Source: Candidatus Nanopelagicaceae bacterium (GTDB taxonomy: Bacteria; Actinomycetota; Actinomycetes; Nanopelagicales; Nanopelagicaceae). From it: a stretch of DNA of 64,000 nucleotides. Of the stretch, positions 1 through 64,000 are shown one piece after another. The notes under the pieces were generated by a model, which was not told the DNA's origin, did not search any database, and was given only the letters and a program-made list of their open reading frames with translations. How positions within the stretch are numbered: the stretch's first letter is position 1; every line of letters starts with the position of its first letter. Location: the NCBI GenBank assembly GCA_018883365.1, contig VEQF01000002.1, forward strand, positions 1-64,000. Direction: 5' to 3'. The position numbers and the translations under genes are program-made.

Positions 1-92
1 CTTATGAAGAGTATGACTATGCACCGTTTGAAACTACTGGCTCCGGCGAAGCAGTTCGTTTGGATGATTATCAAGTCGGAGAGAACCGCTAG
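1..92 (+). CDS. rpoC: RNA polymerase beta' subunit, C-terminal end (partial)
   Basis: The reading frame that starts at base 3 gives 29 residues (YEEYDYAPFETTGSGEAVRL... DDYQVGENR) and stops with TAG at 90-92. An acidic, tyrosine-rich tail containing 'GEAV-L-DY' is typical of actinobacterial RpoC C-termini, and rpoC is the usual gene just upstream of the str operon. Only the tail lies in the window, so no catalytic motif can be checked. An intrinsic terminator follows directly. Confidence 0.75.
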   Translation, partial: YEEYDYAPFETTGSGEAVRLDDYQVGENR

Positions 93-108
93 TTAGAAAT
101 TAAATTAA

Positions 109-140
109 ATCCCCGGCTAGAAATAGTCGGGGATTTTTTT
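109..140 (+). terminator. Intrinsic terminator after rpoC, probably bidirectional
   Basis: A 7-bp stem (ATCCCCG at 109-115 with CGGGGAT at 128-134) is followed by a run of T to 140. The stop codon of the convergent alcohol dehydrogenase (139-141) lies inside the T-run. On the minus strand the hairpin is followed by a looser T-rich stretch, so it may serve both genes. Confidence 0.85.
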
Positions 141-1122
141 ATGGCTTTAAAACGATACGAATTGGGTTGCCGATTTTCTTTTCTAGTTTTTCCATGGCGG
201 TCGCTGCTTGATCAAGCGGCATAATTTCGGATACTGATTTGGAGAGATTAAGTTTTCCTCGTTTTGCGAACTCAACTAATTCTTTAGTGTGATGTGCTTC
301 TGAGCCATAATGGCCAAGAATCTGAGTGCGCATATAGGTAAAAGCCATGTCATTGGGAATTGTGATTGGTTCATTAGCAATTCCGACAATTACTAATCGA
401 CCTTGCTCACCTAAAAGTGAAAGCGCTTGCTTGCGAACTGGAGTAACGCCAGCAAAGTCAAAGGCGGCGTTAAGGCCGCGGTGCTTTTTTAGATCGTCAT
501 CAGCTGGATCAAAGGCGAAATCAGCCCCGATTTCTAAGGCCTTTTGCCTTGCTTCAGCTCTTGGGTCAATGGCGATTACCTTGGAACAACCAATCATTTT
601 TAGTAGTTGGACAGCGTGAATTCCCAGACCGCCAACACCAAATACCGCCGCGGTTTCGCCAGCCTGCATCTTTGCGGTGGAAGAGATTGCCGCCCACGGA
701 GTTGAAACTGCATCGGGAATTATCGCCGCCTCTTCAAAAGGTAAATCATCTGGAATCTTTACTAACAAAGATGGTTTGGTAATTACATATTCAGCGTATC
801 CACCATCGTAATCAAAACCTAGGGTAGTGATTTGATGGTTTTCATTACGTTCGCCGGCGATAACTAGAACTCGATCACCAACAGCAAAACCGTGAACCGA
901 TGCGCCGAGTGCATCAACAGTTCCAGCAACCTCATGACCCAGTGTTACCTCATCACCTTTTAGATAACCAGGGGAGAGAGTTCCATCAAGAAAGTGCACA
1001 TCTGATAAACAAACTCCAGCGGCACCAACTTTTATCCGCACCTCTTTGTCAGAAGGTGTTGGGGTGGGGATTTCTTTAACCTCAAATTTACGGCTTGGCA
1101 CATGGATTCTTCCTGCCTTCAT
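139..1122 (-). CDS. Zinc-type medium-chain alcohol dehydrogenase (MDR family)
   Basis: This is a 327-residue NAD(P)-dependent alcohol dehydrogenase. The catalytic-zinc ligands appear as Cys38 (GVCLSD) and His63-Glu64 (GHE). The Rossmann glycine motif GVGGLG lies near residue 163. The four-cysteine structural-zinc lobe of classical ADHs is absent, which explains the short length. The start overlaps the upstream kinase gene by 4 bases (ATGA), so it is translationally coupled as the last gene of an ADH/kinase/acyl-CoA dehydrogenase operon. In that context it probably oxidises a hydroxy-acid or alcohol intermediate. The substrate cannot be read from the sequence. Confidence 0.85.
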   Translation of the reverse strand: MKAGRIHVPSRKFEVKEIPTPTPSDKEVRIKVGAAGVCLSDVHFLDGTLSPGYLKGDEVTLGHEVAGTVDALGASVHGFAVGDRVLVIAGERNENHQITTLGFDYDGGYAEYVITKPSLLVKIPDDLPFEEAAIIPDAVSTPWAAISSTAKMQAGETAAVFGVGGLGIHAVQLLKMIGCSKVIAIDPRAEARQKALEIGADFAFDPADDDLKKHRGLNAAFDFAGVTPVRKQALSLLGEQGRLVIVGIANEPITIPNDMAFTYMRTQILGHYGSEAHHTKELVEFAKRGKLNLSKSVSEIMPLDQAATAMEKLEKKIGNPIRIVLKP

Positions 1123-2144
1123 GAGATTAATCCTTGCGCACGATTAATCAGAATGTTAACTCCCATGCCGAAGCCGGCGAAAGCAGGATTGGTTGTTTGA
1201 CCTGCGCTATAGCGAGCCCAGATTTGTTGAATGATTACCGTCAATCTAAACAAACCAAAAACTTCATAAAAAGTGAAGTCATCACATTTGCGGTTACTAA
1301 TCTCGAGATATTTTGCGATGAACTCTTTACGGGTCGGCATTCCATCTAAGTTGCTGGGCTGACGACGCAATGAGGCGAACATCGGTTCATCATCTTTATC
1401 AATCCAATATGCCAAAGCTGAACCAAGATCCATTAAAGGATCACCTACTGTGGCTAACTCCCAATCCAGCACGCCGGCTAGCTTTTTAGCCCCTAAATCA
1501 AAGACCATATTGTCGATACGCCAATCACCATGAATCACGCAGGAGTCGACATCATCTGGTTTGTTTGCCGCTAACCAATTCATGACAACTTCACCATCTG
1601 GAACATCATCGGTAAGTGCGGCGCGATAACGCTTGGACCAACCAGAAACCTGGCGCTCCACATATCCACTGCCTTTGTTTAGCTCTTGCAGTACTGAAGC
1701 ATCAACAGAGTGAAGTTGGGCTAAACCTGAAACCATTGATTCAGCCATGATGGCGATGTCATCTTTAGTGATGCTTTCTGGAACATCGCGGCGGAAAATC
1801 TCACCTTGGACTCTTTCCATCACATAAAAATCTGAACCCAGAATAGAGCTATCTTCACAAAGTGCAATCACATTAGGAACCAGTGGATAAACCGGCTTCA
1901 ATCGAGATTGAATTAAGAACTCACGTTTCATGTCATGCGCTGAAGCCGCTTTGGTACCAACCGGGGGACGGCGCAAAACTAACTCTCGATCTGGATACTT
2001 GAGTAGATAAGTTAAATTAGAAGCGCCAGAGCGAAACTGTTTGACCTCCGGTAACTCTTTTTCAGTGATGAATTGGTTTAACCAGTTGTGAACTGCTGCG
2101 ATATCAAAGCTATCTTCATCGCGAACTGCGGTGAGGTCACTCAT
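1119..2144 (-). CDS. APH-family phosphotransferase (ACAD10/11-type or LvaA-like kinase)
   Basis: A 341-residue protein with the aminoglycoside-phosphotransferase fold. The catalytic loop HGDWRIDN (His205, Asp207, Asn212) and metal-binding DWE (Asp227) are intact. It overlaps the acyl-CoA dehydrogenase gene by 4 bases. In animal ACAD10/11 the same kinase type is fused to an acyl-CoA dehydrogenase, and in Pseudomonas LvaA it phosphorylates a 4-hydroxyacyl-CoA. The neighbourhood makes such an acyl-CoA kinase role more likely than antibiotic resistance. That role is inferred. Confidence 0.82.
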
Positions 2145-3352
2145 GAGATGTAAGGCTTGAGCTCTAACCTGGCGATATCGCGCAGATGAACCTCATCTGG
2201 ACCATCGACAATTCGCAAAGTTCGAATTCCGGCATACATCGCAGCTAAAGGAGTGTCCTGACTTACGCCGGCACCGCCAAAGGTTTGAATCGCATTATCG
2301 ATTATGCGCTCGGCCATCCGTGGTGCAATCACTTTGATCGCCGCAATCTCTTTGCGGGCTGCTTTAGCGCCATGATTATCAATAATCCACGCTGCTTTTA
2401 AGGTTAATAGTCGGGCTTGTTCAATATCAATGCGGGCTTGGGCAATCCATTCTTGGATTACACCTTGGCGGGCTAACTCTTTACCAAAGGTAGTTCTAGT
2501 TAGCGATCGCTTAACCATTAATTGCAGCGCGCGCTCTGCCATACCAATAGCGCGCATGCAGTGATGAATTCGTCCCGGTCCAAGTCGGGCTTGAGCCAAA
2601 GCAAAACCTTCGCCCTCGCCACCAATTAAATTTGAAACCGGAACTCGGACGTTGGTAAAGGAAATTTCGGCATGGCCATGTTGATCGACATAACCAAAGA
2701 CATTTAGATTTCTAACTACCTTAACACCAGGTGTATCCATTGGGACGAGAACCATTGATTGCTGCTTATGATCCTCGGCCTCTGGATTGGTCTTTCCCAT
2801 CACGATAAGAATTTTGCAACGTTCATCCATGGCGCCAGTGGTCCACCACTTAACACCATTGATTACATAATGATCGCCATCTCTTTTGATGCTGGTCTTA
2901 ATATTTCGCGCATCACTTGAGGCGACATCAGGTTCAGTCATGGCAAAACCTGAGCGAATCTCGCCATTAAGTAAAGGCTCTAGCCATTGTTTCTTTTGTT
3001 CGGCGCTGCCAAACATATCCAGCAACTCCATGTTGCCGGTATCTGGAGCGGCGCAGTTGATTACCTCTGGAGCAATTTCTGGGGACCAACCTGTTATCTC
3101 GGCCAATGTTGCGTAATCAGTAACTGTTAATCCGTGATCAAGATGAGGCAGAAATAAATTCCAAAGCCCTTGAGCTTTTGCTTTTTGTTTTAGCTCTTCG
3201 ACAACTGGTGGAAGTTTGTGCGGAGTTCCAGCAGCTGCAAACTCTGCTCTTTGCTGGTGGTATTTACTTTCAGCGGGCAGAATTTCATTTTCCAAAAAGG
3301 CTTGCAGTTTGGCGGCATATTCGGTTGCCTTAGGGCTTAAGCTGAACTCCAT
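2141..3352 (-). CDS. Acyl-CoA dehydrogenase, ACAD10/11-like
   Basis: A 403-residue flavin-dependent acyl-CoA dehydrogenase, full length for the family. Visible motifs include the [12 protein letters not shown] flavin-binding region, [28 protein letters not shown] near the C-terminus and [10 protein letters not shown]. These are closest to the ACAD10/11 branch. I start it at the ATG at 3350-3352 (MEFSLSPK). The open frame continues 124 codons further, but that part is antisense to the divergent SDR gene and low-complexity. The ATG is preceded by TACGGT exactly six bases upstream and TTAACA 17 bases before that, indicating a leaderless transcript. It leads an operon with the kinase and ADH. Confidence 0.9.
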
Positions 3353-3358
3353 ACGGAT

Positions 3359-3387
3359 ACCGTACGCATACTTGGCTAGATTGTTAA
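3359..3387 (-). promoter_or_regulatory. Promoter of the acyl-CoA dehydrogenase operon (leaderless)
   Basis: Read on the minus strand: TTAACA (3382-3387), a 17-base spacer, TACGGT (3359-3364), six bases, then the ATG. Both hexamers and the spacing fit a housekeeping promoter. No Shine-Dalgarno sequence precedes the ATG. Confidence 0.7.
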
Positions 3388-3407
3388 GGAATTTAAGGAG
3401 AGGGAAG

Positions 3408-4169
3408 ATGAGTGTTCTTGACCGCTTTCGCTTAGATGGCAAGGTCGCTGTAGTTACTGGAGCCTCATCAGGTCTGGGTGTTGCATTTGCAAAGGCATTG
3501 GCTGAAGCAGGCGCAGATGTTGTGCTGGGAGCACGTCGAGCAGAAAGACTTCCGGAAACCGGCAAGTTAGTTGAGGCAGCGGGAAGAAAATATGCTGCAT
3601 TAAAAACCGATGTAACTTCACCAGAGGAATGCGAAGCGCTAATCACATTTGCAGTTGAGAAATTTGGCAAGGTAGATATTTTGGTGAACAACGCAGGTGT
3701 AGGAACCGCAGTTCCGGCCACCAAAGAAACGCCAGATCAATTTAGAGATGTTTTAGATGTTAATTTGATGGGCGCATATTGGATGGCACAATCATTTGCC
3801 CGCGCCAACAAAGATGGTGGAGTTATTGTTAACATCTCCAGTGTTTTGGGTTTAAAGCCGCAGGGATTACCGCAAGCAGCTTATGCCGCAAGTAAAGCGG
3901 GATTAATTGGATTAACCCGTGACTTAGCGGCGCAATGGACGGGACGCAAAAAGATCAGAGTTAACGCGCTAGCACCAGGATTTTTCCCATCAGAGATGAG
4001 TGATGAGCTGCCAAAAGACATGGTGGAGATGTTGAAGATGTTCACTCCAGCAGGTCGCCTTGGTGATCCAGATGAGTTAGCGGCAACACTAATTTGGTTA
4101 GTTAGCGATGCATCAAGCTACGTCACCGGAATTACAGTTCCGGTTGATGGTGGCTTGGTGATGCCTTAA
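3408..4169 (+). CDS. Short-chain dehydrogenase/reductase (FabG-like)
   Basis: A 253-residue classical SDR. It has cofactor motif TGASSGLG (17-24), NNAG (94-97), a catalytic serine near 144, and Tyr159/Lys163 in YAASK. I chose the ATG at 3408 because AAGGAGAGGG lies just upstream and the family start is here; the in-frame extension to 3216 is antisense to the dehydrogenase. It is divergent from the acyl-CoA dehydrogenase operon by 55 bases, suggesting coordinated control. By analogy with LvaD it may oxidise or reduce a hydroxyacyl-CoA intermediate, but SDR specificity cannot be deduced here. Confidence 0.88.
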
Positions 4170-4184
4170 TTATTAGCTAGCTAG

Positions 4185-4886
4185 TTAGCCATTAATTGCG
4201 GCGTGCAGCGCTACTTCAACCATGTCGTTAAGGGTGCGCTCGCGAGCCTCTGAATCCATAGATTCATGGGTAAATACATGATCTGAGATGGTCATGATGG
4301 CTAGTGCGCGACGGCCCTTACGAGCTGCGATTGAGTAAATCTGATTAGCTTCCATTTCAACAGCGAGAACGCCATGTGCCTGAAGCTTTTTTGCGGAGTC
4401 GGTCTCGTCGTAGAAAAAGTCCATTGAGGAAACGCCGCCAACATGTACGCGCTCAAACTTCTTTGAGGCCTCATAAGCGGCTTGTAGCAAATGGAAATCT
4501 GCATGTGGTGCAAAATCAAGACCATTAGTCATACGACGATTGATATTGGAATCAGTGGATGCGGTCATTGCAAGAATCAAATCGCCAACTTTGGTTTTGT
4601 CTTGAATACCACCGGCGGTGCCGATACGAATCGCAACTTGAACATCGTATTCATTGAAAAGTTCAGTTACATAAATTGAAGCAGATGGCAATCCCATTCC
4701 AGTTCCTTGAACTGAGATGCGCTCGCCTTTGTAGGTTCCAGTGAAACCAAACATGTTGCGAACTGAGTTGTACTGCTTAACATTTTCTAGATAATTTTCT
4801 GCAACCCATTTAGCACGGAGAGGATCTCCTGGTAGCAGGACTCTTTCAGCAATTTCGCCTTTGGCGGCTCCGATATGTACGCTCAT
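4185..4886 (-). CDS. deoD: Purine-nucleoside phosphorylase (DeoD type)
   Basis: A 233-residue hexameric-type nucleoside phosphorylase that cleaves purine (deoxy)nucleosides with phosphate. Family motifs: phosphate-binding LLPGDPLRAKW near 18-28, GTAGG near 90, VEMEAN near 178 and the catalytic SDH near 203. It starts 2 bases after the trhA-like stop and has no clear ribosome-binding site, so it is probably read from the upstream chain. It converges on the SDR gene with only 15 bases between, and I see no terminator there. Confidence 0.95.
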   Translation of the reverse strand: MSVHIGAAKGEIAERVLLPGDPLRAKWVAENYLENVKQYNSVRNMFGFTGTYKGERISVQGTGMGLPSASIYVTELFNEYDVQVAIRIGTAGGIQDKTKVGDLILAMTASTDSNINRRMTNGLDFAPHADFHLLQAAYEASKKFERVHVGGVSSMDFFYDETDSAKKLQAHGVLAVEMEANQIYSIAARKGRRALAIMTISDHVFTHESMDSEARERTLNDMVEVALHAAING

Positions 4887-4888
4887 AG

Positions 4889-5527
4889 TTAGCGAACTAT
4901 AACCAGTACCGCTGCAATAAAGTGTGAAATGAATGCCGCGGCGGTCATCGCGTGAAACAACTCATGAAAGCCAAACCAGTTGATAGAGATATTAGGTTTT
5001 TTGACCGCATAGATAATCGCTCCGGCCGAATAAAGAACACCGCCAAATGCGATGAGCAGTAGAACTAAGAGGCCACCGTTGCGATAGAAATCGGGGAGAT
5101 AGATAAGCGCGGCCCATCCGAGTGCGAGATAAATAGGCACATACAACCAACGTGGTGCAGAGAGCCAGAAAACCCGGAATATGCCGGAAAGCAATGCCCC
5201 GCCCCAGACCAAGGAAAGCAGTACTACCGCTTGGTTTTTCTCCAATAAATAGATCGCAAAAGGGGTGTAGGTGCCGGCGATAAGTAGCGGAATATTGGCG
5301 TGATCAATGCGGCGCCAAATAGCTTTTGCTGAAGGGCCCCAAGGAACACGATGATAAATAGCGCTGCAGGTAAAGAGTGAGACTGCGGTCAAAGTAAAAA
5401 TAGTAAGAGTAATGCGACCACGAAGTTCTGAGGTGATTGTGACAAGCGTTAGTCCCGCAACAAGTGCAAGCGGAGACATAATTAAATGAATCATGCCACG
5501 AAGCTTTGGTCTACTTAACACGTTCAT
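4889..5527 (-). CDS. trhA: Hemolysin III / TrhA-family (PAQR-like) membrane protein
   Basis: A 212-residue protein with seven predicted hydrophobic segments. The family's histidine/aspartate metal-site motifs are visible as SAIYH near 57-61, RRIDHANI near 72-79 and HELFHAM...SH near 190-205. Members are linked to membrane-lipid homeostasis; 'hemolysin' is historical. It overlaps the PIN toxin gene by 17 bases upstream and nearly touches deoD downstream. Confidence 0.88.
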   Translation of the reverse strand: MNVLSRPKLRGMIHLIMSPLALVAGLTLVTITSELRGRITLTIFTLTAVSLFTCSAIYHRVPWGPSAKAIWRRIDHANIPLLIAGTYTPFAIYLLEKNQAVVLLSLVWGGALLSGIFRVFWLSAPRWLYVPIYLALGWAALIYLPDFYRNGGLLVLLLIAFGGVLYSAGAIIYAVKKPNISINWFGFHELFHAMTAAAFISHFIAAVLVIVR

Positions 5528-5891
5528 AGACTGACCTCATATTCTTATCAAAAGTTAACAACTTTGCTTTTTCAGATAAAGCTGTGGCGATGATTATTGC
5601 GTCACCTAAGGTTATCTTGTTAGCCGATCTAATCTGCGCTGATTTAGTGGCAATTTCAGTATCTAAACTAATTATTGAACTCAATGCGGATTTCAGAGTA
5701 GCTAAAGTAGAAAAGACATCAATTGCTTCATTTAATTCAAAATTGACTAATAACTCTGCGAGTGCAAATGCGCTAATTGAAGGTGCGGAGTTCAACTCAT
5801 CAAGTTCTTTGAGCGCCCGGTTATGGTGTGCATCATCAGGATTTAGTAATGCGATTAACCAAGAGGTGTCTGCGTGGCTTTTTTGTCCCAA
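5511..5891 (-). CDS. PIN-domain ribonuclease, VapC-like toxin
   Basis: A 126-residue PIN domain. The acidic quartet is in place: Asp8 (ADTSW), Glu46 (LAELL), Asp97 (LGDAI) and Asp115 (TFDKN). The gene starts inside the AbrB-type antitoxin gene (37-base overlap), a classical toxin-antitoxin layout. The predicted activity is Mg-dependent cleavage of RNA, restrained by the neighbour. The RNA target is unknown. Confidence 0.88.
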   Translation of the reverse strand: MGQKSHADTSWLIALLNPDDAHHNRALKELDELNSAPSISAFALAELLVNFELNEAIDVFSTLATLKSALSSIISLDTEIATKSAQIRSANKITLGDAIIIATALSEKAKLLTFDKNMRSVYERVK

Positions 5892-6184
5892 TCCTGACGC
5901 TCCTTTCGATAATCAAAATCAGTGCCGAGATCAGGCATGCTGCCCGCTAATTCCCGCAAAGTTTTTTTCCATTTCGCATCAGCAATAGGAGCAAGTACAA
6001 CCCGATCTTCTTTGTCGATCATGAATTCAATTTGATCTCCAGGTTTCAAATTCACCTCTCGCAACACCTCAATTGGAATAGTTATTTGATTCTTGGAACT
6101 TATCCGAGATGTGGTGGCGCGACCGCGGCGGGGGCGTGGGGGTGTGGATTTAGGGCTTTTCTTAGCCTTTACTTTAGATGCCAT
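5855..6184 (-). CDS. AbrB/MazE-fold antitoxin (SpoVT-AbrB domain)
   Basis: 109 residues. After a basic Lys/Pro/Arg tail of about 25 residues comes the swapped-hairpin DNA-binding core (SRISSKNQITIPIEVLREVNLKPGDQIEF... VVLAP). The C-terminal 40 residues, with GTDFDYRKERQDWD, are likely the toxin-neutralising segment. The pair probably autoregulates by binding its own promoter. The start codon has TAGCCT six bases upstream and no ribosome-binding site, so the transcript should be leaderless. Confidence 0.88.
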   Translation of the reverse strand: MASKVKAKKSPKSTPPRPRRGRATTSRISSKNQITIPIEVLREVNLKPGDQIEFMIDKEDRVVLAPIADAKWKKTLRELAGSMPDLGTDFDYRKERQDWDKKATQTPLG

Positions 6185-6190
6185 AAGTAA

Positions 6191-6196
6191 AGGCTA
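6191..6196 (-). promoter_or_regulatory. -10 box of the antitoxin-toxin chain (leaderless)
   Basis: TAGCCT on the minus strand, six bases before the antitoxin ATG. No good -35 is seen at 17 bases (CAACAC). Confidence 0.5.
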
Positions 6197-6257
6197 ACCC
6201 GATTTTTGCCGGCGTGTTGCCCCTCAAAAAGCGGCGTGTTTTACTGCTTTAGCCGTT

Positions 6258-6287
6258 TTGACCTGCACGTGAGGCTTCAGATAACCT
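6258..6287 (+). promoter_or_regulatory. Promoter of the str operon
   Basis: TTGACC (6258-6263), an 18-base spacer, then TAACCT (6282-6287). It leaves a leader of about 60 bases before rpsL. The divergent antitoxin promoter lies about 65 bases away. Confidence 0.65.
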
Positions 6288-6295
6288 CGCGCCCT

Positions 6296-6334
6296 TGTGT
6301 CCACAGAAGCGACACACCCGACCGCGTGGGTCGG
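6296..6334 (+). promoter_or_regulatory. Two tandem hairpins in the rpsL leader
   Basis: The first stem is TGTGTC (6296-6301) with GACACA (6311-6316). The second is CCGACC (6318-6323) with GGTCGG (6329-6334). Both lie between the predicted transcription start and the rpsL ribosome-binding site, where an S7 or S12 autoregulatory structure could sit. Confidence 0.45.
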
Positions 6335-6356
6335 ACGAATGAGATGGAGAATAGTA

Positions 6357-6731
6357 GTGCCAACAATTCAGCAGTTGGTCCGTAAGGGTCGTGTTGATAA
6401 GTCTGAAAAGACAACAACACCAGGTCTTAAAGGAAGTCCACAACGTCGTGGCGTATGCACACGCGTTTACACAACAACACCAAAGAAGCCGAACTCTGCA
6501 CTTCGTAAAGTTGCACGTGTTCGTTTAACAAGTGGAATGGAAGTTACTGCTTACATTCCAGGTGAAGGTCACAACCTACAAGAGCACTCCATCGTTCTTG
6601 TCCGTGGTGGTCGTGTTAAAGATCTTCCAGGTGTTCGCTACAAAGTTGTTCGTGGATCTCTCGATACTCAAGGCGTGAAGGATCGTAAGCAAGCACGTTC
6701 ACGCTACGGTGCAAAGAAGGAGAAGAAGTAA
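6357..6731 (+). CDS. rpsL: 30S ribosomal protein S12
   Basis: 124 residues from the GTG at 6357 ([11 protein letters not shown]), the exact family length. An in-frame ATG at 6297 would add 20 unrelated residues and lies in the leader. The decoding-site loops ([19 protein letters not shown]) are intact, including the lysines where streptomycin-resistance changes arise. ATGGAGA provides the ribosome-binding site. Its stop overlaps the rpsG start (TAATG). Confidence 0.97.
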
Positions 6732-7201
6732 TGCCACGTAAAGGTCCCGCTCCTAAGAATCCGGTAATTGCTGATCCGGTTTATAACTCTCCAGTTGTAA
6801 CTGCACTTATTAATAAGGTGCTAACACATGGCAAGCGTTCAACCGCCGAGTCCATTGTTTACAACGCTCTAGAAAATTGCCGCGCAAAAACTGAAGTTGA
6901 TCCAGTTATTACTTTGAAGCGCGCACTCGACAATGTGAAGCCAGCTGTTGAAGTTCGCTCACGTCGTGTTGGTGGAGCTACTTATCAGGTTCCAGTTGAA
7001 GTTAAAGCAGCACGTTCCATGACACTTGGACTTCGTTGGTTGGTTGACAACTCACGTCTTCGTCGCGAGAAGTCAATGGCAGAACGTCTTGCAAATGAAA
7101 TGATTGATGCATCAAACGGTTTGGGCGCAGCTGTTAAGAAGCGCGAAGATACTCACAAAATGGCAGAAGCTAACAAGGCTTTTGCTCATTATCGGTGGTA
7201 A
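6731..7201 (+). CDS. rpsG: 30S ribosomal protein S7
   Basis: 156 residues, the usual length. It begins MPRKGPAPK and ends in KAFAHYRW, both typical. S7 nucleates assembly of the 30S head. It overlaps rpsL by one base and precedes fusA by 6 bases. Confidence 0.97.
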
Positions 7202-7207
7202 TCAAAT

Positions 7208-9313
7208 ATGGCGACTACAACTGCAATTGACCTAAATAAGGTGCGAAATATCGGCATCATGGCTCACATCGATGCTGGTAAGACAACCACCACTGAACGT
7301 ATTCTTTTTTACACCGGTATCAACTACAAGATCGGTGAAGTACATGAGGGCGCTGCCACCATGGACTGGATGGAGCAAGAGCAAGAGCGCGGTATCACCA
7401 TTACCTCCGCTGCAACTACTTGCGAGTGGAAAAACCACACCATCAACATCATCGATACACCTGGTCACGTTGACTTCACCGTTGAAGTAGAGCGCTCACT
7501 TCGCGTTCTTGATGGAGCGGTAACAGTTTTCGATGGCGTTGCAGGTGTCGAGCCACAATCTGAAACAGTTTGGCGTCAAGCAGATAAGTACAGCGTTCCT
7601 CGTATTTGTTTCGTAAACAAATTAGACCGTACTGGTGCAAACTTTGATCGCTGCGTAGAGATGATTGGTTCACGTCTTGGTGCAACCGCTCTAGTTCTTC
7701 AGGTTCCAATCGGAGTTGAAGCAGATTTCATGGGCGTTGTCGATCTAATTGCAATGAAAGCTTTGACTTGGCGTGGCGAAACCCAAAAGGGTGAGGATTA
7801 CAAGGTCGAAGAAATTCCAGCAGATATGAAAGATAAGTGTGATGCTGCTCGTCATGCTCTGCTAGAAACTCTTGCGGAGAATGATGACGCGGTAATGGAG
7901 AAGTACCTTGCAGGCGAAGAGCTTTCTGAAGAGGAAATCATCGCTGGTATCCGTCGCGCAACTCTTTCTTACAAGTTGACCCCAGTTCTAACTGGTTCTG
8001 CTTTCAAGAACAAAGGCGTTCAGCCAATGCTTGATGCGGTTACTCGTTACCTTCCATCACCACTTGATATCGATGCAATCATCGGTTCAAAGATGGGTGA
8101 TAAGTCAGTAGAGATTTCCCGTAAGCCAGATGCATCTGAGCCATTCTCAGCACTTGCGTTCAAGATCATGAGCGATCCACACCTTGGAAAGCTCACCTTC
8201 GTACGTATTTATTCAGGTGTTCTTGAGGCTGGTACCGGAATCCTTAACTCCACAAAGGATCGCAAGGAACGTATCGGCAAGATCTATCGCATGCACGCTA
8301 ACAAGCGTGAAGAAATCCCACAGGCTTCTGCCGGTGACATCATCGCGGTAATGGGTCTAAAAGACACCACAACCGGTGACACTCTCTGCGATCCAGATAA
8401 GCCAGTAATTCTTGAATCAATGGAGTTCCCAGATCCAGTTATTCACGTTGCGATCGAGCCAAAGACAAAGGGTGACCAGGAAAAACTTGGTGTTGCTATC
8501 CAGCGTCTAGCGGAAGAAGATCCAACATTCCATGTTCGTACTGATGAGGAAACCGCACAAACAATTATTGGCGGTATGGGTGAGCTTCACCTAGAAATCC
8601 TTGTTGATCGTATGAAGCGTGAGTTCAAGGTCGAAGCAAACGTTGGTAAGCCACAGGTTGCTTATCGCGAAACTCTTCGCAAGCCAGTTGATCGTTATGA
8701 CTACACACACAAGAAGCAGAGCGGTGGTTCTGGACAGTTCGCAAAGATCCAGATCGCACTCGAGCCACTTCCTGTTGGTGCAGTTGAAGGTGGATACGAG
8801 TTCGTAAACAAAATTACGGGCGGTCGTGTTCCAAAGGAATACATCCCATCAGTTGATGATGGTTGCCAAGAGGCAATGCAGAGTGGACCACTTGCTGGTT
8901 ATCCACTAACAGATGTTCGTGTAACTCTTCTTGATGGTGCATACCACGATGTTGACTCATCGGAGTTGGCCTTCAAGATTGCTGGAATCGCGGCGTTCAA
9001 GGAAGCAGCAAAACTTGCTGGTCCTGCACTCCTCGAGCCAATGATGTCCGTTGAAGTCACCACCCCTGAAGATTTCATGGGCGACGTCATCGGCGATCTC
9101 AACAGCCGTCGTGGCCAAATTCAGGCCATGGATGAGCGAGCCGGTGCTCGCGTCGTTAAAGCACTTGTTCCACTTTCAGAGATGTTCGGCTATGTCGGAG
9201 ATCTTCGAAGCAGAACACAGGGCCGTGCGAGTTACAGCATGCAATTCGATTCCTATGCAGAGGTTCCTGCAGCGGTTTCGAAAGAAATCATCGCGAAGAT
9301 TCGCGGCGAGTAG
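7208..9313 (+). CDS. fusA: Elongation factor G
   Basis: 701 residues, full-length translocase GTPase. Motifs: G1 AHIDAGKTT (19-27), the switch-I RGITI, G3 DTPGHVDF and G4 NKLD, followed by the usual domains II-V ending in [11 protein letters not shown]. Third gene of the str operon. Confidence 0.97.
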
Positions 9314-9379
9314 TTCAACCCATCAAATCAAGTAACTAATCAGGTAACTAAAAGAAAAAGAAAAGAAGGAGAACCCACA

Positions 9380-10573
9380 GTGGCAAAGGCAAAGTTCGAG
9401 CGGACAAAGCCGCACGCAAACATTGGCACCATTGGTCACATCGACCACGGTAAGACCACTCTTACTGCTGCGATTTCCAAGGTGCTTCACGACAAGTATC
9501 CAGATGTAAACCCATTCACACCATTCGATCAGATCGATAAGGCGCCAGAAGAGCGTCAACGCGGTATCACCATTTCGATCGCACACATCGAGTACCAGAC
9601 AGAGAAGCGTCACTACGCACACGTTGACTGCCCTGGCCACGCTGACTACATCAAGAACATGATTACTGGTGCAGCACAGATGGACGGCGCAATTCTCGTA
9701 GTTGCTGCAACTGATGGACCAATGCCACAGACAAAAGAGCACGTTCTACTTGCTCGTCAGGTTGGCGTTCCTTCAATCGTTGTTGCTCTCAACAAGTCTG
9801 ACATGGTTGATGATGAAGACATTCTTGCGCTAGTTGAAGAAGAAGTACGCGATCTTCTAACTAAGTACGAGTTCCCAGGAAAAGACACTCCAATCGTTCG
9901 CATCTCAGCTCTTAAGGCTCTTGAAGGAGATGCTGCTTGGGCAGAGAAGATCATGGATCTTATGAACGCAGTTGATGAGTTCATTCCACAGCCAGCTCGT
10001 GAAGTTGATAAGCCATTCTTGATGCCAGTTGAAGACGTATTCACAATCACAGGTCGTGGAACCGTTGTTACTGGTCGTATCGAGCGCGGTATCGTCAAGG
10101 TAAACGAAGAAGTTGAAATCGTTGGTATCCGTCCAGATTCACAGAAGACAGTTATCACCGGTGTAGAAATGTTCCGCAAGCTTCTTGATGAAGGTCAAGC
10201 AGGCGAGAACGTCGGTCTACTTCTCCGCGGTCTAAAGCGTGAAGATGTTGAGCGTGGTCAGGTTGTTTGCAAGCCTGGTTCCGTTACTCCTCACACAGAC
10301 TTCGAAGCATCTTCCTACATCCTTTCAAAGGATGAGGGTGGACGTCACACACCATTCTTCAACAACTACCGTCCTCAGTTCTACTTCCGTACAACTGACG
10401 TAACCGGTGTTGTAACACTTCCAGCAGGAACCGAAATGGTTATGCCTGGCGATAACACCTCAATGACAGTAACTCTCATCCAGCCAGTTGCGATGGAAGA
10501 GGGACTTCGCTTCGCGATTCGCGAAGGTGGACGTACCGTCGGTGCAGGTCGCGTAACAAAGATCATCAAGTAA
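9380..10573 (+). CDS. tuf: Elongation factor Tu
   Basis: 397 residues from a GTG at 9380, with AGAAGGAGA upstream. It delivers aminoacyl-tRNA to the ribosome. GTPase motifs [18 protein letters not shown] and NKSD are intact, as is the C-terminal barrel ending in [12 protein letters not shown]. It follows fusA after 66 bases and is followed by a strong hairpin. Confidence 0.97.
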
Positions 10574-10585
10574 TAAAAAAAGTAA

Positions 10586-10617
10586 ATAACTGGGGCAAAG
10601 AAATTTGCCCCAGTTAT
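10586..10617 (+). terminator. Strong hairpin between tuf and rpsJ, without a U-run
   Basis: A perfect 14-bp stem (10586-10599 with 10604-10617) closed by a GAAA tetraloop. It is followed by an A-rich stretch rather than T. It could end the str transcript inefficiently, stabilise the tuf 3' end, or act as a processing site separating tuf from the S10 operon. Confidence 0.65.
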
Positions 10618-10668
10618 AAAAAATAAAAAGTTTTAGAAGTAGTAAATAAGAAGAAAGAGGAAACGAAC

Positions 10669-10977
10669 ATGGCGGGACAAAAGATCCGCATCAGGCTCAA
10701 GGCCTATGACCATGAGGTGATTGACACTTCAGCGAAGAAAATCGTTGAAACTGTCGAGCGCACAGGTGCTACGGTCGCAGGGCCAGTTCCGCTGCCCACA
10801 GAGAAGAACACCTACTGCGTGATTCGTTCTCCTCACAAATACAAAGACAGCCGCGAACATTTCGAGATGCGCACCCACAAGCGCTTAATCGACATCATCG
10901 ATCCAACACCTAAGACTGTTGATTCCTTGATGCGTCTTGATCTTCCAGCTGGCGTCGATATCGAGATCAAGCTCTAA
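10669..10977 (+). CDS. rpsJ: 30S ribosomal protein S10
   Basis: 102 residues, family length. Motifs [14 protein letters not shown] and [20 protein letters not shown] are diagnostic. S10 is a 30S head protein and transcription antitermination factor (NusE). First gene of the S10 cluster, with AAAGAGGAAA upstream. Confidence 0.97.
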
Positions 10978-10988
10978 GGGGATCTGAC

Positions 10989-11681
10989 ATGACAACTACT
11001 CAATCAAAGGGCAGCGCTATCAAGGGAATCCTTGGCGTGAAGCTCGGTATGACTCAGGTCTTCGATGAGAACAACAAGGTAATTCCTGTAACTGTTATTG
11101 AAGCAGGTCCATGTGTTGTAACTCAGGTTCGTACCCTTGAAAAAGATGGATACGAAGCGGTTCAAATGGCATTTGGTGCAATCGATCCACGCAAAGTTTC
11201 AAAGCCAGAGGCTGGTCACTTTGCAAAAGCTGGAACCACACCACGTAAATATGTTGGTGAACTTCGCACCGCAAACGCTTCTGCTTACTCAGTAGGACAA
11301 GAAGTAAAAGCAGACATTTTCACACCAGGTGAAATTGTTGATGCCCAAGGCACATCACTTGGTAAAGGTTCTGCTGGTGTTATGAAGCGCCACAACTTCC
11401 GCGGTTTTGGTGATGGCCATGGTGTTGAGCGTAAGCACCGCACCTCAGGTTCTATCGGTAACCGCACCACACCTGGTCGCGTTTTCAAAGGAAAGCGCAT
11501 GATGGGTCGTATGGGTGTTGAGACCGTAACAGTTCAAAACCTCACAGTTCATTCCGTTGATGCAGAGAAATCACTCATTCTTATTAAGGGTGCGGTTCCT
11601 GGTCGTAACGGTTCACAAGTTTTCATTCACTCAGCTTCTAAAAAAGCAGTGAGCGAAGTTATTAGTAAGGCAGGTGCATAA
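10989..11681 (+). CDS. rplC: 50S ribosomal protein L3
   Basis: 230 residues. Typical [12 protein letters not shown] at the start and the central [18 protein letters not shown] loop that reaches the peptidyl-transferase centre. A short Thr/Ser N-terminal extension is ordinary for actinobacteria. Confidence 0.97.
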
Positions 11682-11683
11682 CC

Positions 11684-12364
11684 GTGGCTCTATCTGTAGA
11701 AATTAAAGATGCAAAAGGTGCAAAGGCTGGAACCTTTGATCTCCCAGCGGAGATCTTTGATGTTCAAGTAAATGTTCCTTTGATCCACCAGGTTGTCACT
11801 GCACAACTAAACGCTGCTCGCGCCGGTACTCACAAAGCGAAGAACCGTGGCGAAGTAAGCGGTGGTGGTAAGAAGCCTTTCAAGCAGAAGGGAACCGGTC
11901 GTGCTCGTCAGGGCTCAACCCGTTCACCAAACCAGCGTCATGGTGGTGTTGCTCAAGGACCAGTTCCTCGTAAGTATGACGAGCGCACACCAAAGAAAAT
12001 GATCAAGGCAGCACTTCGCGGTGTTCTATCTGATCGCGCTCGCAATGCACGTATCCATGTTGTTTCTGAAATTGTTGAAACCGTAAACACCAAGGCTGCA
12101 ATCTCTGCGGTCCGTCAGTTCTCTGATCGTCGTCGTGTTCTAGTGGTTTTGGCACATGGTGAAGAGGCTTCATGGCGTTCACTTCGCAACGAAGCTGATC
12201 TACACCTAATTCGTCAAGATCAACTAAATGCTTATGACGTAGTTGTTTCTGATGATGTTGTCTTCTCAAAGAAGGCAATCACTGAATTTGTTGCTGGTCC
12301 TGCAAAAGGAAAGTCAGCAACAGCAACCGCTCGTGAATCTGAGTTAGCAGAGGTGTCAGCATGA
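11684..12364 (+). CDS. rplD: 50S ribosomal protein L4
   Basis: 226 residues from a GTG start 2 bases after rplC. The exit-tunnel loop [19 protein letters not shown] is intact. The C-terminus carries a short Ala/Ser/Thr tail. It overlaps rplW by 4 bases. Confidence 0.96.
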
Positions 12365-12654
12365 GAGACCATCGTGATGTCTTGATCGCGCCAGTCGTAT
12401 CTGAAAAGTCATACGGCTTGCTAGATCAAAACAAGTACACATTTATTGTTGCACCAGATGCAAACAAGACCGAGATCAAAATCGCAATTGAAAAGATTTT
12501 CAAGGTGCGAGTACTCAAGGTCAACACCATGAACCGCGAGGGTAAGAGCAAGCTCACCCGTTACGGTCTTGGAAAGCGCAGCGATACCAAGCGTGCGATT
12601 GTGCAAATCGCAGCTGGTGACCGGATCGACATCTTTGGAGGACCGGTTTCCTAG
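12361..12654 (+). CDS. rplW: 50S ribosomal protein L23
   Basis: 97 residues with APVVSEKSY at the start and the [16 protein letters not shown] segment. L23 sits at the tunnel exit and docks trigger factor and SRP. ATGA overlap with rplD. Confidence 0.96.
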
Positions 12655-12689
12655 TAATAGGAAATTGGACCTAGAAAAGGGATAAAACA

Positions 12690-13523
12690 ATGGCACTTCG
12701 TAAGTTAAAGCCAGTAACGCCAAGCTCTCGTGGCCAAAGCGTTTCTGACTTCGCTGAAATCACCCGATCAACTCCAGAGAAGTCACTTATCCGTCCAGTT
12801 AATTCAAAGGGCGGCCGTAACGCATCCGGAAAGATCACCACACGTCACCAAGGTGGCGGACACAAGCGTGCATATCGCGTAATTGATTTTCTACGTAACG
12901 ACAAAGATGGAGTTCCAGCTGTTGTTGCGCATATCGAATACGATCCAAACCGCACAGCGCGTATTGCGCTAGTTCACTTCGCAGATGGCGAGAAGCGTTA
13001 CATCATCGCGCCAGTTGGAGTTGAACAAGGCACAAAGATTGAAAATGGACCAACCGCGGATATCAAGCCAGGTAACAACCTGCCGCTTCGCAACATCCCA
13101 GTTGGAACCATGATTCACGCAATCGAAACCCGTCCAGGTGGCGGCGCTCGCATTGCACGTTCTGCAGGTGCAGGCGTTCAGTTGGTTGCAAAAGATGGAC
13201 CATACGCACAACTTCGTATGCCATCAGGCGAAATTCGCAACGTAGATGTTCGTTGCCGCGCCACCATCGGAACAGTTGGAAACGCAGAGCAATCAAACAT
13301 TAACCATGGAAAAGCTGGACGTATGCGCTGGAAAGGCCGTCGCCCAACCGTTCGTGGTGTTGTTATGAACCCAGTTGATCACCCACATGGTGGTGGTGAA
13401 GGTAAGACTTCAGGTGGACGTCATCCAGTTTCACCTTGGGGTAAGCCAGAGGTTCGCACTCGTAAGAAAAAAGCGAGTGACCAACTAATTGTCCGTCGCC
13501 GACCAGCTAACAAGAGCCGATAA
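12690..13523 (+). CDS. rplB: 50S ribosomal protein L2
   Basis: 277 residues, full length. [20 protein letters not shown] and the C-terminal [12 protein letters not shown] loop near the peptidyl-transferase centre are present. 35 bases separate it from rplW. Confidence 0.97.
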
Positions 13524-13539
13524 GGAGCCCTGAAACCAA

Positions 13540-13824
13540 ATGCCACGTAGTTTGAAGAAGGGTCCATTCGTGGATCAACACCTTGAAAAGAAGGTTGATG
13601 AACAGAATGCCAAGAACACAAAGAATGTAATCAAGACTTGGTCACGACGTTCAATGATCACACCTTCAATGATCGGCCACACAATCGCTGTTCATGATGG
13701 TCGCAAACATGTTCCGGTTTATGTAACTGACGCAATGATCGGTCACAAGCTCGGAGAGTTTGCACCAACCCGTACATTTAAAGGACACGTTAAGGGAGAC
13801 GATAAAGGGGTGAAGCGTGGCTAA
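13540..13824 (+). CDS. rpsS: 30S ribosomal protein S19
   Basis: 94 residues with [12 protein letters not shown] and [16 protein letters not shown], both family signatures. Its end overlaps the rplV GTG start by 8 bases. Confidence 0.97.
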
Positions 13825-14257
13825 TACAAATGCAACAGTGATTGCAACAGCTTCACTTCGTTCAATTCGTGTAACTCCTCAAAAGGCACGCCGCGTTGTA
13901 AACATGATTCGCGGACAACGTGCTGATGAAGCGCTACGCATTGCAAAGTTCTCACCACAGATTGCAGTAAGTGAAGATCTTTACTCACTACTTAACTCTG
14001 CGGTTGCTAACGCAAAGCAGAAGAACCCAGCAATCCGTGATGCATCAGAGCTTTGGGTTACCGAAGCCCTAGTTGATGAAGGCGTAACCATGAAGCGTTA
14101 CCGCCCACGTGCACAGGGTCGCGGTTATCAAATCTTGAAGCGTTCTTCACAGATTTCTGTAGTTCTGTCAGATGACAAGAACTATCGCAGACCTTCAAAG
14201 GCAGAGGCTCGTAAAGCTGCCGCAAAGGCTGCGACAACTGAAGGGGAGGCCAAGTAA
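13817..14257 (+). CDS. rplV: 50S ribosomal protein L22
   Basis: 146 residues from a GTG at 13817. The core ([14 protein letters not shown], and the beta-hairpin [17 protein letters not shown]) is followed by an Ala/Lys-rich tail of about 25 residues, common in actinobacteria. It directly abuts rpsC. Confidence 0.96.
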
Positions 14258-15058
14258 ATGGGTCAAAAAATCAATCCACATGGCTTCCGCCTAGGTATCA
14301 CAACTGAGTACAAGTCTCGTTGGTATGCCGACAAGCTTTACAAAGATTATGTAAAAGAAGATGTGATGATCCGTCGTTTGATGGAAAAGAACATGGAACG
14401 CGCTGGCGTTGCTCGCATTGAAATCGAGCGCACCCGTGAACGTGTTCGCATCGATCTACACACCGCACGTCCGGGAATTGTTATTGGACGTCGTGGAACA
14501 GAGGCAGATCGTCTTCGTTTAGATCTTGAGAAGCTAACCGGCAAGCAGGTTCAGCTAAATATTCTTGAAGTTAAGAATCCAGAGATTGATGCACAGCTAG
14601 TTGCTCAAGGTGTTGCAGAACAACTTGCAGCTCGTGTTTCTTTCCGCCGTGCAATGCGTAAAGCAATGCAAACCGCATTCAAAGCTGGTGCACAGGGTGT
14701 TCGTATCCAGTGCGGTGGCCGTCTCGGTGGTGCAGAAATGTCACGCTCTGAGTTCTATCGTGAAGGACGCGTTCCACTACACACACTTCGTGCAAATATT
14801 GATTACGGCTTCCATGAGGCTCACACAACATTTGGTCGTCTTGGTGTGAAGGTTTGGATTTATAAGGGTGAAGTTATTGAGTCACGTGCAGAACGTGAAG
14901 CAGCAGCTCTTGCTCAAGCAAAAGCAGGTAAGCCAGCACAACGTCGCGCGCCTCGCGCACCACGTGGTGAGGTAACAACTTCGAACGTTGCTACCACCGA
15001 AGCTCCTGCAGTAACTGAGGTTGTTAGCGAAGTAAAGAGTGAAGGAGGCGAGGCATAA
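14258..15058 (+). CDS. rpsC: 30S ribosomal protein S3
   Basis: 266 residues. KH domain with [11 protein letters not shown], then the C-terminal domain with [20 protein letters not shown], followed by a low-complexity Ala/Pro/Glu tail of about 50 residues. Confidence 0.97.
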
Positions 15059-15471
15059 TGTTGATTCCACGTCGCGTTAAGCACCGCAAGCAGCACCGTC
15101 CAGATCGTTTTGGTAAATCAAAAGGCGGCACAGCTGTTGCATTCGGCGATTTCGGTTTGCAAGCAACTGAAGGTGGTTATGTAACCAACCGTCAGATTGA
15201 AGCGGCACGTATCGCAATGACCCGTCACATCAAGCGTGGTGGAAAGGTTTGGATCAACATTTATCCAGATCGCCCACTCACCAAGAAGCCTGCTGAAACC
15301 CGCATGGGTTCCGGTAAGGGTTCACCTGAGTTCTGGATTGCAAACGTAAAGCCAGGCCGCGTGATGTTTGAAATCTCCGGCGTGACTCTAGATGTTGCAA
15401 AGCAAGCGCTTTCACGTGCTGCTCACAAGCTTCCAGTTAAGTCCCGCGTTGTACTTCGTGAGGAGGCATAA
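15058..15471 (+). CDS. rplP: 50S ribosomal protein L16
   Basis: 137 residues. [15 protein letters not shown] and [19 protein letters not shown] are diagnostic. One-base overlap with rpsC (TAATG). Confidence 0.97.
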
Positions 15472-15473
15472 CA

Positions 15474-15692
15474 ATGGCCAAACTAATTTCAGCCGAAGAA
15501 CTCCGTGCGCTAAGCACTGAAGATCTTCAAGCAAAGCTAAAGGATGCAAAGGAAGAGCTATTCAACCTTCGCTTCCAAGCTGCGACAGGCCAACTAGAAA
15601 GCCATGGTCGTCTCACCGCTGTCCGCAAAGAAATTGCACGGATCTACACAGTTGTCCGTGAACGTGAACTAGGTATTGGAGGTGCCGCGTGA
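15474..15692 (+). CDS. rpmC: 50S ribosomal protein L29
   Basis: 72-residue two-helix protein containing [19 protein letters not shown], the family signature. Located between rplP and rpsQ as usual. Confidence 0.95.
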
Positions 15693-15949
15693 GCGATGAC
15701 CGTAACTTCCGCAAAGTTCGCGAAGGAATCGTTGTAAGCGACAAGATGGATAAGACAGTAGTAGTTAAGGTCGAAGACCGCGCTGCTCATGGTCTTTATT
15801 CAAAGGTTATTACCAAGAACAAGAAGTTCAAGGCGCATGACGAAGAGAACACCGCTGGTGTTGGTGATCGCGTGCGAATTATGGAAACCCGTCCACTATC
15901 TGCAACCAAGCGTTGGCGTGTAGTGGAGATTATCGAGAAGGCTAAGTAA
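15689..15949 (+). CDS. rpsQ: 30S ribosomal protein S17
   Basis: 86-residue OB-fold protein with [17 protein letters not shown] and [20 protein letters not shown]. It begins with GTG and overlaps rpmC by 4 bases. Confidence 0.96.
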
Positions 15950-15951
15950 CC

Positions 15952-16320
15952 ATGATTCAAGCAGAATCACGTCTACGCGTCGCGGATAACACTGGAGCTC
16001 GTGAGCTTCTATGTATCCGTGTTCTTGGTGGCACACAACGTCGCTATGCATCAATTGGCGACATCATTGTTTGCTCCGTTAAGGATGCAATTCCTGGCGG
16101 ACAGGTAAAGAAGGGTGACGTTGTTAAAGCGGTCATCGTTCGTACCGTTAAAGAAAACCGTCGCAATGATGGTTCATACATTCGTTTTGATGAAAACGCT
16201 GCGGTCATTATTAAGGATGACAACGAGCCACGTGGAACCCGTATTTTCGGACCAGTTGCTCGTGAACTCCGTGACAAGCGTTTCATGAAGATCATTTCAC
16301 TTGCTCCGGAGGTGCTGTAA
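15952..16320 (+). CDS. rplN: 50S ribosomal protein L14
   Basis: 122 residues, the standard length. [18 protein letters not shown] and [13 protein letters not shown] are diagnostic. First gene of the spc section; no separate promoter is evident in the 2-base gap. Confidence 0.97.
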
Positions 16321-16634
16321 TGAGAATCAAGAAAGGTGACACCGTTCTTGTCATTGCTGGCAAAGACAAAGGAGTAACCGGAAAGGTTATTGCGGTTGAT
16401 ACAAAGACCGCGCGCGTAACCGTTGAAGGTGTTAATCGCGTCAAGAAGCACACCCGTGAAGAGACTTCACAACGTGGAGCAAAGGTCGGCGGAATCCTCA
16501 CAATGGAGGCGCCAATCGCTTACTCAAACGTGATGTTGCTTGATGATGACAACAAGGCAACTCGAATCGCCGTTCGCAAGAATGACGAAGGTAAGAATGT
16601 GCGAGTTTCCCGTCGCACAGGAGGAGACATCTAA
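16320..16634 (+). CDS. rplX: 50S ribosomal protein L24
   Basis: 104 residues with a KOW motif ([20 protein letters not shown]). One-base overlaps on both sides. Confidence 0.96.
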
Positions 16635-17188
16635 TGTCAACAATTACAACTCCACGCTTGAAAGAGCGTTACAAAAATGAAGTTGCCGCACACCTGCAAA
16701 AGGAGTTCAACTTCGCAAACAAGATGCAGATTCCAACACTCTCCAAGATTGTTGTGAACATGGGTGTTGGCGAAGCAGCTAAAGATTCCAAGTTGATTGA
16801 AGGCGCTATCCGTGATCTAACAACTATCACCGGACAAAAGCCACTTGTCACAAAGGCAAAGAAATCAATCGCTAACTTCAAACTACGTGAAGGCCAACCA
16901 ATTGGCGCACATGTCACTCTTCGTGGCGATCGTATGTGGGAGTTCATGGATCGTTTGCTTTCAGTTTCACTTCCACGTATCCGTGACTTCCGTGGTCTTT
17001 CACCAAAGCAGTTCGATGGCAAAGGTAACTACACCTTCGGTCTAACCGAGCAGGTTGTATTTGCGGAAATCGAGCAGGACAAGGTAGATCGCGTTCGCGG
17101 AATGGATATCACCATCGTTACTTCAGCCAAGAATGATCTAGAGGGCCGCGCGCTGTTAAAAGCACTCGGTTTTCCATTCCGGGATTAA
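16634..17188 (+). CDS. rplE: 50S ribosomal protein L5
   Basis: 184 residues. [32 protein letters not shown] and [10 protein letters not shown] match the family. L5 contacts 5S rRNA and P-site tRNA. Confidence 0.97.
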
Positions 17189-17203
17189 GGGGATAAACAC
17201 ACA

Positions 17204-17389
17204 ATGGCAAAGACATCACTAAAAGTTAAGGCGAGCCGCAAGCCAAAGTTCAAGGTGCGCGGTTACACACGTTGCCAACGTTGTGGACGTCCTCACTCCG
17301 TCTATCAGAAGTTCGGCATCTGCCGTGTTTGCTTCAGAGAGATGGCACACCGCGGAGAACTCCCTGGTATTACGAAAGCTTCCTGGTAA
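17204..17389 (+). CDS. rpsZ: 30S ribosomal protein S14, zinc type
   Basis: 61 residues, the short zinc-binding form. It has two CxxC pairs (CQRC near 24-27 and CRVC near 40-43). Many actinobacteria also keep a zinc-free S14 for zinc starvation; none lies in this window. Confidence 0.96.
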
Positions 17390-17446
17390 CAACTATCTGG
17401 TAGGTCTCGAAAGAGAAACCACCTGAAGAAAGGCGATGAGCCAACA
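17390..17446 (+). promoter_or_regulatory. rpsZ-rpsH spacer with a GAAA-loop hairpin
   Basis: The longest gap within the spc section (57 bases). It contains TCTC-GAAA-GAGA extended by GG/CC with a bulge. This is a possible processing or protein-binding site, supported only by the fold. Confidence 0.3.
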
Positions 17447-17851
17447 ATGACAATGACAGACCCAATCGCAGACATGCTTGCACGTCTGCGTAACGCAAAT
17501 ACGGCTTACCATGAAGTGGTTGCAATGCCATCTTCATCGGTAAAGGTACGTATTGCAGAAATCCTTCAAAAAGAGGGTTATATCGGTGGCTTTAAAGTTA
17601 CCGACAACCCAGAGGGTTTCGGAAAAACTTTAACAATTGATTTGAAGTACGGCGCAAACCGTGAGCGTTCAATCGCCGGTCTACGTCGTGTTTCCAAGCC
17701 AGGTCTTCGCGTTTACGCGAAATCAACCGGACTTCCAAAGGTTCTTGGTGGACTTGGTGTTGCAATCATCTCAACTTCACAAGGTTTGCTAACTGATAAG
17801 CAAGCCAACAAGCAAGGTGTAGGCGGAGAAGTTCTCGCCTACGTATGGTGA
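17447..17851 (+). CDS. rpsH: 30S ribosomal protein S8
   Basis: 134 residues with [14 protein letters not shown] and the C-terminal [23 protein letters not shown] second ATG two codons downstream is an equally plausible start. S8 is the known spc regulator in E. coli. Confidence 0.96.
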
Positions 17852-17856
17852 TCTAA

Positions 17857-18399
17857 ATGTCACGTATTGGAAAAATGCCAATTGCAATTCCATCTGGAGT
17901 TGAGGTTAACATCGCTGGTCAAAGCATCTCGGTAAAGGGACCAAAAGGAACCTTGTCACATGTGCTTCCAGAGTTGATCACACCAAAGAAGGAAGAGAAT
18001 TCACTAGTTCTTGCTCGCGCCAATGATGAGCGCGCTGCAAAATCACTTCATGGTTTGTCACGCACATTAGTTGCAAACATGGTTACCGGTGTAACAACTG
18101 GATATTCAAAGACAATTTCAATCGTCGGTGTTGGTTACAAAGTTGCTGAAAAGGGTAAGGATCTTGAGTTCGCTCTTGGTTACTCACACCCAGTTCCATT
18201 CTCAGCACCAGCTGGAATTACTTTCCAGGTTGTATCTCCAACCGAACTAGTTGTTTCAGGTGTTGACAAGCAACTTGTTGGCGAGGTCGTTGCAAAGATT
18301 CAGAAACTACGTAAGGCCGATCCTTATAAGGGCAAGGGCTTACATCTGAAGGGTGCACGTATCCGTCGCAAGGCTGGAAAGACAGGTAAGAAGGCATGA
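17857..18399 (+). CDS. rplF: 50S ribosomal protein L6
   Basis: 180 residues. MSRIGKMPI and the C-terminal [22 protein letters not shown] are diagnostic. ATGA overlap with rplR. Confidence 0.97.
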
Positions 18400-18773
18400 G
18401 AATCACTAAGAAGATTGTTAAGGGTTCTACTCGAGTTGCCCGCGCTCGTCGTCACTTCCGTGTACGCAAGCGTCTTTCCGGTACAACAGAGCGTCCACGT
18501 CTAGTGGTAACCCGCTCTGCACGTCACCTTGTTGCCCAGATTGTTGATGACACCAAGGGTCACACTTTGGCTTCCGCTTCAACAATGGAAAAAGATTTGC
18601 GTGCCACCTCAGCAGATAAAACAAAGAAGGCCCGCACCGTTGGCCAACTTGTTGCTGATCGTGCAAAAGCAAAGGGAATTACTACGGTCGTATTTGATCG
18701 TGGTGGTAATCGCTACACCGGACGCGTAGCTGCACTTGCTGAAGGTGCTCGCGAGAATGGATTGGACTTCTAA
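18396..18773 (+). CDS. rplR: 50S ribosomal protein L18
   Basis: 125 residues. [19 protein letters not shown] and [23 protein letters not shown] are typical. It binds 5S rRNA and abuts rpsE. Confidence 0.96.
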
Positions 18774-19382
18774 ATGGCAAATGTAGAAAACACAGCAACA
18801 GAAGCTGAAAAGCCAAAGCGCGGACGCGATAACCGTCGTCCACGTGAGGAGCGCACTGTTGAGAAGTCTCCTTACATCGAGCGCGTTGTATTCATCAACC
18901 GCGTAGCAAAGGTTGTATCCGGTGGTCGCCGTTTCTCCTTCACTGCTCTTGTTGTGCTTGGTGATGGAAATGGAATGGTCGGCGTTGGTTATGGAAAAGC
19001 AAAAGAGGTTCCACAAGCAATCGCTAAGGCTGTCGAAGAAGCCAAGAAATCATTTTTCAAGGTTCCACGTATTCAAGGCACAATTCCTCACCCAGTCCAA
19101 GGTGAAGATGCTGCTGGCGTAGTTCTACTTCGTCCAGCTGCTCCTGGTACCGGTGTTATCGCTGGTGGTCCAGTTCGTGCAGTTCTTGAGTGCGCAGGTA
19201 TCACAGATGTTTTGACCAAGTCACTTGGTTCAAACAACCCAATCAACATGGTTCACGCAACCGCAGCTGCACTAAAGATGTTGGAAGATCCAGCAGCAAT
19301 TGCAGCACGTCGTGGACTTCCACTTGAGCGCGTTGCTCCAGCAGCAGTTATTCGCGCGATGACAACATCGGCAGGTGCCTAA
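18774..19382 (+). CDS. rpsE: 30S ribosomal protein S5
   Basis: 202 residues. An acidic/basic N-terminal extension of about 30 residues precedes the core with [21 protein letters not shown] and [15 protein letters not shown]. One-base overlap with rpmD. Confidence 0.97.
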
Positions 19383-19564
19383 TGCCACGTCTAAAAGTCA
19401 CACAGGTTCGTTCCAAAGTCGGTAATGCACCAGATCAACGCGAAACTCTTCGCTCACTTGGTTTGAAGCGCATTGGTGATGTTGTGGTGAAGGAAGATCG
19501 TCCGGAAATTCGCGGCATGGTCTACAACGTTCGCCATCTCATCAAAGTTGAGGAGGTTGAATAA
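19382..19564 (+). CDS. rpmD: 50S ribosomal protein L30
   Basis: 60 residues: [24 protein letters not shown], then a segment ending [13 protein letters not shown]. Usual position between rpsE and rplO. Confidence 0.96.
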
Positions 19565-19566
19565 CA

Positions 19567-20007
19567 ATGGTGCTTAAAGCTCATCATCTCCGTCCTGCGC
19601 CAGGCGCAAAGAAGGAAAAGACTCGTAAGGGTCGCGGTGAAGGTTCCAAAGGTAAAACCTCTGGTCGTGGTGGCAAGGGAACACGTGCTCGTAACGTAGT
19701 TCGCGCTGGTTTCGAAGGTGGCGCAATGCCGCTCGTACAGCGTTTGCCAAAACTTCGTGGTTTCAAGAACCCAGAGACCGTTACCTACCAAGCTGTTAAC
19801 GTCTCAACCATCAACGCGCTATTCCCTAAGGGTGGCGATGTATCAGTTGAGGATCTATACAAAGTAGGCGCAGCTCGTAAGGGTCATCCAGTTAAAGTCC
19901 TAGGAAATGGCGATATCTCCGTTAAGGTAAATGTCACCGTTCATAGCTTCTCAGCATCTGCTTCAGAGAAAATCTCTGCTGCAGGCGGAAGCATCAAGGC
20001 GCTTTAA
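19567..20007 (+). CDS. rplO: 50S ribosomal protein L15
   Basis: 146 residues. The Gly/Lys/Arg-rich N-terminal half ([15 protein letters not shown]), [18 protein letters not shown] and the C-terminal [14 protein letters not shown] fit the family. Confidence 0.96.
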
Positions 20008-20039
20008 AAAGTTTAGCTAGTTTGAAATAGGAGAAGAAA

Positions 20040-21338
20040 ATGTTGCTATCAGTTTTCGGTAAGGCGTTTAAGACGCCTGATCTACGTCGCAAGATTTTCT
20101 TCACCCTTTCAATCATGGCGATCTTCCGCTTCGGGTCGGTAATCCCAACCCCAGGTGTTTCATACTCGGCAGTTCAACGCTGCTTAGCAAATGTTGATAC
20201 CGGTGGATTGTTTGGACTTATCAATCTATTTAGCGGTGGAGCTCTACTTCAGCTCTCAGTTTTCGCGCTCGGCATCATGCCTTACATCACCGCATCCATC
20301 ATTGTTCAACTTCTCACCGTGGTAATTCCTCGTTTTGAAGCTTTGAAACAAGAAGGACAATCAGGAACCGCGAAGTTAACTCAATACACCCGTTATCTAA
20401 CAATTGGTTTGGCTGTTTTGCAGACCACCGGTTTGATTGCGGTTGCTCGTACTCCAGGTCGTTTGATCAATGGATGTACCGAAGCGATCATCCCTGATAC
20501 CTCATGGCAGCGCATCGTCACAATGATTTTCGTAATGACCGCTGGTACCTCGGTAATCATGTGGCTTGGCGAATTGATTACTGATCGCGGCGTTGGTAAC
20601 GGTATGTCAATTCTGATTTTCACATCAATCGCAGCAAGCTTCCCAGGACAACTTTGGTCCATCAAGCTTTCTCGCGGCTGGCCAACATTCCTATTCATTA
20701 TGGCGGTCGGTATTTTGATTGTGGCGGCGGTTGTATTTGTTGAACAATCACAGCGCCGTATTCCAGTTCAGTATGCAAAGCGCCAAGTTGGTCGTCGTCA
20801 GTACGGCGGAACCACAACTTATATTCCAATCAAGGTAAATCAATCAGGTGTTATTCCAGTAATTTTCGCCTCTTCATTGCTTTACATCCCTTCTTTGGTC
20901 GCAAACTTCACCAACTCCCAAGCTCCTTGGGCGGTATGGATTTCAACTAACTTTGTGCAAGGCGATCACCCGATTTACATCGCGGCCTACGCGTTGCTAA
21001 TTATTTTCTTTGCTTACTTCTATGTTGCAATTACCTTCAACCCAGAAGAGACCGCAGAAAATATGCGTAAATACGGTGGCTTTATCCCAGGCATTCGTGC
21101 CGGTAAGCCAACCAGCGATTATTTACAATATGTTCTAAATCGAATTACCGCCCCAGGTTCTCTGTATCTAGCCTTGGTTGCAGTTATTCCGATTATTGCG
21201 CTGGTTCTTTTCGGTGCTTCACAGAACTTCCCATTTGGTGGAACCGCGATTCTTATCGTGGTTGGTGTTGGTCTTGATACTGCAAAGCAAATTGAGAGCC
21301 AGCTACAACAGCGTTCCTACGAGGGGTTCTTGCGCTAA
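20040..21338 (+). CDS. secY: Protein translocase subunit SecY
   Basis: 432 residues with ten predicted membrane segments. It forms the Sec channel for the exported proteins encoded elsewhere in this window. MPYITASIIVQLLTVV, GNGMSILIF and NPEETAENMRKYGGFIPGIRAG are diagnostic. Ribosome-binding site AGGAGAAG. It overlaps adk by one base. Confidence 0.97.
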   Translation: MLLSVFGKAFKTPDLRRKIFFTLSIMAIFRFGSVIPTPGVSYSAVQRCLANVDTGGLFGLINLFSGGALLQLSVFALGIMPYITASIIVQLLTVVIPRFEALKQEGQSGTAKLTQYTRYLTIGLAVLQTTGLIAVARTPGRLINGCTEAIIPDTSWQRIVTMIFVMTAGTSVIMWLGELITDRGVGNGMSILIFTSIAASFPGQLWSIKLSRGWPTFLFIMAVGILIVAAVVFVEQSQRRIPVQYAKRQVGRRQYGGTTTYIPIKVNQSGVIPVIFASSLLYIPSLVANFTNSQAPWAVWISTNFVQGDHPIYIAAYALLIIFFAYFYVAITFNPEETAENMRKYGGFIPGIRAGKPTSDYLQYVLNRITAPGSLYLALVAVIPIIALVLFGASQNFPFGGTAILIVVGVGLDTAKQIESQLQQRSYEGFLR

Positions 21339-21973
21339 TGCGTTTAATCCTGGTTGGACCACCAGGTGCAGGTAAAGGAACTCAAGCGGTACACCTCGCC
21401 CAGCACTATTCAATTCCTCATATTTCAACCGGTGATATTTTCCGCGCCAATTTGAAAGAGGGAACACCACTTGGTTTGCAGGCCAAGGGTTACATGGATA
21501 AAGGTGAGTTAGTTCCAGATTCAGTCACTAATGCGATGGTTAAAGATCGTCTAACTCATGCCGACACCGCAAACGGATTTTTGTTAGATGGCTTTCCACG
21601 AAATGTGGCGCAAGCAGAGGTGCTAAGAGCGGTCCTTGCTGAGAAGAAGACTCCAATTGATGCAGCACTTGAGCTCTCAATCGAAAACGCAGAAATTATC
21701 AAACGACTTTCATCACGCCGTACCTGCCGTGGTTGCGGAAAAGTTTTCCCAGGACAGCTTGATAAATGTGATTCCTGTGGCGGCGAGCTTTACCAACGTG
21801 ATGATGACAAAGAAGAGGTAATTGCAAGAAGGCTTGAGGTTTACGCGGAACAAACCGCCCCAATCATTGCTTTTTACCGCACCGAAGGGTTGCTCATAAC
21901 AATTCCTGCGGTCGGTGAGGTTTCGGAAATTACCGGTAGCGCGATTCGCGCCCTTTCTCAGAAACTGAGCTAA
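21338..21973 (+). CDS. adk: Adenylate kinase
   Basis: 211 residues. P-loop GPPGAGKGTQ (7-16) and the DGFPRN motif are intact. The lid carries CRGC and CDSC, so it is the zinc-stabilised long-lid form. It interconverts ATP, AMP and ADP. Translationally coupled to secY. Confidence 0.97.
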   Translation: MRLILVGPPGAGKGTQAVHLAQHYSIPHISTGDIFRANLKEGTPLGLQAKGYMDKGELVPDSVTNAMVKDRLTHADTANGFLLDGFPRNVAQAEVLRAVLAEKKTPIDAALELSIENAEIIKRLSSRRTCRGCGKVFPGQLDKCDSCGGELYQRDDDKEEVIARRLEVYAEQTAPIIAFYRTEGLLITIPAVGEVSEITGSAIRALSQKLS

Positions 21974-21976
21974 ATC

Positions 21977-22789
21977 ATGGCGATCCAGATCAAAACATTG
22001 GATCAGCTAAAGACAATGCGCCAAGCCGGACTTTTAGTTCGCAGCACATTGGAAATTGTTAAAGCAAATATCAAAGCTGGAATTACCACTAGCGCACTTG
22101 ATGCAATTGCAGAGGCAAATATCAAGCGCGGAGGCGGTACCTCAAACTTCAAGGGTTATCACGGTTATCCCGCAACGATATGTGTTTCTGTAAATGATGA
22201 AATCGTTCATGGAATTCCAGGCGATCGCATGATTATGCCGGGAGATATAGTTTCAGTTGATTGTGGCGCAGTGATTGATGGTTGGCATGGCGATGCCGCT
22301 TTTTCAATAATTGTGGATCCAAAAGATGATGCCCGCCAAAAAATGTTAGATGTTTGCGAAGAATCAATGTGGGTTGGAATTGCCGCGGGTGCTGCCGGTG
22401 CAAAACTCTCTGACATTGGTCACGCGATTGAAAAATACACAAATGAGCAGGGTAACTACGGAATTTTGCGCGAGTATGGCGGACATGGAATCGGGACCGC
22501 GATGCATATGGAGCCACACATTCTTAATTATGGAAAACCAGGTCATGGACCAACCATTGAAGCTGGCATGGTTTTTGCAATCGAGCCGATGATCACCATG
22601 GGAACTCATAAAACTAAGATTTTGGCTGATGGCTGGACCGTCGTGACCACAGATAACTCACATGGCTCGCATTTTGAAAATTCATACTGCATCGCCCCAG
22701 ATGGAAAACCTTTTGTGCTCACCGAGGTAGATGGCGGAAAAGCGAATTTAGCTCGTTTTGGTATCGAAGTTTCCACACTTCTTTCATAG
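21977..22789 (+). CDS. map: Methionine aminopeptidase, type I
   Basis: 270 residues. The metal site is complete: DCG and HGDAAF aspartates, GHGIG histidine, IEPM glutamate and FENSY glutamate, plus HGIPG. It removes initiator methionine. Its TAG stop (22787-22789) also forms the first three bases of the predicted -10 box of the next gene. Confidence 0.96.
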   Translation: MAIQIKTLDQLKTMRQAGLLVRSTLEIVKANIKAGITTSALDAIAEANIKRGGGTSNFKGYHGYPATICVSVNDEIVHGIPGDRMIMPGDIVSVDCGAVIDGWHGDAAFSIIVDPKDDARQKMLDVCEESMWVGIAAGAAGAKLSDIGHAIEKYTNEQGNYGILREYGGHGIGTAMHMEPHILNYGKPGHGPTIEAGMVFAIEPMITMGTHKTKILADGWTVVTTDNSHGSHFENSYCIAPDGKPFVLTEVDGGKANLARFGIEVSTLLS

Positions 22790-22792
22790 GTT
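22787..22792 (+). promoter_or_regulatory. -10 box of the M24 gene (leaderless), overlapping the map stop codon
   Basis: TAGGTT, six bases before the ATG at 22799. A weak TCGAAG lies 17 bases further upstream. No Shine-Dalgarno sequence. Confidence 0.55.
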
Positions 22793-22798
22793 ATCCCT

Positions 22799-23872
22799 AT
22801 GAGTAGAGTCCTAGAGCAGCGGGAAAAACGAGCGCGAATCAGCGCTTTATTAGCGGCCAAAAACCTAGATGCGGTAGTGCTTAAAAAAGGCGCAAATGTC
22901 GCCTGGATTATTGGTGGCCGAGCACATATCCCAACCACTTTAGAACTTTCCTGTATGGATGTTGTGGTTTATCGCGATCGCATTGTTGTCGTGACAAACA
23001 AGATTGAAGCTCCGCGCTTGAGCGCTGAAGAGTTAACTGGCGATGAAGAGCTTATTGTTGTTAATTGGTTTGAGGGAAGAGAAGCGCAGCTGCCAAAAGG
23101 TGAGCGCATCGGTAGTGATGGACCAGATGCTGATCGAGTTAATATCCTGAGCGATATTGAAACCCTGCGTCGCAATCTAAATGATTATGAAGTAAATCGA
23201 CTACGCGAAATCAGTAAAGACGCTGCAGAGGCGCTTGGTGAAGCGATGTTAGATATCGACCCTGATATGTCAGAGGTTGAGGTAGCTGGTGAAATAGCTG
23301 AAGAGTTGTGGGAGAGAAACCTTGAACCGGTAGTTTTATTAGTTGCTGGTGAAAAGAGAATTAAAGAATTCAGACACCCGCTGCCAACTACAAATGAAAT
23401 CGGTTCAATCGGCATGGGAGTTATCTGTGCGAGACGAAAAGGTTTGATTGCCAGCGTTACTAGATTGGTGCATTTTGGTGAGATACCTGCACAGGTCAAT
23501 GAAACTTATCGACGATTGCTTAACGTCGAAGCAGCATTTCTAGATGGCACAAAAATCGGCGCAAGCTTTGCTGAAGCATTCAAGGCAGGGGAGATTTCAT
23601 ATTTGAAGGAAGGTTTCGCTCGTGATGAATGGACTAAACATCATCAAGGCGGACCAACTGGTTATCTGCCACGGGATTTCCCCGCACATGAAAAGACACC
23701 CCAGTTGATTGGGTTAAACAATGCGATCGCTTGGAACCCCTCGGCCGAGGGGCTAAAGGTGGAGGACACAATCGTGACCACCCCTGCCGGTTTTGAGATT
23801 CTCACCGTGGATTCAAGCTGGCCCAGCCTTGAGATCTCAGGTCGCAGGCGGCCGAATATCGCGGTTCGGTAA
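22799..23872 (+). CDS. M24-family (Xaa-Pro peptidase-like) protein lacking metal-ligand aspartates
   Basis: 357 residues with a creatinase-like N-terminal domain and a pita-bread C-terminal domain. The places where two aspartates normally bind metal read VICARRKGLIASVTRLVHFGE (about 208-228) and have none. The histidine region survives as HHQGGPTGY (281-289). The first glutamate site reads AWNPS (311-315) in place of 'EPG', and only the second glutamate remains (Glu322 in VEDT). It may be catalytically inactive or use different chemistry. The transcript appears leaderless. Confidence 0.75.
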   Translation: MSRVLEQREKRARISALLAAKNLDAVVLKKGANVAWIIGGRAHIPTTLELSCMDVVVYRDRIVVVTNKIEAPRLSAEELTGDEELIVVNWFEGREAQLPKGERIGSDGPDADRVNILSDIETLRRNLNDYEVNRLREISKDAAEALGEAMLDIDPDMSEVEVAGEIAEELWERNLEPVVLLVAGEKRIKEFRHPLPTTNEIGSIGMGVICARRKGLIASVTRLVHFGEIPAQVNETYRRLLNVEAAFLDGTKIGASFAEAFKAGEISYLKEGFARDEWTKHHQGGPTGYLPRDFPAHEKTPQLIGLNNAIAWNPSAEGLKVEDTIVTTPAGFEILTVDSSWPSLEISGRRRPNIAVR

Positions 23873-23944
23873 TCCAAACGTTATAAAAAACCCACCGAAA
23901 AGCATTGACCCGAGCACGCCCACGCACAAGACTCGCCTTATTCA

Positions 23945-23959
23945 AGTGGTCTGACCACT
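23945..23959 (+). promoter_or_regulatory. Predicted operator of the FadR-type GntR regulator
   Basis: Perfect 15-base palindrome AGTGGTCTGACCACT. Its core TGGTCTGACCA matches the TNGTNNNACNA consensus reported for FadR-subfamily GntR regulators. It lies 28 bases upstream of the first gene of the island, and such a regulator is encoded at 29751. A TTGACC at 23905-23910 may be the -35, with only a weak -10 (AAGACT), so the operator would sit near the transcription start. Confidence 0.7.
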
Positions 23960-23987
23960 CACCAATGCGGATCGGGGAGCCTCACAG

Positions 23988-25094
23988 ATGGTGCGTTACG
24001 GAATCATCGGCGTTGGAGCCATGGGCCGTGAGCATGCCGAAAACCTGCGCTTTATTGAAGGTGCGACCGTAACTGCAATTAGTGATCCTGATGAAGGTTC
24101 ACGAAATCTCGCCCAACATCAGATTGAACACCCCGTAGCGGTCTTTACCGACCACAATGAATTGCTTAATTCAGGATTGGTCGACGCGGTAATTATTGCC
24201 ACACCTAATTTCACCCACGTAGATGTTTTGCGTGATGCATTAGCAACTTCATTACATGTTTTTATTGAGAAACCACTTTGTACAACTATTGAAGATTGTT
24301 TGAAGGTAATTGAATGGTCTAAGAACCGCACCGGATTAGTTTGGATGGGTTTGGAATACCGTTATATGCCTCCAGTAGCTGAATTAATCTCAATTGTTCA
24401 TGATGGTGGAGTCGGCGAGGTCCAACAAGTTTCAATTCGCGAACACCGTGAACCTTTTTATCCCAAGGTTGGAAATTGGAATCGCTTTACTGCAAAAACC
24501 GGCGGAACCTTGGTTGAAAAGTGTTGCCACTATTTCAACTTGATGGATCATATTTCACAGGAGAGACCGGTAAGAGTTTTTGCATCAGGCGGCCAAAGAG
24601 TTAATTTCTTAGATGAAGTTTATGATGGACAGCCGGCAGATATGTTGGACAGCGCATATGTGATTGTGGAATACCCCAGCGGCAAGCGCGCGATGCTAGA
24701 TCTTTGTATGTTTGCCGAAAATACCGTTGATAAAGAGAGTATTTCGGTAACTGGAAATGCTGGAAAAGTTGAGTCCTTCCTGCCATCTCTTGAGTTAAGA
24801 CATGGAAAGCGCAGCGCAGTTGGAAACTTTAAAAACTGGACCCATGATGCTTCAAAACCCAAAGTTGAGTCTCGCAAAGTATGGAATGACTCCATTAAAT
24901 ACAACGGATTTCATTACGGAGCTTCTTATCTCGAGCATGTGAAATTCTTCAAAGCAATCCAAAACGGAGGCACCCCAGAGGTGACCTTGGAGGATGGCTT
25001 GCGCAGCGTGGCTACTGGTTTGGCAGCTCAAAAGAGCATTGCAGAAGGTCGTCCCGTATTAATGACTGAGGTACTGCCAGCGGGGTGGAATTAA
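23988..25094 (+). CDS. Gfo/Idh/MocA-family oxidoreductase
   Basis: 368 residues. Rossmann motif GIIGVGAMGREHAENL (5-20), the family EKPLCTT motif near 94-100 and a C-terminal alpha/beta sheet domain. Such enzymes oxidise or reduce sugars, inositols and their derivatives with NAD(P). It is first in the island operon, with CGGGGAG upstream, and couples to the next gene through TAATG. The substrate is unknown; the context suggests a sugar or sulfosugar. Confidence 0.88.
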   Translation: MVRYGIIGVGAMGREHAENLRFIEGATVTAISDPDEGSRNLAQHQIEHPVAVFTDHNELLNSGLVDAVIIATPNFTHVDVLRDALATSLHVFIEKPLCTTIEDCLKVIEWSKNRTGLVWMGLEYRYMPPVAELISIVHDGGVGEVQQVSIREHREPFYPKVGNWNRFTAKTGGTLVEKCCHYFNLMDHISQERPVRVFASGGQRVNFLDEVYDGQPADMLDSAYVIVEYPSGKRAMLDLCMFAENTVDKESISVTGNAGKVESFLPSLELRHGKRSAVGNFKNWTHDASKPKVESRKVWNDSIKYNGFHYGASYLEHVKFFKAIQNGGTPEVTLEDGLRSVATGLAAQKSIAEGRPVLMTEVLPAGWN

Positions 25095-26503
25095 TGAGTA
25101 GCTGCACTCTGATCGCATTAGCTAGGCCAACTTTTGATGTGGCTGCTGCCGAGAAGTTTTACGCACAAGCCCGCACTTTGTTAAATGATTTAGGCGCAAC
25201 TATCAACGGGCCAGAAAATTTAGTTATGACTCCGGAGGACACCGCAAGTGCGGAGGCGAATCTAAATCATGATGAAAAACTTTATATTTTATTTAACGCT
25301 TCATTCGCCGATGCATCCGCCGCTATTTCACTTCTCTCAAAGGTAAAAGGAGAGGTACTGCTTTGGTCAGTTCGTGAATTTGGTGAAGTAGGAGATCGAC
25401 TACTTCTTAATTCAATGTGCGGATCTAATCTTGCAGCGCACGCACTTCGCGTGAATGGAAAGCGCATTACCCATCTACATGGCAACCCTGATGAAGCGCA
25501 TGTACGTGAAGGATTAGAGAGTGCGTTGGCTGGAGTAATGCCAGATGTTGGACAGCCCAAAACTTTGCAGGGCAATCTTGCAGACACCGATAAAGTTTTA
25601 AAATCTCTGGAGTTACTGAAAGGTCGAACCGTTGGTGCAATTGGTGATGCTCCGGCTGGTTTCACACCGTGTACTTATGATGCGGCAGCACTTTCAACAA
25701 AGTTCGGCATCAATGTAATTAACAAAACTATTCCGGAGATTTTTTCCGAAATTGCTGCGGTTCCAGAGGAACAACAAAGCGCTGAGTATCAAGATGCGTG
25801 CGCAGCCCAACCATCATTAAAGAATGTGCCAGAAAAAGAAGCGCGGATTAACGCCAGCACGACAGTGGCGCTAAAAAATTGGATTGAATCCAACAATCTC
25901 TCAGCAATTTCAATGCGTTGCTGGCCGGATTTCGCTGTTGATTTAGGCGCTTGTCCATGTGGCGCGATGGGACGTACCGCTACCCGGGGCACCCCAGCGG
26001 CCTGCGAAAGAGATGTTTATGGCGCGGTAACTATGCTGCTTTTGGAGGCTTTAGGTTCAGGCACCAATTACTTGGTAGACACTGTTGATTTAGAAGAGGA
26101 TGAAAACATCATCCGCATTTGGCACTGCGGCTCTGCCTCTACAACTTTGGCGGTTGATCCTGAAAATGCAACGCAGTACATCCACTGCAATAGAAAACTA
26201 GGTGTGGCCGGAAACTTCCCATTGAAGACCGGTCCTGTTGTTCTGGTTCGGCTGGATACCGATATCGATCCAGCAAATCCGAGCAAACTCCGATTAGTAA
26301 TGACTAGTGGTGAATCACTATCTGCTCCTAATCGGTTCCAAGGTAATACAGCAACAGTTCGTACATCTGCACCAGCACGGCAATTGATTAATGGGTTAAT
26401 CCATAACGGATTTCCTCATCACACAGTTGTCGCTTGGAAAGACATACGAGCAGAAGTCCGCAGGATGGCGGAATTGCTAGCCATTCCGCTAACCGAGTGG
26501 TAA
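25094..26503 (+). CDS. L-fucose isomerase-like family protein (COG2407 type)
   Basis: 469 residues from the ATG overlapping the previous stop; a GTG three codons earlier is possible. The C-terminal half shows family-like features: SMRCWPDF, the glycine/cysteine-rich GACPCGAMGR, a central CERDVYGA segment and WHCGSAS near residue 343. These proteins are built like L-fucose/L-arabinose isomerases, but many members have unknown reactions. It probably isomerises or rearranges the imported substrate. Confidence 0.75.
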   Translation: MSSCTLIALARPTFDVAAAEKFYAQARTLLNDLGATINGPENLVMTPEDTASAEANLNHDEKLYILFNASFADASAAISLLSKVKGEVLLWSVREFGEVGDRLLLNSMCGSNLAAHALRVNGKRITHLHGNPDEAHVREGLESALAGVMPDVGQPKTLQGNLADTDKVLKSLELLKGRTVGAIGDAPAGFTPCTYDAAALSTKFGINVINKTIPEIFSEIAAVPEEQQSAEYQDACAAQPSLKNVPEKEARINASTTVALKNWIESNNLSAISMRCWPDFAVDLGACPCGAMGRTATRGTPAACERDVYGAVTMLLLEALGSGTNYLVDTVDLEEDENIIRIWHCGSASTTLAVDPENATQYIHCNRKLGVAGNFPLKTGPVVLVRLDTDIDPANPSKLRLVMTSGESLSAPNRFQGNTATVRTSAPARQLINGLIHNGFPHHTVVAWKDIRAEVRRMAELLAIPLTEW

Positions 26504-26544
26504 TCAAGGCGATTCACCACAAAACCCTCGAATAAGGAGAAAGC

Positions 26545-27984
26545 ATGAAGCACAAAATGAATGCCAGAGCATTCAAAGCTTTGATTGCAGCAGTATTTGC
26601 AGTCAGCGCAACAGTTGTGCCAATTTCCCAGAGCTTCGCTGCTGGCGAATCTCTTGGTAAGAAATGTACAACTGAAGGTGTGATGACTGGAACAAAGTCC
26701 ACATCACTTATCTGTACTGAGAGCAATGGAAAGCTAACCTGGCAGCGCGTAAAGCTCGCTTCCGGTAATGGCCGTCCAGTAGCTAACCTAACTCCACCAA
26801 AAGGTGAAATTGAATTTTGGCACTACCGCGTAGAGCTAGCCGACCAAAGAGCTTTGGTTAAAATCATTAATGATTTCGAAGCAAAGTATCCAGGAACAAA
26901 GATTAAGCAGGTTGTTCGCGATACCACTACCTATAACAACACCGCTCGTGTAGCAATCCTTGCTAATCCAAAGGCAGCGCTATTTGCTACCTCTCGCGGC
27001 GCAATCTTTGATCAATTCGCTAAGAGCGACATGATGTTAGATCTTTCAAACCAGCGTTATGTGAAGCAAAACGTTGTTGCAAAGGGTCTAACAGCTGGCC
27101 AGTATGAAGGCAAGCAGCTTGGTATTCCTTACCAGTACCTATTTAACAATCCAATTGTTAACACTGAAATCTGGAAGAAAGAAAAGTGGACTACACCTAA
27201 GAATCTTTCCGGTTGGGTCGCTTGGTGTAAGGATGCTAAGGCAAAGGGTTACACACCTCTTGCATGGCCAGGTGCAACACGTGGACAGGCTGCACAGATC
27301 TCAAACTCCGCTTTGATGAACTCAGCAAGCAGCTACGCAGAACTTGCAGGCAACCTTGCTGATCTAAACAGCGGCAAGATTGATCTAACCTCCAAGTGGT
27401 TCCAAGGTGTAGCTGATATTTATGTCAAGCTACGTGATGCAGGCTGCTTCCCAGCTAACGCAACTGGTGTTACTGAAGCTGCTGCATACAACCTATTTGC
27501 AACAGGCAAGTCACCAATTCTTCCAATCGGAACATTCGCGATGAGCTCAATAATCGCTCTTAACCCTGATCTAAACGGCAAGATGGAGCTAATGTCCATG
27601 ATTCTTACCGATGGCAAAGTTGTTGCTGAAGGAATCATGAACAACACTTACACACTAAGTGTTAACAAGAACTCCTCAACCCGTGATCAGAAGATTGCCA
27701 ACGCATTCCTTTCATATCTATTGACTGGAAAAGTTGCGGAAATCTATGCAAATGAAACACTTCAGCACGTAAACGTTCTAGATGTTGAATACAAGAACGT
27801 AAACCTATTGAATACCGTTTCATTCCAGGCCAAGAACACTATGTTGGCACCTCGCTTCCTACTTCTAAATGCTGCTGTGTCAGATTTGACCCAGGATGCA
27901 TTGATTCAGATTGTGGGCGGCAAGGATCCAGATGTGGTCTTGCCTGATTTCTCACGTCAGATTAAGCAGAAGCTACAAGGCTAA
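26545..27984 (+). CDS. ABC transporter sugar-type substrate-binding protein
   Basis: 479 residues, family 1 (UgpB/MalE-like). A Sec signal peptide (KAFKALIAAVFAVSATVVPISQSFAA) is followed by an approximately 40-residue segment with two cysteines (GKKCTTEG..LICTES..LTWQ), then the binding-protein fold. There is no lipobox, so the anchoring is unclear. RBS AAGGAGAAAG. Strong expression relative to the permeases is suggested by the hairpin that follows. Confidence 0.9.
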   Translation: MKHKMNARAFKALIAAVFAVSATVVPISQSFAAGESLGKKCTTEGVMTGTKSTSLICTESNGKLTWQRVKLASGNGRPVANLTPPKGEIEFWHYRVELADQRALVKIINDFEAKYPGTKIKQVVRDTTTYNNTARVAILANPKAALFATSRGAIFDQFAKSDMMLDLSNQRYVKQNVVAKGLTAGQYEGKQLGIPYQYLFNNPIVNTEIWKKEKWTTPKNLSGWVAWCKDAKAKGYTPLAWPGATRGQAAQISNSALMNSASSYAELAGNLADLNSGKIDLTSKWFQGVADIYVKLRDAGCFPANATGVTEAAAYNLFATGKSPILPIGTFAMSSIIALNPDLNGKMELMSMILTDGKVVAEGIMNNTYTLSVNKNSSTRDQKIANAFLSYLLTGKVAEIYANETLQHVNVLDVEYKNVNLLNTVSFQAKNTMLAPRFLLLNAAVSDLTQDALIQIVGGKDPDVVLPDFSRQIKQKLQG

Positions 27985-28007
27985 TTAGCGCCTTAACTTC
28001 AACCGGA

Positions 28008-28034
28008 ACCGCTCCCACCAACGGTGGGAGCGGT
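28008..28034 (+). promoter_or_regulatory. Strong hairpin between binding-protein and permease genes
   Basis: A perfect 12-bp stem (28008-28019 with 28023-28034) and a 3-base loop, with no T-run. Hairpins here are known in sugar ABC operons to protect the binding-protein mRNA and lower permease expression. The open frame of the permease runs through it, so it could instead be coding. Confidence 0.6.
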
Positions 28035-28085
28035 GCTCGGGCATCCCAGAAAAAACGGAAAAAAGATGCCGGCATCTATTACTTA

Positions 28086-28928
28086 ATGGGGTTGCCAGCT
28101 GCAATCCTTTTCGGGCTTTTTTACTTCGTTCCTTTTATTGCGAATCTGCGATATTCACTTACTAAATGGGATCGCATCACAGATCCTGAGTTTGTTGGAA
28201 TCAGAAACTTTGTAAACCTACTTACCAATGATGATCTTTTCTACAAGGTTCTCGGAAACAACCTGCGATTTACATTCTTGGTAGTTTTGTTCCAAACTCT
28301 TTTCTCGTTGATTTTTGCACTATTTCTTGTTAAAAATACTAGAGCGAATATCGCTCTACGCACCCTTTTCTTTTTCCCAACTATTCTCTCCTCTGTTTCG
28401 GTGGGAATGATTTGGTTGTTTATGTACGACCCGAATTTCGGTGCGGTCAATCTATTCTTCACAAAACTTGGATTAGAGGGTTTTGCGCTCAATTGGCTGG
28501 GTAGTGAAGGTTCGGCGCTTTATGCCATTGCCTTTACCCAGGTTTGGTTTCACACGGGACAGATGATGGTTATTTATATTGCTGGACTACAACAGATTCC
28601 ACAAGAGCTCTATGAATCAGCATCTATGGATGGCGCGACCCGTTGGCAGCAGTTCAAACATGTAACGTGGCCGATGTCGATTCCAACCACAATTGTTGTG
28701 ATGGCTTACACGACCATCCAGAGTTTCCGTGCCTTCGACCTGATTTTCTCAATGACCCAAGGCGGTCCAAACAACTCCTCTAACATCTTTGCGGTTTTGA
28801 TTTATCAAACAGTGTTTAGTGAGCTGCGAATCGGTTATGCAGCAACCCAGTCAATTTTCTTCATCATTGTTCTGGTTCTGGTCACTGTCTTGCAGCGTAA
28901 ATTCCTCAATAGCCGGTATGAGAAATAG
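28086..28928 (+). CDS. ABC transporter permease (MalF/UgpA type)
   Basis: 280 residues from the ATG at 28086 with six membrane segments. The EAA loop near YESASMDGATRWQQFKHVTWP contacts the ATPase. The frame is open back to 27984 and would add a basic segment (QKKRKKDAGIYYL) that usually precedes the first helix in this family. That longer form has no ATG, GTG or TTG, only an ATT overlapping the binding-protein stop. No ribosome-binding site precedes 28086, so the start is uncertain. Confidence 0.88.
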   Translation: MGLPAAILFGLFYFVPFIANLRYSLTKWDRITDPEFVGIRNFVNLLTNDDLFYKVLGNNLRFTFLVVLFQTLFSLIFALFLVKNTRANIALRTLFFFPTILSSVSVGMIWLFMYDPNFGAVNLFFTKLGLEGFALNWLGSEGSALYAIAFTQVWFHTGQMMVIYIAGLQQIPQELYESASMDGATRWQQFKHVTWPMSIPTTIVVMAYTTIQSFRAFDLIFSMTQGGPNNSSNIFAVLIYQTVFSELRIGYAATQSIFFIIVLVLVTVLQRKFLNSRYEK

Positions 28929-28935
28929 GTAAGAG

Positions 28936-29751
28936 ATGACATACAGAATTATTCGTTATTTATCACTCACCATATTTGCCTTATTGATTATTGTGCCTAG
29001 CGCCATTGTGGTTTTTGGCTCATCAAAAACAGATGCTGAGGTTTACAACAAGCCGCTTTCCTTGCCAGAGCGTTGGAATCTAGATAATTTCCGATTCTTG
29101 TTTGAGGTAAGTAATGTTGGCCGATCTTTCTTGAATAGCGTCATTGTTACTGGATTCTCCGTAGTCATTACCTTGACGCTGGCTAGTATGTGCGCTTTCG
29201 CAATCTCTCGAATGATCACCGTGACGGGAAAGATTTTGTTCTCACTGTTTGCCGTCGGGCTAGCAATTCCGGGTCAAGTAAATCTAGTTCCAATTTTTAT
29301 TCTTTTCAATGATTTGCAACTCACAAACAAGTTGTCGGGAATCGTTCTGATTAATGTGGTTACTACACTGCCAATCTCAGTATTCATTCTTACAGCCTTC
29401 TTCCGAGAGCTACCGAAGGAAATGTATGAGGCATCTGAGGTAGATGGGGCGACACCATTTAGGGTTTATCGATCAATTGCACTTCCGTTGTCTCGCCCGG
29501 CCATGGGCGCAACCGCAATCTTCCTATTTGTTATTACTTGGAATGAATTGTTATTCCCACTGCTCTTGATTACGGATAGCGATAAAAGAACGTTGCCGCT
29601 AACCCTATTGTCATTCCGAGGCGAGTTCTTCAGCAATTACAGCATGATCTTCACCGCGGTTATGGTGGCATCCATTCCAATGGTCGCGATGTATTTAATG
29701 ATGCAACGATCATTCATCTCTGGTTTAACAGCTGGAGCGGTTAAGGGCTAA
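28936..29751 (+). CDS. ABC transporter permease (MalG/UgpE type)
   Basis: 271 residues, six membrane segments, EAA loop MYEASEVDGATPFRVYRSIALPLSRPA. It pairs with the preceding permease. The stop overlaps the regulator start (TAATG). No ATP-binding subunit is in the cluster, so a shared MsmK/UgpC-like ATPase encoded elsewhere is likely. Confidence 0.92.
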   Translation: MTYRIIRYLSLTIFALLIIVPSAIVVFGSSKTDAEVYNKPLSLPERWNLDNFRFLFEVSNVGRSFLNSVIVTGFSVVITLTLASMCAFAISRMITVTGKILFSLFAVGLAIPGQVNLVPIFILFNDLQLTNKLSGIVLINVVTTLPISVFILTAFFRELPKEMYEASEVDGATPFRVYRSIALPLSRPAMGATAIFLFVITWNELLFPLLLITDSDKRTLPLTLLSFRGEFFSNYSMIFTAVMVASIPMVAMYLMMQRSFISGLTAGAVKG

Positions 29752-30461
29752 TGAGCACGCCAATCATCAATAATCCACCACGACTGCAAACTCAGGTTAG
29801 GTTGTTGTTGGATCACATTGATGATTCGGGACTTAAGGCCGGAGATCGCTTGGAGTCTGAGCGGGAACTCTCAAAAATACTCGGAATTAGCCGCCCCTCA
29901 TTGCGCGAAGCAATTCAAGTGCTTCAAGTGCAAGGTCGCCTAGTGGTTAAACATGGAATCGGCATCTTTGTTTTAGATGAGGTTGAAGGTGAAAAACTAC
30001 GTGATTCACTTAAAGCTGCTCAACATCGCATCGAAGAGTTATTCCAAATGCGTGAAATTCTTGAAGCTCCAGCTGTTGAGTGGGCTGCAGAACGCAGAAC
30101 CGCAGAACAGTTACAGGAAATGAGAGCGGCTGCTGAAGAATTAAATAAAGTAATTGCAGAGGATCCAGTTGATTTTGAAAAAGTTCGACTTCTGGACATG
30201 CAATTTCATCTCACAATTGTGAAAAGCGCTCATAACCATTTTTTGAATCAAACTCTAGGAACGCTTCAGGAAATTATGTTCAACTCCATGGATAACACTT
30301 TGAAATTGCCAGGTCGTATTGATGCATCCGAACATGAACATGGCGTGATTCTCGATGCGATTGAAAAACGCGATCCAATTGCTGCGCGATTAATGATTAT
30401 TCAGCATATTCATAATGCGCGAGATGCTTGGTTTAAATATCTCAGAAAGAACAAAGACTGA
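29751..30461 (+). CDS. GntR-family regulator, FadR subfamily (FCD domain)
   Basis: 236 residues. N-terminal winged helix (LKAGDRLESERELSKILGISRPSLREAIQVLQVQGRL, about 25-61) and an all-helical FCD ligand domain with the expected Asp and His residues (DMQFHLTIVKSAHN near 146-160; HGVILDAI). It probably represses the island until a substrate or intermediate binds. The matching palindrome is at 23945-23959. Confidence 0.9.
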   Translation: MSTPIINNPPRLQTQVRLLLDHIDDSGLKAGDRLESERELSKILGISRPSLREAIQVLQVQGRLVVKHGIGIFVLDEVEGEKLRDSLKAAQHRIEELFQMREILEAPAVEWAAERRTAEQLQEMRAAAEELNKVIAEDPVDFEKVRLLDMQFHLTIVKSAHNHFLNQTLGTLQEIMFNSMDNTLKLPGRIDASEHEHGVILDAIEKRDPIAARLMIIQHIHNARDAWFKYLRKNKD

Positions 30462-31306
30462 TGGCACAGGTTCTTTGTGTAGGTATCGCAACGGTTGACA
30501 CAATTGTTTTGGTTGATAAGTACCCATCGGCTAATGAACGCGTTGTTGCTATGGATTCAGTCCGCGCGGTCGGTGGCCCAGCAACAACGGCAGCGGTTGC
30601 GTTAGCCCGTCTAGGCGTATCGGTGGATCTGTCCTGTGTTGTAGGCGATGATGAAGCCGGTCGATTCATATTAGAGAGAATGAGAAGTGAAGGAATCGGC
30701 ACCAAACATGTTGTAGTTGATCGATCTGTGCGCACTGCAACTGGAACAATTGTGGTTTCCAAGAGCGAACAAACCCGCGCCATCATGGTTCAACCACACG
30801 CGGCACGCCCGGCAAAACCAGCTGATATCAGCGAATATAAATGGATTCATGTCGATCAATTCGGAATGCAGACCATAAAGGATTGGGGAGTGGTTCGCGG
30901 CGGAAGCGCAAAGCTTTCAATTGATATTGGTTATCAAACTCCGGGGTTGAACTCGACCGATTACGATTTATATGCGCCATCAGAGAACATCACTACTGAT
31001 GTTTCATCGGCAGCAAAAGATAAAAATATCGTTGTAGTTTCAAAGGGCGGCGAAGGCAGTGTTTACTCCGACGGAATTAATTCCGGCGTCGTGCCGGCAA
31101 TAAAAACGGAAATTGTCAGCACCCTTGGCGCAGGAGATGTTTTCCATGGCGCGTTAGTAGCTACCCAAGTTTGGAACAAACCAATTGAAGAAGCGGTTGC
31201 CATCGCAAATGCCGTCGCCGGACTTTCCTGTCGCGCGCTAGATGGTCAAAGTGGAATTCCTACCAAAGCGGAGCTCGATGCATTTCTTGCAGGAGCCCGG
31301 AGTTGA
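30461..31306 (+). CDS. PfkB-family carbohydrate kinase
   Basis: 281 residues. N-terminal VGGPATTAAVALARLG motif (37-52) and C-terminal GAGDVFHGA with the catalytic aspartate near 225. Related enzymes include ribokinase, KDG kinase and the sulfofructose kinase YihV. It follows the regulator with a one-base overlap. Phosphorylation of a sulfosugar is one possibility and KDG-type phosphorylation another; the sequence does not decide. Confidence 0.85.
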   Translation: MAQVLCVGIATVDTIVLVDKYPSANERVVAMDSVRAVGGPATTAAVALARLGVSVDLSCVVGDDEAGRFILERMRSEGIGTKHVVVDRSVRTATGTIVVSKSEQTRAIMVQPHAARPAKPADISEYKWIHVDQFGMQTIKDWGVVRGGSAKLSIDIGYQTPGLNSTDYDLYAPSENITTDVSSAAKDKNIVVVSKGGEGSVYSDGINSGVVPAIKTEIVSTLGAGDVFHGALVATQVWNKPIEEAVAIANAVAGLSCRALDGQSGIPTKAELDAFLAGARS

Positions 31307-31347
31307 TGGGGATATTGGAGTAATCGAGAAATGGAAAGGAACTAGTT

Positions 31348-31647
31348 ATGGCTAAAGTGCCTGATTTTCTCCTTCACCATGATGGCGATTCAGTTGCTGT
31401 TGCAAATGATGATTTGCAACCTGGCACACTGGAAGGTCTATCAGTGAAAGAGCAAACAAAGCACACCGCGGTTCTTAATCACGCAATCCCATTGGGACAT
31501 AAGTTTGCGTTGAAAGATCACGCCGAAGGTGAAGCAATTATTAAATATGGAATTAAGGTCGGCATCGCATCACAGCCGATTAAAAAAGGCGACTACGTAC
31601 ATACACACAACATGAGGAGTTATCGATGGGAAGCAAGCCGCGCTTAA
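31348..31647 (+). CDS. UxaA/SuyA-type lyase small subunit (SAF domain)
   Basis: 99 residues forming the N-terminal SAF domain of the altronate dehydratase family as a separate subunit (FLLHHDGDSVAVANDDL... YVHTHNMRS). The known sulfolactate sulfo-lyase has this split form (SuyA with SuyB), while altronate dehydratases are often fused. RBS AAAGGA. The large-subunit gene begins 22 bases before this one ends, with GAGGAG inside it. Confidence 0.85.
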   Translation: MAKVPDFLLHHDGDSVAVANDDLQPGTLEGLSVKEQTKHTAVLNHAIPLGHKFALKDHAEGEAIIKYGIKVGIASQPIKKGDYVHTHNMRSYRWEASRA

Positions 31648-32792
31648 CCGGATACCGTCGCCCAGATGGGTCGATGGGAATCCGTAATCACGTAATTATC
31701 CTGCCGGTAGATGACCTCTCTAATGCTGCTGCGGAAGCGGTCGCAAAAGTAGTGCCAGGTACTCTCGCGCTACCTCATAGCTATGGTCGCCTACAGTTTG
31801 GCGAGGATTTAGAACTAACTTTCCGCACCCTTATCGGTACCGGTCTTAACGGAAACGTTGCCGCTGTTGTTGTCATTGGTATCGAACCAAAGTGGACTGA
31901 GCGCGTTGCAGCCGGAATTGCAAAATCAGGCAAGCCAGTAGCTTCATTCTCAATTGAAGGTAAAGGCGATCTACAGGTAATTGCAGATGCTGCACGTGTT
32001 GCACAAATCTTCTTGCAAGATGCATCTGAAATCACCCGTGAACCTGCGACTGAAGGTGACTTGATTATGTCGATTAAGTGCGGCGAATCAGACACCACAT
32101 CAGGTCTTGGTTCCTGCCCAACAACCTCTGAAGCTGTCGACCGTTGGGTTGCAGCCGGCGGAACTGTTTTCTTTGGTGAAACATCAGAGCTAACCGGTGG
32201 CGAACATCTAATTGCAGAGCGTTGCATTGATGATGCTTGTCGTAATCTGTTCCAACAGACATATGACAACTACATCAAGGTAATTGAATCAACTGGCGCA
32301 AACCTTCTTGGTTCACAACCAACTCAAGGAAACATTGCTGGTGGTCTCACCACAATTGAAGAGAAGGCACTTGGCAATATTGCTAAGACTGGATCTGTTC
32401 CTGTGGTTGGCGTTTTGGCACCAGCTGAAGCACCTGATCGCAAAAAGCAGGGTCTATATTTCATGGACACCTCATCAGCTGCTGCTGAGTGCGTAACACT
32501 GATGGCAGCTGCTGGTGCAGTTATTCACCTATTCCCAACTGGTCAAGGAAATGTGATTGGAAATCCAATCGAGCCAGTTTTGAAGTTAACTGCAAATAAA
32601 AAGACCGCTGCTTCAATGCGTGAGCACATCGATCTTGATGTATCTGGCTTGTTGCGTCAGGAGTACAACCTGACCAAGGCTGGCGACATGATGATGGAGG
32701 TCATCGAACGCACTGTAAATGGCCGTCTTTGCGCTGCAGAGGCGCTAGGTCATCGCGAGTACACCTTCACCAAGTTGTATATCAGCGCATAA
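31626..32792 (+). CDS. UxaA/SuyB-type lyase large subunit
   Basis: 388 residues, close to the approximately 42 kDa reported for SuyB. Family motifs: GYRRPDGSMGIRN (9-21), KCGESDTTSGLGSCPT (151-166), GETSELTGGEHLIAERC (184-200), AGGLTTIEEKALG (238-250) and FPTGQGN..GNPIEPVLKLTAN. Enzymes of this family eliminate water (altronate, galactarate) or sulfite (sulfolactate) next to a carboxylate. The flanking SlcC-like, ComC-like and exporter genes favour sulfolactate to pyruvate plus sulfite. Confidence 0.82.
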   Translation: MGSKPRLTGYRRPDGSMGIRNHVIILPVDDLSNAAAEAVAKVVPGTLALPHSYGRLQFGEDLELTFRTLIGTGLNGNVAAVVVIGIEPKWTERVAAGIAKSGKPVASFSIEGKGDLQVIADAARVAQIFLQDASEITREPATEGDLIMSIKCGESDTTSGLGSCPTTSEAVDRWVAAGGTVFFGETSELTGGEHLIAERCIDDACRNLFQQTYDNYIKVIESTGANLLGSQPTQGNIAGGLTTIEEKALGNIAKTGSVPVVGVLAPAEAPDRKKQGLYFMDTSSAAAECVTLMAAAGAVIHLFPTGQGNVIGNPIEPVLKLTANKKTAASMREHIDLDVSGLLRQEYNLTKAGDMMMEVIERTVNGRLCAAEALGHREYTFTKLYISA

Positions 32793-32837
32793 CTATTACC
32801 ACTCGATTAACTCCAATTTAGAAGAAGGGACTGGTTC

Positions 32838-33791
32838 GTGATTGTTATAAGTGAGGATGTCTGGAGCGCAGATTTCGAGGCGCTCGCAGAATCTTTTCCT
32901 GTGCTTCGCGAACCAGACCTTTGGAGTAACAAGGATGAGTTGAAGGCAAAGTTGGCAGATGCAACTGCGCTGGTGGTAAGAAATAGAACTCAGGTAACTA
33001 GAGAAATTATTGAAGCCGCTCCAAAGTTAAAGGTTATTGCCCGGGCTGGAGTTGGTTTAGACAATATCGATATTAAAGCTGCCGATGACAACGGCGTGGT
33101 TGTAGCAGCAGCGCTAGGAATTAACGCGGTGGCAGTTGGCGAGCAAACAGTTTTGATGGCCCTTGCTATCTCCCGCAAATTAATTGAACTTGATGCCAGC
33201 ACAAGAGCGGGAGAGTGGAACCGCAAAGCAGGCCGTGAAATAACTGGCAAGACTTGGGGCTTACTTGGTTTTGGCGCAACAGCCCGTGCAACAGCAGAGC
33301 TTCTCAAAGGTTTTAAAGTTAATGTTTTAGCGTATGACCCATTTGCCAAACCTGATGCTGAGTATTTGAAATCTATAAATGCTGAGTTGGTAACTATGGA
33401 TGAAGTTGTCGCCAAGTCAGATTACATCTCAATTCACCTCCCAGCCACCGCTGAAACAAAAGATGTAATTAATTCAGCACTTTTAAATAAAATGAAGAGT
33501 TCAGTAATTTTGGTTTCAGTAGGACGCGGTGAGGTAATTAACGAAGCTGATTTAGAGACTGCGCTTCGCGATGGAGTAATTGCGGGTGCGGGACTTGATG
33601 TTCGCGCGCAAGAGCCGCCAAAAGATCAGCGATTTACTGATCTCGGGAATGTGGTTTTAGCTCCACATGTTGCGGGAATTACCCAAGAGAGCCAGGCGGC
33701 GATTAATCAAGTATTGGTAAGTGAAATCAGGGCGGCTTTGACTGGGGGAGCCCAGAAATATGCGGTCGGCGCAGTAAAGCAGGCGAAATAA
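32838..33791 (+). CDS. D-2-hydroxyacid dehydrogenase, SerA-like (SlcC-type candidate)
   Basis: 317 residues from a GTG with AGAAGGG upstream. NAD-dependent hydroxyacid dehydrogenase with ARAGVGLDNID, the Rossmann motif GFGATA (144-149, third glycine replaced) and the catalytic Arg230, Glu259, His277. (S)-Sulfolactate dehydrogenase SlcC belongs to this family, and its position between a SuyAB-like lyase and a ComC-like enzyme suits that role. A D-3-phosphoglycerate or other hydroxyacid dehydrogenase remains possible. Confidence 0.82.
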   Translation: MIVISEDVWSADFEALAESFPVLREPDLWSNKDELKAKLADATALVVRNRTQVTREIIEAAPKLKVIARAGVGLDNIDIKAADDNGVVVAAALGINAVAVGEQTVLMALAISRKLIELDASTRAGEWNRKAGREITGKTWGLLGFGATARATAELLKGFKVNVLAYDPFAKPDAEYLKSINAELVTMDEVVAKSDYISIHLPATAETKDVINSALLNKMKSSVILVSVGRGEVINEADLETALRDGVIAGAGLDVRAQEPPKDQRFTDLGNVVLAPHVAGITQESQAAINQVLVSEIRAALTGGAQKYAVGAVKQAK

Positions 33792-34804
33792 TGAGCATCA
33801 AAACCGAACATGCATTGAGTCATGCAACTGCGATGTTGGTCGCAGCTGGAGTTCCAGAAAAAAACGCTGCCTTAACTGCTCGCGCCATTGTTGCCTCTGA
33901 TGTTTGGGGAAATCCAAGTCATGGATTGATGCGTTTACCTTTTTATTTACAGCGCATAACAATGGGCGGAGTAAACGCTGGTGCAAACCTAAATATTATT
34001 TCTGAGCGTGGAGCAATTACCAGTATTGATGGTGAAGATGGATTAGGACATTGGCAGGTTTGGGAAGCTGCGCAATTAGGTGTTTCGAAAGCAAAAGAGT
34101 TTGGCATCTCTTTAGTTTCCGTTAAAAACTCAAGTCACTGCGGTGCACTTGGGGTTTATCTTTATCCCGCACTTGATGCCGGACAAATTTCCATGATCTT
34201 CACCAACGGCCCAGCGGTTATGCCTGCGGTTGGCGGAAACGCTCCGCTACTCTCTACAAGTCCAATTGCATCAGGTATTCCTTCCAACCCACCGATGATT
34301 ATCGATCTTTCTACCTCTGCGGTTGCGCGCGGCAAAATTGCAAACGCGGCAAAAGCTGGCGGTTCTATTCCAGAAGGTTGGGCGGTAAATGCAAAGGGTG
34401 AACCAATTACCGATGCGAAAGAAGCGTTGATGGGGATGTTAGCTCCACTCGGTGGTGCTAAAGGTTTTGCTTTGGGTTTGATGGTGGAATCACTTTCCGC
34501 TGGATTAAGTGGCGGAGCCTTATCCCGCGAGGTTCCGGACATGTTCAATCCTGATGATGACACCAAACCACAAGCAATCTCTCATACCGTAATCACAATT
34601 GATCCAAATGATCTTGGCGATTCTGCTTCATATGACGACTTCAATAAGTTAGCGTCCAGCATTACTCAAACCGGGGGCCGAGTGCCTGGAAGTAGGCGTT
34701 TACACCCTAATAAATTAGGTTCTGGTGAAATAAACATCGCAGAGCCGGTTTTAAAGGATTTAGATGCCTGGTCTGAGAAGTTGGGTTTGGCTAACTTTTC
34801 ATGA
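33791..34804 (+). CDS. Malate/L-lactate dehydrogenase family (Ldh2; ComC-type candidate)
   Basis: 337 residues. Family motifs: NPSHGLMRLP (41-50, SHG 43-45), NSSHCG (113-118), MIIDLSTSAVARGKI near 173-187 and GGAKGFALGLMVE. The (R)-sulfolactate dehydrogenase ComC is a member. With the preceding gene it could interconvert the two sulfolactate enantiomers through sulfopyruvate. One-base overlap with its upstream neighbour and ATGA overlap with the exporter. Confidence 0.83.
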   Translation: MSIKTEHALSHATAMLVAAGVPEKNAALTARAIVASDVWGNPSHGLMRLPFYLQRITMGGVNAGANLNIISERGAITSIDGEDGLGHWQVWEAAQLGVSKAKEFGISLVSVKNSSHCGALGVYLYPALDAGQISMIFTNGPAVMPAVGGNAPLLSTSPIASGIPSNPPMIIDLSTSAVARGKIANAAKAGGSIPEGWAVNAKGEPITDAKEALMGMLAPLGGAKGFALGLMVESLSAGLSGGALSREVPDMFNPDDDTKPQAISHTVITIDPNDLGDSASYDDFNKLASSITQTGGRVPGSRRLHPNKLGSGEINIAEPVLKDLDAWSEKLGLANFS

Positions 34805-35781
34805 AGCTGACCGCCAATAATCTTAAGTACTTCTCCATAATTGCATTTAATGTTGCAATTGCTTATGCAGTTAGTAAATTTGAAAGTGCAATCTCGCCGC
34901 TATTTTTCTCAATGGTGTTGGGATTGATTTTTGTAAATTCTGGCGGCTGGTCAAGTAAAGGCAAAGAGGCGGCAACTTTTGCTGCCCGAAAATGTCTACG
35001 ACTAGGAGTTGTACTTTTAGGATTTCAAATCTCAATTGATAAATTTGTCGAGGTTGGCCTTCGTGGATTGTTGGCCGTTGTCATCATTGTGTCTGGAGTA
35101 TTTTTAGGTTTGCGATTCTTTGCAAAACGTGCCGGACTGAGTGATTCACTTTCTACATTTATAGCTGGCGGTTTTGCTATTTGCGGTGCAACCGCAATTG
35201 CGGCAATTAGCTCGACCCGCAAGAGTGAAGAGCGAGATGTTTCATATGCGGTTGCGCTAGTTGCGCTGTGCGGAACTCTTTCAGTCTTTGTAATTCCTGG
35301 GCTAGCAACGATGTTTTCACTTAGTGATGCAACCGCTGGAGCATGGATTGGCGCTGCGGTCCACGATGTTGGTCAAGTAATTGCGGCCGCATCTTTGATG
35401 AGCCCAGAAGCACTCGACTCTGCCGTAATTGTTAAATTGACCCGCGTTGTCCTGCTAATTCCATTAATCCTTTTCTTATCAGCAACCAGCAAAGATCATC
35501 TTGGGGAAAAGAAATCATTGCGCACCGCGACACCCACATTTGTGATTGCTTTTGTGATCTGCGCATTGATTGTTAACGCATTGTCATTGCCCGAAACCGC
35601 GATTACCGCTGGAAAGGAGCTCTCCAAGATCTTCCTATCCTTGGGGCTCTTCGGCATGGGTCTTGGGGTTAAGTGGGCCTCAATCAAGGCTTTGGGCGCA
35701 AAACCCCTATTGGTTGGCCTGGTGGCCTGGGTGGTATGCGGGGGATTCGCCCTTGGGGTAATCACCGCTGTTGGACTTTAG
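34801..35781 (+). CDS. YeiH-family membrane protein, putative sulfate/sulfite exporter
   Basis: 326 residues with about ten hydrophobic segments. The family motifs AICGATAI (near 127) and AWIGAAVHDVGQVIAA (near 180) are clear. Members of this family (PF03601) are annotated as putative sulfate exporters, and I recall sulfite-export candidates in sulfonate degradation among them. Release of sulfite by a sulfo-lyase would require such an exit. Last gene of the island. Confidence 0.85.
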   Translation: MKLTANNLKYFSIIAFNVAIAYAVSKFESAISPLFFSMVLGLIFVNSGGWSSKGKEAATFAARKCLRLGVVLLGFQISIDKFVEVGLRGLLAVVIIVSGVFLGLRFFAKRAGLSDSLSTFIAGGFAICGATAIAAISSTRKSEERDVSYAVALVALCGTLSVFVIPGLATMFSLSDATAGAWIGAAVHDVGQVIAAASLMSPEALDSAVIVKLTRVVLLIPLILFLSATSKDHLGEKKSLRTATPTFVIAFVICALIVNALSLPETAITAGKELSKIFLSLGLFGMGLGVKWASIKALGAKPLLVGLVAWVVCGGFALGVITAVGL

Positions 35782-35809
35782 CGAATTTCCCTTTTTCTAC
35801 CCCCTCTCA

Positions 35810-35815
35810 TAAACT
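35810..35815 (+). promoter_or_regulatory. Possible -10 box for infA
   Basis: TAAACT, 48 bases before the infA start, without a recognisable -35. It would restart transcription of the ribosomal cluster downstream of the island. Confidence 0.3.
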
Positions 35816-35863
35816 CGCCCTCTGCCTAAATGAGGGCTCGAGACGGAAATATGAGGTAAACGC

Positions 35864-36085
35864 TTGGCTAAAAAAGACGGTGCGATCGAAATCGAAGGCA
35901 CTGTAGCTGAAGCATTACCGAACGCGATGTTTCGTGTAGAGCTCACAAATGGACATGTTGTTCTCGCACACATCAGCGGGAAGATGCGACAGAACTACAT
36001 TCGCATCTTGCCAGCAGATCGTGTGATTGTAGAACTCAGTCCATACGATCTCACAAGAGGTCGAATCATTTATCGGTATAAATAA
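35864..36085 (+). CDS. infA: Translation initiation factor IF-1
   Basis: 73 residues, single OB fold ([27 protein letters not shown].. YDLTRGRI). Initiation is at TTG (35864), six bases after TGAGGT; no ATG or GTG fits the family start. A TTG start on an initiation-factor gene may link its expression to start-codon stringency. Confidence 0.95.
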
Positions 36086-36126
36086 CCGGTATAAACAAAA
36101 AGTAACAGAGATAAAGGGGTCTGATC

Positions 36127-36240
36127 GTGAAGGTAAAACCGAGCGTGAAGAAGATTTGCGACAAGTGCAAAGTCATTCGTCGTAATGGTCGCGTGATGGT
36201 CATTTGCGACAATCTCCGACACAAGCAACGTCAAGGTTAA
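36127..36240 (+). CDS. rpmJ: 50S ribosomal protein L36
   Basis: 37 residues from a GTG at 36127 ([22 protein letters not shown]..). The zinc ligands Cys11, Cys14, Cys27 and His32 are all present, so this is the zinc form. AAAGGGG lies upstream. The exact family length supports the call. Confidence 0.96.
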
Positions 36241-36397
36241 TTCTTAGCTAGCTAAGAAAAGGCATTGATTAAAAACTAAATAAGTACGCGTGACGCGACA
36301 GTAATTTAAAAATTACTGACCTCCTGACTGAAAGCGGGAGCCGAAAAAAATTTCGGAGGCGTTGCGGAGGACTTTCAGATTATCGAAAGAGAATGTG
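36241..36397 (+). promoter_or_regulatory. Structured leader of the rpsM (alpha) operon
   Basis: This gap holds an 18-base palindrome (36241-36258) and three hairpins: CAGTAATTT/AAATTACTG (36299-36318), CTCCTG/CGGGAG (36321-36340, one G-U pair) and CCGAAA/TTTCGG (36341-36356, AAAA loop). A GCGGAGGA follows at 36364-36371. CCTCC (36320-36324) can pair with that GGAGG. In other bacteria S4 regulates this operon through a structured leader. Confidence 0.5.
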
Positions 36398-36775
36398 ATG
36401 GCACGTCTAGTTGGCGTCGATCTGCCGCGTGAAAAACGGCTTGAGATCGCGCTTCAATACATTTTCGGAATTGGTCAGACCCGCGCAAAAGCAACACTTG
36501 CTGCGACCGGTGTTTCTGGCGATATCCGAGTAAAAGATCTTCAAGAACCAGATCTAATCAAGCTTCGTGAATACATCGAAGCAAATTACAAAATCGAAGG
36601 TGATCTCCGTCGTGAGATTGCAGGCGACATCCGCCGCAAAGTTGAAATTCAGTGCTACCAAGGAATTCGCCATCGCAAGGGGCTTCCAGTTCGTGGTCAG
36701 CGCACACACACCAATGCGCGTACTCGTAAGGGTCCACGTGTTGCAATCGCTGGCAAGAAGAAGGAGACCAAGTAA
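36398..36775 (+). CDS. rpsM: 30S ribosomal protein S13
   Basis: 125 residues from the ATG at 36398 ([14 protein letters not shown]). [22 protein letters not shown] near the C-terminus is diagnostic. An in-frame TTG at 36362 would add 12 unlikely residues. One-base overlap with rpsK. Confidence 0.96.
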
Positions 36776-37197
36776 TGGCCGCGCCTAAAGCTAAGCCTGC
36801 AGCTGGTGCTGCAAAGGGCAAAGTTAAGACCCGCAAAAAAGAAAAGAAGAACGTTGCTTTTGGTCATGCTTACATCAAGAGCACCTTCAACAACACAATC
36901 GTTTCTATTACAGATCCAACCGGAGCTGTTCTTTCCTGGGCTTCATCAGGTGGAGTTGGCTTCAAGGGATCACGTAAATCAACACCATTCGCAGCACAAC
37001 TTGCTGCAGAGGCTGCTGCTAAAAAAGCGCAGGAGCATGGTGTGAAGAAGGTAGATGTTTTCGTGAAGGGCCCAGGCTCTGGTCGCGAAACTGCAATTCG
37101 TTCATTACAAGCAGCTGGTTTGGAAGTTGGTGCCATCTCTGATGTAACACCACTTGCACACAACGGTTGCCGTCCACCAAAACCACGTCGAGTATAA
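36775..37197 (+). CDS. rpsK: 30S ribosomal protein S11
   Basis: 140 residues. An Ala/Lys-rich start precedes [39 protein letters not shown] and [12 protein letters not shown]. Confidence 0.96.
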
Positions 37198-37213
37198 GAA
37201 AAGGAGAAGAAAC

Positions 37214-37840
37214 ATGGCCCGTTATTTTGGAGCAGATTGCAAGCGCTGCCGTCGCGAGAAAGTGAAGCTTTTCCTAAAAGGCTCGAAGTGCGATGGACCA
37301 AAGTGCCCAATTGAGTCACGTCCATATCCACCAGGACAACATGGACGCGGACGTTCTAAGGAATCTGAGTACCTACTTCAGATGCGTGAGAAGCAAAAGT
37401 GCGCACGTATTTACGGTGTTCTAGAAAAGCAATTCCGTAATTACTACACAGAGGCAAGCCGTCAAGCTGGTAAGACTGGTGAGAACTTGCTCGTACTTCT
37501 CGAGACACGTCTAGACAACGTCATTTATCGCGCAGGCTTTGCAAAGAGCCGCGACATGGCACGTCAGATTGTTCGTCACGGACACATTCTTGTTAATGGC
37601 AAGAAGGTTGATATTCCGTCATACCGCGTAAGCATGTATGACTTGATCGATGTTCGCGGTAAGTCACAGGAGCTAACACCATTCATCGTTGCAAGCGCTG
37701 AATACGGTGAGAAATCAGTTCCAGCCTGGCTCGAGGTTGTGCCATCACAGATGCGCATCATCGTTCACGGCCTACCTACCCGTGCGGTCATCGACACACA
37801 GGTCCAGGAACAACTAATCGTTGAGCTTTACTCCAAGTAA
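37214..37840 (+). CDS. rpsD: 30S ribosomal protein S4
   Basis: 208 residues from the ATG at 37214, with AAGGAGAAG upstream. It is the zinc form: Cys9, Cys12, Cys26 and Cys31 in ADCKRCRREK..KCDGPKCPIE. The S4 RNA-binding domain (LDNVIYRAGFAKSRDMARQIVRHGHILVNGKKV) follows. A longer frame from 37154 overlaps rpsK and is rejected. Confidence 0.97.
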   Translation: MARYFGADCKRCRREKVKLFLKGSKCDGPKCPIESRPYPPGQHGRGRSKESEYLLQMREKQKCARIYGVLEKQFRNYYTEASRQAGKTGENLLVLLETRLDNVIYRAGFAKSRDMARQIVRHGHILVNGKKVDIPSYRVSMYDLIDVRGKSQELTPFIVASAEYGEKSVPAWLEVVPSQMRIIVHGLPTRAVIDTQVQEQLIVELYSK

Positions 37841-37941
37841 TTAATACTAATTATTTGGCGCAATAAAGAATTAAAAACTTCATAACAAAGTACTAACCGA
37901 GAGATCAAATAGCGGATCGCTCAAGACAATGGAGGAAATAA

Positions 37942-38940
37942 GTGCTAATCGCACAACGTCCCGTACTGACCGAAGAAGTAGTAAGCGAAAGCCGTTCACG
38001 TTTCATCATTGAACCGTTGGAGCCAGGTTTTGGTTACACACTAGGTAACTCACTTCGTCGTACCTTGCTTTCATCAATCCCAGGTGCAGCTGTAACCAGC
38101 ATCCGGGTAGCAGGTGCGCTACATGAGTTCACAACTCTTGAAGGCGTAAAGGAAGATCTCACCGATATCGTCCTTAACATCAAGAACCTAGTGCTTTCAT
38201 CTGATAACGATGAGCCAACTGTGGCCTACATCCGCAAGAGCGGAAGCGGCACAGTAACTGGTGCAGATGTTGCAGTTCCTGCAGGCGTTCAGGTTCACAA
38301 TCCTGATCTGCACATTGCAACTTTGAACAGCAAAGCAAACCTTGAAATTGAATTAACAATCGAGCGTGGTCGCGGTTATGTAACTGCGGTTCAGAACAAG
38401 CAGGTAGGCGCAGAAATTGGACGTATTCCAGTTGACTCCATCTACTCACCAGTTCTACGTGTTACCTACAAGGTAGAAGCAACACGTGTTGAACAACGTA
38501 CCGACTTCGATCGTTTGATTCTTGATGTTGAAACCAAGAAGTCAATCTCTCCACGTGATGCAATGGCATCTGCTGGAAAGACATTGGTTGAGTTGTTTGG
38601 TTTGGCTCATGAACTTAACTATGCGGCTGAAGGTATTGACCTTGGCCCATCAGTTCAGGATGCAGCACTTGCAGCAGATCTAGCTCTTCCAATCGAAGAT
38701 CTTGATCTAACAGTGCGCTCTTACAACTGCTTGAAGCGCGAAGGAATCCACACTGTTGGAGAACTTCTTTCTCGCAGCGAAGCTGACCTGCTAGATATCC
38801 GCAACTTTGGCTCCAAATCAATTGATGAAGTTAAGGCGAAGCTCGTTTCAATGGGTCTTCAACTTAAGGATTCACCAATTGGCTTTGATCCAACCAAGCA
38901 CCAGAACTACGGCGTCGATTACTCCGACGACCAGGCTTAA
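37942..38940 (+). CDS. rpoA: RNA polymerase alpha subunit
   Basis: 332 residues from a GTG preceded by GGAGGAA. N-terminal assembly domain ([28 protein letters not shown]) and C-terminal DNA/activator-binding domain ([17 protein letters not shown].. [11 protein letters not shown]). A 101-base gap separates it from rpsD; it is AT-rich with no convincing promoter. Confidence 0.97.
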
Positions 38941-38951
38941 GGAGAAAAACC

Positions 38952-39401
38952 ATGCCACGTCCATCAAAAGGTCCGCGTCTTGGAGCCGGCCCAGCACATG
39001 AGAAGTTGTTGCTGCGCACACTCGCAGAGCAGCTATTCGAAAACGGCAAGGTTCGTACTACCGAAGCCAAAGCACGTCGTCTTCGTCCACTCGCTGAAAA
39101 GTTAATCACCACAGCCAAGAAAGGTGATCTTGCAGCGCGTCGCCAAGTATTGGCATCTATTGCAAACAAGAACGTAGTTCACACTCTCTTCACCGAGATT
39201 GCTCCACGTTTTGAATCACGCAATGGTGGATACACACGAATTACAAAGATTGGTCCACGTAAGGGCGACAACGCTCCTATGGCAATCATTGAGGTTCTCA
39301 CTGAAGGAACTCCTGCAAAAAAAGCGGTAGTTAACGAAGCAGAGAAAGCAGCAAAGAAAGCTGCACCAAAGAAGAAAGCTGCCGCAGCCAAGGCTGAGTA
39401 G
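38952..39401 (+). CDS. rplQ: 50S ribosomal protein L17
   Basis: 149 residues. The core [48 protein letters not shown] is followed by a Lys/Ala-rich tail of about 30 residues typical of actinobacteria. Last ribosomal gene of the alpha cluster. Confidence 0.96.
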
Positions 39402-39423
39402 TTTTTAATTTTAAGTAGTAAGA

Positions 39424-40269
39424 ATGGAACCCACTCTCAACCCCGAGAGTGGGTTTCTTCGTTTTCGGATTGATTTTGCTTACGACGGAACCAATTTCAG
39501 CGGCTGGGCCAAACAACCAGATCAGCGCACTGTGCAAGGTGAAATGGAAAATGCTTTAGCTGGATTAACCAGAAATCCCGTCGAGTTAGTTGTTGCCGGA
39601 CGCACCGATGCTGGAGTCCATGCCACTGCGCAGGTTGCACATTTTGACCTGCCAAAGTTAGATAAATATGGCAATGAATGGAAGCCGCAGGATCTGAGTT
39701 ATCGATTAAATCGCATGTTAACTGAGGAAATACGAGTTAAAACTGTCTCATTCGCGCCGGCTTATTTTCACGCCCGTTTTTCAGCGTTGCGCCGCACCTA
39801 TGTTTATAAAATTGCTGATGGTCAAAGATTGGTTGAACCATTGAAGCGATTTGATACCGCTACCTGGTATCGCCATTTAGATTTATCAAGAATGAATGAG
39901 GCCAGCTCCAGATTATTGGGCGCACATGATTTTGCAACGTTCTGTAAGCCGGGAGGCTCTGGAACCACGATTCGCACCCTAGAAAAGTTTCACTGGGAAA
40001 GAACTGGTGATGCAAATCTAGTTGCGACGGTAACTGCTGATGCGTTTTGTTATTCCATGGTACGAAACATCGTAGGAGCGGTGGTTTGTGTGGGAGAGGG
40101 AAGATTTGAACCCGATTGGATTAGCGGATTGCTAGCCAACAAGACCAGAGTCAGTGAAAGTTATGTGTTTCCAGGACGCGGTTTAACTTTAGTTGCGGTT
40201 GAATACCCTGCGGATTCGCAGTTGCAATCTCGCGCCGAGGTAACAATTCGCAGAAGAGATGAAGAGTAA
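39424..40269 (+). CDS. truA: tRNA pseudouridine(38-40) synthase TruA
   Basis: 281 residues. FAYDGTNFSGWAKQPDQRTVQGE, the catalytic aspartate in GRTDAGVHA, and RRTYVYKI fit the family. The only usable start in frame is the ATG at 39424, which lies next to a terminator-like hairpin covering codons 2-11. The stop abuts the next gene. Confidence 0.94.
   Translation: MEPTLNPESGFLRFRIDFAYDGTNFSGWAKQPDQRTVQGEMENALAGLTRNPVELVVAGRTDAGVHATAQVAHFDLPKLDKYGNEWKPQDLSYRLNRMLTEEIRVKTVSFAPAYFHARFSALRRTYVYKIADGQRLVEPLKRFDTATWYRHLDLSRMNEASSRLLGAHDFATFCKPGGSGTTIRTLEKFHWERTGDANLVATVTADAFCYSMVRNIVGAVVCVGEGRFEPDWISGLLANKTRVSESYVFPGRGLTLVAVEYPADSQLQSRAEVTIRRRDEE
39428..39465 (+). terminator. Terminator-like hairpin overlapping the start of truA
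   Basis: An 11-bp perfect stem (AACCCACTCTC 39428-39438 with GAGAGTGGGTT 39445-39455), a 6-base loop and a T-rich tail (TTTCTTCGTTTT). By shape it is an intrinsic terminator for the rplQ transcript, yet it lies inside the truA frame. Confidence 0.75.
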
Positions 40270-41871
40270 ATGGGGCAAATCAACGTAGTTGGAATTGAAT
40301 ACGCCCTTTCTGATGGTCGAGTTCTTTTAAATGATGTTTCCTTTCGAGTGGGTGAAGGTTCCAAAGTTGCCTTAATTGGTCCAAATGGATCTGGTAAAAC
40401 CACGTTATTTAAAATGATTGCTGGAGATCTTCAGCCGGATTCAGGACAAATAATTATTACCGGTGGACTTGGCGTTATGCGTCAGTTCATTGGATCAATT
40501 AGAGATGATTCAACGGTTCGAGATCTACTCGTATCGGTATCTCCGCTGCGAATTCGCCATGCCGCACAAACATTAAAAGCAGCAGAGGCTGCGATGGCCG
40601 CAAATGATTCAGAAAAAGAGCAGATGGCCTTTGCTCAAGCTCTCGCTGATTGGGGCGATGCCGGGGGATATGAACAAGAGGTTCTTTGGGACATCGCCTG
40701 CTCAAATGCGCTGGGCAAAACCTTTGATCGCGTTATGCATCGTGAAGTTAACTCGTTATCCGGTGGTGAGCAGAAAAAGTTAGTACTGCACTCGCTCTTG
40801 CAAGGCCCAGAAGAGGTTTTAATTCTTGATGAGCCAGACAACTATTTGGATGTGCCCGCAAAACGTTGGCTAGAGGAACAAATCCGCGAATCCAAAAAAA
40901 CAATTCTTTACATCAGCCATGATCGTGAGTTATTGGCTGCAACCGCAACCAAAGTTGTGACTCTTGAGCAAGGTATTAATGGAAATACCGCTTGGATTCA
41001 TGGTGAAGGTTTTAATACTTGGCATGATGCCCGCAAAGCACGTAATGAACAGTTTGCTCAAGTTCTAGAGCGTTGGGAAGATGAACACAAACGATTAAAA
41101 GAATTGGTTTTAACTTTGCAATGGCAAGCCGCCAGCTCTCCCGATATGGCTTCGCGTTATCGTGCGATGCAAACTCGTTTGCGCAAGTTTGAAGAAATTG
41201 GCCCACCGCCTCCGCCGCCAGTTGAACAAGATGTAAAGGTTAATCTGAAAAGCGGTCGCACCGGAGAACGGGTTGTTACCTGCGAGGATTTAACTTTAGA
41301 AAACCTAACCGAACCATTTAATTTCGAGATTTATTATCAAGATCGGGTAGCAATCTTAGGCAAGAATGGAACCGGTAAATCTCATTTCTTGCGTCGTTTA
41401 TCCGGTGATGAAACGGTTCGCTATTCCGGTACATTTAAATTGGGCGCACGAGTAGTTCCCGGATTTTTCGCCCAAACCCATGCTCACCCTGAGTTTGTCG
41501 GCAAGACTCTGTTGGAGATTTTGTGGCAAGAACATTCATTGCAACTAGGTGCAGCAAAAAGTGTTTTGGGTAGATATGAATTAGCCCAACAAGCAGAGCA
41601 ACAGTTCACATCGTTATCTGGCGGACAGCAGGCACGATTCCAAGTTTTACTTCTGGAATTAGCGGGCGACACTTTGCTGTTATTAGATGAGCCAACCGAT
41701 AACTTAGATCTTGCCAGTGCAGAGGCATTAGAGCGTGCACTTTCTAGTTATCAAGGAACGGTAATTGCGGTGACCCATGATCGCTGGTTTGCCCGCGGCT
41801 TTACGAGATTCTTGATATTTGGGGCAGAGGGCCAGGTATATGAGAGCCCCGAGCCGGTTTGGACCCATTAA
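40270..41871 (+). CDS. ABC-F family ATPase (ribosome-associated)
   Basis: 533 residues with two nucleotide-binding domains and no membrane segments. Walker A motifs GPNGSGKTT (near 37) and GKNGTGKSH (near 366), signatures LSGGEQ and LSGGQQ, and Walker B ILDEPDN and LLDEPTDN. A linker of about 80 residues with many charged residues separates them. ABC-F proteins act on the ribosome as translation factors or antibiotic-protection proteins. It directly follows truA. Confidence 0.9.
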   Translation: MGQINVVGIEYALSDGRVLLNDVSFRVGEGSKVALIGPNGSGKTTLFKMIAGDLQPDSGQIIITGGLGVMRQFIGSIRDDSTVRDLLVSVSPLRIRHAAQTLKAAEAAMAANDSEKEQMAFAQALADWGDAGGYEQEVLWDIACSNALGKTFDRVMHREVNSLSGGEQKKLVLHSLLQGPEEVLILDEPDNYLDVPAKRWLEEQIRESKKTILYISHDRELLAATATKVVTLEQGINGNTAWIHGEGFNTWHDARKARNEQFAQVLERWEDEHKRLKELVLTLQWQAASSPDMASRYRAMQTRLRKFEEIGPPPPPPVEQDVKVNLKSGRTGERVVTCEDLTLENLTEPFNFEIYYQDRVAILGKNGTGKSHFLRRLSGDETVRYSGTFKLGARVVPGFFAQTHAHPEFVGKTLLEILWQEHSLQLGAAKSVLGRYELAQQAEQQFTSLSGGQQARFQVLLLELAGDTLLLLDEPTDNLDLASAEALERALSSYQGTVIAVTHDRWFARGFTRFLIFGAEGQVYESPEPVWTH

Positions 41872-41883
41872 TCCAGCCCGATT

Positions 41884-41912
41884 TTGACCCCTTTAGCGCT
41901 GGCCGGTAATCT
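41884..41912 (+). promoter_or_regulatory. Promoter of the rplM-rpsI operon
   Basis: TTGACC (41884-41889), a 17-base spacer, TAATCT (41907-41912). About 75 bases of leader follow. Confidence 0.75.
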
Positions 41913-41992
41913 TCCCCTTCTGTCTCGGACCGAATATGGTCTAGCGGCGTTAATGGAAGTAATAAGAGAAGTAAGAAGAAAGCGAGTTTGTC

Positions 41993-42451
41993 GTGCGTAC
42001 CTTTAGTCCGACCCCGAATGATGTTTCACGTAAGTGGTATGTCATTGATGCATCAGATGTCGTTCTTGGACGTCTCGCAAGCCATGCTGCCGTTCTACTT
42101 CGCGGAAAGCACAAGCCAACCTTCGCTCCTCACATGGACATGGGTGACTTCGTAGTTGTAATCAACGCTGACAAAGTCGTGCTTACCGGTTCAAAGATGA
42201 CTGACAAGTTTGCGCACCAGCACTCAGGTTTCCCAGGCGGACTTACCTCACGCAACTACAACCAGTTGATGGAGAAGTTCCCAACCCGTGCGGTTGAAAA
42301 AGCAATCAAGGGAATGCTTCCTAAGAATTCACTTGGCAAGCAAATGGCTTCCAAGCTAAAGGTTTATGCAGGCGCTGAGCATCCACACGGATCACAAGCT
42401 CCAATCGCTTACACATTCACACAAATCGATCAGACCAAGGTTGGTAAGTAA
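41993..42451 (+). CDS. rplM: 50S ribosomal protein L13
   Basis: 152 residues from a [20 protein letters not shown], the GK.KP.FAPH segment and [15 protein letters not shown] are diagnostic. First gene after a strong promoter. Confidence 0.96.
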
Positions 42452-42453
42452 TA

Positions 42454-42915
42454 ATGTCAGAAAAAGAAACAACTACTGCCTATAGCTCCAGCACTCCTGC
42501 TGCTGCAACCAACCGCTCCGCTGTTATCGCACCGGGCGCTGGTGTTGGTCGTCGTAAAGAAGCTGTTGCACGTGTTCGTCTTGTTCCAGGAACCGGACGT
42601 TGGCTCGTTAACAACAAGAATCTAGAAGTTTATTTTCCAAACAAAGTTCACCAGCAATCAGTTTCTGAGCCACTACGTACCGTTGGCGCAGAAGGTAAGT
42701 ACGATGTAATTGCACGTATTGATGGTGGCGGAATTTCAGGTCAAGCCGGCGCACTTCGTCTTGGTGTTGCTCGCGCTCTAAATGAAATCGATGTAGACGC
42801 TAACCGTCCAGCACTGAAGAAAGCTGGTTTCCTAACCCGCGATCCACGTGTAATCGAGCGCAAGAAGTACGGCCTAAAGAAGGCCCGTAAGCGTTCGCAA
42901 TACAGCAAGCGTTAA
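42454..42915 (+). CDS. rpsI: 30S ribosomal protein S9
   Basis: 153 residues. A Ser/Thr/Ala-rich N-terminal stretch of about 28 residues precedes [17 protein letters not shown]; the C-terminus [15 protein letters not shown] reaches the P-site tRNA. Its TAA stop begins a TAATCT that could serve as a -10 box for glmM. Confidence 0.96.
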
Positions 42916-42931
42916 TCTAACGATTACCGGC

Positions 42932-44263
42932 ATGGCGCTTTTTGGCACCGATGGTGTCCGAGGCGTTGCCAATGTTGATCTCACCGCAGAACTCGCTGTT
43001 GATTTAGCTGTTGCTGCTGCCCATGTACTCGCTGATTTAGGTGAGTTTGCTGGACATCGCCCTAAGGCAATTGTTGGTCAAGATTCCCGCGCCTCTGGAG
43101 AATTTCTAGAAGCAGCGGTCTGTGCTGGTCTTGCAAGTGCAGGTATTGATGTTTATCGGGTTGGTGTTTTACCTACTCCGGCAATTGCTTATTTGGTTAA
43201 TACCACCGGAGCCGATCTCGGCGTAATGATCAGCGCATCACATAATCCAATGCCTGACAATGGAATCAAATTTTTTGCTCGTGGCGGCGGTAAGTTAGAT
43301 GATGCTTTAGAAGCAAAGATTGAAGCGATATTAGGTGAGCCTTGGGCTCGCCCAACCGGCAAAGAGGTTGGTCGAATTATTGTTGATGATTCTGCCCGCG
43401 AAACCTATCTAAAACATTTATTGAACAGTATCGAAAGTAATTTCAATGGCTTAAAGATTGTGATTGATTGTGCAAATGGTGCAGCCTCATTTGTGGCACC
43501 AGAGATGTTACGGCGAGCTGGAGCTGAGGTAATTGCGATAAATGCAGCGCCTAATGGCTTGAACATTAACGATAACTGCGGCTCTACACATTTGGAAAGC
43601 TTGATCGAAAAAGTACGACAAGAAAAAGCCGATCTTGGAATAGCTCATGATGGTGACGCAGATCGAGTTTTAGCAATTGATCATGAAGGTAATGTGATTG
43701 ATGGCGATTACATTTTAGGAATTCTCGCCAAGCACACTGAACTTCCTACCAAAACCGTTGTTGGCACGGTGATGACCAACCTCGGATTAATCCGCGCATT
43801 AGAGGCGGAAGGAATTGCATTTGTTGCTACCCCGGTAGGAGATCGTTACGTTCTAGAGGAAATGGTTGCTGGCGGTCACACCTTGGGTGGCGAGCAATCT
43901 GGTCACATCATTATGCGCAAATACGCAAACACCGGCGATGGGCTTTTGACTGCGCTGCATTTAATCTCTGAGGTAGCCCGCTCCAAAAAGAACCTAAAGG
44001 AACTGTCATCTTTTATGACCCGTTATCCGCAGCTATTGATTAATGTTGGTGGAGTTGCAAAAGATAAATTAGCGGAGAACACAAAAATCGCAGCTGCAGT
44101 TAAAGATGTTGAGAATCAACTGGGTAAAACCGGCCGGGTTTTATTGCGCAAATCAGGCACTGAGCCGTTGGTACGGGTAATGATTGAGGCTGAGGATGCG
44201 GATTTAGCCAAACAATTAGCTGAGTCACTAGCCGCCCTAGTAAAATCAGAGCTCGCGCTTTAA
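42932..44263 (+). CDS. glmM: Phosphoglucosamine mutase
   Basis: 443 residues, full length. The phosphoserine loop GVMISASHNPMPDN (serine near 103), metal-binding DGDADR and the C-terminal LLRKSGTEPLVRVM are present. It makes glucosamine-1-phosphate for peptidoglycan. Usual position after rpsI. Confidence 0.97.
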   Translation: MALFGTDGVRGVANVDLTAELAVDLAVAAAHVLADLGEFAGHRPKAIVGQDSRASGEFLEAAVCAGLASAGIDVYRVGVLPTPAIAYLVNTTGADLGVMISASHNPMPDNGIKFFARGGGKLDDALEAKIEAILGEPWARPTGKEVGRIIVDDSARETYLKHLLNSIESNFNGLKIVIDCANGAASFVAPEMLRRAGAEVIAINAAPNGLNINDNCGSTHLESLIEKVRQEKADLGIAHDGDADRVLAIDHEGNVIDGDYILGILAKHTELPTKTVVGTVMTNLGLIRALEAEGIAFVATPVGDRYVLEEMVAGGHTLGGEQSGHIIMRKYANTGDGLLTALHLISEVARSKKNLKELSSFMTRYPQLLINVGGVAKDKLAENTKIAAAVKDVENQLGKTGRVLLRKSGTEPLVRVMIEAEDADLAKQLAESLAALVKSELAL

Positions 44264-44290
44264 TAGTTTTTAAATCAAAGGAGCTCACCA

Positions 44291-46114
44291 ATGTGTGGGA
44301 TTGTGGGATACACAGGTCCTAATCCCGCGTTGCAAAAAGTTCTTGAAGGTTTAAAGCGTCTGGAATATCGCGGTTATGACTCCGCAGGTGTTGCGTTAAC
44401 GCTCAGCAAGGGGCAGCCGTTATTTGTTGCCAAGAAAGCTGGCAAGTTAAACAATCTCGAAAATGAATTAGCTGCGAAGCATGAATCTGCACATTCAGGA
44501 ATCGGCCACACCCGTTGGGCAACTCATGGTGGTCCGACCGATGAAAATGCGCATCCACACATTTCTAATGATGGAAAATTAGCGGTAATTCACAATGGCA
44601 TCATCGAGAATTATTTAGAACTGCGCAAAGAGCTTGAATCACGAGGACATAAATTCGCCTCTGAAACCGATACCGAATCGGTAGCTCATCTTTTAAGTGA
44701 GCATTTTAAAAACACTGGAGATCTAGCGGCGGCGATGCGGGAGATCTGCCAAAAGCTAAGGGGATCATTTACTTTGCTTGCGGTTCATAGCGATGCCCCA
44801 GAAACCATCGTTGGTGCCCGTCGCAATTCACCTTTAGTTGTGGGAGTTGGCGCCGGAGAGCACTTCTTGGCCTCTGATGTTTCAGCCTTTATTTCTCATA
44901 CCAAGCAAGCTTTGGAGTTGGGTCAGGATCAAGTTGTTGAGGTAACCCCTGACGCGGTTGTGGTCACTGATCTAACGGGACAGGTCGTACAGCCGAAGAG
45001 TTTTGAGATTACTTGGGATGCCAAAGCTGCAGAACGTGGTGGATTTACCCACTTCATGTTGAAAGAGATTTTTGAACAACCTAAGGCAATTTCTGACACT
45101 TTAACCGGAAGATTTACCGAGTCTGGGGTCAAATGCGAAGAGCTCAAATCAATTAATTTAAATGCTAAACGTATTTTGATTTTGGCATGCGGCACGGCAT
45201 ATCACGCAGGTTTAATCGCCAAGTATGCGATAGAGGAGTGGGCGAAAACTCCAGTAGATGTTGAATTGGCATCTGAGTTTCGTTATCGCAAACCAGTTCT
45301 TACAAATGACACTTTAGTAATAACTATCTCTCAATCCGGCGAGACGATGGATACTTTGATGGCGCTGCGTCATGCCAAAGAGTTGGGCGCACAAACGCTT
45401 TCGGTGTGCAACACAATTGGTTCAACAATTCCACGTGAATCTGACGCGGTGGTGTACACCCATGCAGGCCCAGAGATTGCGGTAGCTTCAACAAAAGCGC
45501 TACTAACTCAGATAATCGCACTTCAAGTCATTGCACTTTACATTTCGCAAGAAAAGAAAACTCTAAGTACTCATGAGATTTCAAAGCTGCGCGATGCGAT
45601 GTTATCGCTACCAAATCAAGTAGAAGAGATCCTAGAAACCGTTGAACCGCTGCGTGAGATGACTAGAGGATTTAAAGATTCCACATCAGTTTTGTTTTTG
45701 GGACGACATGTTGGTTTTCCAGCCGCTTTAGAAGGGGCGTTGAAGTTGAAGGAGTTGGCGTACATGCATGCCGAGGGCTTTGCCGGAGGCGAGTTAAAGC
45801 ATGGACCGATTGCTTTGATTGAGGCCGGAACTCCGGTCATTGCAATAATGCCTCCTGTTACGAGTGAAATTTCCGAAAAGATGCGCAGCAATATCCAAGA
45901 GGTCAAAGCTAGAGGCGCCAACGTGATTGCCATTTGTGATGCAAATACAGAGGTGGATGCCTCCCACGTAATTCGCATCCCAAGCACCCACGAGCTTCTT
46001 CAACCAGCCTTATCTATTGTTCCGCTTCAAGTATTTGCCTACGAAATGGCGGTTGCAAGAGGAAATGATGTGGATCAACCAAGAAATCTGGCGAAGTCGG
46101 TGACTGTGGAATGA
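44291..46114 (+). CDS. glmS: Glutamine-fructose-6-phosphate aminotransferase
   Basis: 607 residues. N-terminal nucleophile Cys2 (MCGIVGYTG), glutaminase motif HTRWATHG, two SIS domains (ISQSGETMDTLMAL, GRHVGFPAALEGALKLKE) and C-terminal PRNLAKSVTVE. First step of amino-sugar synthesis, paired with glmM. RBS AAAGGAG. ATGA overlap with the next gene. Confidence 0.97.
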   Translation: MCGIVGYTGPNPALQKVLEGLKRLEYRGYDSAGVALTLSKGQPLFVAKKAGKLNNLENELAAKHESAHSGIGHTRWATHGGPTDENAHPHISNDGKLAVIHNGIIENYLELRKELESRGHKFASETDTESVAHLLSEHFKNTGDLAAAMREICQKLRGSFTLLAVHSDAPETIVGARRNSPLVVGVGAGEHFLASDVSAFISHTKQALELGQDQVVEVTPDAVVVTDLTGQVVQPKSFEITWDAKAAERGGFTHFMLKEIFEQPKAISDTLTGRFTESGVKCEELKSINLNAKRILILACGTAYHAGLIAKYAIEEWAKTPVDVELASEFRYRKPVLTNDTLVITISQSGETMDTLMALRHAKELGAQTLSVCNTIGSTIPRESDAVVYTHAGPEIAVASTKALLTQIIALQVIALYISQEKKTLSTHEISKLRDAMLSLPNQVEEILETVEPLREMTRGFKDSTSVLFLGRHVGFPAALEGALKLKELAYMHAEGFAGGELKHGPIALIEAGTPVIAIMPPVTSEISEKMRSNIQEVKARGANVIAICDANTEVDASHVIRIPSTHELLQPALSIVPLQVFAYEMAVARGNDVDQPRNLAKSVTVE

Positions 46115-46806
46115 GTACTGATTTTGATGATGTAGTTGACCAACGCCAAGAGGTTAGACGCCATGAAATGAAGGTGGCGTTGCGTTGGAGCGCATTCTTA
46201 ACTTTTGGATTTGTTTTAGTAACGCTGGATATTCTGAATCAAGGATTGTTATACAAAGCTGATCAGTATTTTGCTGATCTGAATCGCCCAAAGTTTGAAG
46301 GTTTTGCTAACTTTCTTATTTTACGAATTGATGATTTAGGGCTCCGTTGGATTACCGCAGTAATACTTCTAGTTACAGCAACTTTAATTAGTAGACGATT
46401 TAAATCCTGGCGCCCGCTCAATCTATCGATACTCTCACTAATTTTCTTAAATCTTTTTGTGGGTGCCGCGAAAATTGGATTTGGGCGCTGCAAGGCAAAA
46501 GAAGATTTTGATGTCTGCATGTTTACCGATGGAATGGCATACCCAAGTGGGCATATTTCTAATGCATTGGTTACCTGGGGATTGTTCGCCTACATTATTT
46601 TCCGCTATACACACCGGGCACCATTTGAAGGACTAAAGCTTTATTGGTGGGTTGCGGTTGTGACCATCGCGGTCGGAGTTGTTTCTTTACTGCGAAATAC
46701 CCATTGGTTTACCGATTTACTTGGCGGTATGTTTTTAGGCGGCGCCATTTTGGTTTTAGTAGTGGCTATTGATCGCTTTATTCCATCTAAACGTCAACCC
46801 TCATAG
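46111..46806 (+). CDS. PAP2-superfamily membrane phosphatase
   Basis: 231 residues with about five membrane segments. The phosphatase motifs are visible as AYPSGH and RNTHWFTDLLGG (Arg, His, Asp). It may act on undecaprenyl pyrophosphate or a phosphatidyl phosphate. Other actinobacteria usually have acpS and nnrD between glmS and alr; here this gene takes that place. Confidence 0.85.
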   Translation: MSTDFDDVVDQRQEVRRHEMKVALRWSAFLTFGFVLVTLDILNQGLLYKADQYFADLNRPKFEGFANFLILRIDDLGLRWITAVILLVTATLISRRFKSWRPLNLSILSLIFLNLFVGAAKIGFGRCKAKEDFDVCMFTDGMAYPSGHISNALVTWGLFAYIIFRYTHRAPFEGLKLYWWVAVVTIAVGVVSLLRNTHWFTDLLGGMFLGGAILVLVVAIDRFIPSKRQPS

Positions 46807-46809
46807 GCT
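46804..46809 (+). promoter_or_regulatory. -10 box of alr (leaderless), overlapping the PAP2 stop codon
   Basis: TAGGCT, six bases before the GTG at 46816; its TAG is the stop codon of the previous gene. No ribosome-binding site precedes alr. Confidence 0.55.
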
Positions 46810-46815
46810 AGCGCT

Positions 46816-47976
46816 GTGATCAATCACAACCGGGCTGAGGCGATTATTGATTTATCCGCTATCGAAAAGAATATTAAGAGGTTGATGGCGCATGCCGGGA
46901 AGCCAGCGCTCGCCGTTGTTAAAGCAGATGCCTATGGACATGGTTTGATTCCAGTTGCAAAAAGAGCAATAGAAGCCGGGGCAAGCTGGCTTGGAGTCGC
47001 ATTGCTAGAGGAAGCGCTTTCATTACGCGAAAGCGGCATAAAGGCTCCGATATTGGCTTGGCTCACTCCAGTTACCGATGATTTTGAGACTGCATTAGAA
47101 AACGAAATTGATTTAGGTGTTCCATCTCTTGCGCATTTAGAGTTAATAGTTGAAGCAGCAAGTAAGAAAAATAAAACTGCACGAATTCATCTTGAGGTCG
47201 ATACTGGTATGACCCGCGGCGGTGCGCTGTATGAATGGGATGAACTAGTTGTGGCAGCGGCAAAAGCGGAAGAAACAAATTCCATAAAGGTGATTGGAAT
47301 CTGGTCGCACTTCGCCCGAGCTGATGAACCTGGTCATGAATTTAACAAGTTACAACATAACAATTTCTTAATCGCTCTAGATGCAGCACATCAAGCGGGC
47401 TTAAATCCTGAGATAACCCATTTGAGTAACTCAGCGGCAACGATAAATGATAAAAGTTCTCACTTTGATTTGGTTCGCCTTGGAATTGCAATGTACGGAT
47501 TATCCCCAGATGTAAAAACTATGGGGGACTCTAAAGAATTAGATTTAACTCCAGCTCTAACATTGCGGGCAAGATTGCATTTAGTTAAAGATGTCCCAGC
47601 CGGTTCTAAGGTTGGATACGGCGGTACTGCAGAAACTTTAACCGAAACCAAAATTGGAATAGTTGCAATGGGTTATGCCGATGGCGTTCCACGCAATGCA
47701 GATAAAACCGCAGGCGTACTGGTTGGTAACAAAATGTCACCAATTTTGGGACGGGTGTCTATGGATCAATTTGTTGTAGACCTAGGAAAAGAATCACAAG
47801 CACGTGCGGGAGATTGGGCATATCTAATCGGCGGTGTCGTTGGCAGCCATAAGGCCGCCAGTTACACTTCCGACACCTGTTACACGGCAGATACGTGGGC
47901 GGGTGCGTGCGGCACGATTAATTATGAAATCGTCACGCGAATCGGTCCGCGCGTAAAGAGAATCTATTTAGATTAG
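46816..47976 (+). CDS. alr: Alanine racemase
   Basis: 386 residues from a GTG. PLP lysine Lys36 in AVVKADAYGHG, the catalytic tyrosine in KVGYGG, GYADGVPR and GRVSMDQFVVD. It makes D-alanine for peptidoglycan. In other actinobacteria tsaE usually follows; here a 9-kb block is inserted. Confidence 0.96.
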   Translation: MINHNRAEAIIDLSAIEKNIKRLMAHAGKPALAVVKADAYGHGLIPVAKRAIEAGASWLGVALLEEALSLRESGIKAPILAWLTPVTDDFETALENEIDLGVPSLAHLELIVEAASKKNKTARIHLEVDTGMTRGGALYEWDELVVAAAKAEETNSIKVIGIWSHFARADEPGHEFNKLQHNNFLIALDAAHQAGLNPEITHLSNSAATINDKSSHFDLVRLGIAMYGLSPDVKTMGDSKELDLTPALTLRARLHLVKDVPAGSKVGYGGTAETLTETKIGIVAMGYADGVPRNADKTAGVLVGNKMSPILGRVSMDQFVVDLGKESQARAGDWAYLIGGVVGSHKAASYTSDTCYTADTWAGACGTINYEIVTRIGPRVKRIYLD

Positions 47977-47985
47977 AAGGAGAGT

Positions 47986-48792
47986 GTGCGAGTGCCAAAT
48001 AACTTGGCAGATCAAGACATCGTGCTCTCCGTTAATGATCTCTCCGTTAACTTCGGCGGACTTAAAGCGCTGAGCGGAGTCAATCTAGAGTTAAGAAGAG
48101 GCGAGGTTCTGGGATTAATCGGACCAAATGGCGCCGGTAAAACCACAGTCTTTAATGCGCTTTGCGGAATCGTTACTCCAGCCAGCGGAACTCTTTCTTT
48201 ACATGGCAAAGAGGTCAAATGGCCTAAGCCATATCAACTAGCAAAACGTGGAATTGCGCGAACATTGCAAGGCGTTGGTCTGTTTCCTGACCTAACTGTT
48301 TCAGACAATGTAATGATTGGCGCAAATCGTTTTGCTGAATCAGGTTTACTGCGTGCTGCATTTGGTACAAATGCAAAAGATGAAAAGAGACTTAAGGAAC
48401 GTGCGCAAGCTGCACTAGAGCGGGTTTATGTTGGTGGTGTATCTGATCGCCAAGCAGACACTTTGTCTTATCCAGACACCAAACGTGTAGCAATTGCTCG
48501 TGCTCTGGTCGCCGAACCTGAAATCCTGCTACTTGATGAACCAGCTGGTGGACTAGGTGCACAAGATATTGAGTGGCTCAATAGTTTGATTAATAATTTG
48601 AAAGCTCGCACTTCGATAATTATCGTCGAGCATCATATGGATGTTGTTATGTCTGTATGTGATCGTATTTATGTTCTCAACTTTGGTCAGATAATCGCCT
48701 CTGGAACTCCGCAAGAGGTCCGAAACAATGATGCGGTTATTGAAGCTTATTTGGGCTCGCACTCAAAGAAGAAGCCAGGACAAAAATCATGA
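47986..48792 (+). CDS. livG: Branched-chain amino-acid-type ABC transporter, ATPase LivG
   Basis: 268 residues. Walker A GPNGAGKTT, Walker B ILLLDEPAGG, and the C-terminal GQIIASGTPQEVRNNDAVIEAYLG typical of LivG. The signature reads LSYPDTKR in place of LSGGQ-like, common in LivG (LSYG.QR). RBS AAGGAGAG. First gene of a five-gene transporter operon. Confidence 0.9.
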   Translation: MRVPNNLADQDIVLSVNDLSVNFGGLKALSGVNLELRRGEVLGLIGPNGAGKTTVFNALCGIVTPASGTLSLHGKEVKWPKPYQLAKRGIARTLQGVGLFPDLTVSDNVMIGANRFAESGLLRAAFGTNAKDEKRLKERAQAALERVYVGGVSDRQADTLSYPDTKRVAIARALVAEPEILLLDEPAGGLGAQDIEWLNSLINNLKARTSIIIVEHHMDVVMSVCDRIYVLNFGQIIASGTPQEVRNNDAVIEAYLGSHSKKKPGQKS

Positions 48793-49502
48793 GCGGCTTA
48801 GTTGTAAATCGCCTAAGTGTTTCCCATGGCGCAATTAGTGCGCTTCGTGATGTTTCCTTCACGGTCGAACCTGGCCAGCTCGCAGCTGTTATTGGCTCTA
48901 ACGGTGCCGGAAAAACCACTTTATTGCGCACCCTTTCTGGACTTAAAGATGCCAGCTCTGGAAACGCTGAATGGAATGGTCGGGAGATGCTTGGTGCAAA
49001 ACCAGATGTTTTGGTGCGCCGAGGAATTTCCCATGTCTCAGAAGGAAAATCTGTAATTCCAGAGTTAACTGTTAAAGAGAATTTAGTACTAGGTGGAATT
49101 TGGCGCGCAAATAAATCTGACACCAACGCTGCAATCGCGGAAGTTGTAGAACTTTTCCCAAGACTTGGTGAGCGCATGGGTCAAGACGCAGACACACTTT
49201 CTGGTGGCGAGCGTCAGATGTTGGCGATTGGCCGTGCATTAGTCTCTCGCCCTAAATTGCTTTTGTTAGATGAGCCATCTCTAGGGCTTGCACCCCTTGT
49301 GATTGAGCAGATTTTTGAAACCATCGACAAGCTTCGTCACAAACTTGGTCTCACTGTTGTCTTGGTAGAACAAAATGCTATGAGCGCACTAGAAATTGCA
49401 GACACTGGAGTGATTATCAACCTTGGTGAAGTTGTGGCATCAGGCAAAGCCTCTGACTTAATCAACGATCCGGCGCTGCGTGCAGCGTATTTGGGTTACT
49501 AG
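48789..49502 (+). CDS. livF: Branched-chain amino-acid-type ABC transporter, ATPase LivF
   Basis: 237 residues. Walker A GSNGAGKTT, signature LSGGERQ, Walker B LLLLDEPSLGLAP, LVEQNAMSAL. ATGA overlap with livG. Confidence 0.92.
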   Translation: MSGLVVNRLSVSHGAISALRDVSFTVEPGQLAAVIGSNGAGKTTLLRTLSGLKDASSGNAEWNGREMLGAKPDVLVRRGISHVSEGKSVIPELTVKENLVLGGIWRANKSDTNAAIAEVVELFPRLGERMGQDADTLSGGERQMLAIGRALVSRPKLLLLDEPSLGLAPLVIEQIFETIDKLRHKLGLTVVLVEQNAMSALEIADTGVIINLGEVVASGKASDLINDPALRAAYLGY

Positions 49503-49511
49503 GGGGCGCTG

Positions 49512-50408
49512 ATGCAAAAAGTTATTGAAACGGTTTTGATTGGATTATCTACCGGATCTATCTACGCGCTTATGTCTTTGGCAATTGTTTTGGTTTGGCG
49601 CTCTACTCGAGTAGTTAACTTTGCCCAAGCGGGTCAAGCCATGCTCTCTACTTATATTGGTTATGAGATTGCCACCCGCTCTGAAGTTTTTTGGCTTGGT
49701 TTGGTTTTTGCAATCGCTGCCGGTGCATTAATTGGTGCCGGTGTTGATTATTTCTTTATGCGAGTTCTTTTCAAACACGCTACGACGGGACCAGCAGCAG
49801 TAGTTGCACCAGTTATTGCGACCTTAGGTTTGTTGGGATTAATCAGAAGCGCTGTTGGATTGATTTGGGGCGGCGATCTGCGCTCTATTCCGGCTCCGGT
49901 TTCCCGTGATGGTTACACAATCGGGGATACCACCTTGCCGTTCTCTCCGCTAAATACCTTGATTATTGTCAGTGTTTGCTTGGTTTTGATCGCAATCTCG
50001 ATTCTCTTCACCCGAACCAATCTCGGCCTCGCCCTTCGTGCTTCGGCATATGCACCAGAGATTGCACAGCTTGCCGGAATTAAAACCGCACAGACCAGAA
50101 CTATCGGCTGGGCGATTGCAGGTGGCGTTGGTGGAATTGCCGGAATGTTGATTACCTCTTACAACTTCCTCTCGCCAAACTCGCTTGACCTTCTCTTAGT
50201 CTTTGGATTCATCGCCGCTGTAATCGGTGGTTTAGAAAGCATGGTCGGCTCAGTTGTTGGAGCGTTAATTCTTGGAGTGGGACTGACCTTTATTTTGAAT
50301 TACGTAGGAACTTCATTGACATTTATCAGCGGTTTCCTAGTTCTAATTGTTGTACTACTAGTTAAACCAGAGGGAATCCTGGGATCAAGAAAGGGGCGCC
50401 GTGCGTAA
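49512..50408 (+). CDS. livH: Branched-chain amino-acid-type ABC permease LivH
   Basis: 298 residues with about eight membrane segments. GLSTGSIYALMSLAIVLVWR and the GGLESMVGSVVGALILGV loop are typical. It overlaps livM by 8 bases. Confidence 0.9.
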   Translation: MQKVIETVLIGLSTGSIYALMSLAIVLVWRSTRVVNFAQAGQAMLSTYIGYEIATRSEVFWLGLVFAIAAGALIGAGVDYFFMRVLFKHATTGPAAVVAPVIATLGLLGLIRSAVGLIWGGDLRSIPAPVSRDGYTIGDTTLPFSPLNTLIIVSVCLVLIAISILFTRTNLGLALRASAYAPEIAQLAGIKTAQTRTIGWAIAGGVGGIAGMLITSYNFLSPNSLDLLLVFGFIAAVIGGLESMVGSVVGALILGVGLTFILNYVGTSLTFISGFLVLIVVLLVKPEGILGSRKGRRA

Positions 50409-51372
50409 GCGTTTACTTTTCTTTATTCTCTTAGGTTGGGTCTTACTAATTGTTGGCGACCGTGTTGATGAGCTTCGCGTTTATCAGGGTGCACAGATTT
50501 CTATGTACGCGATTGCCCTTTCATCAATTGTTTTGCTAACCGGATATTCAGGTCAGGTTTCCTTAGGCAATGGTGCGATGATGGCTGTTGGTGGGTATGC
50601 CGCAGCTTTAACTTTGAATAATTTGCAGACCCCAATTTGGTTTGCATTCCTAATGTCCATTTTGGCTTCAGCAATATTTGGTGCATTACTTGGTGCATCT
50701 GCTGCCCGTTTATCCGGACCTTATTTAGCGGGCACAACATTGGCGCTCGCAGTCGGCCTTCCAGCTTTAGCAAATCAATTTGGATTCTTGGGTGGCGAGC
50801 AAGGAATTTTGTTTGATGTTGGATTCCCTCCAGAAAGATTTGGTGAAGAGTTCAGTCAGTACAAATGGTTTTTCTGGATTGCAACCTTTATTGCATTGAT
50901 CTCGTTATTTATTACCTCAAATATTTTGCACTCTCGTTTTGGTCGTACTTGGCGAGCTATCCGCGGCAACTCTTTGGCCGCTGAGCTAGCCGGAGTCCAC
51001 TCGGCCCGAATGAAGGTTTTGGCCTTCACCATCAGCTCGGCCATCGCGGGCCTGGCTGGCGCGGTGCTGGCTATGACAATCAGCCTGGTTTCCCCAGGCG
51101 CGTACACGCTCTCCCTCTCATTTGCCCTAGTTACGGGAGCGGTGTTGGCTGGCATTTCTAGCCTGCCAGGTGTGATGCTAGGGGCAGTGATATTGGTGGC
51201 AATCCCCGAATTCGCAGATGTGGTGGCCCACAGACTGGGTGATTCGGAGAAGGTCATCACTCACTTGCCGGGATTAATAGTGAGTGTATTGCTGATTCTT
51301 TCAGTGATATTCACACCAAATGGTCCTGGTGAGAACTTGCGCAAACATCGTAAGAAGAAGTCTGCGCATTAA
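50401..51372 (+). CDS. livM: Branched-chain amino-acid-type ABC permease LivM
   Basis: 323 residues from a GTG. YSGQVSLGNGAMMAVGGYAAA, RTWRAIRGNSLAAELAGV and AGISSLPGVMLGA are family motifs. A local GC-richer stretch lies near 50980-51200. Confidence 0.9.
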   Translation: MRKRLLFFILLGWVLLIVGDRVDELRVYQGAQISMYAIALSSIVLLTGYSGQVSLGNGAMMAVGGYAAALTLNNLQTPIWFAFLMSILASAIFGALLGASAARLSGPYLAGTTLALAVGLPALANQFGFLGGEQGILFDVGFPPERFGEEFSQYKWFFWIATFIALISLFITSNILHSRFGRTWRAIRGNSLAAELAGVHSARMKVLAFTISSAIAGLAGAVLAMTISLVSPGAYTLSLSFALVTGAVLAGISSLPGVMLGAVILVAIPEFADVVAHRLGDSEKVITHLPGLIVSVLLILSVIFTPNGPGENLRKHRKKKSAH

Positions 51373-51399
51373 CTAAAAACCCTCGATGGAAGGAAAAAA

Positions 51400-52695
51400 A
51401 TGATCGGAAAGAATCGTAGAAAGCGGACCTGGTTCGCTGCTGCGGTACTTGCAGCTGGAAGCCTCGTAGCAACATCTCTTCCAGCGCATGCAGAAACGGG
51501 CGTGAGCGCTTCTGAAATCAAACTCGGAATCACTCTGCCACTTACTGGCGCCGCGTCACCGGGATATAACAAAGTCGGAGATGCCATGAATGCGTACTTC
51601 AAGTACGTAAATGACAATGGTGGAGTTTATGGTCGCAAGATCACTCTCATTCAGAAAAATGATGAGTACTCACCAACACTCGCAGTGGCAAAGACAAATG
51701 AATTAATTTTGAAAGACAAGGTTTTTGCACTTGTCGGTTCACTAGGAACTGCGAATCACAAAGCGGTAGCTAAGTCAGTTGGCCTACAACGTCGCGGCAT
51801 TCCTGATCTATTCATCAACACAGGATTTAGCGGCTTCGCAGATAAGAAGGTATACGGAACAACATTCCCACTATTCCCTTCTTATTACATGGAAGCCAAG
51901 ATCATGGCTGAGTTCATCAAAGATAACTATGCTGGAAAGACACTTGGCTTGGTTTATCAGAATGATGACTTCGGTTCTGATGCAGTTAAGGGATTTGCTC
52001 AAGCTGGTTTGAAGTTTGATGTAACCATTCCTTACACCTCAGGTACTCAGAGTGCTTCAACAGCACAGACCTGGGTTTCACAACTAGCAGCTGGAAAAGC
52101 TCAAGTAGTTGTGATGTTCGGTGTTACCTCAGCAACCGGTCCACTTCTAGCTGTTGCAGCTGCTGCAAAGTATGCGCCACAGTGGATTTTGGGCTCAGTT
52201 GGTGGAGATGCAACAACACTTCGTGCACTTGGTGTTCCAGCTGCGGTTCTAACCGGAGCTCAGGGAGCATCATTCCTACCTTCACCTGGTGATACTTCAG
52301 ATGAATATGTGAAGTTGTTCCAGGAGGTAAATGCGAAGTACAACAACAACGTTGCATTTGATAACAACGTTCTAGTTGGTATGAACACCGCTATGTTGAC
52401 TGTTCAGGCACTACGCGCTGCAGGACAAAACCTCACACGCCGTGGCTTGATCCGTGCAATTCAAAGCAAGGGTTCAAAGTTCGCATCTGCCGGACTTGCA
52501 CCACTTAACTGGTCTTCAAGCAGCCAGGTTGGTTACAACGGTTACTGGTTCGGTCAATATGACTCAGCTGGAAACATGAAACCACTTTCAGGCGGAGTCG
52601 TTGTTTACACAACTGACAATGCAAAAGGCGCTGTTGTTAAGTCCAATTACAAGAGACCAGCAATGCCAGCGAAAGGATTGCCAAATAACTCATGA
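51400..52695 (+). CDS. Branched-chain amino-acid-type ABC substrate-binding protein
   Basis: 431 residues, periplasmic-binding fold type I (LivK-like). A Sec signal peptide (RRKRTWFAAAVLAAGSLVATSLPAHA) is followed by IKLGITLPLTGAASPGYNKVGDA and NELILKDKVFALVGSLGT. It overlaps the secreted hydrolase by 4 bases, suggesting the two work on related compounds. Ligands of this family range from amino acids to amides, urea and aromatic acids. Confidence 0.9.
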   Translation: MIGKNRRKRTWFAAAVLAAGSLVATSLPAHAETGVSASEIKLGITLPLTGAASPGYNKVGDAMNAYFKYVNDNGGVYGRKITLIQKNDEYSPTLAVAKTNELILKDKVFALVGSLGTANHKAVAKSVGLQRRGIPDLFINTGFSGFADKKVYGTTFPLFPSYYMEAKIMAEFIKDNYAGKTLGLVYQNDDFGSDAVKGFAQAGLKFDVTIPYTSGTQSASTAQTWVSQLAAGKAQVVVMFGVTSATGPLLAVAAAAKYAPQWILGSVGGDATTLRALGVPAAVLTGAQGASFLPSPGDTSDEYVKLFQEVNAKYNNNVAFDNNVLVGMNTAMLTVQALRAAGQNLTRRGLIRAIQSKGSKFASAGLAPLNWSSSSQVGYNGYWFGQYDSAGNMKPLSGGVVVYTTDNAKGAVVKSNYKRPAMPAKGLPNNS

Positions 52696-54338
52696 GAAAC
52701 TTTAAGTTCAAACGCTCACTCGCGTTCGTAGCGGTTTCTTCACTGCTCTCGCTAACAGTTGTTTCAATTCCAACTGCAGCTCGTGCAGCTGATCCAGCAT
52801 GTACCACCGCAAACTTTGTTACTACCTGCGTTGGTGCAACATCTGATACCGCTCCATACATGATGATTGTTCCTGCGAACTTCAATGGAACCGTTTATCT
52901 ATATTCACATGGTTATCGCAATAACGTTCCGCTTCCTGCGGCGATTTCTGCCATAACTGGTTTCCCAACTGCAGTGGCTAATACACCTGAGCCAGTACCA
53001 GGAGGAAATGCAGCAATTTACGGTCCGCTTCTCGCAAAGGGATACGCGGTCATGGGTTCAGGCTTTGCCCGTCAAGGCTGGAACGCTGATTCTGCAATCA
53101 AGACCAATGTTGAGTTAATTGGAGTATTCAAGAAGCAGTTCACCAAGACAACCAAGGTTGTTGCTTGGGGTAACTCTCTCGGAGGCTTTATCACTCAGGC
53201 ATTGGCTGAGCAGTATCCGAATCTGATTGATGCAGCTGCGCCGCTCTGTATGGCTAGCGACATCACACCAGCGCTAACACTTGCTGGAGATGCACTTTGG
53301 GGAATTAAGACCTTCTTTGATCCAACAATCAAGGGTGGAAATTACTCAGCAGGTGCTGCCGGTTATGCCGAAGCGATGGGTGACCTGGGCAAAGTATTTG
53401 GTGCGATTGGAGCATTGCAAGCTGCATTTGCAGCTAACCCAACTGCGCCAGCATGGCCAGCAACCTCAAAAGTTCCTGATGCACTTAAGGCAGTTCCATC
53501 ACGTAGCGCACTTGTTCTAGTTGCGCTTATGGCTGGAGTTCCATTGCAATCAGCGCACTTTGATTCAACCTCTGCACCTTCAGTGCTTCCTGCAGCGCAG
53601 CAAACCTCATTCCAGCTTGCAATTAACCCTGCATTTGCTGCACTTGAGAATATGGCAAATGCAGCAGCGCTTGGCGTACTTGTAACTTATGATCTTGAGC
53701 TACAAGCAGGCGGAGCAGTATTTGATAACTCTGCAACAGATTATGCAGCGCGTGTTGCTGATGAACAGTTCATCTGGAGCTCAGCGCTTTCAGGTAACTC
53801 TGCAACTGCAGCAATGCTCGGATATCTTGCAGCTGTACCTCGTGCAAAAGCGGATCCAGCAGCTGTTGCAAAGTTGAAGACTCTAACTTCCCATTCTGGA
53901 AAGCTAGATATTCCAACCATTCTATTTACTGGTGTAGCTGATCCAGTAACTGTTGCCGGTAATCAGCAATCAGTGGCGGATAAGTACGCTGCTTATTACG
54001 CTGAAAAGTGGGAAGAGGCAAAAGCAAACAAGAAGAAGACTGGTGACTATAAGAAGCCACAAAACAATCTTCTTGTGCTTTGGAACTTCACCCCAGAGAA
54101 GTACACCAAGTTCACAGCTGCTGGAGCACCAGATACATCTCTTCCAGCTGCAACTGGTACAAACCACTGTAACTTCACCGCAAAGCAGTATCTAGCGATA
54201 GCCGATCTACTCGCTTACGCTGCTGAAAATGGTAAGAATCTTTCAGGTGGCGCATTGCTAACCAAGCTACGTAAGGCTGGCAATATGACATTTGATCGTG
54301 GATACAGTGCACCAAAGATGAAGTACTACGGAGAATAA
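52692..54338 (+). CDS. Secreted alpha/beta hydrolase coupled to the Liv-type transporter
   Basis: 548 residues. Sec signal peptide ending near TAARA (residue 32). The nucleophile elbow is WGNSLGG (Ser162); a likely acid lies in FTGVADPVT and a likely His in TNHCNF. An Ala-rich insertion of about 200 residues separates the elbow from the acid. There is an early Cys pair (CTTANFVTTC). The substrate is unknown. Its ATGA overlap with the binding-protein gene suggests it releases the transported compound outside the cell. Confidence 0.8.
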   Translation: MRNFKFKRSLAFVAVSSLLSLTVVSIPTAARAADPACTTANFVTTCVGATSDTAPYMMIVPANFNGTVYLYSHGYRNNVPLPAAISAITGFPTAVANTPEPVPGGNAAIYGPLLAKGYAVMGSGFARQGWNADSAIKTNVELIGVFKKQFTKTTKVVAWGNSLGGFITQALAEQYPNLIDAAAPLCMASDITPALTLAGDALWGIKTFFDPTIKGGNYSAGAAGYAEAMGDLGKVFGAIGALQAAFAANPTAPAWPATSKVPDALKAVPSRSALVLVALMAGVPLQSAHFDSTSAPSVLPAAQQTSFQLAINPAFAALENMANAAALGVLVTYDLELQAGGAVFDNSATDYAARVADEQFIWSSALSGNSATAAMLGYLAAVPRAKADPAAVAKLKTLTSHSGKLDIPTILFTGVADPVTVAGNQQSVADKYAAYYAEKWEEAKANKKKTGDYKKPQNNLLVLWNFTPEKYTKFTAAGAPDTSLPAATGTNHCNFTAKQYLAIADLLAYAAENGKNLSGGALLTKLRKAGNMTFDRGYSAPKMKYYGE

Positions 54339-54365
54339 TCCGTAAACTTCATAAATAAGTAGTAC

Positions 54366-54404
54366 AGAAAGGGCTCGGGCCATCCGGGCCCTTTCTTCTT
54401 TTTT
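54366..54404 (+). terminator. Intrinsic terminator of the Liv/hydrolase operon
   Basis: 13-bp stem (54366-54378 with 54384-54396, one G-U pair), 5-base loop, then CTTCTTTTTT. A strong terminator. Confidence 0.92.
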
Positions 54405-54418
54405 CGAATCAAAAGCAC

Positions 54419-54424
54419 TACCGT
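54419..54424 (+). promoter_or_regulatory. -10 box of the DUF1800 gene (leaderless)
   Basis: TACCGT, six bases before the ATG at 54431. TTCTTT of the terminator tail sits at the -35 distance. No ribosome-binding site. Confidence 0.5.
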
Positions 54425-54430
54425 TAACAC

Positions 54431-55732
54431 ATGGCTGATGTTGCTGAACGCCGAGCGATTGCCAGACTCACACATCGATTTGGTTTTGGGCCCCGGCCAG
54501 GTGAATTCAGCAATCTTCTGAATTTAGGATTTACCAAGGCTGCAGAGAATTTATTGACCTCGCCATTAACCGATTCTTTTGCTGATAAACAACAGCCACC
54601 AGCGGTAAGTGATCAAGGTCCCCGTCCCCGCGCAAATAGCGCGCAAATTGTTCCTTATGCAACAGAGAAGCGAGCGCAACTAACCGAGTTACTGTTTTGG
54701 TGGCTGGATCGCATGGTTTTATCGGAACATCCGCTTCGCGAACGAATGACCTGGTTTTGGCATGGACATTGGGCCACCTCTTATCAAAAAGTTGATGATG
54801 CATTGCCGATGTTTAGACAAAATCAAACTTTGCGCAAACATGCGTTAGGAAATTTCGGCGAAATGTCTAAAGCCATGGTTAATGATGGCGCATTGATTTA
54901 TTGGCTAGATGGTCAAAGCAATACCGTAAAAGCGCCCAATGAAAATCTGTCCCGCGAGTTAATGGAGCTTTTCGTTCTTGGGGTTAATCGTTACACCGAA
55001 AGTGACGTACGGGAAACCGCTAAAGCATTAACCGGCTATAAAGTTAATAAAACTAGCGGTGATGTGACATTTAATCCAAAGCAGCATTACACGATGCCGG
55101 TTAGCTTTCTCGGTACTACCGGTGTTTATGATGGCAATTCATTAAGTGATTTCTTAGTTGCGCGTCCAGATTGTGCTTTGTTTATAACGGAAAGACTCTG
55201 GTATCGCTTCATATCAAGTTCTGAACCATTGGCGGACAGATCTTTGACTAATGCCTTTGCTACTCGCGATATCGCCAAATTAATAAAAGCGGTCGGCACG
55301 AGTGCGGCTATGCAGGATGAGAAATATGCAATGGTGAAAAGTCCGGTGGACTGGTTTGTTTCGGTCTGCAAGGCGCTGCAGATAACACCTTCACAATTTC
55401 CAAATACCGCTTTGATTAGAAACAACTTAAATTTGCTAGGACAAGTCCCATTCTTCCCGCCAAATGTTGGTGGCTGGCCTGCCGATCAAGCTTGGCTTTC
55501 TACCTCTTCTGCACAATATCGAATTGATTTTGCTGAGCGGTTAGTAAAAGTTGGAAATCTCTCACCAATCGCAGATGTAAGAGCAACTGCCCGAATGGAT
55601 GCTTTAGCTAATTGGCTTGGGGTAGTCGAATGGAGCGATAGAACCAAGATGGCTTTGCGTGGAGCGCAAAAAGATCCGGCTCGCATGACTTTGCTTGCAA
55701 TCTGTTCACCCGAATACATCGTGAGCGCATAG
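54431..55732 (+). CDS. DUF1800 family protein
   Basis: 433 residues. The family is recognised by HRFGFGPRPGEF near the start, the MTWFWHGHWATS block, NENLSRELMELFVLGVN..YTESDVRETAKALTGY and PFFPPNVGGWP. No signal peptide is visible. The family is found next to DUF1501 genes in many phyla; the biochemical role is unknown. Confidence 0.88.
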   Translation: MADVAERRAIARLTHRFGFGPRPGEFSNLLNLGFTKAAENLLTSPLTDSFADKQQPPAVSDQGPRPRANSAQIVPYATEKRAQLTELLFWWLDRMVLSEHPLRERMTWFWHGHWATSYQKVDDALPMFRQNQTLRKHALGNFGEMSKAMVNDGALIYWLDGQSNTVKAPNENLSRELMELFVLGVNRYTESDVRETAKALTGYKVNKTSGDVTFNPKQHYTMPVSFLGTTGVYDGNSLSDFLVARPDCALFITERLWYRFISSSEPLADRSLTNAFATRDIAKLIKAVGTSAAMQDEKYAMVKSPVDWFVSVCKALQITPSQFPNTALIRNNLNLLGQVPFFPPNVGGWPADQAWLSTSSAQYRIDFAERLVKVGNLSPIADVRATARMDALANWLGVVEWSDRTKMALRGAQKDPARMTLLAICSPEYIVSA

Positions 55733-55750
55733 TCGAGGAATTGAGGAACC

Positions 55751-56977
55751 ATGGACACAATAACTAGACGACAATTCCTTAAAGCAACTGGCGCAGGCGC
55801 TATTGGCGCAGCTGCAACCTCACTTACCTTTGAAGATATTGCGAATGCGGCAATCACAAGACCTTTACCGCTCGGCACTCCAATATTGGTCGTAGTAACG
55901 CTGTACGGTGGAAATGATGGCTTAAATACCGTAGTTCCAGTCACTGATTCGATTTATCAATCGATGCGTCCTGGAATTGCTTATAACCAAAGTGAAGTTT
56001 TGCCTTTAGGAGAAGAGCTCTATCTAAATGGTTCCATGACCGGGATGCATGAACTCTGGGGTAAAAAACAGGTAGCGATAGTTCGTGGTGTTGGTTATCC
56101 AAACTCTGATCGCTCACATTTTTCATCCATGGCTATTTGGCAATCTGCAATTTTGGGAGCCGCAAAAACCGGTTGGTTAGGCCGTTGGGTTGAAACTCAA
56201 CCAGAGGATCCAATGTTGGCAATTGGATTAGGTTCGGTATTGCCACCGTTGTTAGCCGGTGAAAAACGCTCGGGTTCGGTTTTGCCACTTGGCGGTTTAA
56301 AGGTTCCAATAGGTTCTTTAGCAAGTGATTGTATGAAACTTTCTATTGCCAGCCGCAGTGACAATCTTTTGCAATCAATGGCAGCTCGCAGCATGCGAAA
56401 TCTTTTTACAGTTTCATCAGACATTACTCCGGTGCTAAAAGCTCCAGCACCAGCAGCTCCAGATTTGCCGACCGCCGTGGGTGGAAATGCTGGTGGAGAT
56501 AATAATTTGACCCAACAACTGGATATCGTGGCAAAACTTGTTGCAGCAGGCGCTCCAACTCGGGTTTGGTCGGTTTCTTTAGGTGGTTTTGATACTCATG
56601 CTGATGAAAAGGGTGCGCAATCAATTTTGTTGGGTGTGGTTTCACAAAGCATCTCTAAATTTATGTCACAAATGCGAGCCACAAATCGCGCTAAAGATGT
56701 TGTGGTTTTGGTTTATAGCGAATTTGGCCGCCGTGTTAAAGGAAATGCATCGGAAGGAACTGATCATGGAACTTCCGGTCCGGTCTTTGTAATTGGCGAA
56801 AAGGTAAAAGGTGGGTTTTATGGTGAACAACCTTCTCTACGCCAGTTAAAAAATGATGATTTAGCGGTGACCTCTGATTTCCGTGATATTTACGCAACTC
56901 TTCTAGAGAAGATATTGGGAACCCAAGCTGATCGAGTATTGGGTAACTGGCAGGGCCGTTTGCCTTTATTCAATTAA
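55751..56977 (+). CDS. DUF1501 family protein with Tat signal
   Basis: 408 residues. A twin-arginine motif (TRRQFLKATG, Arg6-Arg7) and an Ala-rich hydrophobic stretch indicate export in folded form. The body resembles the alkaline-phosphatase/sulfatase-like fold assigned to DUF1501 (YGGNDGLNTVVP, SLGGFDTHADEKG, SEFGRRV..GTDHGTSGPVFVIG). RBS TTGAGGA. It follows its DUF1800 partner by 18 bases. Confidence 0.88.
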   Translation: MDTITRRQFLKATGAGAIGAAATSLTFEDIANAAITRPLPLGTPILVVVTLYGGNDGLNTVVPVTDSIYQSMRPGIAYNQSEVLPLGEELYLNGSMTGMHELWGKKQVAIVRGVGYPNSDRSHFSSMAIWQSAILGAAKTGWLGRWVETQPEDPMLAIGLGSVLPPLLAGEKRSGSVLPLGGLKVPIGSLASDCMKLSIASRSDNLLQSMAARSMRNLFTVSSDITPVLKAPAPAAPDLPTAVGGNAGGDNNLTQQLDIVAKLVAAGAPTRVWSVSLGGFDTHADEKGAQSILLGVVSQSISKFMSQMRATNRAKDVVVLVYSEFGRRVKGNASEGTDHGTSGPVFVIGEKVKGGFYGEQPSLRQLKNDDLAVTSDFRDIYATLLEKILGTQADRVLGNWQGRLPLFN

Positions 56978-56990
56978 GCAAAGCTGTCGG

Positions 56991-56996
56991 TAGCAT
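56991..56996 (+). promoter_or_regulatory. -10 box of tsaE (leaderless)
   Basis: TAGCAT, six bases before the GTG at 57003, with no ribosome-binding site. Confidence 0.5.
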
Positions 56997-57002
56997 TAAC
57001 CG

Positions 57003-57446
57003 GTGTTAGTTAAGTCGGTAGATGCAATGCGCGAGCTAGGCGCAAAACTGGCATCTCACCTACATGCTGGGGATATAGTCGTATTGCGCGGAAATTTAGG
57101 TGCGGGCAAAACCGCGCTAACCCAAGGCATTGGAAAGTACCTAGGGATTGAAGATGTAACTTCGCCAACCTTCGTCATTGCCAGATCGCACAAAGGCGCC
57201 ATTCCACTTATTCACGTTGATGCTTATCGCCTACTTGATGCAGGAAATCAAAGTTTTGAGATTGATGATTTGGATCTTGATACATCCAGAGCAGGGGCAA
57301 TAACCGTCATAGAGTGGGGCGAAGAGGTTGCAGCACGGATGCAAGAAGATTATTTATTAGTGGATATTAGCTTTGGCGTTAATGAGGATGAAAGGAAAGT
57401 TTCTTTTATCAGTCATGGAAAGCGATGGGAGGGATTTAGCCTGTGA
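57003..57446 (+). CDS. tsaE: tRNA threonylcarbamoyladenosine ATPase TsaE
   Basis: 147 residues from a GTG. Walker A GNLGAGKTALTQG, SPTFVI and HVDAYRL are diagnostic. It supports the TsaB-TsaD complex in making t6A37 in tRNA. ATGA-type overlap with tsaB. Confidence 0.95.
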   Translation: MLVKSVDAMRELGAKLASHLHAGDIVVLRGNLGAGKTALTQGIGKYLGIEDVTSPTFVIARSHKGAIPLIHVDAYRLLDAGNQSFEIDDLDLDTSRAGAITVIEWGEEVAARMQEDYLLVDISFGVNEDERKVSFISHGKRWEGFSL

Positions 57447-58000
57447 TTTCACTAGTTATTGATACCTCTACAAATCGCACCTCAGTTGGTCTATTTCATC
57501 GAAACGAGATTATTTTCAATGAATTTCATGATGGAGCAACTGCGCATGCTGAAGCGCTCCCTAAATTGGTATCGCAGGCACTCTCATTAGAAAACCAGAT
57601 TAATCAAGTGGTTGTAGGTATGGGGCCGGGTCCGTTCACTGGACTACGAGTCGGAATTGTCTTTGCCCAAAGTTTTGCTCATGCCCGCAATATCAACTGG
57701 CGCGGAGTTTGTTCTTTGGATGGATTTAAGGTGGAAGCCGATGAATACATCGTCACTACTGATGCAAGACGAAAAGAAATCTATTGGGCTAAATATAAGA
57801 ATGGCGTTAGGAGCTTTGGCCCGGCGGTAGCAACTCCAGATTATGTGGCAGATCTACCGGAACGAAAGTTTGGTTTTGGATTTGGTGAAACTCTTTATCC
57901 ATCAATGGAGCTTTTACTGGCAAAATCACAAACCAATCCTGTTCTTGAACCAATGTATCTGCGCAGGCCGGATGCGGTTCCGACAAGTGAGCGTGCATGA
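57443..58000 (+). CDS. tsaB: tRNA threonylcarbamoyladenosine protein TsaB
   Basis: 185 residues from a GTG. MISLVIDTST, HAEALPKLVSQAL and VGMGPGPFTGLRVGIVFA are family motifs. It is shorter than E. coli TsaB (about 230), as is common in small genomes. Partner and activator of TsaD. Confidence 0.93.
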   Translation: MISLVIDTSTNRTSVGLFHRNEIIFNEFHDGATAHAEALPKLVSQALSLENQINQVVVGMGPGPFTGLRVGIVFAQSFAHARNINWRGVCSLDGFKVEADEYIVTTDARRKEIYWAKYKNGVRSFGPAVATPDYVADLPERKFGFGFGETLYPSMELLLAKSQTNPVLEPMYLRRPDAVPTSERA

Positions 58001-58449
58001 TTACCTATCGCGAGATGATTGCTTTAGATGTTCCAGTATTAGTGGGCATCGAGAAAGATATTTATCCAGAAAGTCCTTGGAGCGCGGCGCAGTTTCGCGA
58101 AGAGTTGTTTGGAGTCCCGAAAACTCGCAAATACATTGTGGCGTTAGATGACAATGAAATTATTGGTTATGCCGGCATTGCTCTAGCCGGTGACGTGGCA
58201 GATATTCACACCTTAACTGTGCTGCCAGCTTTCCGGCGACGCGGGATTGCTTCACATATGCTCAAGGAGCTCGAGGAATGGGCTGCACACAAAGGGATCA
58301 CGAACTTCATGTTGGAAATGCGTGAAGGCAATGCCGAAGCCCAGCCGCTATATGAAAAGTACGGTTATCAAGTAATTTCCCGTAGAGATAACTATTACGC
58401 ACCGGGAATCCACGCCTTAATTATGCGCAAAGAGATCTCCCATGAGTGA
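57997..58449 (+). CDS. rimI: Ribosomal-protein-alanine N-acetyltransferase (GNAT)
   Basis: 150 residues. Acetyl-CoA loop RRRGIASHM and [25 protein letters not shown] fit RimI. Overlaps both neighbours (4 and 8 bases), the conserved tsaB-rimI-tsaD order. Confidence 0.93.
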
Positions 58450-59476
58450 GCCATTAATTCTAGGTATTGAAACCTCTTGCGATGAGACCGCGGTAGGAAT
58501 CGTAAAAGGGCGCAAATTACTGGCCAATGTGATTGCATCCAGTGTCGAGGAACATGCCAGATTTGGCGGGGTCGTACCAGAGGTTGCCTCACGTGCCCAC
58601 TTAGAAGCGATGCAACCAACCATTGATAAAGCGTTGCAAGAAAGCGGAATCAAATTAAAGGATTTGGATGCCATAGCTGTTACCGCAGGTCCTGGTTTAG
58701 TTGGCGCGCTGTTGGTTGGAGTTTCTGCTGCAAATGGATTAGCACTGGCATTAAATAAACCGCTTTATGGCGTTAATCATTTGGCCTCTCACGTTGCAGT
58801 TGATTTGTTGACCCATGAAGACGATGTCAAGCCAACTATTGCTTTATTAGTGAGTGGTGGACACTCCTCAATTTTGCAGGTGAATGACATAACTAATGAG
58901 ATTCAACCTTTAGGTCAAACAATTGATGATGCAGCAGGAGAGGCTTTCGACAAAATCGCTCGCCTCTTAAAACTAGGATTTCCCGGCGGGCCGTTGATTG
59001 ATAAAGAAGCAAAACAAGGTGATGAAAATGCAATTGCATTTCCGCGTGGTTTAACTAACCCCAAAGATTTAGCAGATCATGAATTTGATTTTTCTTTCTC
59101 TGGCCTTAAAACCGCGGTCTCACGATATCTACAGGCAACACCAGAATATGTTCGCGCCGATGTTGCAGCATCTTTCCAAGAAGCAATCGTTGATGTGTTG
59201 CTGCAAAAATCAATTAAAGCTTGTAAACAAACCGGCATCGATTCACTAGTAATTGCTGGGGGAGTTGCAGCTAACTCCAGATTACGTTTTGTCGCTGAAC
59301 AACGTTGCGCCACCGCAGGAATCGAGCTGCGCACCCCGCCTCCATCGCTGTGCACCGACAACGGGGCCATGGTTGCGGCCCTCGGCTCCCTGGCGGTCTC
59401 AGCTGGCCGCCCGCCTTCCGCCCTAGGCATCGAAGCGGCCTCCTCGATTAGCCCGGCAATCCCAATCTGGGCTTAA
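58442..59476 (+). CDS. tsaD: tRNA threonylcarbamoyladenosine synthase TsaD
   Basis: 344 residues. Metal-binding His113 and His117 (NHLASH), [15 protein letters not shown] at the start and LLVSGGHSS are present. Catalytic subunit for t6A. The last 150 bases are noticeably GC-rich compared with the rest. Confidence 0.96.
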
Positions 59477-59490
59477 GCCCAGCTTCGGAT

Positions 59491-59519
59491 TTGATAGCGG
59501 GAATAGCCAGCCGTAGGCT
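59491..59519 (+). promoter_or_regulatory. Promoter of groES-groEL
   Basis: TTGATA (59491-59496), a 17-base spacer, TAGGCT (59514-59519). The expected transcription start falls at the left edge of the CIRCE element. Confidence 0.75.
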
Positions 59520-59524
59520 TGGCG

Positions 59525-59551
59525 TTAGCACTCGCCGGGTCAGAGTGATAA
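59525..59551 (+). promoter_or_regulatory. CIRCE operator (HrcA binding site)
   Basis: TTAGCACTC, nine bases, GAGTGATAA. It matches the CIRCE consensus TTAGCACTC-N9-GAGTGCTAA at 17 of 18 arm positions. HrcA would repress groES-groEL until heat shock. Confidence 0.92.
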
Positions 59552-59599
59552 CTAAGGACCCATAACTACACGAGAAATCGATAAGAAGGAGCTACAGCG

Positions 59600-59893
59600 A
59601 TGGCCATTGCCATTAAGCCACTTGAAGATCGCATCGTTATCAAGATCAACGAAGCAGAAGAGAAGACCGCATCAGGTCTTGTTATTCCAGATACCGCAAA
59701 AGAGAAGCCACAGGAAGGCACCGTTGTTGCCGTAGGTCCAGGACGTTTTGATGATGGAGTACGCGTTCCAATGGATATCAAAGTTGGCGATGTTGTGCTT
59801 TACAGCAAATACGGCGGAACTGAAATCAAGCATGGCGGTGAGGAATATCTAGTGCTATCAGCACGCGACATCCTTGCTGTTATCGAGAAGTAA
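59600..59893 (+). CDS. groES: Co-chaperonin GroES
   Basis: 97 residues. [38 protein letters not shown] contains the mobile loop that binds GroEL. RBS AAGGAG. First gene of the CIRCE-controlled operon. Confidence 0.97.
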
Positions 59894-59906
59894 AAAGAGA
59901 CGATAA

Positions 59907-61547
<1,641 letters not shown>

Positions 61548-61570
61548 CTAGTACCAAATAAAAGAAATCT

Positions 61571-61603
61571 AAAGGGCTCTGACCAATGTCAGAGCCCTTT
61601 TTC
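61571..61603 (+). terminator. Intrinsic terminator of groES-groEL
   Basis: Perfect 13-bp stem (61571-61583 with 61588-61600), a 4-base CAAT loop, then a T-run. Confidence 0.93.
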
Positions 61604-61605
61604 AT

Positions 61606-61611
61606 TACACT
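61606..61611 (+). promoter_or_regulatory. -10 box of the TerC gene (leaderless)
   Basis: TACACT, six bases before the ATG at 61618. It sits only 3 bases after the terminator T-run. Confidence 0.55.
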
Positions 61612-61617
61612 CCGCAG

Positions 61618-62550
61618 ATGAACTCTGAAACCGTAAATGTCTCAACAACGGTCTGGTTGGTAACCCTTGGCATCGTCTCGATCGTAATAATCGCGGATTT
61701 GATCTGGGCCTACCTACGCCGAAATTCGATTACCTCCATGAAGGAGGCGGCTACCTGGACCTTCATTTACGTATCTGCAGCCATCATCTTCGGTATCTCA
61801 ATGCGAAGCTGGGATGGCCCAACCGCCTCTGCCGAATTCTTCGCTGGCTGGATTACCGAGTATTCGTTATCAATCGATAACCTGTTCGTTTTCCTAATCA
61901 TTTTGACCCGACTTCGAATCGAGCGGGAAAAAGAGCAGCTGGTGCTGCTTTTGGGCATCTTGATGGCGCTAGTAATGCGCGGAATTTTCATCATCGTTGG
62001 TGCTGCAGTGGTGGAGCGATTTGTTGCAATCTTTTTCCTATTCGGAGGCATCTTGCTGTGGACCGCATACAAACTCATTACCGAGGATGCGGAGGAGGAT
62101 GAGTGGCAGGAAAACCGCATCATCACCGCGCTTCGCAAACGTGGTTATTCCACATTCACAATTGCATTGGTGGCGCTCGGAACCACAGATTTGTTATTCG
62201 CGCTTGATTCAATTCCAGCAATCTTTGGTTTAACTAGAGATCCATACATTGTTTTCATGGCAAATGCTTTTGCGTTGATGGGATTACGTCAGCTTTATTT
62301 CCTAGTCGGAATTTTGCTAAAACGATTGGTATATCTCTCCAAGGGACTTTCTATCGTTTTAGGTTTTATCGGAATCAAATTGATTATCGAGGCTTTGCAC
62401 GGAATCGGCATCCACGATATTGCTGGATTCAAGATCCCTCATGTTTCGCTGCAGGTCTCGCTGGGCGTCATCATTTCTGCTTTAGCGGTTACGACAGTGA
62501 TTAGCTTGCGAAAGAATCCAAATCGAGATCCTGATCCGCTTCACAACTAA
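61618..62550 (+). CDS. TerC-family integral membrane protein
   Basis: 310 residues with about eight or nine membrane segments. The conserved acidic motif EYSLSIDNLFVFLIIL and the later GTTDLLFALDSIPAIFGLTRDP are diagnostic. TerC/Alx proteins are linked to metal (Mn, tellurite) homeostasis and to loading metals onto secreted proteins. Its transcript appears leaderless. Convergent with whiB. Confidence 0.92.
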   Translation: MNSETVNVSTTVWLVTLGIVSIVIIADLIWAYLRRNSITSMKEAATWTFIYVSAAIIFGISMRSWDGPTASAEFFAGWITEYSLSIDNLFVFLIILTRLRIEREKEQLVLLLGILMALVMRGIFIIVGAAVVERFVAIFFLFGGILLWTAYKLITEDAEEDEWQENRIITALRKRGYSTFTIALVALGTTDLLFALDSIPAIFGLTRDPYIVFMANAFALMGLRQLYFLVGILLKRLVYLSKGLSIVLGFIGIKLIIEALHGIGIHDIAGFKIPHVSLQVSLGVIISALAVTTVISLRKNPNRDPDPLHN

Positions 62551-62571
62551 CAATCATTCTTAAAAAAGTTA

Positions 62572-62607
62572 AAACCCCCGGGTTCGCATCCCCGGGGGTT
62601 TAGTTTT
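62572..62607. terminator. Bidirectional terminator between terC and whiB
   Basis: 11-bp stem AAACCCCCGGG (62572-62582) with CCCGGGGGTTT (62591-62601), followed by T-rich sequence on both strands. Confidence 0.88.
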
Positions 62608-62620
62608 ATAGGAAGTGCTG

Positions 62621-62923
62621 TTACGCAGTAAAGAAACGTTGTTGACGTTGTGCCTTACTGATGATGTCCAAACGTTCCTCTTCAGTTAATCCGCCCCAGA
62701 TGCCATATGGCTCCTGAGCGGCAAGCGCATGTGCTCGACATGCTGCGATCACTGGACAGGTTGCGCACACTGCCTTAGCGGCGTTCTCACGAGCTTTGCG
62801 GCGGGGGCCACGCTCGCCATCTGGATGGAAGAACATCTCAGTTGGGAGGGATCGGCAAGCACCCTCATACTGCCATTCCCAATTTGAAGCTACCGGCTTT
62901 GGAAGACGCGATGTTTCAGACAT
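62621..62923 (-). CDS. WhiB-family iron-sulfur regulator
   Basis: 100 residues starting MSETSRLPKP. Four cysteines that bind a [4Fe-4S] cluster: Cys23, Cys53, Cys56, Cys62; the GIWGG turn follows and then a basic tail. I prefer the ATG at 62921-62923 over the one at 62945-62947, because TATGGT lies exactly six bases before it and TTGAAC 17 bases further up. WhiB proteins are restricted to actinobacteria and bind the main sigma factor. Confidence 0.93.
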   Translation of the reverse strand: MSETSRLPKPVASNWEWQYEGACRSLPTEMFFHPDGERGPRRKARENAAKAVCATCPVIAACRAHALAAQEPYGIWGGLTEEERLDIISKAQRQQRFFTA

Positions 62924-62929
62924 GGGTGA

Positions 62930-62958
62930 ACCATACAATCGCGCCATAGGTTGTTCAA
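62930..62958 (-). promoter_or_regulatory. Promoter of whiB (leaderless)
   Basis: Minus strand: TTGAAC (62953-62958), 17 bases, TATGGT (62930-62935), six bases, ATG. An interrupted palindrome TCAAG-TAC-CTTGA (62955-62967) overlaps the -35. Confidence 0.75.
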
Positions 62959-63044
62959 GTACCTTGACCGCATAAAACCCTGAGAAAGTGCTCAGAGACC
63001 CATTTCAAGTCGCGCACACCACAATCTGGACGCACTATTGGCCA

Positions 63045-63971
63045 GTGGCCGACAAAAGCAACACCTCCCCAGTAACAGCCCCCATCACAGAGGCGCTTAC
63101 TGTCGCGGCCGTTGCCAGAAGACTTGGAGTAGCCCCCGCCACATTGCGAACCTGGGATCGACGCTATGGGCTTGGTCCATCTGAGCACAGCACCGGAGAA
63201 CATCGCCGTTACAACATTAATGATTTAGCTCGCTTAACTTTGATGCGTAAGTTAGTAATTGCTGGAGTTTCTCCCGCCGAAGCTGCACAACGTGCGCTGG
63301 CTTTTGATGGCGAAACCTCTCCAGAGTTGATTTCAAGTTCACTTTCAAAAGATGTAGCGGTTCGCGAAGAGTTAGTTGAAACTTTGATTCGCGCAGCACG
63401 CGCATATGATCGTAATTTTATTGAAGAGTTGCTGCGGTCAGAATTGTCGGCCCGCGGAATTTCAAATACCTGGAACGAAGTAATCGTTCCATTACTAATA
63501 ATGATTGGCGATGAGTGGGCGGAATCAGGAACCGGAATTGAAACCGAACATTTGGTAAGTGAAATTGTTAAACGTCTGTTGCAGGAGGAAAATAAATCTG
63601 TTGCAAATCCAGTTAATGCTAGACCAGTTCTTTTGGCTTGCATTGGTGAGGAGATGCACTCCTTAGCTCTATACGCACTCGGTGCCTGTCTTTCAGAGCG
63701 CAATATTGCAATTCAGTTTTTAGGAGCACGAACACCGATTGAGGCAATCAGTGCAGTTGTTAAGCGTTCTGCGCCTCCGGCAATTTTCTTGTGGGCGCAA
63801 CTTGGAAAAAATGGTGATCCTGCAGTGCTTGGCGAATTGCCAAGTATTAGACCTGCACCTCGAATTATTTTAGGTGGACCTGGTTGGAAGCTCTCCGATA
63901 AAAAGACTGCGGTCCATGTTGATGACTTGATGGAGGCGGTAGAAGAGATTACGCGGGCGGCCGGAGCTTAA
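63045..63971 (+). CDS. MerR-family regulator with cobalamin-binding-like domains (CarH/LitR-like)
   Basis: 308 residues from the GTG at 63045; an upstream in-frame ATG at 62988 adds 19 unlikely residues. N-terminal MerR helix-turn-helix (LTVAAVARRLGVAPATLRTWDRRYGL, 18-43). A helical middle domain carries W158-x9-E168-H169, the motif of adenosylcobalamin photoreceptors. The C-terminal B12-fold shows GEEMHSLA (His205) and GGPGW; the usual ExxHxxG glycine is replaced. It probably regulates in response to light or B12. CACTAT lies six bases before the start. Confidence 0.8.
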   Translation: MADKSNTSPVTAPITEALTVAAVARRLGVAPATLRTWDRRYGLGPSEHSTGEHRRYNINDLARLTLMRKLVIAGVSPAEAAQRALAFDGETSPELISSSLSKDVAVREELVETLIRAARAYDRNFIEELLRSELSARGISNTWNEVIVPLLIMIGDEWAESGTGIETEHLVSEIVKRLLQEENKSVANPVNARPVLLACIGEEMHSLALYALGACLSERNIAIQFLGARTPIEAISAVVKRSAPPAIFLWAQLGKNGDPAVLGELPSIRPAPRIILGGPGWKLSDKKTAVHVDDLMEAVEEITRAAGA

Positions 63972-64000
63972 TTTCCTGATTATTTACGCACCCATTAAAG

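Follow-up and report, generated by a model that had tools for sequence, protein, structure and literature searches.

What does a CarH-like regulator sense, and which promoters does it control, when its gene stands back to back with whiB in a Nanopelagicaceae bacterium with a genome of 1.25 Mb? The preliminary description of the window (the whole 64,000-nucleotide stretch that was analysed) proposed a CarH/LitR-like photoreceptor directed at carotenoid or rhodopsin genes. The gene and the domains of its product are:

63045-63971, + strand: CarH-like regulator gene, 308 aa
residues 19-82: MerR DNA-binding domain
residues 155-169: four-helix subdomain with GxxW-x9-EH
His205, GxxxP 227-231, Trp250, GG 277-278: B12-type Rossmann domain

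The MerR and B12-type C-terminal domains of the preliminary description were borne out by Pfam matches to MerR_1 (54.9 bits), B12-binding_2 (34.2) and B12-binding, the last scoring 31.9 on the protein (just below the cut-off of 32.1) and 33.8 when the genome was searched. In favour of the GTG start at 63045, orthologs have an ATG at the equivalent aligned position. The closest solved structure, both by sequence (E 1e-18) and by fold, is T. thermophilus CarH, and the AlphaFold model (pLDDT 82) gives a TM of ~0.8 across the CarH sensor domain.

The gene diverges from whiB across a shared region of 121 bases, as had been described (~120). The best solved relative of the whiB product is M. tuberculosis WhiB3 (E 7e-32, compared with 6e-12 for WhiB1), which makes WhiB3 the nearest among solved Wbl proteins. 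The features of this side of the locus are:

62621-62923, - strand: whiB, WhiB3/WhiD type, start ATG 62923-62921
62930-62958, - strand: whiB core promoter, -35 TTGAAC 62958-62953, 17-bp spacer, -10 TATGGT 62935-62930
62936-62959, + strand: 24-bp conserved block CAATCGCGCCATAGGTTGTTCAAG, the predicted operator, spanning the whiB -35 and the entire spacer to the -10
63003-63010, + strand: second conserved element TTTCAAGT, always 42 nt ahead of the start codon of the CarH-like gene (Nanopelagicales)

The order groEL (groEL1) - whiB (divergent) - CarH-like gene - guaB - guaB3 is common to Nanopelagicales and numerous further families of the class; larger genomes have additional sequence between the CarH-like gene and guaB. 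This shared order points to vertical inheritance, and by this comparison the CarH-like gene is an old vertical ortholog, not a recent acquisition. Three close relatives (G024, G040 and G027) lack both the whiB ortholog and the CarH-like gene and have other genes after groEL; their best whiB match reaches only ~40%, and the G024 and G040 assemblies are single-contig and 99-100% complete. In G040 and G024 the stretch from groEL to guaB3 contains a different ORF of ~253 aa (L283, L284), with guaB missing from its usual position. The guaB gene itself (IMP dehydrogenase; L005:6006-7130, just downstream of the window) encodes merely 374 aa, and its NCBIfam matches suggest a mid-model gap, as loss of the CBS regulatory module would produce. 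Of the 148 genomes of the class, 85 gave a family match, which in some was only to canonical-type or partial copies. Orthologs are present in many actinobacteria without rhodopsin, and among 35 Nanopelagicales-family genomes (completeness at least 85%) gene presence showed no association with rhodopsin (Fisher p 1.0) or crtB (p 0.17).

The whiB core promoter, read from the sequence and conserved in orthologs, is so placed that whiB would be nearly leaderless. Over its -35 and spacer the intergenic alignment shows the block as CAATCGCGCCATARGTTGTTCAAG. Among 20 other genera having the whiB/CarH-like pair, a 24-mer matrix trained on Nanopelagicales only (match threshold p<=0.01) detected the block upstream of whiB in 15, and it detected none at eight whiB-type genes (identity of 50% or more) that have no CarH-like neighbour (Fisher 4e-4; Mann-Whitney 6e-7), p-values that serve as guides because the genera are partly dependent and the comparison was designed after the block had been seen. 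Within a single family, pair and block occur together in G065, and both the CarH-like gene and the block are missing from G085. Counting the simple motif TTGTnCA/TGnACAA gave 13/22 versus 1/8 (p 0.04), the trained 24-mer discriminating better.

The CarH operator consists of tandem 11-bp repeats nnnnTnnACAn with the core TnnACA (PMC9304148). The core TGAACA of the block agrees with it; TGnACAA occurs 14 times between the two genes class-wide against 1.0 expected (~13-fold), and one copy of the repeat core TGAACAA is conserved. Regular tandem repeats are generally absent, two cores in tandem at 11 bp being seen at only one of 13 class loci and at none of 29 Nanopelagicales loci, and an Rfam search of the whiB region returned no credible match. 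The element TTTCAAGT contains TTCAAG, as does the 24-bp block, and may mark the CarH-like gene's own promoter or autoregulation. Overall, the CarH-like protein probably binds the 24-bp block and so likely controls whiB and itself, whiB being the best-supported target.

Of the proposed targets, rhodopsin gained support from an operator search and the carotenoid genes did not: a 15-bp core, CRTRRGTTGTTCAAG, occurs at the rhodopsin promoter and is conserved there in the genus, but the carotenoid cluster promoters carry no operator core, and two one-mismatch sites nearby sit inside other genes. In the 1.25-Mb genome the 15-mer, which was designed after a shared 11-mer had already been seen and takes its degenerate letters from whiB sites, has two exact matches (0.02 expected), at the whiB/CarH-like locus and at the rhodopsin promoter; one-mismatch sites of CRTRRGTTGTTCAAG are absent genome-wide and two-mismatch sites equal the control. 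The rhodopsin site (G000:C18:8637-8651) is in the stretch that separates rhodopsin from glutamate racemase (murI), ~180 bp ahead of the rhodopsin start, and is a candidate for rhodopsin, murI, or both. It shares mainly the TTGAACAAC half of the block. The conserved leader is on the rhodopsin side, and a clear -10 at the usual spacing is lacking. Within the genus the element keeps its position; five genomes carry it unchanged and others the variants GTTGTTCAACC and GGTAATTCAAG; at the rhodopsin promoters of other genera sites were weak or absent and not significant, which confines the rhodopsin site to the genus. Since the same core stands at its promoter, the rhodopsin pump was probably added to the regulator's targets in this Nanopelagicales genus, on weaker support than that for whiB. 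The rhodopsin mRNA leader (L145:7460-7660 in G000:C18, and L147-L166) also contains the stretches CCGAGGCTTCATATGGG... and GCCCACGGAGGC, conserved in the genus, which could form a structured element, although Rfam gave no credible match on this leader. A further conserved element of the GGGCAAAACGGACAT type lies between rhodopsin and murI (L145:7705-7725 and genus relatives).

Whether the protein could sense light through B12 depends on its sensor residues. CarH is defined by Wx9EH in the four-helix subdomain (PMC8156234, PMC9304148) together with the B12 motif D/ExHx2G/P-x41-SxT/V-x22-27-GG (PMC9304148). Trp158, nine residues and Glu168-His169 form an intact Wx9EH, present in 61/61 Nanopelagicales orthologs checked and far above chance; the preliminary description had the ORF, its coordinates and this motif right. 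Among 23 diverse family members Gly155, Glu168, His169, His205 (the expected cobalt ligand), Gly227 and Pro231 are invariant and Trp158 is conserved in at least 90%, which indicates that adenosyl-facing and cobalt-ligating residues are still constrained. The signature of AdoCbl light-responsive domains (SignatureFinder; CtMerR, photocobilins) comprises GxxW, EH, GxxH and GxxxP (PMC11796333), three of which are present here, GxxH reading GxxxH. Ala159 follows Trp158 at the place of His132, the light-state ligand in T. thermophilus CarH.

The altered glycine reported for ExHxxG was confirmed (ExHxxA, Glu203-Met-His205-Ser-Leu-Ala208). A second change had been overlooked: Trp250-Ala-Gln252 replaces SxT/V, placing Trp250 exactly at the motif serine. 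In B12 domains this serine normally contacts the nucleotide tail. The spacings x41 and x24 fit the CarH definition and GG 277-278 is retained; residues 208 (Ala) and 250 (Trp) do not match the motif as defined in PMC9304148. A scripted pattern found Trp at the serine position in 60/61 Nanopelagicales orthologs, the remaining one also reading FLWSS, and the 60 orthologs of this order that the script parsed have either Ala or Pro at residue 208. Beyond Nanopelagicales most orthologs show Pro there, a residue permitted by the CarH motif, and Trp at position 250; thus the altered glycine is minor and Trp250 is the real difference. Among whiB-linked copies retaining the sensor residues, only His or Tyr are found as exceptions to Trp250.

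Two natural variants were observed. The genus g21 (small genomes; L044, L045, L195, L196, L198, L200, L202) has Phe for Trp158 with the whiB pair retained, which makes it a natural experiment on whether the Trp is needed. Two CarH-like genes adjoining whiB in other actinobacteria (L054 and L231, the latter with an uncertain alignment) are natural sensor-loss variants: neither Wx9EH nor the cobalt-ligand His remains in them, and the promoter block is missing as well.

In the tree a 99/97 branch splits the family from T. thermophilus CarH and six canonical-type copies. The canonical-type copies, some of them in the same genomes, have Ser, Val, Gly or Met at position 250; G068 carries both kinds (L053 canonical-type, L036 a member of the present family). 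All 23 members scanned match the NCBIfam CarH model NF052513, and the present protein scores 101 bits, below the cut-off of 400. Because of the changed B12 motif (Ala208, Trp250) and the separate clade we call it CarH-like rather than a defined CarH, and the lack of the motif serine and the score below the model cut-off lead us to file it as a variant. Of the CarH/LitR-like identity proposed earlier, the architecture and the conserved light signature stand, whereas agreement with the published CarH definition does not. As far as sequence tells, the protein works like CarH.

Trp250 is also what makes a B12-independent or other-ligand regulator the main rival. Such a CarA-like protein would repress or activate whiB with Trp250 plugging the tail pocket and the retained residues structural or binding heme or an incomplete corrinoid. 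The replacement of the motif serine by Trp in almost every member (as against Ser, Val, Gly or Met in canonical-type copies), the whiB-adjacent L054 and L231 without any sensor residues, and M. xanthus CarA, which represses without need of its B12 motif (PMC8156234), all agree with it. On the other hand, CarA has lost the Trp of Wx9EH (PMC9304148) that is kept here as Trp158; the strong constraint on Trp, EH and the cobalt-ligand His over great divergence would be difficult to account for if no corrin-like ligand were bound; and the two copies without sensor residues are also without the promoter block. We consider this rival unlikely.

The genome contains a PduO-type adenosyltransferase gene, so the cell is probably able to make adenosylcobalamin; its other B12-binding-domain protein, an open frame of 1183 aa, is probably MetH. 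In G017 the adenosyltransferase match (G017:C55:2743-3246) has one in-frame TAA, a sequencing error or decay. The adenosyltransferase, the probable MetH and the orthologs in many non-rhodopsin actinobacteria would suit a sensor of B12 supply with no light role, in which AdoCbl as corepressor reports cobalamin status to whiB. We judge this quite improbable: the EH/GxxW/GxxxP light signature is retained, AdoCbl is inherently photolabile so that light would interfere, and one conserved target candidate is a rhodopsin. Least probable of all is that the block, which does span the -35 and spacer exactly and shares chiefly its TTGAACAAC half with rhodopsin, is merely a strong sigma-70-type whiB promoter (-35 TTGAAC) or another regulator's site while the CarH-like protein acts elsewhere, since its spacer bases are kept class-wide although promoters need no such conservation and it is missing at whiB-type genes without a CarH-like neighbour, including G085 of the same family as G065.

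The reading we prefer, tentatively and at slightly less than an even chance, is a CarH-like factor paired with whiB since early Actinomycetia that binds the 24-bp block over the whiB promoter under the control of AdoCbl and light, with rhodopsin added in the genus. The pairing, the joint absence, the block with its dependence on the regulator gene, and the conservation of sensor residues are shown by genome comparison. From there we infer AdoCbl as the ligand, repression in the dark, release by light, and rhodopsin as a target. In the dark, 5'-deoxyadenosylcobalamin would be held between Trp158/Glu168-His169 on the upper, adenosyl side and His205 as the lower cobalt ligand, and the oligomerised protein would cover the -35/-10 region; blue or green light would break the cobalt-carbon bond and release the promoters, which would remain open without B12. 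Trp250 and Ala208 imply a nucleotide tail placed differently from that in known CarH. Trp250, Ala208, Ala159, GxxxH, the Phe of g21, the scarcity of tandem repeats and the genus-limited rhodopsin site count against this reading, and conservation at the -35 could partly reflect the promoter itself. An ancient Actinomycetia-wide AdoCbl light-to-redox switch, with an aromatic-filled tail pocket and control of WhiB3/WhiD, to which freshwater Nanopelagicales added rhodopsin, is possible but more doubtful.

If this is right, redox regulators of the WhiB3/WhiD type would come under B12/light control in many actinobacteria, a control not described in the open-licence literature searched, and abundant freshwater bacteria would gain a named candidate regulator for their rhodopsin gene. 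In light-responsive freshwater actinobacteria (Rhodoluna, Aurantimicrobium) the light sensor was reported as not identified (PMC8591293). For experiments the analysis offers an exactly placed 24-bp site, a 15-bp core with just two copies in the genome, and individual residues to test.

Among known systems, the WhiB3/WhiD redox regulators are the type of the divergent whiB neighbour; the open-licence literature searched describes no CarH-like partner for them and no whiB-paired CarH-like variant, and held nothing useful on Rv3415c/whiB3 or a whiB-linked MerR gene. The AdoCbl domains defined by SignatureFinder have GxxW, EH, GxxxP and the ligand His in common with the CarH-like protein, in which the Gly of GxxH is one residue farther (PMC11796333). 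CarA of Myxococcus xanthus has the same architecture and regulates its promoter by covering the -35, but lacks the Trp of Wx9EH that is kept here. CarH (T. thermophilus, PDB 5C8D/E/F, the best sequence and fold match; Bacillus megaterium; Myxococcus xanthus; the LitR group) shares the MerR domain, the Wx9EH four-helix cap, the B12 Rossmann domain with its His ligand, the GG and the TnnACA core of the predicted operator. The present protein differs from it in having Trp250 for the motif Ser, Ala/Pro for Gly and no His after the Trp, and its family, without regular tandem 11-bp repeats, forms a separate clade that is paired with whiB rather than with crt genes.
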